Virus record (IMG/VR): IMGVR_UViG_3300034685_000399
Coordinates: 1 to 35,754 of that record
DNA length: 35,754 bases
From: a virus
Reading direction: 5' to 3' (one strand)
The position numbers were made by a program, and so were the translations under genes. Under the pieces are notes generated by a model. It searched no databases. It was not told the DNA's origin and was given only the letters and a program-made list of their open reading frames with translations. Of the stretch, positions 1-35,754 are shown piece by piece; position 1 is the first letter of the stretch; each line of letters begins with the position of its first letter.

Positions 1-642
1 TTAATTTAATTTAACAATAACCTGCCCACCTGTTAAAAGTGAACTATTGAATTCTAACTCTAAGCCAGTTGTACCTTTAGGAACTTCTACTACATATACT
101 CCTGTTAATTTTCTTCCTGGACCAACATTACCGTCTAATTGTCCGGCATTAGCTGCAGTTTGTCCTGTTAAAGAGTATTCGCAAGCTCGTCCATCTTTAT
201 CTACAACCTTAAACATTAGCATTGAAGAAATTGCCTGCTCTTCTTTTGATATGTTTTCCACGGTACAATCTACAGCAACAAATTCATTACCATCTTTAGG
301 TTTAGCAAAATCATTACCTTTAACTGTATATACTTTATTCACAGTTATTTTAAAGTCCTTTAACTGAATAACATCTCCTACCTTAAATGTTTTAGTTTCA
401 ACTTTATTATTTTCAGTATTAGATGTTGAAGTTGTTGCTGTACTATTATTCTCTCCTACCTTTTTAGGTTCATTCCCTCCACCTGTTGCAGCTATTCCAC
501 CAATAATAACTAAAGCTAATAATACTGTTATTATTTTGTGTTTCATAAAGAAGTTCCGTTGATCCTTGCCACAATGAGGGCACTTCTTAACTCCTTTAGA
601 GATTTCTTTACCACAAGCTTTGCAGTTTGTTAATTTACTCAT
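1..642 (-). CDS. Zinc-ribbon / DUF4352 membrane-anchored protein (moron)
   Basis: The product is 213 aa from ATG 642, which has TAGGAG eight bases upstream; the in-frame GTG at 660 lies within or before that site and was not chosen. Residues 7-26 form a CxxC...CxxC zinc ribbon. A single hydrophobic segment (about 37-54) follows, then a Ser/Thr/Asn-rich linker (about 58-84) and a C-terminal DUF4352-type beta domain (about 85-213). Proteins of this shape are common in Clostridium and Bacillus and are presumed to display the DUF4352 domain outside the membrane; the function is unknown. The gene lies beyond the endolysin terminator and so is probably a separately transcribed lysogenic-conversion gene. 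The stop codon is at the window edge. Family call moderately sure, role inferred. Confidence 0.8.
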   Translation of the reverse strand: MSKLTNCKACGKEISKGVKKCPHCGKDQRNFFMKHKIITVLLALVIIGGIAATGGGNEPKKVGENNSTATTSTSNTENNKVETKTFKVGDVIQLKDFKITVNKVYTVKGNDFAKPKDGNEFVAVDCTVENISKEEQAISSMLMFKVVDKDGRACEYSLTGQTAANAGQLDGNVGPGRKLTGVYVVEVPKGTTGLELEFNSSLLTGGQVIVKLN

Positions 643-715
643 ATCTATCACTCCTACCACTTAAAATTTCATTTATATTTTACCATTGTATTTCACATAG
701 AACAATTATAATAGC

Positions 716-763
716 ATTACAAAATTCAACATAAGTTATAAAAATTATGTTGAATTTTGTAAT
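716..763. repeat. Perfect 19-bp inverted repeat upstream of the moron gene
   Basis: Arms 716-734 and 745-763 are exact reverse complements around a 10-base loop. No run of T follows on either strand, so it does not look like an intrinsic terminator. On the minus strand it sits just upstream of a TATAAT hexamer (near 708-713) that could serve the gene starting at 642. An operator, or the footprint of a small mobile element, would both fit. Confidence 0.7.
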
Positions 764-774
764 AGAAATCCTTC

Positions 775-810
775 AAAAAAAAATAAAACCCCAGGGGAAA
801 ATCCCTGGGG
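775..810 (-). terminator. Rho-independent terminator after the endolysin
   Basis: On the minus strand an 8-bp GC-rich stem, CCCCAGGG / CCCTGGGG (803-810 and 789-796), with a 6-base loop is followed by a T-rich run (775-788). It starts seven bases after the endolysin stop codon and ends the lysis operon. It is one of the strongest terminators in the window. Confidence 0.93.
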
Positions 811-816
811 TAAATG

Positions 817-1773
817 TTACTTTATTAATAATTTTTGACCTGGATAAATTAAATTAGGATTTTTTATATTATTTTTTTTAACCAAATCATTTACTGAAAT
901 ATTATACTTATTTGCTATCTTTGTAAGATTATCTCCAGACTTTACTATATAATAAGTAAGTTTTGCATTTTCTTTACTTGTACTATTTAATTTTAATTTT
1001 TGACCTGGATAAATTAAATTAGGATTTTTTATATTATTTAATGAAACTATTTTATCTATAGTTGTATTATATTTTTGGGAAATTTCATATAATGTATCTC
1101 CAGCTTTAACTGTATAAATAAGCATTGGAGTATTATTGTTTTTAGTAATATTTTGTTTTGTTGATAATAAATTAATTTCTAATTTGTTATTTTTATTTAT
1201 TATATCTGTATAACAATAATTTAAATCTACATTACCATTTATTCCTGCTATCTTTCCATTACTTGAATATTGCCATATATCATATCTATTATTATAATCA
1301 AGCCTATCATTGTATCTTGCAATCCATATTTTATGTTCTAATAATTTATCTATAGCAAGTTTATTTTCAAACCAATATTTATTTGCATAAACCATAGTTT
1401 TATATCCTGCAGACTTTACAACATTTAAAAATGTATTTGTTATGTCAGTAAGAGTATCTTTGTTTAAATTTTCAAGTGATTTATCTTCAATATCTACAGC
1501 AAGCGGATATTCAAACTCATGTCCTGTTATAGTATCAATAAAATGTTTTGCTTCAATTTCAGCTTCTTGAATGGATTTAGCGTAACAATAGTGGTAAGCA
1601 CCTACATGTATACCTGCTTTTTTAGCTCCTTCAATATTAATTTGAAAACATGGATCAACGCTTTCTTTGCCATAACTTGCTCTTATTATTGCAAATTCTA
1701 TACCATCTTTTTTCACATCTTCCCAATTAATATTCCCCTGCCATTTTGAAACATCTATTCCTTTAATAAGCAT
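817..1773 (-). CDS. Endolysin: GH25 muramidase with two LysM repeats
   Basis: The 318-aa product cuts the glycan strands of peptidoglycan for host lysis. Residues 1-190 are a glycoside hydrolase 25 domain, with the GIDVSKWQG motif (Asp7) and AVDIED (Asp94, Glu96) as the expected catalytic acidic residues. Two LysM wall-binding repeats follow (about 219-262 and 274-318), both ending IYPGQKL. There is no signal peptide, so export depends on the adjacent holin. ATG 1773 has AAGGAG at a good distance. The gene is 23 bp downstream of holin and ends at a strong terminator. The two LysM repeats share 46 identical bases (829-874 and 994-1039). Confidence 0.95.
829..1039. repeat. 46-bp exact direct repeat within the LysM-coding part
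   Basis: Positions 829-874 and 994-1039 are identical over 46 bases, offset 165 bases (55 codons). They encode the C-terminal half of each LysM repeat, including the [12 protein letters not shown] segment. The rest of the two repeats is clearly diverged. Confidence 0.9.
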
Positions 1774-1796
1774 AATGTCTCTCCTTTTTAAGTTTT

Positions 1797-2231
1797 TTAG
1801 TTTATACTGTCTTCTTTAATTTCTTTTTTGTTACCTTCTTTGAGTTGTATTAACATATCTTTTAATTTATCCGGAACTGGTACACCTGCTTTTGCAGCAT
1901 TCTCTAATATACTTATACCTTCCATGCTAGCATAAAAAAATATAACTAAACTTCTAACTATTCCATTGGCACCAGTTATATTATCTATAGATACTCCTAA
2001 TGCAACAATTATAAGTATTATAACTTTCTTCCCAAGCCCTCTAAATCCTATTGCAGAACTTATTGTTTTATCTCTACCTGCACAAATTAAACCGGAGGCA
2101 TAATCTAAAACCATTAATAATAATAATGTTTTAAAAGCCATATCCCAACCTCCAAAAAAATAATTTGTACAAGCTCCAAGACTTGCTATAACAATACTAG
2201 TAATTTTATCCCATGTAAAATCTTTTACCAT
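1797..2231 (-). CDS. Phage holin, holin-4 / TcdE-like family
   Basis: This 144-aa membrane protein has three hydrophobic stretches (about 8-28, 30-52 and 70-112), the family landmark [11 protein letters not shown] (about 41-51), a GLGKK loop and a charged C-terminal tail. The family forms inner-membrane lesions that release endolysin at a set time; relatives in clostridia also export large toxins. AAGGAG lies upstream of ATG 2231. It forms a lysis operon with the endolysin. Family call is firm. Confidence 0.92.
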
Positions 2232-2282
2232 TTTTCACTCCTTCTTTCTTTTTTAGTATAAACAATAAAAAATAAACCAACT

Positions 2283-2336
2283 TTAAGCAGTACATTGCTG
2301 AATGTAAAAGTTAGCTGTTTCTTGTGGTATTGGCAT
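2283..2336 (-). CDS. Candidate 17-aa microprotein between tail-tip and lysis genes
   Basis: The reading frame encodes MPIPQETANFYIQQCTA. A perfect AGGAGG (2343-2348) lies six bases before the ATG, the best ribosome site in this stretch. It comes directly after the terminator of the tail-tip operon and before holin. I recognise no family. It could be a genuine microprotein or a translated leader that tunes holin expression. Evidence for translation is only the ribosome site and start. Confidence 0.4.
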   Translation of the reverse strand: MPIPQETANFYIQQCTA

Positions 2337-2362
2337 TGGACACCTCCTGATTAATTAATTGC

Positions 2363-2389
2363 AAAATAAAAAGACCAACTAAGGTCTTT
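2363..2389 (-). terminator. Terminator after the tail-tip genes
   Basis: A 7-bp stem AAAGACC / GGTCTTT (2370-2376 with 2383-2389) and 6-base loop are followed on the minus strand by TTTTATTTT (2363-2370). It lies 25 bp past the stop of the 554-aa tail-tip gene. The plus strand also has a T-rich run, so it may work both ways. Confidence 0.75.
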
Positions 2390-2413
2390 CTTTTCCCGTT
2401 ACGTAAAAATTTT

Positions 2414-4078
2414 TTAATAATAATCATAAGCAAAATCTATAAGGTCAATCTCAAATGTATATTGTATTTTCATAGTATTCGCATCCGTTTTTTCAACTGG
2501 CTGTGCAAGCTTTGTATGAGCACCGCAAGGTTTTGATAGTGATAGATGATAGATGCCAAAATATACATAATCACTGTAAGAATATATATACATTGAAATT
2601 GACTTGTCAGTTCCAATAATCGGATATGCCACTGAATCAGAACCTTCAAAGGTAAAATATTCTCTGTAAGCTTCCACAAGATTGCCTTCAGGAGTAATTA
2701 CTTGACAAAAGCCTGTCCCCCCTTGCGTTCCAGAATAATATAAATATATTCTATTTTTTGTTCTATAATTTAAATTACGTAAATAACACCTTCTTTCGAT
2801 ATTTCCACTATTCATTCCCTTTGAAGCAAACCATGTAGAACTTCCTATTTTAGGTTTCAAATTCAATTCACTTGTTAAATTACCGTTTATATCTAACCTT
2901 AAAAGCCTATTAGTATAAACTGTTTCATTATATTGGGTATCTGTTCTTGAATTATACCCATATATTTCTATATATCCCTCTCCACTCATTAAAGGATTTA
3001 TCGTATAAGCAGTATAATTAAAATTAGAATTATATGCATCTTTGAAATTTGTTGTTAAATTTATAGGACCAACAGTTGACAATAATACCCCTACATTACT
3101 CCATTTGTAAATTTTTAAATAATAGTTGGGAGAGCTATAGTATATATAAACCCCTACAAAATAATCTATTTCTCCATTTTCTTTATATACAGGAACAACA
3201 TCATGTAGCTCGTTTGAATTAAATGCACCACCTGATGAATTTAATAATTTTACTGCATTTGTAAAATCAACATAATAATCTAAATTTAAATCAATTGGAA
3301 CATAAAGCTGATGACCTTTTAGGCTCTCTGGAAATTGAATATAGTTAGAATCAGTTGCACTAGTATTAGTTCCATCAAGTAGAGCATACCCTTTATTATA
3401 ATCGTTAAACCTTAATGCTTTTCTAAAATATCCGGAAGAAGCTCCTCTGTAAAAAATATTAATTATTGACCAGTATTTCTCTTTGTATAAGTTTTGTTTA
3501 GCATAAACAGTTCCATCTCCATTATTTCTTCCAAATATGGGTGGTCCTATATAAAATTTTTCTCTTTCCGAAGGTTCAGCTCCCCAATATATAGATTCAA
3601 ATCTTCCATTTGCAGCATGTGTTGGAAAGTCAAATACAAATGTAGTCCTTATTTTCCCATTAACTATTTCCATTTTACTTTCCAACTTATTTATCGTTCC
3701 TCTTAAAGTATCCGTTCCTGAATATTCAGTATTTCTATAAGCATAGCCTATTATATTTCCCGTTACTTTTTCTGTGTTTGCTGATTCAGGTTTTGTGGAG
3801 TCAGTAAGATATATACATTCAAAATTATCGTTAAATTGATCCTGGCTCCTCGTATTTATCCCCATTATTCCACCAGCAAAATGTCTTAAAAACATGTCCT
3901 TAAAAAACAAATCAGGAATAATGTTTTCTGTATATGCCTCCTTTACTTTCTTATTTGTTTTTGCATCAAACACTTCAACTAAAACTTTACCTTTTATGCC
4001 TCTATCATTCTTAAACTTTGTTTCTTTAAAAACTGTGTTATTTAAAAAATCTTTGTTGTATGAAACAATTTCTCTCAA
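2414..4078 (-). CDS. Phage tail-tip / receptor-binding candidate, 554 aa
   Basis: Start is TTG 4078 with GAAGGTGATAA before it. The N-terminal part (about 1-170) has features seen in phage tail-fibre and baseplate proteins: an opening KGKVLVEVFDAKTNKKVKEA segment and, near 150, FDFPTHAANGRFESIYWG, a region that in related proteins is an attachment or appendage domain. The remainder is rich in Tyr, Asn and Ser with beta-propeller-like spacing, consistent with a host-surface-binding domain. It is the last gene of the tail module, after the Dit- and Tal-like genes, the usual place for receptor-binding proteins. No catalytic motif was recognised. Role inferred from position and composition. Confidence 0.6.
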   Translation of the reverse strand: MREIVSYNKDFLNNTVFKETKFKNDRGIKGKVLVEVFDAKTNKKVKEAYTENIIPDLFFKDMFLRHFAGGIMGINTRSQDQFNDNFECIYLTDSTKPESANTEKVTGNIIGYAYRNTEYSGTDTLRGTINKLESKMEIVNGKIRTTFVFDFPTHAANGRFESIYWGAEPSEREKFYIGPPIFGRNNGDGTVYAKQNLYKEKYWSIINIFYRGASSGYFRKALRFNDYNKGYALLDGTNTSATDSNYIQFPESLKGHQLYVPIDLNLDYYVDFTNAVKLLNSSGGAFNSNELHDVVPVYKENGEIDYFVGVYIYYSSPNYYLKIYKWSNVGVLLSTVGPINLTTNFKDAYNSNFNYTAYTINPLMSGEGYIEIYGYNSRTDTQYNETVYTNRLLRLDINGNLTSELNLKPKIGSSTWFASKGMNSGNIERRCYLRNLNYRTKNRIYLYYSGTQGGTGFCQVITPEGNLVEAYREYFTFEGSDSVAYPIIGTDKSISMYIYSYSDYVYFGIYHLSLSKPCGAHTKLAQPVEKTDANTMKIQYTFEIDLIDFAYDYY

Positions 4079-4090
4079 ATTATCACCTTC

Positions 4091-5248
4091 TTACGCAAAC
4101 ATGATTTTTATTTTCTTTAACTTACATACATCATCTAATGTAGGCTTGTAAAAAATATAGGCAAATCGAATTGTTCGACTGGATGTTAATAACTGATTTA
4201 ACTGACTATAATTTATTTGGTTTAAATTATTTACATCTATGCCTTGAGATAAAAATTCTTGTAAATCATTTATATCAATTACTTCAAATGAGCCGCTTGT
4301 TTGATTAAATGTATAATATAAATTTCCACTATCAAAACTTATCGCTACTTTTATTGCTCCGTTTGTTGATATTGGATTTCCGCTTGAATCTCTTCTAACA
4401 AAACTTGTATCAGTAGTTATGCTTGTGATATTTCTTCCAGTAGGTATTAAAAAATCAGAGTTTTGCTTCATTACTTTAGGTTTACTTGTTACAACTTCCT
4501 TAGTTTCTAAAATATATTTAGTAGGATTTGATTTCTTGTCATAATCATCTGTGTAATAATATATTTTTGCATTTTCAATAAGTCCTGCATAACTTTGTGG
4601 GATTGTGTCCAAACCATAATTTAAAAAAATCTCTTCAGTTAAAGGCAAGTCGCCAATTTTATTCCAAGAGCCACTAGTATATGTTTTTATTCCTTCATCA
4701 TCAACCATAAGGTATTTTTCATTTGTCGAAACGTAATTTGAATCGTAATATATCGTATAGTTTTTACCATCTGCAGTTTCAGGAAAAAATATTAAAGATG
4801 AACCATTATTTAATGTTAAAGTTTGAGTCCCTATATTAGGATTTTCAAAACTGTTTGTCCCTGTGTTTGGTATTTTTTCAACTACAAGTCTTATAACACC
4901 TGTTTCAAACAAGGTTAATTCCCATATTAAATCATTAGCACCCCAACTCGACCATACTGAGTTTCCTTCAAACCTTATTCTAAAAGTTTTTTTACCACCT
5001 TCAATTTCTGAGGTATAATATAATTTATTATAACTTGCATCTCCTCTATTTATTTTTAAATGTTCCGTTGCTGAGCCAAATCCTACCCATGTATTACCTG
5101 ACGTTCTTAATTGCCTTACTACGGAACCGTTATAATAAAAGTCAAAACCCATATCAGGGAGTGTTACTGTTGAATCGTCATTATTACTTCCAAATAAGGT
5201 CATTCCAGTATTCCCTTTAATTTGTGCTGGAGTTGATATTATCCCCAT
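4091..5248 (-). CDS. Tail-tip accessory protein, 385 aa
   Basis: ATG 5248 has GGCGGTGATT upstream. The first 180 residues look beta-rich, with repeated W/F-G-S/T turns (WVGFGSATEH, WSSWGANDLIWEL). The C-terminal 100 residues include a segment on angle or displacement-type values (SFDSGNLYYTFNQTSG) and end in a basic tail. I do not recognise a named family with certainty. Its place between the Tal-like protein and the putative receptor-binding protein suggests a baseplate or fibre component. It is 12 bp downstream of the Tal gene, in one operon. Confidence 0.6.
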   Translation of the reverse strand: MGIISTPAQIKGNTGMTLFGSNNDDSTVTLPDMGFDFYYNGSVVRQLRTSGNTWVGFGSATEHLKINRGDASYNKLYYTSEIEGGKKTFRIRFEGNSVWSSWGANDLIWELTLFETGVIRLVVEKIPNTGTNSFENPNIGTQTLTLNNGSSLIFFPETADGKNYTIYYDSNYVSTNEKYLMVDDEGIKTYTSGSWNKIGDLPLTEEIFLNYGLDTIPQSYAGLIENAKIYYYTDDYDKKSNPTKYILETKEVVTSKPKVMKQNSDFLIPTGRNITSITTDTSFVRRDSSGNPISTNGAIKVAISFDSGNLYYTFNQTSGSFEVIDINDLQEFLSQGIDVNNLNQINYSQLNQLLTSSRTIRFAYIFYKPTLDDVCKLKKIKIMFA

Positions 5249-5260
5249 TTAATCACCGCC

Positions 5261-7156
5261 TTACACTTCTTTTATTGCTGCATTTATTGATACTAAACTG
5301 TTATATTCTTCTCTATTTGCAAGATTGACACCATAAATTACACCATTCCCTAATGTGCTTTCAAAAATTCCTTGATTTATATATTCTAATTCCTTAATTG
5401 TTGCTCTTTCATAACTTATATATGTTCCATCTGCCTGTTTTTCAAAATCCAAGTCAAAATTAATCCAGCTGTCAAAATCATAATCAGACATTTTATATCT
5501 TGAAAAAGTTTCTGATATTCCAACAGATGCTTTTGAAATATTTAAATCTATCAAACATTCCAATGATTTAGCCAAGTAATCAGCATATGAATTTGTCTGC
5601 ACTATGTTAGGTTTAATATCATTTATTAGTTTTTGAACACTTGTAAGGACTATATCTTGCTTTTGCTGTTCTATCTTATTTAAAAACCATTCATATAAGA
5701 ATGCTTGTAAAACTTCTGCTCTCGGAAGTTTTGGACTTAATCCACCTTCTAGGTTTCTTCCTTCAATTGTTACCTGAAGGTTGTTTTTCTCAATAGTAAA
5801 GGTTCCATTTGATGTTTGCATTTCTATAATAAAAGCATGCTGTCCTGCTGTAACCTGCGGCATCGAAAGTGTAACGTTTATGATATTATCCCCTGATGCA
5901 ACCTTTTGAGTTGGCTTTAAATCATAATATTTATTATCCAATGAAAAGAAAATGCTTAATGTTAAATCACTACTTGCCTTGCCTGATATTACTATGTTAG
6001 AAGTTAAATTAGTATCTGCTGAAACTGAAAAACCTATCACCATCGCCGCATATCTTATGGTTGTTATATTTAATGTATCAGCGTTTCTTTTTAGAATAAG
6101 CTGATTTTGGGAACCTGTTATTTTACTTTCTATCTTTTCAAGCATTGACTCAAAATCAAGTTTATTTATTATCGTATTTAATGGATTCCCTAGTTCTATT
6201 TTTGTATTAATAGGATTTAAAAGGTCAATTCTTTTCTTTATAACCCTAAGCTTTGCTGTTATTCCTAATAGTTCATGAAGAACTTTTACTTCATCTCCAA
6301 GATTAACTTCTGTAAGATTCTTGTAGTTTTCATATTCTTTTATCTTTGAAAGTTCTAAAAAATCCACTTCTATGTTTATAAAAGGATTTGATGCTTTCTT
6401 TATATATTCCTTTCCTAAGTTTCTTAACTCTTCAACATCCCCTGTATCAAATTCAACCTTTTTAACTATTGGATATGGCAAAATCTTAGCAACCTCACCT
6501 TCAGCCTCAATATATCTTTCAGGAAGAACTAAATTATCCTTCCCTATTGGATATATCTTTGTTGCAAAATCATTAGTATCAATTATTGCCCTTATTCCTT
6601 TTATGTTTTTTCCATACTTTATTAATATCCCTGAATTAGTTCCTAATTGCTTAAGTATTTCAATGTTGTAATTATCTCTTTCTATTTCTCCGCCATATTG
6701 CTGGAGTATCTTAAAAAAGGTCTCAAGTGCATTTGCATTTCTTATACTAAACGGATAAATATTCTCCTCTGGTGCTGTAAATTTAAATACTGCCTGTGCC
6801 TCAGGTGGGATTGTTCCTTCTATTGCTTCTTTCATATTAGCATTAACAAGTGTTGCCGCTTCTATAAAATAAAAAGTAAGGTCGTAAAATATATGTCTTG
6901 CCCATACCTTTATCTTTCCTATTTTTTCTCCTTCTCTTTCAACCTTATATATCCTAAAAAGCTGACCTAAAGCCTTTATTATATTAAACTCGACTAAGTA
7001 GTTTGCTTTCTTAGAGTTCGCTGGGTATTCTAAATATAAACTGTATTCACCATTTAGTTCTTCTGTTATTTCAGCTACTATACACTCATCTAAAACACCA
7101 AGTCCTATATTTTCAAATTCACCCTTTTTAGTCTTTTTGTCATAAACACAAATCAC
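5261..7156 (-). CDS. Tail-associated lysin-like minor structural protein (Tal / Prophage_tail)
   Basis: The 631-aa product has the N-terminal fold of phage minor structural proteins of the Prophage_tail / phi3626 gp18 type: ITEELNGEYSLYLEYP near residues 30-47, then IKVWARHIFYDL, and the hub region to about residue 350. In siphoviruses this protein closes the tail tip below Dit. No hydrolase domain is evident in the C-terminal half, which is beta-rich to about 480 and then helical. I chose GTG 7156, which overlaps the TAG of dit by one base and has GGCGGTGG five bases upstream; the in-frame GTG at 7165 lacks a spaced ribosome site. Confidence 0.82.
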   Translation of the reverse strand: MICVYDKKTKKGEFENIGLGVLDECIVAEITEELNGEYSLYLEYPANSKKANYLVEFNIIKALGQLFRIYKVEREGEKIGKIKVWARHIFYDLTFYFIEAATLVNANMKEAIEGTIPPEAQAVFKFTAPEENIYPFSIRNANALETFFKILQQYGGEIERDNYNIEILKQLGTNSGILIKYGKNIKGIRAIIDTNDFATKIYPIGKDNLVLPERYIEAEGEVAKILPYPIVKKVEFDTGDVEELRNLGKEYIKKASNPFINIEVDFLELSKIKEYENYKNLTEVNLGDEVKVLHELLGITAKLRVIKKRIDLLNPINTKIELGNPLNTIINKLDFESMLEKIESKITGSQNQLILKRNADTLNITTIRYAAMVIGFSVSADTNLTSNIVISGKASSDLTLSIFFSLDNKYYDLKPTQKVASGDNIINVTLSMPQVTAGQHAFIIEMQTSNGTFTIEKNNLQVTIEGRNLEGGLSPKLPRAEVLQAFLYEWFLNKIEQQKQDIVLTSVQKLINDIKPNIVQTNSYADYLAKSLECLIDLNISKASVGISETFSRYKMSDYDFDSWINFDLDFEKQADGTYISYERATIKELEYINQGIFESTLGNGVIYGVNLANREEYNSLVSINAAIKEV

Positions 7157-7860
7157 TACAACCACCGCCAGTTAGGTAAGATTTCAATTTTTGAAACATT
7201 TCCTGTCCATTCAACTAAATTATTCCCTGACTTTAGTATTGGGAAACTACCATTAACCTTTGAGTTTAAGTTATTAAGGTTATCATCATAGCAGTCATAA
7301 AGAGTGGAATCAACTATTATTTTATTTGATAATCCGTTTATTTTTATCTCATTTCCATTTATTTTTAGCGTTATATCACCCGTTCCATATACATATATTT
7401 TAGGCATACTATATATTGTTCCTGGATTTATTAAATTAGTTCCGCTTTGAGTTATTGTAATTAAAGTATTATCTACAGAATATTTAAAAGGCCTACAATT
7501 AAAAATAATTAGGAATTCGCTTATATAATTCATAATTTGCTTGAAATCTATTGAATTAACTATTTGTGCTTTATATTTTTTATCATTTTGAAAACTAAAT
7601 ATTAAATCATTTTCTCCTGCTCCGTAAAGCCAAGCTTTTATTTCATCTATCTTTTCCAATATATTATCCCCAGTAATTGCACATTCAATTGTTATCGTAA
7701 TATCTTCATAGGTTCCTTCATCATACCTTAAACTTGAATCTCTACCTGGAATATCAATAGCTGATACTCTTCTTTTTGGAGATGGAATGGTAGGTCTTGT
7801 AGAAATTAAAATGCCATAGTCTAAATAGCTATCTCTGCCTGCAAAATTAAAGCTAAGCAT
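7156..7860 (-). CDS. Distal tail protein (Dit), Sipho_tail family
   Basis: This 234-aa protein begins with a hydrophobic N-terminus and YLDYGILISTRPTIPSPKRR followed by IPGRDSSLRYDEGTYEDI, the characteristic Dit N-terminal belt domain. KPRPF-like 'FNCRPFKYSV' near residue 123 marks the switch to the C-terminal galectin-like domain. Dit makes the ring joining the tail tube to the tip. The gene's ATG overlaps the last base of the tape-measure gene, and its stop overlaps the Tal-like gene, so the three are translationally coupled. Confidence 0.9.
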   Translation of the reverse strand: MLSFNFAGRDSYLDYGILISTRPTIPSPKRRVSAIDIPGRDSSLRYDEGTYEDITITIECAITGDNILEKIDEIKAWLYGAGENDLIFSFQNDKKYKAQIVNSIDFKQIMNYISEFLIIFNCRPFKYSVDNTLITITQSGTNLINPGTIYSMPKIYVYGTGDITLKINGNEIKINGLSNKIIVDSTLYDCYDDNLNNLNSKVNGSFPILKSGNNLVEWTGNVSKIEILPNWRWL

Positions 7861-10085
7861 TACCTTCCACCCCTTCCAAGTGCAATTCTTTGTCTATAAA
7901 ACTCAAGTTCATAGGCAAGCTTTTCTATATCCTTATCAGAATTATTATAAAAGTTTTCTATGTGAAGTGTTATTCCGCTGGTGTTTCCCTTTGCCTTTTC
8001 AATTGCTCTTGCCATAAGTTCATCTAATCTATCTATAGGAAGTACAGCTTCAGTTCCTGCCTCACCGACACCAATAATGCTGGGTCTATTAAAAATACCT
8101 CCTGTTGCATACCAATTAACGTCTAAATGAGGAACACTTGGTGGATTTAAACTGAATTTACCTGTAATGTTGAAGTGCGGCAGCTTTATTTTAGGTATTT
8201 TAAAGTCAAACATATCAGATAGTTTTTCTTTAATAGAACCTGCTATGCTTTTTATTTTCGCAAAAATTTCTCCCAATTTTCCCCCTGTTACGCTGTTTAA
8301 AAATTCAAATCCCTTACTCCATACTGCTTTATATCCCTCAATGTAAGTTCCTATAATTCCTTTTATCCCACCACCATGTTCATTTATTGTATTTTTTATG
8401 TTATTCCATACATTAGATGTTTTGCTTTTTACATTTTCCCATGCATTTGAAATATTTTCTTTTATGGAGTTGAATTTTGATGCGATATTTTCTTTTAAAT
8501 TATTTAAAGATTCTTTTATTTTATCCCAATTTTTTATGAGCAAAACTCCAGCTGCAATAATACCTGTAATAGCTAATATGGCTATTCCGACAGGCCCAGT
8601 TAATGCAGTAAAAGCACTCCCTAAAACTGCAGATGCACCACCTGCTGTAGCCATAGCACCAGTAAGTGTACCAAAGGCAGTTGATATTGTTCCAACTGCT
8701 GATATAAGGTTACCAATGAACAGTAATAAAGGCCCTATCGCTGCAACTACCCCTGCAAATACAATAATGATTTTCTTTGTATGTTCATCTAATCCAGCAA
8801 ACTTTTGTATCATTTCGTTTAGTTTAGCAATCATTGGTGTTATAATTGGCAATAACTGTTGTCCAAATGTTTCAGCAAGCTGTTTTAGGCTCTCCCTAAA
8901 TATTCTCATTTGGTTCGCTGTGCCTGCTCCTGTTCTCTCAAAATCTCCGTGAGCGTTTATTGTTTTTTCCATTACATAGTTGTATCTTAGTTGAACTTTT
9001 TCAGCTTCTGACATATCTTTTACTCGTGTTTTTATTCCTTTTGATAGTGCAAATTCTTGAAGGTTAGCTTCTGTCATTACTATCCCTAATTTTTTGAGTG
9101 ATTCAGTTTCGCCCGTGAAAATCGATGTTAGAGCTGTGTTTGCTACATCAATTGAGATATTTTTAAAACTCGCTAAGTCCCCAGCAAGTCCTACAAGCTT
9201 CGTAGACATCTCAGCCGCTTGTTTTGTGTTTAGGCCCATTGATGTTGCCATATCCCCAAATCCTGCAGCCATATCTAAGGCAGTTCCTTTTGCGATTCCA
9301 AATTTAGTTAATGTTGTATCTGACCATTTTTTTACTTCATTGGCATTATTTTTAAAAGCAACATCAACTTTATTAATGCTTTCGTTTAGATCAGATGCAA
9401 ATTTTATTGCTGCCGCTCCAGCACCAACGATTGGTGCTGTAAGCTTCATTGATAGGTCCTTGCCTACACTTGACATCTTATCACCGACTGATTTAAGCTT
9501 TTCTCCGACTTCCTTTGCTTTTTCAGAGAGTTTTAACCAAGCGTTGCTTTGCTTTTCTATTTCTGATGTTGCTTGTTTTAATTCTGATTCCATTTCGTTT
9601 AGTTTAGCTTTTGCATTGTTCAGCTGTATTGTATATCCTTCAACTGCTTTTTGATTGTTCCTTACCTTCTGCTCCTGTTGGTCATATTCTTTCTTGAGTT
9701 TTTCATATTCTGCCTTGAGTTTTTGTGTTTCTTCTGCGTTCTTGCCAATGGTTTTCTCTGAATTTTTCCACGCTTGTTCTGCTTGACCAACTTTATCTTT
9801 TAGTTCAAGCATTTTCTTAGCATTATCATCAAGAGATTGTTTTGACTTGTTTAACTGCTCTTGGTATGCTTGAACTACTTTTCTTTGTAGTTCTAACTTT
9901 TGTGTTAGTGCATCTGCATAGTTTTTTAGTCCGTCAAGATTTTTTCCCCAATCCTTCATTCCTGCTGTGCTTGCCTTGAATTGCGACTGCACTACTTCCA
10001 TTTCTCGTTTAAGATTTTGTATTCCTTGTTGAAACGAACTGTTATCCATCGCCAGCTTGACCGCCAAGGTCAAATCATCAGCCAT
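7860..10085 (-). CDS. Tail tape measure protein
   Basis: The 741-aa product (from ATG 10085, AAGGTGGTGA just upstream) sets tail length and helps DNA entry. The frame runs open further upstream to 10154 but has no ribosome site there, and that stretch is used by the chaperone gene in another frame. Residues about 1-190 are a long charged coiled coil, 200-430 a TP901-type core region, and two to three hydrophobic segments follow (about 455-530, containing LLLFIGNLISAVGT and GIAILAITGIIAAGVLL). The C-terminus has a GEAGTEAVLPIDR motif common in phage tape measures. Its length predicts a tail of roughly 100 nm. Confidence 0.93.
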   Translation of the reverse strand: MADDLTLAVKLAMDNSSFQQGIQNLKREMEVVQSQFKASTAGMKDWGKNLDGLKNYADALTQKLELQRKVVQAYQEQLNKSKQSLDDNAKKMLELKDKVGQAEQAWKNSEKTIGKNAEETQKLKAEYEKLKKEYDQQEQKVRNNQKAVEGYTIQLNNAKAKLNEMESELKQATSEIEKQSNAWLKLSEKAKEVGEKLKSVGDKMSSVGKDLSMKLTAPIVGAGAAAIKFASDLNESINKVDVAFKNNANEVKKWSDTTLTKFGIAKGTALDMAAGFGDMATSMGLNTKQAAEMSTKLVGLAGDLASFKNISIDVANTALTSIFTGETESLKKLGIVMTEANLQEFALSKGIKTRVKDMSEAEKVQLRYNYVMEKTINAHGDFERTGAGTANQMRIFRESLKQLAETFGQQLLPIITPMIAKLNEMIQKFAGLDEHTKKIIIVFAGVVAAIGPLLLFIGNLISAVGTISTAFGTLTGAMATAGGASAVLGSAFTALTGPVGIAILAITGIIAAGVLLIKNWDKIKESLNNLKENIASKFNSIKENISNAWENVKSKTSNVWNNIKNTINEHGGGIKGIIGTYIEGYKAVWSKGFEFLNSVTGGKLGEIFAKIKSIAGSIKEKLSDMFDFKIPKIKLPHFNITGKFSLNPPSVPHLDVNWYATGGIFNRPSIIGVGEAGTEAVLPIDRLDELMARAIEKAKGNTSGITLHIENFYNNSDKDIEKLAYELEFYRQRIALGRGGR

Positions 10086-10098
10086 TTTCTCACCACCT

Positions 10099-10631
10099 TT
10101 ATAAGAAGGATATTTGGTCAGCGAATACTTCCTTCTCTTCTTCCTGTGTTTCAATACCTTTTACCTGTTTATGGACATCATAGAGTACCATGAGCTTTCT
10201 AGGTGTGCATCTCCAAAATTCGTCTTCTGACATTTTCAAAATATTTGTTCCCAAATAGTAAAGCCATGCCCAATCCCATCCTTTACTTTGAGATTGAGAT
10301 TGAGCAGGCTCTATGCGTTTTTTTCTTCATCTACTTTTGGCATTGCTTCTGAAATTGCTTTTGATATTGCTGAAACAATCTTATTTATATTTGTCATGTC
10401 TATCATACTACCAACTTGCTTTATTGTTAGTTTTTCATCTTCGTGTATTAAGCCAGCCCATAGCATAGCTCTTATTGCCTTAATTGAACGGTTCTGCATT
10501 GCATTCATTGCAACTTGAAAATCACCATAGATTTCCTCAAGCTCTGCGAAAGCATTTAAGTCAAATTTTAAGTGTCTTTCTTTATCTAACATAATTGATA
10601 TTAATTTAGCTTTTATATCATTTACACTCAT
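10099..10631 (-). CDS. Tail assembly chaperone G-T fusion made by -1 frameshift
   Basis: Ribosomes that slip one base back on A_AAA_AAC (10317-10323) bypass the TAG at 10311 and continue in the -1 frame to TAA at 10099-10101. The product is about 177 aa: the 105-aa G part plus 72 extra residues, including SKGWDWAWLYYLGTNILKM and a Trp/Arg-rich segment. This mirrors lambda gpG/gpGT: the T part contacts the major tail protein while G coats the tape measure. The heptamer is the textbook X_XXY_YYZ form and is in the right frame. The extension ends 14 bases before the tape-measure ATG. Confidence 0.88.
10311..10631 (-). CDS. Tail assembly chaperone, short (gpG-like) form
   Basis: This 106-aa, mostly helical protein (KFDLNAFAELEEIYG is the family landmark) lies between the major tail protein and the tape measure. 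Tail assembly chaperones wrap the tape measure before tube polymerisation and are not in the virion. GAGGTGAGAAA precedes ATG 10631. Its last codons GAA AAA AAC GCA TAG carry the slippery heptamer used for the longer form. Confidence 0.92.
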   Translation of the reverse strand: MSVNDIKAKLISIMLDKERHLKFDLNAFAELEEIYGDFQVAMNAMQNRSIKAIRAMLWAGLIHEDEKLTIKQVGSMIDMTNINKIVSAISKAISEAMPKVDEEKNA

Positions 10632-10722
10632 TTTCTCACCTCATTGGTCAAGTTTGTTCCCGTTTAAAATCGTTTTAGAGTGACTTTTTTTAGTGTGGTA
10701 ATACTTTTATACCTTAGAAATA

Positions 10723-10742
10723 GGGGCTATTAATTAAGCCCC
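10723..10742 (-). terminator. Stop-codon hairpin after the major tail protein (weak terminator or attenuator)
   Basis: A 6-bp G/C stem, GGGGCT / AGCCCC (10737-10742 and 10723-10728), encloses the stop codon of the major tail protein. The bases after it (TATTTCTAAGG) are a poor T-run. It more likely trims or stabilises mRNA, or partly attenuates, lowering chaperone relative to tail-tube protein, than fully terminates. Confidence 0.4.
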
Positions 10743-11291
10743 TGCGTTTATCTTAGTTTCACTAAACCAGTCTGTTGCAACAAAGCCTGATTCGTCTTCG
10801 TCGCCAACAAGCTTCCATTTGCCGTCAAATATTCGTGCAACAAATGTTCCTGTAATTTTAGCAGTTTGAAAATTAGCCTTATCTTCTTTTGTTTTTGATT
10901 CATCATCTGGAATTTGGAATTTACCTTTTAGCAACCAGTAGTATCTGTATTTCCCGTTGGATTTCAAACTTCTCCATCCTATCGCAACGTATGGAGCAAT
11001 ATCAGTAACTTTTGCTTCAAGTACCCCCTCTGTTAAAGTATGTCCTAATATTTCAGATTGTACTGTTAAAGGTAAATCTGCCATTTCAATTTCGACTGTA
11101 ATTTCACTAAGCTGACTTGTTGTTTCAAATGCTCCATCATCAGCGTATAGCGTTTGTGTATCTGATTTTGGACTTATCTTTGCAGAAATTGATCCTGATA
11201 TCAGTTCAGGTGTTTCATATGTTACTCCCGTTGCATCATCTTTTGTTAATTTTGCATAATAAAGGTCTTTCATACCCATTTTAACTGCCAT
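10734..11291 (-). CDS. Major tail (tube) protein, phi13 family
   Basis: At 185 aa this has the hallmark start of the phi13-type major tail protein family (MGMKDLYYAKL, then TGVTYETPE), alternating beta strands, and VTDIAPYVAIGWRSLKSNGKYRYYW in the middle (quoted in part). It polymerises into the tail tube. AGGGATAAATA precedes the ATG. A hairpin overlaps the stop. Family assignment is confident. Confidence 0.92.
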   Translation of the reverse strand: MAVKMGMKDLYYAKLTKDDATGVTYETPELISGSISAKISPKSDTQTLYADDGAFETTSQLSEITVEIEMADLPLTVQSEILGHTLTEGVLEAKVTDIAPYVAIGWRSLKSNGKYRYYWLLKGKFQIPDDESKTKEDKANFQTAKITGTFVARIFDGKWKLVGDEDESGFVATDWFSETKINAGA

Positions 11292-11294
11292 TAT

Positions 11295-11621
11295 TTATCC
11301 CTCCAAATAATAAAATCTTAGTGCTTTATGATATATTTTTGTGTCATTTTCATACAGATCAATTGCAGACATAAAAGAAAAACCAGCTTGTGTCATAGCT
11401 GATTTTATCTGCTCTACAATAGTTGAATAATTTGATTTTGACCACAGGTCAATTTGAATATAATATCCTGTACCTTTCTGAATATCGTCAGCGAACAGTT
11501 CGCCATTTTCAAAGTAGCAGAAAAAAGTTATATATGGGTCGGTTGTACCTGTATAAATTTGAAAGGATACAGGAATATTTAAGGGCTTTAGTGCATCAAT
11601 TACAGCTTTATTAATATTCAT
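11295..11621 (-). CDS. Tail completion / terminator protein, 108 aa
   Basis: Size, position just before the major tail gene, and motifs such as VSFQIYTGTTDPYITFF and YYIQIDLWSKSN match the minor tail-completion family (DUF3168/gpU-like) that caps the tail tube at the head end. The ATG overlaps the upstream gene's stop by four bases. Role from family and gene order. Confidence 0.75.
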   Translation of the reverse strand: MNINKAVIDALKPLNIPVSFQIYTGTTDPYITFFCYFENGELFADDIQKGTGYYIQIDLWSKSNYSTIVEQIKSAMTQAGFSFMSAIDLYENDTKIYHKALRFYYLEG

Positions 11622-12013
11622 TTAAGCCCCAGCCCCTTTCTAAGTTCATCTTTCATTATTTCATATGCTTTATCTTTATTCTTAAGTAAAGCAGGTCTTA
11701 AAAATGGTCTTGCTGACATTTTTGAAGTCCCATATTCAATAAACTTCATGTAAAATATTTCTGATATATCGCTTTTATCAATACCTACTAATACATATTT
11801 TGTGTCTCCTTTTGACTTTGGTCTTCCTATCTTAAGTCCTGCTCTACCTTTCCCAGACCTATCTTTAAAAGCAGTTGTTGAAACTGCATCTTCTAAAATA
11901 GGTTCGGCAGCTTTTTTAAGTGCTTCATTTTGTATTCTTGAACTTCTTGGGCCTAATTCCTTAATTCTTTCAATTAATTCATTCATCCCTATTACTTCAA
12001 CATCTACACTCAT
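11618..12013 (-). CDS. HK97 gp10-like head-tail component
   Basis: This 131-aa protein has the HK97-gp10 family pattern: VEVIGMNELIERIKELG at the N-terminus, then a basic VGIDKSDISE strand region and YMKFIEYGTSKMSARPFLRPAL, the most conserved block. It is thought to link the head completion proteins to the tail. It overlaps both neighbours by four bases, as is typical for this tightly coupled connector block. Confidence 0.9.
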   Translation of the reverse strand: MSVDVEVIGMNELIERIKELGPRSSRIQNEALKKAAEPILEDAVSTTAFKDRSGKGRAGLKIGRPKSKGDTKYVLVGIDKSDISEIFYMKFIEYGTSKMSARPFLRPALLKNKDKAYEIMKDELRKGLGLK

Positions 12014-12333
12014 TCTTTTTCAACTGCCTTCCCCTTAATTTCTATAAATTCATTTCTGTATTTTATATTGTCTATTGAAATTATATTGTATAGCTTGTCC
12101 TGAAAAAAAATTCTCATATCATTTGTCAAATCTTTTCTGTATCGAATTGTGAACTTAACTGTATTTTCAGCCTGAACTGCCGCAGCTTGCCAGTATTCTC
12201 TGCCATAGAGATTTTCTACTGACGCCCATACTGTAGCTATATCCTGCCAATCTTGAGTTGCAAAACCTTCTTCATCAGTTATTTCAATATATTTTTGAAA
12301 TGTTATTCTGTGCCTTAACTCCTCTATCTTCAT
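12010..12333 (-). CDS. Head-tail adaptor (head closure), Phage_H_T_join family
   Basis: At 107 aa this shows LRHRITFQKY...WQDIATVWASVE near the N-terminus and FFQDKLYNIISIDN, all standard for the SPP1 gp16 / HK97 head-closure family. It plugs the neck after DNA packaging. The start overlaps the upstream connector gene by one base. Confidence 0.9.
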   Translation of the reverse strand: MKIEELRHRITFQKYIEITDEEGFATQDWQDIATVWASVENLYGREYWQAAAVQAENTVKFTIRYRKDLTNDMRIFFQDKLYNIISIDNIKYRNEFIEIKGKAVEKE

Positions 12334-12614
12334 TATAATACCTCTTCAGTAGTGTATTCTCTTGATAATGCTAAATGTATTTTTAACATATTATAACTTT
12401 CCCTATATCTTTGAGCTTCATTGTTATCAATACTATATTCAGCTTTACAAAATGTTTTTATGGCTCTGATTATAAGAGGATCAGTTTCAACTATTTTACT
12501 TCCTAATATTCCACTTAGTTCTAAATCAGCTATTGCAGCATCTATAGTATCTTGTATTTCTTCATCTAAAATATTACCATCTATTCTTAATGATAATTTA
12601 ATCTTTTCTAACAT
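12333..12614 (-). CDS. Head-tail connector (gp6 / gp15-like adaptor)
   Basis: This 93-aa, all-helical protein starts MLEKIKLSLRID, with an IQDTIDAAIADLELSGI helix and a later KAEYSIDNNEAQRYRESY helix. It matches the phage DNA-packaging/adaptor family that forms a ring under the portal. AAAGGAG lies upstream of the ATG, immediately after the hairpin that follows the capsid gene. Confidence 0.88.
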   Translation of the reverse strand: MLEKIKLSLRIDGNILDEEIQDTIDAAIADLELSGILGSKIVETDPLIIRAIKTFCKAEYSIDNNEAQRYRESYNMLKIHLALSREYTTEEVL

Positions 12615-12633
12615 AGATTTACTCCTTTATATA

Positions 12634-12660
12634 ATTGAGGAAGGTAAAACCTTCCTCAAT
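12634..12660 (-). terminator. Intercistronic 11-bp hairpin after the capsid gene
   Basis: Arms ATTGAGGAAGG and CCTTCCTCAAT are perfect complements with a 5-base loop, starting two bases after the capsid stop. Neither side has a T-run, so strong termination is unlikely. It is better explained as an mRNA 3'-end stabiliser or partial attenuator that keeps capsid output higher than connector output. Confidence 0.5.
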
Positions 12661-12661
12661 A

Positions 12662-13840
12662 TTATACTTCTGCTTTTGATATTTTTACAAATGCTTCATT
12701 TAAAGCTGGTTTACCATCTACAACAGCTAATCCTCTGTATACAATTTTTCCGCTTTTGAATCCTGCAGATCTATCAGAAGATATTTCAGGAGTTTTGCTA
12801 AAATTCATATAATAGTAACTCATATCCCCAAGGATAATAGTATCATCAGGAACATAATCATCAAGTATTATAGGATATCCAAGTATAGTCATAGCAGCTT
12901 TATCTTGTGGGTTATATGCAAATATAGGATTTTTTTGTGCATCTTTAATTTTTCTTACTCCACCAAAAAGCATTTTTCTATTCATAACAAAAGTAGCATT
13001 ATTATGATACATAGTTGGTAATAGAGTAAGGGCATCCATAAGATTATCATAATCAACAGAAGTAGTCCAAGTTGTTGAATTAGTAGCATCCCAAGTTACA
13101 CCTGATAGAATACCAGTTGGTTGACCATTTCCAGTACCATTTACAATAGCATTTTCTATAGCTATACTTAGCTGTCTTCCTATTTCGCTAGCTATATATG
13201 TTTCAAATGCATCAATAGTCATTGCATCAGCAGCAGCTGAAATTTCTACAAGTTTAATTAATTCATAGCCACTAAGATTTAGTGCTGTTACAGTATCATC
13301 TTGTGGAGTTCCATCTGAACCTTCGGCTTTCCATGAAGCAGCATTTTTTGCATTAGAAATTACTAATGATAAATTACCTGGCATATATGATACATTTATT
13401 CTATCAAATAAAGCAGATGTCTGTCTTAATTTATCAATTATCATATTTAAAGTAGTAGTTGGAACAGCTCCAGCAGCACTATTTGTTGCAGTAGTTAATG
13501 CTCTTTGTTCTATATCTGTTAATTGTTTACCTTGTAATCTTTTTAAATAAGCACTTCTATATTCTTTAGATGATAATAATTCTTCCATAGTCATTGAAGA
13601 AATATCTCTTTTTTGTGTTATATTATCGGCAGGGTTTTCAATTTTTCTTCCTTCTATTATCCCATTATTTAAACCATTTAATATTTCTATTTTTTCTTTT
13701 AAACTTCTTTCTTCATTATCAAGTTTTTCAAGTTCAATTTTAATATCATCTAATTTTAAATTTTCGTCATTCCCTTCTAAAGCCTTTCTAATTTCAACTT
13801 TTCTATCTTCAATTTGTTTTAATCTTAATTCTATATTCAT
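12662..13840 (-). CDS. Major capsid protein, HK97 fold
   Basis: The 392-aa protein begins with a charged coiled-coil delta domain (about 1-105) that acts as built-in scaffold and should be removed by the adjacent protease near residue 110. The mature HK97 fold follows, with IDKLRQTSALFDRINVSYMPG, SWKAEGSDGTPQDDT and GNGQPTGILSGVTWDAT (P-loop and spine landmarks). It builds the icosahedral shell. It ends two bases before a strong hairpin. No separate scaffold is needed for this capsid type. Confidence 0.95.
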   Translation of the reverse strand: MNIELRLKQIEDRKVEIRKALEGNDENLKLDDIKIELEKLDNEERSLKEKIEILNGLNNGIIEGRKIENPADNITQKRDISSMTMEELLSSKEYRSAYLKRLQGKQLTDIEQRALTTATNSAAGAVPTTTLNMIIDKLRQTSALFDRINVSYMPGNLSLVISNAKNAASWKAEGSDGTPQDDTVTALNLSGYELIKLVEISAAADAMTIDAFETYIASEIGRQLSIAIENAIVNGTGNGQPTGILSGVTWDATNSTTWTTSVDYDNLMDALTLLPTMYHNNATFVMNRKMLFGGVRKIKDAQKNPIFAYNPQDKAAMTILGYPIILDDYVPDDTIILGDMSYYYMNFSKTPEISSDRSAGFKSGKIVYRGLAVVDGKPALNEAFVKISKAEV

Positions 13841-13855
13841 TATATAGTCCTCCTC

Positions 13856-14506
13856 TTATAAATAAGTTTTTAATATTAATTTTTTTCTTAATTGATTATT
13901 TTTTAATATCAATTCTTCTTTTGTTTTTAATTCTTCAATTTTATCTTTGCAACGCTTACCTATTACAGCTTCAGTATCAGGATAAGCTGGAGTTGTTACT
14001 ATTGAAACATCATATAATTTTTTAATTTTATATATTGTTCTTTCATATATCTCTTCCTGCTCATTCCATACTATTTCATCTGCATTTTCATCTTTGGGAT
14101 CTAAAGAAAAAGCAAAACTGCATTGGTTTATTACATTATTTCTTATATTTTCTTTTAGATCTTTTGCGTAGTTTGTATTAGTTGGTATGCATTTGAAATA
14201 CAATCCTATACCATCAATTTTTAATTGTAAACTCCCAATTCCATTTTGAACTGTATTTCTTGCAAGTGGCATATTGATATCGTGATTAAATGTAGCTATA
14301 ACATTTGACATATCACAATTATCAAGAGCATTAGGATCAATTTTTTCTCTCATAGGAAAATAATAACCTATAGTATCAGACCACTTATCAAATTTTAATG
14401 CATATCCTTCTATTGATTCTTGCTGATTATCATCTTCTTCTATGCTCCTAAGTTGAATCTGAGTTGATACTATCCGTATTTCCTTCTGTAAATCCTGTTC
14501 CATCAT
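13856..14506 (-). CDS. Prohead protease, HK97 family (S78)
   Basis: The 216-aa product from ATG 14506 has AAGGGGGTGAAG upstream; the frame extends to 14551 without a ribosome site. Catalytic features are visible: TFNHDINMPLA (His) and VINQCSFAFSL (Ser), with an Asp/Glu-rich IEGYALKFDKWSD start. It cuts the capsid delta domain during head maturation. It overlaps the 3' end of portal by 59 bases. Confidence 0.92.
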   Translation of the reverse strand: MMEQDLQKEIRIVSTQIQLRSIEEDDNQQESIEGYALKFDKWSDTIGYYFPMREKIDPNALDNCDMSNVIATFNHDINMPLARNTVQNGIGSLQLKIDGIGLYFKCIPTNTNYAKDLKENIRNNVINQCSFAFSLDPKDENADEIVWNEQEEIYERTIYKIKKLYDVSIVTTPAYPDTEAVIGKRCKDKIEELKTKEELILKNNQLRKKLILKTYL

Positions 14507-15710
14507 CTTCACCCCCTTCCACTCCTTGATATTTATCAGCTTTTGCAGCATTTACATAATTTAAACTAAGAATTCTTTTATCACCATCTTCAACAGGAGC
14601 CATATTAAGTATTTCTCTTGCTTCATTTATACTTAAAACTCCCATAGGCATTAATTCTTGAATTAATAATGTTTTAGTTTTATTGGAAGCATAAGCAAGT
14701 CTATTAGATTCAAAAATTATTTCATTACCAAATCCTTTTTCTCTATCAGAAAAAATTTTTGTAGTGAATTGTAAACTCATTTGAATAGCCAGTGGTTCTA
14801 TTACGCTTTCATAAAAAGCATTCCATTCATCTTCCGTATAGTTACTAATTACAATGCTTTTACTTACACCAAAATACTTATAAACTTTTTCTTCAATTAG
14901 TGCCATTTGATTACCATCAATAAGCTTAGGTTCACTATTAAGTGGTATATAATCAGCTTTAGCATCAGTGACAGCTACACCACCATTATTTGTTATATCC
15001 ATATATTCTGACATGAACTTATCTCTTTGTCTTTTCATATCACTTTCTTTGAGCATAGATGTAAATTTTAAAATTCCTCTCAAAGAAGCAGATGATTTTA
15101 TGGCATTTATAATACCTTGATCTGTTGTATTTATAAGTTCTAACGTAGGATATAATGCATGATTATTTGTTTCTCCATAAAAATCATTTTTATAAAAAAA
15201 TCTCCTTAAATGAATCAAATCCGTATATGGTAATGTTATTTTTTCTCCTCCAAAGAATGTGAATTTAGCATAAACTTCACCTTTAAATTCTATTAACTCC
15301 GTTGTGCCTGGATTAATAGGATAAAATCCTTTTATTCCTCCGTTGTTATCAGTATCTATATAAACAAAACTATTATTTTGCATATATAACTGTGTAATAA
15401 TTTTATAGTAAAAAGTATACGCATCCATAAAAGGATTAGGTTGTACTTGTAATAAATTTTGTATATTAGAATCTTGAGGATTTACTTTGCCATTAATTCT
15501 TCGTATATGTTTAGGTTTTAATTTTGCTGCATTTCTTGCTATTGCATCAATTGCAGACCTAACTACATCAGAATTATAAGATTCATTACCAAATTGTGTG
15601 AATACAGGCACATAACCATTCATCATTTTAAGTTGAGTTGATTGCCCTATTGTTTGATTAGATTTATTACCAAATATCATGGTAAAAAGACTTCGTTTTT
15701 CTTTTTTCAA
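14448..15710 (-). CDS. Portal protein, HK97 family
   Basis: The 420-aa product starts at TTG 15710, served by AAAGGTGGTGA at 15715-15725; an earlier in-frame TTG (15728) lies upstream of that site. Typical portal features are SDVVRSAIDAIARNAAKLKP, the wing and stem helices, NAFYESVIEPLAIQMSLQFT, and the clip region ending ILNMAPVEDGDKRI. The dodecamer forms the DNA gate and binds terminase. It sits 50 bp downstream of terL, beyond an apparent terminator. Confidence 0.94.
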   Translation of the reverse strand: MKKEKRSLFTMIFGNKSNQTIGQSTQLKMMNGYVPVFTQFGNESYNSDVVRSAIDAIARNAAKLKPKHIRRINGKVNPQDSNIQNLLQVQPNPFMDAYTFYYKIITQLYMQNNSFVYIDTDNNGGIKGFYPINPGTTELIEFKGEVYAKFTFFGGEKITLPYTDLIHLRRFFYKNDFYGETNNHALYPTLELINTTDQGIINAIKSSASLRGILKFTSMLKESDMKRQRDKFMSEYMDITNNGGVAVTDAKADYIPLNSEPKLIDGNQMALIEEKVYKYFGVSKSIVISNYTEDEWNAFYESVIEPLAIQMSLQFTTKIFSDREKGFGNEIIFESNRLAYASNKTKTLLIQELMPMGVLSINEAREILNMAPVEDGDKRILSLNYVNAAKADKYQGVEGGEDDGTGFTEGNTDSINSDST

Positions 15711-15730
15711 ATTATCACCACCTTTCAAAT

Positions 15731-15764
15731 AAAATAAAAAAACTATTGAAAAATATCAATAGTT
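15731..15764 (-). terminator. Intrinsic terminator between large terminase and portal
   Basis: On the minus strand a perfect 9-bp stem, AACTATTGA / TCAATAGTT, overlaps the terL stop codon and is followed by TTTTTTATTTTA (15731-15740). It is AT-rich but structurally complete. It lies inside what should be a continuous head-gene operon. Confidence 0.7.
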
Positions 15765-17463
15765 AAAGTAAATTTTGATAATCACTATAATGTCTAAATA
15801 AAATTGTATATGCTATTAGCAACGAAACCATACCATCAATTCTCGCACTTTGATTAATTCCTTTTATTGGTCTTATATTATCATTTTCATCTTTTTTAAC
15901 TCTAACATTAGTAAGGCACCATTTAAGAATAGGATTATTATTATAATTAATTTTATGCCCCATTAAATCCGCTTCTAATTCTTTCATTGGTTGACTTAAA
16001 GTTTGATAACCTTGCCTTACTTCTTCCATTTCAAATCCCTGATTTTTCATTTCATCTATCCAATATTTAGAATTCCATGGATCATATCCTATCCATAATG
16101 GTCTTATACCATATTTTTGATACATTTCATTAAACCAATTTGTTACATCAGTATAATTTACTTTATTGCCTTCACATGCTGTAAGTAAACCCTTATCACG
16201 CCATATATCATATGGTATTTTATCTTCATTAGCTCTTTTTTCAATATATTCATCCGGCATAAAATAATGCTGCAATACATATTTTTTATCGCTATTAGCT
16301 TTCATAATAATTAATGTTGCACAAGTTAAATCTGTAGTTGATGATAAATCAGCACCCCCAATAGCATAACTATCTGTTATATGTTCCATATCAAATGTTT
16401 CTGTATTATTTATATCTTCAAAACTTAACCAAGTATCACCTTGCGTTTCTCTTATATTAAAATCTTTACAAAGAAGATTTTTAACTAAGTTAGAATTTGC
16501 TTTAGCTTTATTAACTTTATTTTCTAGTTGATCTATTTTTTTTATAGTTCCTAAACCCGGATTAGCTTTAAACCAACATTCCGGATCTAACCATTCATCT
16601 CTATTGTCTAATTCATAAATTATAGGTAAAAATCTTTCGTTTTTATATCCTTCAACATCATCAAATCCATTTATAACTCTTTCAGCTTCATTATACTTTA
16701 AATCATATACACATTCTCTTACTACCCCAGCAGTAGTAGTTATAAATATTAAAGGTTCTTCTCTTGCAGTTGTACCATCTACTATAACATTATATAAATT
16801 TTGATCTGTCCATGCGTGAATTTCATCCAATAATGCTCCATGAACATTAAGACCATCTAAACTATCACTATCTCTTCCTAAAGGTCTAAAAAACGAATCG
16901 TTAAAATCGCTAACCATTTCAGCTACTAAAGTTTTTATCCTTTTCGATAATACTGGTGATTTCTTAACCATTCTTTTGGCTTCTAGCCATATTATCTTAG
17001 CTTGATCTCTCTTTGTTGCACAGGCATATATTTCAGCTCCAGGTTCACCATCTGCTATTTGCATATATAATCCAATAGTAGCTGCTAAAGTTGACTTACC
17101 GTTCTTTCTACCCACCACTAACATTACTTCCTGGTATTTTCTTGTACCATCTATTTTATGAACCATTCCAAATGTTGCAGCTACTAAAGCTTTTTGCCAT
17201 AGTTCCAGTATAAATGGTTTACCTCCCATTTTACCTTTAGAATGTTTACAATAATTTTCTATAAATTCTATAGCATGGTTAGCTTTTTTAGGGTTGTATT
17301 CCCACTCGGAATAAGGGTCCATTATAATTCTTATAAGTTCTTTATATACTTTGTAAACTTTTTTGCTTACCTTTTCTTTATGATTTTGTATCCAATTCCA
17401 ATATTCTACAATAGGATTATATGTTTCCTCATAAATTATTTTTCTTGTTTTCTTACTAATCAT
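15763..17463 (-). CDS. terL: Terminase large subunit
   Basis: The 566-aa packaging motor shows Walker A VVGRKNGKST (about 116-125), Walker B LLDE (211-214), the TTTAG coupling motif (242-246) and the nuclease start IGGADLSSTTD (Asp372). It translocates DNA into proheads and cuts concatemers, belonging to the Terminase_1 (HK97-like) family. Its ATG overlaps the small-subunit stop by four bases. Together with HNH and P27-type TerS this points to a cos-type packager. Confidence 0.96.
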   Translation of the reverse strand: MISKKTRKIIYEETYNPIVEYWNWIQNHKEKVSKKVYKVYKELIRIIMDPYSEWEYNPKKANHAIEFIENYCKHSKGKMGGKPFILELWQKALVAATFGMVHKIDGTRKYQEVMLVVGRKNGKSTLAATIGLYMQIADGEPGAEIYACATKRDQAKIIWLEAKRMVKKSPVLSKRIKTLVAEMVSDFNDSFFRPLGRDSDSLDGLNVHGALLDEIHAWTDQNLYNVIVDGTTAREEPLIFITTTAGVVRECVYDLKYNEAERVINGFDDVEGYKNERFLPIIYELDNRDEWLDPECWFKANPGLGTIKKIDQLENKVNKAKANSNLVKNLLCKDFNIRETQGDTWLSFEDINNTETFDMEHITDSYAIGGADLSSTTDLTCATLIIMKANSDKKYVLQHYFMPDEYIEKRANEDKIPYDIWRDKGLLTACEGNKVNYTDVTNWFNEMYQKYGIRPLWIGYDPWNSKYWIDEMKNQGFEMEEVRQGYQTLSQPMKELEADLMGHKINYNNNPILKWCLTNVRVKKDENDNIRPIKGINQSARIDGMVSLLIAYTILFRHYSDYQNLL

Positions 17464-17831
17464 TTGCTATTCACGAATTCATCAAATCCGTCATCCTCTT
17501 GTATTTTTTCTTGTTTCGGCAACAAATCTGTAAGTTGTTTCATAACTGCCATATGATTTTTTACCATAGTATTATATATTTCAACTTCAGGAGATTTTTT
17601 AGTACCCCATTGATTTTCACCATTTTGATATTCGCTTATAACTCCATTCTGATTTATAACATTTTGTAGGTCTTCAAGTGTAACCGACATAAAAGCAGCA
17701 TTTTCAATAAGCGAATGTATTCCCTTTTTTGTTTTAATATCTATATTCCCAAATATCTTGTTAAGTTTTTTTATTTCGTTTAAAATTCTTTCTTCTTTTG
17801 TTAATTCTTTATTTTTAATATCATTTTTCAC
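17460..17831 (-). CDS. terS: Terminase small subunit, P27 family
   Basis: This 123-aa protein starts at GTG 17831 with GGAGG nine bases upstream. It shows LIENAAFMSVTLEDLQNVIN and later YNTMVKNHMAVMKQLTDLLP helices, the P27-family signature. It recognises the packaging site on DNA and recruits TerL. It sits between HNH and TerL. Confidence 0.92.
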   Translation of the reverse strand: MKNDIKNKELTKEERILNEIKKLNKIFGNIDIKTKKGIHSLIENAAFMSVTLEDLQNVINQNGVISEYQNGENQWGTKKSPEVEIYNTMVKNHMAVMKQLTDLLPKQEKIQEDDGFDEFVNSK

Positions 17832-17873
17832 AAAATACTCCCTCCTTTCATTTATACTACACCCCTTTATATA

Positions 17874-17950
17874 TGTCCTGTGTGATATATGTATGTGGAC
17901 ACAGCGGTTTCCACGGCAAGCCTAATTGATACTATACGGGGGGTGGTATA
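17874..17950. other. Candidate cos (packaging) site
   Basis: The 141-bp gap between HNH and terS is noticeably richer in G/C than its surroundings and has nested symmetry: TGTCC / GGACA (17874-17878 and 17897-17901), CTGTGT / ACACAG (17878-17883, 17899-17904), and TATAC / GTATA (17933-17937, 17946-17950) flanking GGGGGGTG. In P27/HNH phages cos often lies close to these genes. This is a candidate by location and symmetry only; the nick position cannot be read. Confidence 0.35.
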
Positions 17951-17972
17951 TAGGCTAAACTGCAATTAATCT

Positions 17973-18266
17973 TCATTTTTGAATAAGATTACCTTCATTA
18001 TCAAACTCTAATCCATATTTAACAGAATTATGTTTCTCAAAATGTTCTTTGTTATGACATTCTTGACATAGATACTCAAGGTTATCCCAATTAAGAGATA
18101 CATTAGGGTCACTTATATTAGTTGGAGTAAGTAATATTTTATGATGAACTATACGCCCTGGTTTTCCACATCTATTACATAATCCATATACTGACTTAAT
18201 AAATCCATCTCTGCATTTCTTCCATGCTTTACTTTTATAAAACCTTTTAGCAAATTCCTTTGCCAT
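17973..18266 (-). CDS. HNH endonuclease associated with packaging
   Basis: The 97-aa protein holds a complete HNH site: CxxC (Cys30, Cys33), His41-His42, Asn62, CxxC (Cys67, Cys70) and His71 (LCQECHNKEH). HNH proteins next to terminase are needed for cos cleavage in several phage groups. It starts near HNH-typical FYKSKAWKKCRDGF. It lies right upstream of terS, the usual place. Confidence 0.93.
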   Translation of the reverse strand: MAKEFAKRFYKSKAWKKCRDGFIKSVYGLCNRCGKPGRIVHHKILLTPTNISDPNVSLNWDNLEYLCQECHNKEHFEKHNSVKYGLEFDNEGNLIQK

Positions 18267-18322
18267 TTAATCCATCTACTTTCTTCTTCATTATTTTATA
18301 AATTTCTTACATTTCACCTACA

Positions 18323-18349
18323 AATAAAAAAGCATCCATTAAGGGTGCT
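18323..18349 (-). terminator. Terminator after the 97-aa hypothetical gene
   Basis: Stem AGCACCC / GGATGCT with one mismatch (18343-18349, 18331-18337) overlaps the stop codon and is followed by TTTTTATT (18323-18330). Similar in plan to the one at 19361. Placed upstream of HNH and terminase. Confidence 0.65.
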
Positions 18350-18642
18350 TACTTTTCTAATAACTTTTCTATATTACTATTTAGTTTTGCTAATTGATTA
18401 ATCATTATAAAGTTTTGTTGCATTATAGCACTTAGATAAGATATTTTCATACTATCATCTATATTTGCAAAATGAGCTACACCATTTTTAAAGAACTCAT
18501 TCCCTTGAAGATCTATTACTATCTTAGTTAACAACTCTTTGTCTTTCTCACTCATACCATCAAACTTATAATTCTCAATAAGCTTTTCTCTAACCTCTTC
18601 TTGTTTTTCTTCTTTGTTTTCTTTATTCCCAAATAAACCCAT
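18349..18642 (-). CDS. Hypothetical 97-aa phage protein
   Basis: Start ATG 18642 has a good AGGAGG. The first 20 residues are very charged (MGLFGNKENKEEKQEE), followed by a helical region and an amphipathic C-terminal helix (INQLAKLNSNIEKLLEK). No known family. It begins the region just upstream of HNH and terminase and ends in a terminator. Confidence 0.7.
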   Translation of the reverse strand: MGLFGNKENKEEKQEEVREKLIENYKFDGMSEKDKELLTKIVIDLQGNEFFKNGVAHFANIDDSMKISYLSAIMQQNFIMINQLAKLNSNIEKLLEK

Positions 18643-18705
18643 ATCTAAACCTCCTATAGTTTCTTTAATTATATCTATTCTATAAGAAGTTTAAATATCC
18701 TTTTA

Positions 18706-19050
18706 TCATAACATTATTTTATTCCTATAATATTTCTGCATTTTTTCCATTTCTGCTTTAAGTTTTGCAAGTTCAGTATCCTTTGGATCCTTTTCAGGAA
18801 ATCTCTTTTTAATTTCTTCATCAATAAGTCCCTGAAGATTATTTGTTTTCCAAGTTTCTAAAGCTTTGCTATAGTGTTTATCTTCCTCACTATCTAAATA
18901 AGCTTTAAACTCCTTGTCAGATTTTATTTTTTCTTTAAATACATCCAAACTACCAAATTTCTTTGCCAATTCAGAATCCTTTAAAGAATCATCAACATCC
19001 ATATCATCTTCAATACTTTTTATAAGCTCTAGTAAATCTTTCTTTTTCAA
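18706..19050 (-). pseudogene. Truncated DUF4355-type scaffold gene
   Basis: The product (114 aa, start TTG 19050, AAGGAGAG upstream) closely resembles the N-terminal part of DUF4355 phage scaffold proteins: LDSEEDKHYSKALETW, then IDEEIKKRFPEKDPKD and LAKLKAEMEKMQK. Full-length members continue for about another 60-80 residues, including a helical C-terminal part. Here the frame ends abruptly after KMQK with YYRNKIML. The phage's HK97-type capsid carries its own scaffold domain and does not need this gene, so it appears to be left over from a different head module. Confidence 0.75.
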
Positions 19051-19173
19051 AATCGCATCTCTCCTTCTATTTAAGTCCTCTTAACCATAAATGACTAAGA
19101 ACACAATTAATTTTTAAACAGCTATTTCTAATTAAAGAATAGCAGAAACCTTTTCTACTACTTGCAGATAGGC

Positions 19174-19209
19174 AAAATAAAAACACCTACTACTTTTAAT
19201 TAGTAAGTG
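19174..19209 (-). terminator. Terminator at the end of the orphan 46-codon frame
   Basis: A 9-bp stem (CACTTACTA with TAGTAGGTG, one G-U pair) spans 19184-19209 and is followed on the minus strand by TTTTTATTTT (19174-19183). It lies in the late region, downstream of the late promoter and upstream of the DUF4355 remnant. Confidence 0.65.
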
Positions 19210-19339
19210 CTCTGAAAATTTCTTTATATAATTCTCTTAAGGTCACATTTTTTAAATCCAATTTCAACTCATTATCTTTAAAGTCAAGTAATCCAATATC
19301 AGGTAAGCAATATTCTTTATCTATATCTTTAAATACCTT
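19196..19339 (-). pseudogene. Orphan 46-codon frame without a start codon
   Basis: A continuous frame codes for VFKDIDKEYCLPDIGLLDFK and 26 further plausible residues, ending RALTN. There is no ATG, GTG or TTG near its start. Just upstream is AAGGATGGTGATAA, a good ribosome site, followed by AAG where ATG would be expected; a single A-to-T change would restore a start, as would removal of one G to join the ATG inside that site. I take it as a small phage gene that has lost its start. Confidence 0.4.
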
Positions 19340-19360
19340 TTATCACCATCCTTTTTTTAC

Positions 19361-19387
19361 AAATAAAAAGCACCCATATCTGGATGC
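19361..19387 (-). terminator. Terminator about 70-90 nt downstream of the late promoter
   Basis: Stem GCATCC / GGGTGC (19382-19387 and 19370-19375; one G-U pair) with a 6-base loop is followed by TTTTTATTT (19361-19369). Transcription from the putative promoter at 19460-19465 meets it within roughly 90 nt. Confidence 0.75.
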
Positions 19388-19453
19388 CTTAATGCTGCTG
19401 CCACTATAGTCCCTACTGTAATAACAGCAATTATTTAATTCGTTCTACGCTAT
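19361..19453 (-). ncRNA. Short leader RNA between late promoter and first terminator
   Basis: If the extended -10 promoter works, transcription would begin near 19453 and stop at the 19361-19387 hairpin, giving an RNA of about 90 nt. It contains a small CTGT / ACAG hairpin and a GCTG / CAGC pairing before the terminator. By layout this resembles lambda's 6S leader RNA. No family match can be made from sequence alone. Confidence 0.35.
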
Positions 19454-19459
19454 AGCTAT

Positions 19460-19504
19460 ATTATAGCATATTCATATCAAAATTTAGTGCCAACTTTGTG
19501 CCAA
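19460..19504 (-). promoter_or_regulatory. Putative activator-dependent late promoter
   Basis: On the minus strand TGCTATAAT (19460-19468) is a perfect extended -10. There is no recognisable -35 at 17 bp. Instead two direct repeats of TTGGCAC, one helical turn (11 bp) apart, occupy 19487-19493 and 19498-19504, where an activator would sit. The sigma-region-4-like gene about 0.7 kb upstream is the natural candidate activator. The site lies after the last early gene and before all packaging and structural genes. Confidence 0.55.
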
Positions 19505-19521
19505 TTTACTTGAAATGTGAA

Positions 19522-19871
19522 CTACTTCTTAATTGGAGCACTCTTAAACCAATCACGCATTTTCTCGTTAAAAGAAATAGTCCCAATTCTTTTTTCAACA
19601 TACTTAATCATTGAGTCAAATACATCTGCCCATTCCTTGTCACTAAATGATTCGTCATGGATAGTTCCAACATCATAGTGATAAAGATAACCTGCAAGGC
19701 CTAAAAGCGTTTCTTCCTCACTCAATGTGTCCAACCATTTTTGATTAGTTTCAATATCCTTGTTTTTTACTTCTCTTGCTGGTCTGCTTGTGTCGATAAT
19801 AATTGAATTATCTTTAACTTCAATACATTCATGTCTGGTCGTAAATAATCAATAATATCTCGTATTCTCAT
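19522..19871 (-). pseudogene. Phage hypothetical gene broken by a single-base deletion
   Basis: Reading from ATG 19871 gives MRIRDIIDYLRPDM, which goes out of frame. The other frame continues seamlessly as ECIEVKDNSIIIDTSRPARE and on through DTLSEEETLLGLAGYLYHYD to KSAPIKK (stop 19522). Adding one C at 19832/19833 (GAC-ATG to GAC-CAT-G) restores a 116-aa frame, RPDHECIEV. It therefore looks like a recent 1-base deletion in CC, or a sequencing error. The intact protein is a hypothetical, acidic phage protein; function unknown. Confidence 0.75.
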
Positions 19872-19878
19872 AATTTAA

Positions 19879-19971
19879 TTACTCCTCCATATACGGTTTA
19901 GGAAGTGGTTTCCATGCTATTACATAAACATGATTCCAATAATTTTTCCCTCCTATATTGTCATAATATAT
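19879..19971 (-). pseudogene. 3' remnant of a small phage gene (DUF551-like tail)
   Basis: Thirty open codons after a TGA encode YYDNIGGKNYWNHVYVIAWK and then PLPKPYMEE. The Trp...VIAW-PLPKPY ending resembles the C-terminus of DUF551-type phage proteins. No start codon or ribosome site is present. Low confidence as a family, fair as a remnant. Confidence 0.35.
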
Positions 19972-19984
19972 TCATGATATATAA

Positions 19985-20182
19985 CTATTTTAAGTTTGGC
20001 ATAGCTTTGATATTCCAATCTTTAGGCATACCATCGTATCCTGCTTCGTTATCTTCTGCATTAAATACACAATAACTCTCAAAATCATGTCCTACGAAAA
20101 AACTACAATTACGGCAACTTTCTTGTCTTTTACATTCATCTTTAATTTCTTGCATTATTTGTTTTGCTCTTTCTTTATTCAT
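19985..20182 (-). CDS. Small Cys-rich hypothetical protein, 65 aa
   Basis: A strong AAGGAGG precedes ATG 20182. A basic helix (KERAKQIMQEIKDECKRQ) is followed by CRNCSFFVG and YCVFNAEDNEAGYDG; four cysteines (C17, C23, C26, C39) could bind a metal ion. Small proteins like this are frequent near the late-control genes of clostridial phages. Function unknown. Confidence 0.72.
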   Translation of the reverse strand: MNKERAKQIMQEIKDECKRQESCRNCSFFVGHDFESYCVFNAEDNEAGYDGMPKDWNIKAMPNLK

Positions 20183-20211
20183 TTTAATTCCTCCTTAAAC
20201 TCACAATATTT

Positions 20212-20643
20212 TCACTTTATAACCTGAATTCCAAACAGCTGTATTGCCAGTTTTCTTATAGCTTCACTCCTGTATCTGTAGAATGTTCGCCTGCTAATAT
20301 TAAGCTCATCAGAAATCTGAGTATCTGTCATTTCCTGCGAATAGCTCATTACAAGTATCTTTCTTTCCTCTTCACTTAGCTTTGAAAGTGCATTATCTAT
20401 TTTCGAAATAGCCTTCTTAGTCTCTTCCAAGTGTTCTACTGCCTTATCTCTTTGAAAGATTAAATTACATACTGCATCATCTTGAGCTTTTGCACTTCCT
20501 CCTGGCATACCAGTAACATTTATTTCTTTATATCCCTCAAGCGCTGCATTTAGTTCATTCAGCTTGTCCATCAGATTTTCTGCAGCTATATTTAAATCTT
20601 GATAATTTCTTAAAAATTCTATTGCTTCTCTTATGTAATTCAT
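20212..20643 (-). CDS. Late-gene regulator, sigma-70 region 4-like (ArpU/RinA type)
   Basis: The 143-aa protein has a coiled-coil N-terminal part and a C-terminal sigma region 4 helix-turn-helix: LSEEERKILVMSYSQEMTDT and ISDELNISRRTFYRYRSEAI. ArpU/RinA/DUF1492-like proteins of this size activate late (packaging and structural) transcription in Gram-positive phages. Its place, the last full regulator before terminase, and the activator-type promoter at 19460-19504 agree. It lies 6 bp from the next upstream gene. Confidence 0.82.
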   Translation of the reverse strand: MNYIREAIEFLRNYQDLNIAAENLMDKLNELNAALEGYKEINVTGMPGGSAKAQDDAVCNLIFQRDKAVEHLEETKKAISKIDNALSKLSEEERKILVMSYSQEMTDTQISDELNISRRTFYRYRSEAIRKLAIQLFGIQVIK

Positions 20644-20649
20644 ATGTAA

Positions 20650-20841
20650 TCAACTCCTAACTTCAATACCTATATTTTCAGCTAAGATAATTAAATCTTT
20701 GACAGTTATATTTGCTACAGTAAATCCTCTTTTATCAGCAAATGATATAAACCAATCTATTAAATCTTCTTTATTAATTTTACCTTTCAGCTCTTTAAGC
20801 ATATAAAAAGCAATCATTCTTTTATGTTTATTACTTATCAT
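20650..20841 (-). CDS. Hypothetical 63-aa protein
   Basis: ATG 20841 has AAGGAGATGATTC upstream (inside the preceding gene), and the two genes overlap by 11 bases. A helical, mixed-charge small protein (LKGKINKEDLIDWFISFADK). No family recognised. Coupled to the sigma-like regulator that follows it, so possibly a modulator of it; that is only a guess. Confidence 0.65.
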   Translation of the reverse strand: MISNKHKRMIAFYMLKELKGKINKEDLIDWFISFADKRGFTVANITVKDLIILAENIGIEVRS

Positions 20842-20935
20842 CTTGAATCATCTCCTTTTTAGATGTTGCCAATATTGCAGCTAACATAAATCCTATTGTT
20901 CCACCAAAGAATATACCTAATAAAAAATATCCCAT
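20831..20935 (-). CDS. Small one-pass membrane protein, 34 aa (DUF3789-like)
   Basis: ATG 20933-20935 follows GAAGGGTATTAA. The product starts MGYFLLGIFFGGTIGFMLAA, a single transmembrane segment, and ends in a short charged tail. Such GGTIG mini-membrane proteins (DUF3789) occur in many phages of Bacillota. The stop overlaps the next gene by 11 bases, typical of an operon. Confidence 0.7.
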   Translation of the reverse strand: MGYFLLGIFFGGTIGFMLAAILATSKKEMIQDDK

Positions 20936-21091
20936 TTAATACCCTTCTTTCACTCTATTTATGTTTATCTGCCTTTTCTTAAAATAAGCATCTTCAATTT
21001 CCTTAGGTCTAAATCCTAATTGATTACCTAGGCTTAGAAAAAAGTGTAATACATCTACATACTCTTCTAGAATTATGTTTCTATCATCTCT
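20936..21091 (-). pseudogene. 3' remnant of a dimeric dUTPase-like gene
   Basis: Fifty-one open codons (after a TAA) encode NIILEEYVDVLHFFLSLGNQ followed by LGF, IEDAYFKKRQIN and a terminal EGY. The LEEYVD-LHF helix and the C-terminal AY..K..IN.....GY motif are those of all-alpha dUTPases (dUTPase_2/MazG-like). The N-terminal half, with most metal-binding residues, is missing, and there is no start codon. It joins a yopX 5' end at 21084-21091, so the two genes were fused by a deletion. Confidence 0.7.
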
Positions 21092-21125
21092 TTATATTTT
21101 TCCCCCTAAACTTATACTCTCTCAC
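21084..21125 (-). pseudogene. 5' stub of a YopX-like gene
   Basis: GTG 21125, with a good AAGGAGG upstream, starts VREYKFRGKNIKR and then a stop. MREYKFRGK(N/D)IK is the nearly invariant beginning of YopX-family phage proteins, which usually run to about 130 residues. Only the first 13 residues remain, fused at the 3' side to the dUTPase remnant. Confidence 0.65.
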
Positions 21126-21142
21126 TTTATTCAACCTCCTTT

Positions 21143-22378
21143 TTAATCCAGTACCCTAATAGGTAATATTAACTCTAAATTTTCTCCATCTTGTGTAACC
21201 ACAATAGGACTTACCTTACTGGTCATTCTAAATTCAACTTTATCACTATAGGTTTTAACTCCTTCTATCAGATATTTGGGGTTAACTGCTATAGTGAATT
21301 CGGTATCCCTCATATGCTCGGTAATACAAGTCACCTCAGCTTTTATTTCAGCCACTGGCACATACTTGTACACTTTCTGTGGCTTAATCAACTTCTCCTT
21401 AGGTGGTTTAAGCTTGAATAGCTTTTTAGCCTTCTCAGCTTTTGCTTTTTTAGCCGCCCATTCATTGTATTTTTGCTTATATTTTTCATAGGCTGTTTCT
21501 TGAAGGAACTTAGTTTTCTTCTCAGAAGCTTCTTTATCATATACTTCTTTGCACTGGCTTGTTAATAGAGTTAATTTATCCTCCGTAAGATTAAGCTTTA
21601 AATAATTTGTTTTAATACCACTTAAGAAGTCTAGTTCTTTTTTAAGGTTATCTAGATTAATGCTAGATATATAATTATGCTCATCTGGAATAATAGATTT
21701 ATAGTTTATAAATTCACCAGGTAAAGTTTTGCCTATAATTTCTATGTTACCTATCTCAAACTTTATATTTTCTAATTTTTCATCACCATAAACTATAACA
21801 TCATCATCAGATTTATTGTTAAGTAAGCTATCTAACAGTTCTACAGTATTTTTATTCAGGACAAACTTTGCATTAGATTCGTATTTACCTTTTCTGACAC
21901 TCATTCTTACACCATCCAAGGCACAAGTTTCATTTCCATTGAAGTATATGCCTTTAAGTATTGGTCTTACGTCATCTTGTGCCATAGCATATTTAACTTC
22001 TAACATTCTATGAAGTTCTTTTTCTGCAGTAGTAAATAGCAAATCTCCTCTGAATGTTTCCTCTGTAAAGTTCTTTTGCACATCCTGAAGCTTTATAATC
22101 TTATTACCCGCTTTGATACATTCATCAGTTAGTGTTAAATAATCATCTTTAAGCTTTTTAATCATATCGACTATCTCTGAAGGTAGTACAATTTGTCCAT
22201 TTTCTTCTGAAATCCCTTCTAAGCTAATGGTTAAAGTAGTGTCCATATCTGATTTACTTAAAATTGTTATATCCCCTATAGTTTTAATAAAAATATCATC
22301 AAACACTAATTTACCTTTTATCTTAGATAATGCTTTTAAAGCATCTTTAAGTTTTTGTACACTTAATTTTACTCTCAT
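21143..22378 (-). CDS. DNA polymerase III beta-like sliding clamp with a Lys-rich insert
   Basis: The 411-aa protein follows DnaN layout: three similar domains, with RPILKGIYFNGNETCALDG in domain 2, FTIAVNPKYLIEGVKTY in domain 3 and the LPIRV terminus. A section of about 65 residues (roughly 277-342, rich in Lys, Ala and Glu) interrupts domain 3 between two beta strands. Phage clamps probably tether the adjacent PolA to DNA. It is directly downstream of SNF2, with GGAGG upstream of ATG. Function inferred from fold and neighbours. Confidence 0.82.
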   Translation of the reverse strand: MRVKLSVQKLKDALKALSKIKGKLVFDDIFIKTIGDITILSKSDMDTTLTISLEGISEENGQIVLPSEIVDMIKKLKDDYLTLTDECIKAGNKIIKLQDVQKNFTEETFRGDLLFTTAEKELHRMLEVKYAMAQDDVRPILKGIYFNGNETCALDGVRMSVRKGKYESNAKFVLNKNTVELLDSLLNNKSDDDVIVYGDEKLENIKFEIGNIEIIGKTLPGEFINYKSIIPDEHNYISSINLDNLKKELDFLSGIKTNYLKLNLTEDKLTLLTSQCKEVYDKEASEKKTKFLQETAYEKYKQKYNEWAAKKAKAEKAKKLFKLKPPKEKLIKPQKVYKYVPVAEIKAEVTCITEHMRDTEFTIAVNPKYLIEGVKTYSDKVEFRMTSKVSPIVVTQDGENLELILPIRVLD

Positions 22379-22385
22379 TGTTATG

Positions 22386-23769
22386 TTAATCCTCCAAACA
22401 TATATAATTTTTAATCCTTGCTTTTACAGCTTCTAGCAACATATTTTGATTAATCTCTTTATTACTCAAAGCTCTCATGACATCTTCATCTACAGTGCCA
22501 GATGCGACAATGTGATGGATAATTACGGTTTCTTTCTGCCCCTGCCTATGTAATCTTGCATTAGCCTGCTGGTAAAGCTCCAAGCTCCAGGTAAGTCCAA
22601 ACCAAACTATAATATGACCTCCTGCTTGAAGATTAAGTCCATGTCCTGCTGAAGCTGGATGTACGAGTAATACTGGAATATTACCTTTATTCCAATCTGA
22701 AATATCTTTTGAATCCTCTAAACCTTTTGCTATAATCTTATTTTTAGTTAGAAAGTCCATTATTCTGCTGTAGTCATGCTTATAGGAATAGAATACTAAA
22801 ACTGGTTTACCGTTAGCTGCCTCAATGACATCAAGTAAAGCATTTAACTTCTCATCATGTATTATTTCAATTTGTCCATTTTCATCATAGACAGCTCCAT
22901 TAGTCATTTGTAAAAGCTTATTTGTTAGTACTGCAGCACTATTAGCCACCACATTAGAATCTTTCAGTTTAAGTATTAAATCTCTTTCAAGTATCTTGTA
23001 TTTTTTCTCTGCTTCCACTGGAAGTCTAACTCTTATAACATTATCTATTCTCTCTGGAAGCTCTAAGTAGTCCTTAGCTTTCATGCTAATACAAATATCT
23101 GATATCTTTTCATGGATGATGCTATCAGCTCCGTCTTTTAAAATCCAATCATAAACTACATATCCATTCTTTCTACCTGGTTTAAAGTAAGCTTCCCTAT
23201 AACTTGAAACAGTTTTTCCTAAACGCTTTCCACCATCTAACAAATAAATCTGCGGATATAAATCTATTAAACTATTAGGTGCTGGTGTTCCAGTAAGTCC
23301 TACTATTCTTTTAAAATATGGTCTTACTTTCTTTAATGCTCTAAATCTAATTGCTTTAGAAGATTTAAAAGAACTTAACTCATCTATAACCACCATATTG
23401 AAGGGCCAGTTGCTAAAACATTCCTTAACAAGCCATTCAACATTTTCTCTATTAATTACATAAATATCTGCTTCAGCACTTAAAGCTTTTAATCTATCCC
23501 TTTTACTGCCTAAAATCTTAGATACTCTTAAGTGATTAAGATGGTCCCATTTTTCTACTTCAGTAGTCCATGTATCTTCTGCTACTCTAAGCGGTGCTAT
23601 GACTAAAACCCTATTTACTTCTCCAAGGAATAACAAAATGTCTATTGCAGTTAGGGTTATTACGGTTTTCCCTAGTTCATAGCCCCATATCTAAAAATAA
23701 TCCTGCTGCTGGATTATTTAAGATATGGGTTATGGCATATTGTTGGTACTCATGTGGTTTAAACTTCAC
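22386..23769 (-). pseudogene. SNF2-family helicase disrupted by a 7-bp insertion in Walker A
   Basis: From GTG 23769 the frame gives MKFKPHEYQQYAITHILNNP and reaches LFLDMGL, then a TGA. Beyond the 7-bp insertion 23673-23679 (minus strand TGAACTA) it continues as GKTVITLTAIDILLFLGEVN, so the intact gene would be 458 aa with Walker A DMGLGKT. The rest is complete: DELSSFKS (motif II), GLTGTPAPNS (III), HPASAGHGLNLQAG (V) and ANARLHRQGQ (VI). SNF2 helicases pair with VRR-NUC in many phages of Bacillota, possibly in recombination or replication fork processing. As given, the ATPase site is destroyed. Confidence 0.85.
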
Positions 23770-24046
23770 TGCCTATCACCTCACTTATCAGTTTCATTAT
23801 TCCTTCAATAGAATCTATAACTCTAACTTCAAAACCTAACTCTTCTATTTGCTTAACTCTATATTCTTGAATTGCTCTTAACTTTTCACCTGGTGCTTTA
23901 AGCTCTATAAAAATAATCCTCCCATGTGGTAGGAGAACAATCCTATCTGGCACTCCTGACACCCCTGGACTGACAAACTTTAGTGCTTTACCGCCAATCA
24001 ACTCAATCTCTTTTTTAAGTCTTTTTTCAATTCTGCTTTCTTTCAT
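23759..24046 (-). CDS. VRR-NUC nuclease
   Basis: This 95-aa protein is a minimal VRR-NUC domain: basic N-terminal helix (ESRIEKRLKKEIE), SGVPDRIVLLPHG, then FIELKAPGEKL with the catalytic Asp, Glu and Lys (PD-(D/E)xK family), and a C-terminal helix. Such domains act on branched DNA in phage replication or recombination. Its stop overlaps the GTG of the SNF2 gene by 11 bases, so they are coupled. The iteron region lies upstream. Confidence 0.92.
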   Translation of the reverse strand: MKESRIEKRLKKEIELIGGKALKFVSPGVSGVPDRIVLLPHGRIIFIELKAPGEKLRAIQEYRVKQIEELGFEVRVIDSIEGIMKLISEVIGSEV

Positions 24047-24066
24047 CTATAAAACCTCATTTATAG

Positions 24067-24311
24067 TGGATACATGGCAACAAAATTTCTGTATATAAAT
24101 AAATCACTATATTAGGCGTATATGTATATATGCGTATACGCCTATTTATATAAATAATACTTATATAATATTTTTTGTATCCATTGTATCCACTTAGTAT
24201 TAAACCCTTATAAATACTGGTTTTAACGTGGATACAACACTGGATACAGTGATAAAATTTTTGTATCCGTTGTATCCACTTCCAATTATTTTAAATTTAA
24301 CTTTGTATCCA
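24067..24311. repeat. Iteron array A (TGGATACA type), candidate replication origin
   Basis: Nine copies of an 8-base iteron, in both orientations, occur as four close pairs plus one: 24067, 24075 (TGGCAACA, variant), 24176, 24185, 24229, 24241, 24262 (TGTATCCG, one mismatch), 24271 and 24304. They flank an AT-rich core (24102-24178). Iterons flanking an AT-rich stretch, 3' of the gene for a VapE-like helicase, is the plan of SaPI-type origins. The core holds a perfect 10-bp inverted repeat (24113-24122 and 24135-24144). Origin function is inferred. Confidence 0.8.
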
Positions 24312-26738
24312 CTAACTTTTCCTTATAAAAGCTCTTTGTCTTCCATAGACTTTCCCAAATCTTAAAGTGCCTTTAACCTTTTCCCATCCATCAAGTTCAC
24401 TTAAGATATCATTAATTTCTCTTGATATTATAGGTGAGAGCTGTTTAGGATCTCCATTAAAAAGCTCTACCCATATTTCCATTACACAGGTCTTAGTTCT
24501 TTGTATAGTGCCTTCAGGTACTTCTCCAAAATCTGAACCATGTATATAGTTCCTTCTTTCTGCTATTCCTAATTCATACCAATTTTCAGGTAACAACCTA
24601 TTTAAATACTCTTCTATAATCCCTGCTTTAGCGCTTTCTTCACTGTGTGCCTCTTGCTGCTTTTGAGCTTCTTTTTCTTCTTCACTACTTAGATATAATT
24701 GTTCTCCTGCTTTGAATAGCTCCACAGCTTCAGCCCATATTTGATCAATTTCATAATCTGTTAAATCTTTAAATACACTCTTACTAGGCTTAACTACTCC
24801 AACATCTATTGGCCAAAACCTTCTATTACCTGTTTTATCTCTTAAAAACTCTCTATCATTAGTTGTACCTATAAAAACACACTGTCTTGGGAATCGGCTT
24901 GTTCTCTTCCCGTATGCTACTCTGTAAATATCTTCTGCTTTAGATAGGAAATGCTTTGTAGCTTCAATGTCCGCCTTCTTAGTAGCCATCATTTCTCCCA
25001 TTTCCAGTATCCAAACCCCTTGAAGCTGTTCATATGCTTCTTTACCACTTACAGTAGTTAAACTATCACTGTACCACTCTCTACCTAATTTTTTTATTAT
25101 AGTACTCTTACCTAATCCTTGAGGACCTGAAAGAACAGGCATATTATCAAACTTAATCCCTGGAACAAAAACTCTTGCTACTGCAGCAACTAATATTTTT
25201 CTTGTTACAGTCCTTACATATGAATTATTCTCAGCTCCTAAATAATCTATAAATAAAGTATTTACTCTTTCTATACCATCCCATAAAAGACTATTTAGAT
25301 AATTCCTTACTGGGTGAAATGAATGTTTTTCAAACGATAGAGCTAATGCATCTGAGCATTTTGCAGTTGAACTTATTCCGTAGTATTTTTCTATAAAATC
25401 CCTAAGCCCACTATCATCTGTATCGTTCCAATCTGATTTATTATCTTTACTTCTCCATGGAAGTTTACCAAGCACTACAGCTCTATTTGAAAATTCATTA
25501 AAGGCTATCTTTCCTTTAAGCAATGGTTCATTTTCTATTATTAATAAGAAGTTGCTTATTGTACTTTTAAGTTTACTTTGTTCTGTATAAGTCAATTCCT
25601 TCAACCATTCTGTGCCAACTTCTTCATCTGTAACCATATCAAAATCCTCTTGAGCCTTTTCCATACGTTCTTTACCTAATGTGTGCATTACCCTTTTATC
25701 AGAACTTGCAAACTCAGTCATTCTAGTAAATGAAGGCAATCTATTAGCCGGAGTATCTTCTTTAGCATCTTCATCTAAATGACCAAACTTGTGAATTCTA
25801 ACCAAGTCAAAAGCATTACATAAAATTCCACTAGCAGGATCTGTCCCATGATGACTATAGCTAAATTTATCTTCATAAACCACAACTCCACCAGTAGTAC
25901 TTCCTGGTGCATATGTGTATCTTGTACTATCGGCACCTGGAATGTAAACATCACTTAAAAACTCTGCTATAGCTTCACTTATACTGTAGGTCCTACAAAA
26001 TGCACCTATAATACCCTTCTTCTCTAAAGGATCTTCCTGCTTCTTTATAGCACTTGTGATTTTTGCTCTAGCCCTGCTGCTCTCTGGCCAGTAACTTACA
26101 TCCTGCCATCCAAATGTATATCTTGCTAGTACATCATCTGGATTAAGCCATGGTAAATCCTGTACCTTAAATACATATTCCCCATCACTTGAAGTGCTTG
26201 GCCAATACATAAGTCTTGAAGGTTCATAAGTTGTATCGTCAAACTGGTCTATTCCTAAATCATCTGCAATCATTCTAGCAATAGCTTGATATTCATCTGG
26301 AAGCACTGGTCTTGATAAAGGTATTATAATTCTTAATCTTTGATTATCCGGAGCATGTGAGTGAGTTGAATACATAACACATGCAAAATCATATAATAGC
26401 TCTATACTGGACCATATATCGCCATTTACATAATCTAGGTCTAAGGTTAATAATGTTCTATTTGCTACATTCTCAGCTTTTCTACGACCATTCTTTAAGG
26501 TACCTCCTACAAATCCTCCAACATCCTTAATTCTGTCTCTTTCACTCTTAGGCATTTTCTTGAATTCTGCATAAGTTTCAGGAGTTCTTGTAGTAGTACC
26601 TAGCTTATCAACTAAAGCTGAGTACAACATACTTTTATTTTTCCAATGAGTTTCTTTTCTACCTTTTCCGGTAGCTATTGTTATGGTGCCATCATACTTA
26701 ATTTTAATAGCTTGTTTTTTCTCTGCTTTGTATTCCAA
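24312..26738 (-). CDS. PrimPol plus VapE-type SF3 helicase
   Basis: This 808-aa protein starts at TTG 26738 with AAAGGAGGTGG upstream. The N-terminus is a primase-polymerase: LTLDLDYVNGD (Asp100, Asp102), YSTHSHAPDNQRLRI (His126 and conserved Args) and DQFDDTTYEPSRLMYWPS. The C-terminus is a VapE/D5-like helicase: Walker A SGPQGLGKST (537-546), Walker B ILEMGE (577-582), sensor GTTND (624-628) and TGNRRFWP (arginine finger). This is likely the replication initiator and should bind iterons; array A abuts its 3' end. Confidence 0.93.
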   Translation of the reverse strand: MEYKAEKKQAIKIKYDGTITIATGKGRKETHWKNKSMLYSALVDKLGTTTRTPETYAEFKKMPKSERDRIKDVGGFVGGTLKNGRRKAENVANRTLLTLDLDYVNGDIWSSIELLYDFACVMYSTHSHAPDNQRLRIIIPLSRPVLPDEYQAIARMIADDLGIDQFDDTTYEPSRLMYWPSTSSDGEYVFKVQDLPWLNPDDVLARYTFGWQDVSYWPESSRARAKITSAIKKQEDPLEKKGIIGAFCRTYSISEAIAEFLSDVYIPGADSTRYTYAPGSTTGGVVVYEDKFSYSHHGTDPASGILCNAFDLVRIHKFGHLDEDAKEDTPANRLPSFTRMTEFASSDKRVMHTLGKERMEKAQEDFDMVTDEEVGTEWLKELTYTEQSKLKSTISNFLLIIENEPLLKGKIAFNEFSNRAVVLGKLPWRSKDNKSDWNDTDDSGLRDFIEKYYGISSTAKCSDALALSFEKHSFHPVRNYLNSLLWDGIERVNTLFIDYLGAENNSYVRTVTRKILVAAVARVFVPGIKFDNMPVLSGPQGLGKSTIIKKLGREWYSDSLTTVSGKEAYEQLQGVWILEMGEMMATKKADIEATKHFLSKAEDIYRVAYGKRTSRFPRQCVFIGTTNDREFLRDKTGNRRFWPIDVGVVKPSKSVFKDLTDYEIDQIWAEAVELFKAGEQLYLSSEEEKEAQKQQEAHSEESAKAGIIEEYLNRLLPENWYELGIAERRNYIHGSDFGEVPEGTIQRTKTCVMEIWVELFNGDPKQLSPIISREINDILSELDGWEKVKGTLRFGKVYGRQRAFIRKS

Positions 26739-26766
26739 ATTACCACCTCCTTTAGACTATTTTGTA

Positions 26767-28722
26767 TTAATCCTTCATATAATAATTACATTCATATCCG
26801 TCAGCTTTTAATGGTAATCCGGGAGCCCAATCTATTGGCTTTGCAAAAATCTTATTAACTTCTTCTACACTCCCAAAACCTTTAGGTACATCCATTACTA
26901 ATTCATCATGTACATGCATTACTATTGGATATCCTGTTTTTTCTACTCTAAACATAGCTTCAGCTAAGCAGTCTCTTGAAGTAGCTTGCACTATGTTTTC
27001 TACAAGTTTTGGTCCATAAGTATCTATCCTAGTCCACTTCTTAGACGTTTGTTCCATACCTTCGTAGGTTATCTTATCTCCACTAAATGTCTTATGTGGT
27101 TCTATCTTGGGTCTTACATAAGATAATCTTCTACCACTTGGAAGCCGTATAAATAAAACTCCTGGATTATATATAAACTTAATGCCATGCTGTATACATA
27201 CAGTAGTTTTTTCTTTAATAGCTTTCTTTGCTGCTTTATCAACATCCCACCAAAATTTTACTATATTAGGATTAGCAGCTCTCCAGCTACTAACTAGCTC
27301 TGGAAGTTCCTCAACTGGAATACTTTTACTCTTATCCATAGAAATGATAGCCCCCACACTCCCACCATAACCAAGTGCTAGCTCTGCTATCTTTCCCTTT
27401 TGTCTAAGGTCTGAACCTTTCTTAATATTTTCTATAGGCACATGAAACATTTGACTTGCTGATGCTTCGTATATTTTTCCGTGGGTTTTGAAAACATCTA
27501 GTCTCCACTGCTCTCCAGCAAGCCAAGCAATAACTCTTGCTTCAATAGCACTAAAATCAGCTACTATAAATCTGTTGCCTTCTGCAGGTATAAAAGCTGT
27601 TCTTATAAGCTGTGATAATGTATCTGGAATACTATCATAAAGAAATTCAGCTTCATCAAATCTCCCTTCTCTTATTAAGTTTCTTGCATTATCTAAGTCA
27701 GACAAATGGTTTTGGGGTAAATTTTGAACTTGAACTAATCTTCCCGCCCATCTGCCAGTTCTATTAGCTCCATAAAACTGTAATAGTCCTCTTATCCTCC
27801 CATCTTTACATCTGCTATTTAGCATAGCTTCATATTTTTTAATCGAGGTCTTTGCCATAAGCTGCCTTAGTTCTAAAATTCTTATAACATTTTTATCCTT
27901 AGCAATTTCTAAAATTTCTGGAATACTATCTTTAGTAAGGCTCTTAACCTCTTGTCCAAGTTTTTCACTTATCCAATTCTTTAGTTGTGTAGTGCTGTTA
28001 GGATTACTTAATCCTGTTATTTCTCTAGCCTCATTCATTAATTTTTCAGTATAGGTATTATCACATTCAATAGCCTTTTCTATAAGAACTAAGTCTGTAC
28101 CAATACCTCTATCATTTATTCGTTGATCTAACTCCCACAACCTCTGTTCTCTCTCTAATGTTTCAAACTTACTTAATTTCTTTCTTATTTCTCTTTCTAC
28201 CAACACGTCTTGTTTGCAGTACTCTTTGAAAGTTTCCCACTTTTCAAGATCATGCTCTGGAAAGTTTCTAGTTCTTCCTCCATTAGCTTTAGTTGGCTTA
28301 CAAGGCTTACTAAAATATTGAATTAAAGCCTTACCCTCTTTCATCTTCTGCTTATCATCTTCAAAGTTTAGTACCTTACCTACCATCTCAAGTGAGCCAG
28401 GCAAACCCAAAGTCAAAGCTTTAATCATAGTACACTGCCACTGCTCTGGTGGCATTTCTATATTTAAATATTTGCTTAATGCTGTACGTTCAAAATTAGC
28501 ATTAAAGGCTGTTTTAATCACATTAGGACTGAATAGTGCATCCTCAACTTCCTCTGGCACGAGTTCACCATTCTCTAAATCTATTATCTTAACTTCTTCA
28601 TCATCAAAGGCATATGCAAATAGCATTATTGTGAAGTCTGGGGCTTCACAATATCTGTAAACCCCAGCTTCTTGAATATCCACACTTGAGTAAGTTTCTA
28701 TGTCTATACTTAAAGTTCTCAT
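26767..28722 (-). CDS. DNA polymerase, family A, with 3'-5' exonuclease
   Basis: The 651-aa replicative polymerase has exonuclease motifs DIETYS (Asp7, Glu9), FNANFERT and YCKQDV near residue 170, and polymerase motifs A (VADFSAIEARV, Asp389), B (RQKGKIAELALGYGG, about 440-454) and C (MHVHDELVMD, Asp606). All catalytic residues are present. It sits four bases after the ssDNA-binding gene, which lacks an obvious separate ribosome site for pol, suggesting translational coupling. Confidence 0.95.
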   Translation of the reverse strand: MRTLSIDIETYSSVDIQEAGVYRYCEAPDFTIMLFAYAFDDEEVKIIDLENGELVPEEVEDALFSPNVIKTAFNANFERTALSKYLNIEMPPEQWQCTMIKALTLGLPGSLEMVGKVLNFEDDKQKMKEGKALIQYFSKPCKPTKANGGRTRNFPEHDLEKWETFKEYCKQDVLVEREIRKKLSKFETLEREQRLWELDQRINDRGIGTDLVLIEKAIECDNTYTEKLMNEAREITGLSNPNSTTQLKNWISEKLGQEVKSLTKDSIPEILEIAKDKNVIRILELRQLMAKTSIKKYEAMLNSRCKDGRIRGLLQFYGANRTGRWAGRLVQVQNLPQNHLSDLDNARNLIREGRFDEAEFLYDSIPDTLSQLIRTAFIPAEGNRFIVADFSAIEARVIAWLAGEQWRLDVFKTHGKIYEASASQMFHVPIENIKKGSDLRQKGKIAELALGYGGSVGAIISMDKSKSIPVEELPELVSSWRAANPNIVKFWWDVDKAAKKAIKEKTTVCIQHGIKFIYNPGVLFIRLPSGRRLSYVRPKIEPHKTFSGDKITYEGMEQTSKKWTRIDTYGPKLVENIVQATSRDCLAEAMFRVEKTGYPIVMHVHDELVMDVPKGFGSVEEVNKIFAKPIDWAPGLPLKADGYECNYYMKD

Positions 28723-28726
28723 AAGA

Positions 28727-29287
28727 TTAACCTAAAAAATCATCTTCTTCACTTTCTACAGCTTCAAAATCATCTTCTGCTCTAGTGAATCCGCCAAGAG
28801 GTTCTCCGTCAGCTAACTTCTGAACATTTCCAAGTCCACAAGCTACACCTTTATTACCACTTGCACTAAATGGATAGAAGTTAAGAGTTAATCTCGCATA
28901 GCAGCCGCTGTAAACTTCTGTTGCATCAAGGATAGGTTGAACGTATTTATCTACTATACCCGGCTTATTCTTACTTGAAGCATTTAAGAAATAACTATTT
29001 TTATAGGCTTCATCATCCGGTCTTTCTGTATCCCCATCTCTTAAAGGCGTTTTTAAGCTAGGTGGAACTTTTCCTCCCCACTTAGCTTTACCTTGTTCTT
29101 TAGCTTCGTTGACCGCTTCCTTAATAGCTTTTAAAGTTTCTGTATCACTCTTAGGAATTATTACACTAACTGAATATTTTGGTTCTTGTCCATCAATTGC
29201 ATGCGGCTCAAATAGATGAGCATAGCTTAGTCTAACTTTTCCTGTAGTTACTTTTGTCCCTGTTCTTTTTGCTGTTACATTTGCCAT
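28727..29287 (-). CDS. DUF2815 ssDNA-binding protein
   Basis: The 186-aa protein has the DUF2815 / gp2.5-like OB fold: TGKVRLSYAHLFEPHAIDG, VSVIIPKSD, ATEVYSGCYARLTLNFYPF. It ends in an acidic tail (EAVESEEDDFLG) like other single-strand DNA-binding proteins that recruit partners. It is coupled with the polymerase and DUF2800 genes in the replication block. Confidence 0.92.
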   Translation of the reverse strand: MANVTAKRTGTKVTTGKVRLSYAHLFEPHAIDGQEPKYSVSVIIPKSDTETLKAIKEAVNEAKEQGKAKWGGKVPPSLKTPLRDGDTERPDDEAYKNSYFLNASSKNKPGIVDKYVQPILDATEVYSGCYARLTLNFYPFSASGNKGVACGLGNVQKLADGEPLGGFTRAEDDFEAVESEEDDFLG

Positions 29288-29307
29288 AATTATTATTCTC
29301 CTTTTTT

Positions 29308-30462
29308 TTAATCTATTTTTTCAAAATCTGCTTTTGCAGAATTAAAAACTTGTCTTTTATCACTTTCATGTACTAATACTGGTTTTCCTGGTGGTTTTAT
29401 AATATAATCGCCAAGTAGTCTCTGAACTTCCTTTTTACCTATTGCTGTCTCCATGTTAGAAATGCCAGTAAGCTTTTTAGTATAAATAATGTCTTCTAGG
29501 AAGCCTTGTCCAAGTAATATCTCAGCAACTTTATTTTCATCAGCCCATTTCCTATTACTTCTACCTTCAACTACTTTAAAGCCTGGATATACTTCACCTT
29601 TTAAAGCTTGTTCTAAAGCATATTCTTGTACATCTTTAGCCCAGCTGATTAACTCATCTGCCTTGCTTAATATGTCCGCTATTTCTAGATTATCTAGTGT
29701 ATTAGGCTCTTTAAATTCATACTTTGCTAACTCTAAATTCTTTTCAGCTCTAGCTCTGCAAACTGCTTTAGCTTTACAAAATGTACAATGGTCTCCTGGA
29801 CAAAATTCTCCTTCACCTTTAAAGGCTAACTCTGCTGTAGGTTTTAAAACTTCTTCTGCCCACTTTAGTAAATCTTCTACCAATATTTCATCTGTTGATA
29901 TGGAATCTAATCTAGGCTGTACTATAGTCATCTTCACTTTGTTAATATCATACAGAAAACCAAACTCTGCTATAGCTCCGAGTGCATAAAGCCTCATTTG
30001 CTTATTACCTACTGCACTAACCGGAACACCTTTGCCATACTTAAGGTCAACTATTTCCATTATGTCATCTGCGATAATAACAAAGTCTCCTGTCCCAAAT
30101 CCTTCCGGAACCCACTCACTAAAGTCTAATCTTTGTTCAATTCTAAATTGGGCATCTGGAGTTTTTGTTTTAGCCTCTGATACTTTTTCCATGCAAGTTT
30201 CTATGTATATATCTACATAGTCAGGCATGTCTTTTGTAAATAGTTCATTCTCTTCTATTTTCTTAAATTCAGCATTGTATTTTCTCTTAGTGATTTCACC
30301 TAAATTAAACCTTAATCCTAATTCTCCAAGTGCATGAGCTAGTGTACCTTCTGCGGCATATTCACTAGATTTGTTTTCAAATTTTTCTTCAAGTCTTGCG
30401 GAAGGAGGGCAGTTCATCCATTTACTAGCTGAACTTGCACTTAATAATGCGTGCTGTGCCAT
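29308..30462 (-). CDS. DUF2800, Cas4/RecB-type nuclease-like protein
   Basis: The 384-aa protein starts with HALLSASSASKWMNCPPSAR and contains VPEGFGTGDFVII / DLKYGKG (PD-(D/E)xK-like active-site region) and a C-terminal cysteine cluster, CPGDHCTFCKAKAVC, likely an iron-sulphur site as in Cas4/AddB-type nucleases. It probably processes DNA ends during phage recombination or replication. Its ATG overlaps the stop of the preceding small gene (TAATG). Confidence 0.9.
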   Translation of the reverse strand: MAQHALLSASSASKWMNCPPSARLEEKFENKSSEYAAEGTLAHALGELGLRFNLGEITKRKYNAEFKKIEENELFTKDMPDYVDIYIETCMEKVSEAKTKTPDAQFRIEQRLDFSEWVPEGFGTGDFVIIADDIMEIVDLKYGKGVPVSAVGNKQMRLYALGAIAEFGFLYDINKVKMTIVQPRLDSISTDEILVEDLLKWAEEVLKPTAELAFKGEGEFCPGDHCTFCKAKAVCRARAEKNLELAKYEFKEPNTLDNLEIADILSKADELISWAKDVQEYALEQALKGEVYPGFKVVEGRSNRKWADENKVAEILLGQGFLEDIIYTKKLTGISNMETAIGKKEVQRLLGDYIIKPPGKPVLVHESDKRQVFNSAKADFEKID

Positions 30463-30632
30463 TATTTTGCCTCCTTATTACTTTCAATAAATCTTTTAAC
30501 TAGTGGTATTTCCTTTTTGCTAACCCACTTAAGCCAGGTCCCGCAATCACCACAAACTAATGCTGTTTGTGCTCCTCCATTATTAAGAAACACATCTGTA
30601 CTACCACACTTATGGCAAGCATATTGTTTCAT
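30462..30632 (-). CDS. Zinc-ribbon protein, 56 aa
   Basis: The product begins MKQYACHKCGSTDVFLNNGG and then ALVCGDCGTWLKWV. CxxC...CxxC is a complete zinc ribbon. The stop TAA overlaps the next gene's ATG. Such small zinc ribbons precede DUF2800 in many clostridial phages. Its role is unknown; a nucleic-acid-binding function is likely. Confidence 0.75.
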   Translation of the reverse strand: MKQYACHKCGSTDVFLNNGGAQTALVCGDCGTWLKWVSKKEIPLVKRFIESNKEAK

Positions 30633-31064
30633 TTATAATAACACCTCCGCTTCTTTATATACTGCAACATAATCCTCTTCTTTTAAGTCTGGAACTCTTT
30701 CAGCACCATATTTAGCTACAAGCTCCTTAACTTCTTTTTGCTTACCAGCTTTCATTATTGCTCCGAGTCTTTCCCTTATCATTTCCTTAGTTACTTTAGG
30801 CTCTTCATCTTTAGGATCTTCTTTGACTTCTTCATTAGTCTTTACATCATTTTCAATTGGTGGCTCTTCTACTCTAGTTTCTATCTTTTTATCTTCCTTA
30901 GCAGTATCTTCAACTTTTGTTTCTATAGGTTGTTTATTTTCTTTTGGTATCTCCACTGCTGGAGCTTGTACACTTTCATACTGTGGAACAAAACCTGTTT
31001 TTCCGAATGCACTTGCAAATGTTAAAATTTCTTCTACTGAATTAAATTCCACTGTAATTTTCAT
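30633..31064 (-). CDS. Acidic linker protein, 143 aa
   Basis: A beta-type N-terminus (MKITVEFNSVEEILTFASAF) leads into a highly charged Glu/Lys-rich middle (about 45-92) and a helical C-terminus (IRERLGAIMKAGKQKEVKEL, ending in KEAEVLL). A good GGGGG(A) ribosome site lies upstream. Proteins like this are recurrent in clostridial phages without known function. Probably a DNA-metabolism accessory protein by context. Confidence 0.68.
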   Translation of the reverse strand: MKITVEFNSVEEILTFASAFGKTGFVPQYESVQAPAVEIPKENKQPIETKVEDTAKEDKKIETRVEEPPIENDVKTNEEVKEDPKDEEPKVTKEMIRERLGAIMKAGKQKEVKELVAKYGAERVPDLKEEDYVAVYKEAEVLL

Positions 31065-31066
31065 AA

Positions 31067-31213
31067 TTATTTTTCCCCCTTTAAAACTTCAGTTATTATT
31101 CTTATAGAATCGTTTAATGCTCGGTTATAATCAGTTGCAGATATGTCCGGATATTCAATCATTCTTAAATTCATAAGCACTTCTTCTAAGGCTTTTTTAT
31201 ATTTTTCAATCAC
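31067..31213 (-). CDS. Small helical protein, 48 aa
   Basis: From GTG 31213, with AAGGTGAGA upstream, the product is MIEKYKKALEEVLMNLRMIE and then YPDISATDYNRALNDSIRII and a short tail ending KGEK. It is all-helical and acidic. The ATG of the next gene follows within five bases of its stop (TAATTATG). No family known. Confidence 0.6.
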   Translation of the reverse strand: MIEKYKKALEEVLMNLRMIEYPDISATDYNRALNDSIRIITEVLKGEK

Positions 31214-31249
31214 TTGTAAATCTCACCTTCTTTCTGATATACTGAAATT

Positions 31250-31288
31250 GCGAGTTTTTATTTTTGGTTGCTTAGGCAACCTTTTTTA
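31250..31288 (+). ncRNA. Candidate plus-strand small RNA
   Basis: A plus-strand promoter-like pair, TTGTAA (31214-31219) and TATACT (31238-31243) with an 18-bp spacer, precedes a strong plus-strand terminator (31266-31288). An RNA of about 40 nt would result, antisense to the minus-strand early transcript, in the gap before the 42-aa gene. There is no gene on this strand here to explain the terminator. Confidence 0.28.
31266..31288 (+). terminator. Plus-strand terminator among minus-strand genes
   Basis: GGTTGC / GCAACC (31266-31271, 31276-31281) with loop TTAG is followed by TTTTTTATT on the plus strand. On the minus strand it is followed by an A-run and would not terminate. All nearby genes are on the minus strand, so its direction is surprising. 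Confidence 0.65.
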
Positions 31289-31414
31289 TTCATCTACTTC
31301 AAAAGTTATTTTTCTACCTTCATCCATAATTATTGCTATACCGATTTCTTGACATAATAAACAATCATTTAAAGTTATAGTTTCAATATCTCTATCAAAA
31401 GTAAGCTTTGTCAT
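31286..31414 (-). CDS. Small hypothetical protein, 42 aa
   Basis: The frame from ATG 31414 gives MTKLTFDRDIETITLNDCLL, a CQEIGIAIIMDEGRK stretch and ends in a short acidic tail. AAGGAAAG is upstream. A beta-type pattern with two cysteines (CLLC). No family recognised. Confidence 0.55.
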   Translation of the reverse strand: MTKLTFDRDIETITLNDCLLCQEIGIAIIMDEGRKITFEVDE

Positions 31415-31480
31415 AGTCTTTTCTTTCCTTTCACAATTTTTGACTTGCCCCTACTCTTATAAGGTATAAGCCCTCTTTTT

Positions 31481-31582
31481 CTAAAAATAATGCCATTTAA
31501 AGTTTCTAAGTCCAGCCCAAGTTGGTTCAATATTCAAGTTATTACAAAGCCTTATGTAAGCTTGTATTATTTTTAAGCTCAT
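31481..31582 (-). CDS. Small hypothetical protein, 33 aa
   Basis: ATG 31582 has AAAGGAGGG at a good distance. The product begins MSLKIIQAYIRLCNNLNIEP and ends RNFKWHYF. It immediately follows a decayed short frame (31583-31648) whose TAG abuts this ATG. Function unknown. Confidence 0.55.
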   Translation of the reverse strand: MSLKIIQAYIRLCNNLNIEPTWAGLRNFKWHYF

Positions 31583-31648
31583 CTAAATCCCTCCTTTATA
31601 ACTCATAGCCTTTACTATTTTCTCGTCAAGCTCCTGGCTTTTTGCTAC
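31583..31648 (-). pseudogene. Short decayed frame upstream of the 33-aa gene
   Basis: Twenty-one open codons after a TAA encode VAKSQELDEKIVKAMSYKGG plus one residue. A good AGGAGG stands 15-20 bases before, followed by ATA in the place of ATG and a frame change. It could be a small gene that has lost its start and frame. Low confidence. Confidence 0.25.
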
Positions 31649-31671
31649 TTAACTATCGCTATATAAACCTC

Positions 31672-31953
31672 CTAATTTGTTAGTTTAATTAACTCTGTTT
31701 TAATAAGATTGAGAAATTCATCCTTCTTAACTAATTCCTCTTTTAATCTAGTTATTTCCTCTTCTAGTTCTATTTCTCTTGTTGTCTTTCCAAAGCAAAT
31801 AACATTGGTATATTCGTCTACATGTTGTTGAGTAAATCTTAAGTCAGTTCCAACCTTGAAAAATTGCAACTTATTTCTAGCTACTTCTCTTTTTATAGTC
31901 TCTGGATGTACATCAAACATTTCTGCTAGGTCTTTAACTTTGTAATACTTCAA
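31672..31953 (-). CDS. Helix-turn-helix DNA-binding protein (excisionase-like)
   Basis: From TTG 31953, with AGGAGG eight bases upstream, the product is 93 aa: KYYKVKDLAEMFDVHPETIK is a MerR/excisionase-type HTH, followed by VGTDLRFTQQHVDEY (DNA contact wing) and a C-terminal coiled coil. The ATG at 31986 lies inside the upstream gene, before the ribosome site. It may be the recombination directionality factor (xis) or a regulator. It overlaps no neighbour in the chosen form. Confidence 0.7.
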   Translation of the reverse strand: MKYYKVKDLAEMFDVHPETIKREVARNKLQFFKVGTDLRFTQQHVDEYTNVICFGKTTREIELEEEITRLKEELVKKDEFLNLIKTELIKLTN

Positions 31954-31973
31954 AGTTAGTTCCTCCTTTCTAA

Positions 31974-32774
31974 TTAATTTAAGCATGCAATTTCTTCTGC
32001 TACTTCACTTTCAATGTCTTTACCCAATATCTCCTGTATAACTGGTATAACTGATTTATAGTACCTGAAACATGGGACTTCTTTGTTACTGTACCTTGAC
32101 TTGTCATGAAACCATTTCCCGTATTCTTCAGTTTTTAAATTATGTTCTTTTGCAATCCTGCCAACCTTGTTTGCACTTATACCTAAAATCTTGCCAACCT
32201 GTTCTGCTGTTAATGTTTCCTCCTGTAGTTCTGGTAGTGGTAATAACGGTTTGCCTGCCACAATTTCAGTCGCATAAGTGTAAAGTATTTGCCTGTATGT
32301 AGGGCTTATCTCCTCTTTCTCGGCAAGTTTTAAAAGTATATTAGCTTTTCTTACAAGTGAATTATTGTATCGTGCTTCTGAAAGTTTCTTCTTATCCTCA
32401 GTTGGGATTATCTTAGCTTGTCCCTTCCTTAAAGCCTTTAATATTTTTCTTACCCATGCTCTAAACTCTTTAGCTTTTTCTGTACCTGATAGAAATGTTA
32501 CTTCATAAATCCCATCTTCTGTGAAAACTCTCATTTCCCTTGATACTTCTCGGTTTCCTTCAAGTACCCTCAGTTTGAGATAGGTTGAAAATTCATTTTG
32601 TTTAAGATATTCATTTCTATCAACAACATTGTTGATACCAGTTACTGGATTTGAGTAACCCAATGCCTCTCCTAATTGTTTTGCAGTCATGTAAATATTG
32701 CCTTGTTCGTCTTTCCAAAAATCACATTGGACTTGTCCGAAATTTTCAGATTTAACAATTGCTAAATTATTCAT
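31974..32774 (-). CDS. Phage antirepressor, Bro-N type
   Basis: The 266-aa protein has an N-terminal Bro-N domain (about 10-110: MTAKQLGEALGYSNPVTGIN, RVFTEDGIYEVTFLSGTEKA, FRAWVRKILKALRKG) and a C-terminal DNA-binding part with LTAEQVGKILGISANKVGRI, a Rha/KilA-like HTH. Bro-N/ANT proteins antagonise or replace the CI-type repressor during induction. It begins immediately after the Cro-like gene, its ATG one base away, and so is made early in lytic growth. Confidence 0.88.
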   Translation of the reverse strand: MNNLAIVKSENFGQVQCDFWKDEQGNIYMTAKQLGEALGYSNPVTGINNVVDRNEYLKQNEFSTYLKLRVLEGNREVSREMRVFTEDGIYEVTFLSGTEKAKEFRAWVRKILKALRKGQAKIIPTEDKKKLSEARYNNSLVRKANILLKLAEKEEISPTYRQILYTYATEIVAGKPLLPLPELQEETLTAEQVGKILGISANKVGRIAKEHNLKTEEYGKWFHDKSRYSNKEVPCFRYYKSVIPVIQEILGKDIESEVAEEIACLN

Positions 32775-32987
32775 TTACTTGTCCTCCTTTTGTTCATCAG
32801 AAAAAAATACTGCTAATACACTCTCCCCTAGCGCTTCTGCTATACTTTCCATTGTTTCTTTACTTGGATTGTGCCTAAGACCTCGTTCTAGATTACTAAT
32901 ATAGCTTGGGGCAAGTCCTGTTAGTTCTGACATTTTATAGAGACTGTATCCCAATTTAACCCTCATTTCTTTTATATTATTCAACAA
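32775..32987 (-). CDS. Cro-like XRE regulator, 70 aa
   Basis: The short protein is a single XRE HTH: LGYSLYKMSELTGLAPSYIS followed by NLERGLRHNPSKETM. A basic RVKLG stretch precedes. It is the first gene of the leftward early operon, opposite the repressor, the typical position of cro. AGGAGATG precedes ATG 32987. It probably binds one of the two operator families in the switch. Confidence 0.88.
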   Translation of the reverse strand: MLNNIKEMRVKLGYSLYKMSELTGLAPSYISNLERGLRHNPSKETMESIAEALGESVLAVFFSDEQKEDK

Positions 32988-33015
32988 ATTTCATCTCCTT
33001 CCATATCGTTGTGAT

Positions 33016-33044
33016 ATTATAATATCATGCTCTGACAGAGTTCA
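33016..33044 (-). promoter_or_regulatory. Leftward early promoter (cro promoter)
   Basis: TATAAT on the minus strand (33016-33021) lies 29 bases before the cro start. The -35 at 33039-33044 (TGAACT) is weak. The first repressor-type operator (33030-33040) covers the spacer and -35, so it can be shut by bound repressor. The palindrome 33013-33026 lies across the -10. Confidence 0.5.
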
Positions 33045-33102
33045 TCAAATAAATCATTCTCCGTTAGAGTTTGTTATTTTAATTTATCGCTTTCTGTCAG
33101 AG
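33030..33102. promoter_or_regulatory. Three CTCTG-CAGAG operators (O1-O3)
   Basis: CTCTGACAGAG (33030-33040) is a perfect palindrome; CTCCGTTAGAG (33059-33069) and TTCTGTCAGAG (33092-33102) are variants. Starts are 29 and 33 bases apart, roughly three helical turns. The nearest one covers the cro promoter. Likely operators for the CI-like repressor or for Cro. Confidence 0.75.
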
Positions 33103-33130
33103 TTTATCTTAAAATATCTTTATTTTGCTA

Positions 33131-33159
33131 TTGTCTTTTATTCTCTAAAGGAATATAAT
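33131..33159 (+). promoter_or_regulatory. Repressor promoter
   Basis: TTGTCT (33131-33136) and TATAAT (33154-33159) with a 17-bp spacer are a near-consensus housekeeping promoter. Transcription would start near 33166, 28 bases before the TTG of the repressor. A second operator family lies across it. Confidence 0.75.
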
Positions 33160-33177
33160 ATATTCTAGTAGAGAATA
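33139..33177. promoter_or_regulatory. Two TATTC-GAATA operators over the repressor promoter
   Basis: TATTCTCTAAAGGAATA (33139-33155) and TATTCTAGTAGAGAATA (33161-33177) are 17-bp imperfect palindromes 22 bases apart (two turns), flanking and overlapping the -10. The motif differs from O1-O3, so a second regulator (Cro, antirepressor or the repressor itself) is expected to bind here. Confidence 0.6.
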
Positions 33178-33193
33178 AAAGGAGGTTCAAAAA

Positions 33194-33835
33194 TTGATTG
33201 GGAAGAATATAAGGAGAATTAGAGAATCTAAAAAAATGGGTGTTAATGAAACCGCAAGAAAAATAGGTATGAGTGGTGGATATTTAAGTGCGCTTGAAAG
33301 AGGTGAAAAAAAGAACCCTAGCACGCAGACTTTAATCAAAATCGCAGATGCTCTTGGTGTACCTTTAGATTATTTATTAAGAGAATCAGTAAAAGCAATA
33401 ATTGAAGATAAGTTAGAAGAGTTAAATATGACTTTTGAAGAGCTGTCAGCTAAAACTAATATTCCTATAAAATTCTTTGACAATATAGATAATATAATTC
33501 CTGATGAAGGGGATTATGACCGTTTAAAGTTAATTGCTAATACCCTAGGATTAGAAGAGTCTATATTATTAAAAGCTTTATCTAGGCAAGAGCCGCCTGT
33601 ATATGAAGGCACATCATCAACTCCTGAGGATGATTTTGTGCAAGAAGAATCTACTTCTTATGATGTTGATGAGTTTAGAGACCCCGAATCAGCTATGGCA
33701 TTTTTGATAAAGCAGCCCTCTTTAGCTGCATATGGTGGGTATGATCCTAAGGCCATGTCTGATGATGAGGTAATAGAGTTTGCAAATGAATTATTAAGAC
33801 AACTTAAGTTATTAGGATTTAAATATAAAAAGTAG
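33194..33835 (+). CDS. CI-like repressor with tandem HTH domains
   Basis: The 213-aa protein starts at TTG 33194 with AGGAGG upstream. Residues 1-60 are an XRE HTH (GVNETARKIGMSGGYLSALE). A second, degenerate XRE-like unit follows (about 66-128: MTFEELSAKTNIPIKFFDNI, DRLKLIANTLGLEESILLKA). The C-terminal third is acidic, with no S24 LexA-type autoprotease. With the adjacent ImmA-type protease this fits ImmR/ImmA-type control, in which the protease removes the repressor. Autoregulation is likely from the operators at its promoter. Confidence 0.85.
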   Translation: MIGKNIRRIRESKKMGVNETARKIGMSGGYLSALERGEKKNPSTQTLIKIADALGVPLDYLLRESVKAIIEDKLEELNMTFEELSAKTNIPIKFFDNIDNIIPDEGDYDRLKLIANTLGLEESILLKALSRQEPPVYEGTSSTPEDDFVQEESTSYDVDEFRDPESAMAFLIKQPSLAAYGGYDPKAMSDDEVIEFANELLRQLKLLGFKYKK

Positions 33836-33843
33836 GTGTTATT

Positions 33844-34284
33844 ATGCTTAGGTATAAATGGATTGATGATATTATTTGTGGTCTTATTGATAGATATGAT
33901 ACAAATAATGTTTATGAGATTTGCGAAGGTGAAAATATTAAAATAGTAAAGCTAGATCCTGAGAATATTTTATTAGATAAAAAGGTGGCTTACTATTACA
34001 GAGATATTGAGGATAATGAAGTTATTTTCATTAGGAATAACTTACATCCAAATATAGAACAATTCATACTTAAGCATGAGCTTGGTCATGCATTACTGCA
34101 CCCAGCCATACTTAGCGCCCCTTATACACTATCAAATGTTGGAAGGTTAGAGAGGCAAGCTAATTATTTTGCTTTAAAACTATCAAACTTAAATTTTGAT
34201 AAAGTTGAACTTGAAGGTATGACCTTAGAACAAATCTCAAAATATTTTAAAATTCCACACCAACCTTTGAGGGAATTATTTTAA
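33844..34284 (+). CDS. ImmA/IrrE-type metallopeptidase
   Basis: The 146-aa protein carries HELGH (His78, Glu79, His82) in KHELGHALLHP, the zinc site of the ImmA/IrrE (COG2856) family, and a later RQANYFALKL helix providing the third ligand or support. In ICEBs1 and several phages it cleaves the partner repressor, inducing excision. It is 8 bp after the repressor and co-transcribed. The end abuts iteron array B. Confidence 0.9.
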   Translation: MLRYKWIDDIICGLIDRYDTNNVYEICEGENIKIVKLDPENILLDKKVAYYYRDIEDNEVIFIRNNLHPNIEQFILKHELGHALLHPAILSAPYTLSNVGRLERQANYFALKLSNLNFDKVELEGMTLEQISKYFKIPHQPLRELF

Positions 34285-34286
34285 GG

Positions 34287-34532
34287 TGTCAACAATGTCA
34301 ACAAAATTACTATATATAATATAATCGCTATATTAGGGGTATATGTATATACGTGTATATGCCTAATTATATAAATAATACTTATATAATATTTTTTGTT
34401 GACATTGTTGACGTTATAGCCTTAACTATTGGTATTAGTGGCTTTACACTGTCAACAAACTTGTCAACAAAGGTATTTTTACTGTTGACACTGTTGACAC
34501 TTACAATAATTGTTAATTCAACTTTGTTGACA
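34287..34532. repeat. Iteron array B (TGTCAACA type), second origin-like element
   Basis: Nine copies of TGTCAACA or its complement TGTTGACA are at 34287, 34296, 34397, 34406 (TGTTGACG, one mismatch), 34450, 34462, 34483, 34492 and 34525. They flank an AT-rich core (34323-34399) that matches the core of array A in 71 of 77 bases. Starts 34397, 34450, 34483 and 34525 are spaced 53, 33 and 42, exactly as in array A. The 312-bp space between ImmA and integrase holds this element and no convincing gene. Confidence 0.8.
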
Positions 34533-34596
34533 CTTGGTAAATACTGTATAACAAATTTTATTTATATAAATTCTTATTGAAAGGAGGTGAGAAAGA

Positions 34597-35754
34597 ATGG
34601 CAATAAGGGAAACTGAGAAAGGTTATTATGTTGAGGTATATTTAGGCAAAGACCCTCTGACAAATAAGAAGATTAGAAAAACAAAATTGTTCACGCCTAA
34701 AAACAGAAACTCTCTTAAAGAAGCTAAGATGTGGGAAGCTGAAATATTATCCTCCTACAAAACCGGAGAACTTGATTTAAAGGGTAATATGAAACTTTCC
34801 GACTATCTTGATTATTGGTTTGATACCTATGTTGTTACTAACACAGCATATCAAACACAGAAACGCTATAAAACGCTCTGTAATTGCATAAAAGAGCATA
34901 TAGGACATTTACCTTTGGAGAAGCTTAAAACACCTATTATAGAGCGATTTTATGCGGACTTAAAAAAAGAAACTATAACTCTTAAGAATGGAACTAAAAA
35001 AAGACGATACATGGATGGTACTATTTTAAAAACACACAAGCTGTTAAGGCAGGCTCTTGATAAAGCTGTTGCCTGGGATATGATTGCTAAAAATCCAGCG
35101 GACTATGCTACAGCTCCAGAAGATGATGAAAGAGAGATTAATACTTGGAGTATTGAAGAAGTAGAGTCTTTCTTAGAATTAATAAAGGATTCTAAGTTAT
35201 ACTTACCCGTATTCATAGCCTTTCATACCGGTATGCGTGAAGGCGAAATATGCGCACTACAATGGAGTGACATAAATTTAAAAGAAGGGTTTTTAACTGT
35301 AAATCATAACTTGGTACAACATAGCACAGAATTAGTTTTAGAAGAACCAAAGACATCAGCTAGTAAAGACATTATAATCTTAACTAAACAATTAAAAGAT
35401 AAGCTTGAAGAAGTTAAAAAACATCAAAAAATATTATATTTAGAAAGTGGAAAGACAGTAGAATTTAACTATGTTTGCTCTTGGGATGATGGCAGACCAC
35501 TAAGACCATTATATGTTACAAAGACCTTTACAAAGCACGTAGAGAAATATGGGTTTAAGAAAATTACATTTCATGGTTTAAGACATACTCACGCAACTAT
35601 ACTATTTGCTAACGGTGCTACTAGTCATGAAATATCTAAAAGATTACGCCATAGCAGGGTAGCCACAACAGATGATATTTACATCCACATAACAAAAGAA
35701 ATAAAAAAATCTACTGCTGATATATTTAGCAAAGCAGTAGAATCCGTAAAATAA
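34597..35754 (+). CDS. int: Tyrosine-recombinase integrase
   Basis: The 385-aa enzyme recombines phage and host attachment sites. An N-terminal arm-binding domain (about 1-60, GYYVEVYLGKDPLTNKKIRK) is followed by a SAM-like core-binding domain (about 65-165) and a catalytic domain with Arg214 (HTGMREGE), Lys252, His326-x-x-Arg329 (HGLRH), His352 and Tyr362 (TDDIYIH). All catalytic residues are present. A strong AAAGGAGGTGAG precedes the ATG. The stop is the last codon of the window; attP would normally lie just beyond. Confidence 0.95.
   Translation: MAIRETEKGYYVEVYLGKDPLTNKKIRKTKLFTPKNRNSLKEAKMWEAEILSSYKTGELDLKGNMKLSDYLDYWFDTYVVTNTAYQTQKRYKTLCNCIKEHIGHLPLEKLKTPIIERFYADLKKETITLKNGTKKRRYMDGTILKTHKLLRQALDKAVAWDMIAKNPADYATAPEDDEREINTWSIEEVESFLELIKDSKLYLPVFIAFHTGMREGEICALQWSDINLKEGFLTVNHNLVQHSTELVLEEPKTSASKDIIILTKQLKDKLEEVKKHQKILYLESGKTVEFNYVCSWDDGRPLRPLYVTKTFTKHVEKYGFKKITFHGLRHTHATILFANGATSHEISKRLRHSRVATTDDIYIHITKEIKKSTADIFSKAVESVK

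Follow-up and report, generated by a model that had tools for sequence, protein, structure and literature searches.

Why does a single phage carry two arrays of short iterons that are built on one geometry and that read differently in the middle of the iteron? This question is raised by a 35.7-kb virus record, and the whole stretch of 35,754 nucleotides that was analysed is called the window here. Each array contains nine 8-base iterons, which read TGGATACA in array A and TGTCAACA in array B, and the two types are referred to by their variable bases as GAT and TCA. The window carries genes for terminase, portal, capsid, protease, tape measure and endolysin, so the element is a phage and not a satellite. 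Its endolysin, at 817-1773 on the minus strand, has two LysM-like repeats (direct repeat D2, 821-909 and 986-1074). The early operon encodes DUF2800, a ssDNA-binding protein, a family-A polymerase, VapE, VRR-NUC, a SNF2-like helicase and a sliding-clamp-like protein, the last of these being a phage-encoded DNA polymerase III beta-like clamp at 21143-22378 on the minus strand. The features that concern the two arrays are located as follows.

23759 to 24046, minus strand: VRR-NUC nuclease gene, flanking array A on the side away from vapE
24067 to 24311, minus strand: array A, nine TGGATACA-type iterons (GAT), separating vapE from the VRR-NUC gene
24067+, 24176-, 24185-, 24229+, 24241+, 24271-, 24304-: array A iterons reading TGGATACA
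24262- and 24075+: deviating iterons of array A, CGGATACA and the intermediate TGGCAACA respectively
24084 to 24175, no strand: A+T-rich core of array A, with a nearly invariant TAGGC...GCCTA inverted repeat
24312 to 26738, minus strand: vapE, encoding an 808-aa primase-helicase (phrog_256, VapE-like domain), the proposed initiator
24315 to 24407, minus strand: VapE residues 778-808, helix end and predicted wing beta-hairpin (LRFGKVYGRQRAFIRK), the proposed iteron-specificity segment
33844 to 34284, plus strand: ImmA/IrrE-like metallopeptidase gene, adjoining array B; the protein is 86% identical to the ImmA of record G010
34287 to 34532, minus strand: array B, nine TGTCAACA-type iterons (TCA), between the ImmA gene (stop codon at 34284) and the integrase gene (start at 34597)
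34287+, 34296+, 34397-, 34450+, 34462+, 34483-, 34492-, 34525-: array B iterons reading TGTCAACA
34406-: deviating iteron of array B, CGTCAACA
34305 to 34396, no strand: A+T-rich core of array B, laid out as the core of array A
34597 to 35754, plus strand: tyrosine integrase gene, downstream of array B

Array A consists of two iterons, an A+T-rich core of ~90 bp and then seven iterons, and the iteron that comes first after vapE abuts the vapE stop codon. The exact 8-mer TGGATACA occurs 8 times in the window (7 copies in array A and 1 elsewhere), and TGTCAACA also occurs 8 times, always in array B. Since only about one copy of each 8-mer is expected by chance, and 8 copies were reached in 0 of 100 shuffles of the window, a chance origin of the arrays is excluded. 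In vapE orientation the step lengths are 33, 9, 21, 12, 44, 9, 101 and 8 in array A, and 33, 9, 21, 12, 44, 9, 101 and 9 in array B. The preliminary description, which had reported two arrays of the same geometry with a concerted base switch, was correct in this and in all of its spacings (53/33/42, 9/12/9, 8 vs 9 and 109 vs 110). The arrays have in common a 114-nt stretch of 87% identity, and outside the iterons they are ~70% identical. The core hairpin provided no usable covariation, its TAGGC...GCCTA arms being nearly invariant across the arrays compared. An Rfam search gave no match, and GC skew tracks transcription and marks no origin position. BLAST of array A against phages found no match, and that of array B found one, in a C. 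difficile phage, at the vapE-side array of that phage. A search with the short core pattern returned three contigs only, of which one (L010) is a chance match.

The VapE of the phage itself most likely has its matching origin, of a SaPI/PICI-like kind, in array A. The C-terminal domain of SaPI Rep recognises an origin directly downstream of its gene (PMC7581432), and in PICI origins an A+T-rich region is flanked by iterons in two sets (PMC6092414). Array A agrees with this plan: it follows the initiator gene immediately on the 3' side, an A+T-rich region separates its two iteron sets, and the homology of its initiator to SaPI Rep extends to the C-terminal winged helix. VapE residues 376-804 match SaPI PriRep1 (7PDS) with E=5.9e-93 in HMMER, and the C-terminal 125 aa match the same structure in fold (Foldseek, E=5e-7, probability 1.00). 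PriRep1 is the top match in both searches and the closest solved relative of the VapE winged helix. The AlphaFold model of the last 125 residues (mean pLDDT 85) presents helices and a terminal beta-hairpin in winged-helix order. It is from this strong homology that we infer the roles of array A as origin and of VapE as its initiator.

The meaning of the shared geometry depends on the relatives of this phage. VapE homologues were taken from viral and genome contigs and from Clostridia genomes, and most of them have an array directly 3' of vapE. Related phages present at least 12 iteron types of the form TG-nnn-ACA, uniform within an array and differing between phages, with nnn being TCA, GAT, GAA, GCA, GTA, TCT, TAA, TGA, TAT, GGA, GGT or GTG; more distant relatives have other iteron forms besides TGnnnACA. 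Among named phages, the iteron is TGGATAC in Enterococcus EFP1, TGTCAACA in Listeria LWP01, TGATGCAACA in the S. aureus Sa2-type and AAAGTAACA in S. pseudintermedius DS12. One subgroup (L017, L018, L021, L024, L026, L028, L029, L031 and L058) has its array after the SNF2 helicase gene, ~2 kb from vapE, with the TGA type kept. The pairing of the VapE tail GRLRFGKxYGTQRAF with the iteron GTGAACA is mostly retained in L017, L024, L026, L028, L029 and L031, and the same tail and iteron occur in L244 and L250, where the array adjoins vapE. A mosaic array of TCA and TCT iterons stands beside a TCA-type VapE tail in L041. The step lengths of the C. magnum prophage L014 are identical to those of array B, and those of L023 are nearly those of array A. 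Judged from these sequences, the geometry common to A and B is the plan of the whole phage family and reflects common descent, so the equal spacing, which had been taken as a sign of selection, is no evidence for selection within the window phage.

The type of the iteron tracks the last ~30 residues of VapE and not the rest of the protein. In partial Mantel tests on 28 sequences, which are not independent and whose iteron types were assigned by script and by eye, iteron distance was associated with tail distance given the body (r=0.20, p=0.0008) and not with body distance given the tail (p=0.68). The type signal is confined to VapE residues 780-808. This tabulation of iteron type against the VapE C-terminus had been proposed in the preliminary description, and its view that the base switch reflects initiator specificity gains support from it and from the concerted variation of the type across the family. 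The fewest type changes were 19 on the body tree and 15 on the tail tree of 32 sequences, with 15 or fewer in 0 of 300 shuffles; the count on the tail tree, which depends in part on the trait, serves as a consistency check. Among the types that start with G, residue 800 is Arg in 6/6 GAT sequences and in 0/10 others, a comparison that holds only 3 phylogenetically independent pairs. A per-column code from residue to base was not resolved, the mutual-information peaks being scattered. The window VapE has its body nearest to L014 (TCA) and its tail nearest to L023 (GAT).

The extent of the covarying segment can be read from L034, L036 and L042, each of which stands for one C. difficile group. 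Their DNA is 99.6-99.9% identical upstream. Counted from the vapE stop codon, the identity stays at ~100% as far as about -90 and is back at that level between about +270 and +2100; in the stretch that separates these two regions it is 36-96% in 30-base bins. This block of ~360 bp contains the last 30 vapE codons and the array, of type GTA in L034, TCA in L036 and TCT in L042, and the VapE proteins hardly differ ahead of the last ~30 residues. Taken by itself, the block in these three contigs is a sharp swap, three natural alleles of one origin-specificity cassette. In the structural model, the swapped segment is the helix end and the wing hairpin with its YGxQR turn. The model and the cassette boundary together suggest that the variable iteron bases are set by the wing more than by the recognition helix.

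Array B seems to have a different ancestry. Compared with L014, 71/72 of its iteron bases are equal (99%), against 74% in the other columns (p=3e-7), and array A compared with the GAT array of L023 is 96% identical in the iterons and 72% in the rest. Outside the iterons, B has 76% identity to L014 and A has 76% to L244, more than the two share with each other; with the iterons included, A is closest to the GAT arrays of other phages and B to the TCA arrays. A and B thus seem to come from separate type lineages and not from a recent duplication followed by mutation in step. A fresh duplication of A was considered as the source of B and was ruled out by the low identity outside the iterons, where each array is nearer to those of other phages. 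A standard integrase-upstream repeat, the case that would have spoken against the preliminary description, was ruled out as well: the two closest integrase relatives (71-76%) have no clear array at the integrase-upstream position, and 32/35 ImmA-homologue loci have no clear array at the ImmA side.

Only two further vapE phages with an array at this junction were found, G003 (L015/L204) and G010 (L022/L205), which makes three with the window. In G003, array A is mainly GAT and array B mainly GAA, so the first description, of one element with arrays of two types, is borne out and such a case recurs once more. The core halves of A and B in G003 (L015, L204) are near-identical, and the type differs in the outer half. 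This pattern suggests that gene conversion (exchange) has taken place between A and B within one phage. Both arrays of G010 are GAA although their spacers are only ~70% identical. A fragment without vapE, L223, has a TGTAACA array at 3420-3635, between ImmA and a serine recombinase. In the window, as in G003 and G010, no more than ~4 bases separate the ImmA stop codon from the start of the first B iteron. The integrases beside the other B arrays are ~30% identical to that of the window, or the enzyme is a serine recombinase (L223). Because the adjoining integrases are only distantly related to each other, B goes with ImmA rather than with the integrase. Array B has two iteron sets around an A+T-rich region, on the plan of A and L014, and it lies ~7.5 kb from vapE and not directly 3' of an initiator gene. 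The two arrays likely represent two specificities, and B is presumably not used by the present VapE; dual recognition has to be kept in mind, because some TCA-type VapEs have a very similar wing.

The explanation that we favour, and that we hold to be probable as a whole without great confidence, combines an own origin, a specificity cassette of ~360 bp and a mismatched second array. Array A would be the replication origin of the phage, of the SaPI/PICI kind, with iterons flanking an A+T-rich stretch just behind the initiator gene. The winged helix at the C-terminus of VapE would bind the iterons and load the helicase, and the wing hairpin (last ~30 residues) would mainly read the variable middle bases, so that specificity would lie in the short cassette, the vapE 3' end plus the array, recombining between phages as one block. 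In the simplest reading the second array, at the ImmA side, most likely once suited a TCA-type VapE, much as both arrays of G010 still agree in type. Recombination at the vapE end would then have changed array A and the wing together and left B of the TCA type; B would have kept, or come with, this type because a swap at vapE is out of reach of a site 10 kb away. The outcome would be a phage with one matched and one mismatched array. We infer a swap rather than a capture as the source of the mismatch, and a capture of B with the ImmA module could yield the same result. A VapE body near the TCA-type L014 with a wing near the GAT-type L023 fits a swap and does not prove it. No near-identical relative of the window with a different cassette was found, so a swap in the history of this very phage can only be proposed.

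Other readings are less likely. One initiator may read both, the wing LRFGKVYGRQRAFIRKS tolerating TGGATACA as well as TGTCAACA and the base difference being neutral, which we regard as rather unlikely. The C. difficile TCA-type wing (LRFGKIYGRQRAYVRKS) differs from that of the window VapE by conservative changes, and YGRQR is carried by C. difficile and other TCA-type VapEs, likewise by the TCA-type Listeria LWP01 (YGRQRAY). Additionally, residue 800 is Arg in 2/5 TCA-type VapEs of the tree set, as in all GAT types. Neutral tolerance, however, would not maintain the uniformity of the arrays in nearly all phages, no mixed GAT/TCA array was seen in the arrays surveyed, and the residues before the hairpin differ (EKVKGT vs ISYNGN). 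Array B might instead be matched to a foreign initiator, as an origin fired in trans by a co-infecting TCA-type phage or as a decoy titrating the initiator of a competitor. The intact iterons of B, in a window with no second initiator gene recognised among the annotated genes, the second mismatched B in G003 and the block of lambda replication by ectopic origin copies (PMC4488673) are in keeping with such a role, but an intact B also fits a recent capture or a recent switch of A, and the B of G010 matches its own A, which leaves the proposal improbable. The broader idea that selection maintains, in some temperate phages, a further complete origin matching not their own initiator but that of a rival, whose VapE fires or is titrated there, has a slim chance of being right.

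It is also doubtful that B is an operator through which a bound initiator regulates the integrase promoter and so ties integration or excision to replication. B does occupy most of the gap upstream of the integrase in all cases found, with unrelated integrases, and a promoter-like pair overlaps an iteron at 34298-34325; promoter-like matches, however, occur at chance level (4 found vs 3.0 expected), and B retains the whole layout of an origin with its A+T-rich core, more than an operator would require. A bipartite origin of A and B under one initiator, like ori and crr of satellite P4, would account for two separated arrays and for the GAA type of both in G010, but the types differ in the window and in G003, and most vapE relatives show a single array, so this is very improbable. 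The own origin with its specificity cassette and a mismatched second array stays the preferred reading.

The module resembles that of SaPIs and PICIs in having an initiator-helicase with the origin directly 3', and VapE matches PriRep1 in both sequence and fold; it differs in being placed in a full phage with head and tail genes and in having a second array of another type. PICI satellites are without most phage structural genes of their own, whereas terminase, portal, capsid, protease, tape measure and endolysin are all present in the window. The O protein and ori of lambdoid phages are type-specific in initiator and iterons and are exchanged as modules, but the initiator is unrelated to VapE and the origin lies inside gene O. 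In satellite P4, the alpha protein is a primase-helicase initiator with a C-terminal origin-binding domain and two iteron regions (ori and crr), which carry one iteron type, in contrast to GAT and TCA in the window; the same type in both arrays was found only in G010.

Type-specific initiators and origin modules are already known from SaPIs, lambdoid phages and PLEs. The literature searched, which covered few subscription papers, contained no account of the cassette of VapE phages, of how small it is, of so many types or of a second array that is mismatched. The analysis would place the origin specificity of VapE, a widespread initiator, in a hairpin of ~30 residues that moves together with the origin as a short recombining cassette, and with the near-identical trios found in nature the recognition code can be tested directly. 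Why phages diversify their origin types so fast is a question that the mismatch of array B raises. In the PLE satellites of V. cholerae, the DNA-binding domain of RepA varies together with the origin iterons, the two have been exchanged as modules on more than one occasion, and these swaps are linked to escape from the origin-directed nuclease of ICP1, Odn, so that nuclease attack is a documented pressure on the origin there (PMC8263062). The PLE system differs from that of the VapE phages in its unrelated initiator (RepA_N domain), in its two reported replicon groups against at least 12 types, and in having no second mismatched origin.
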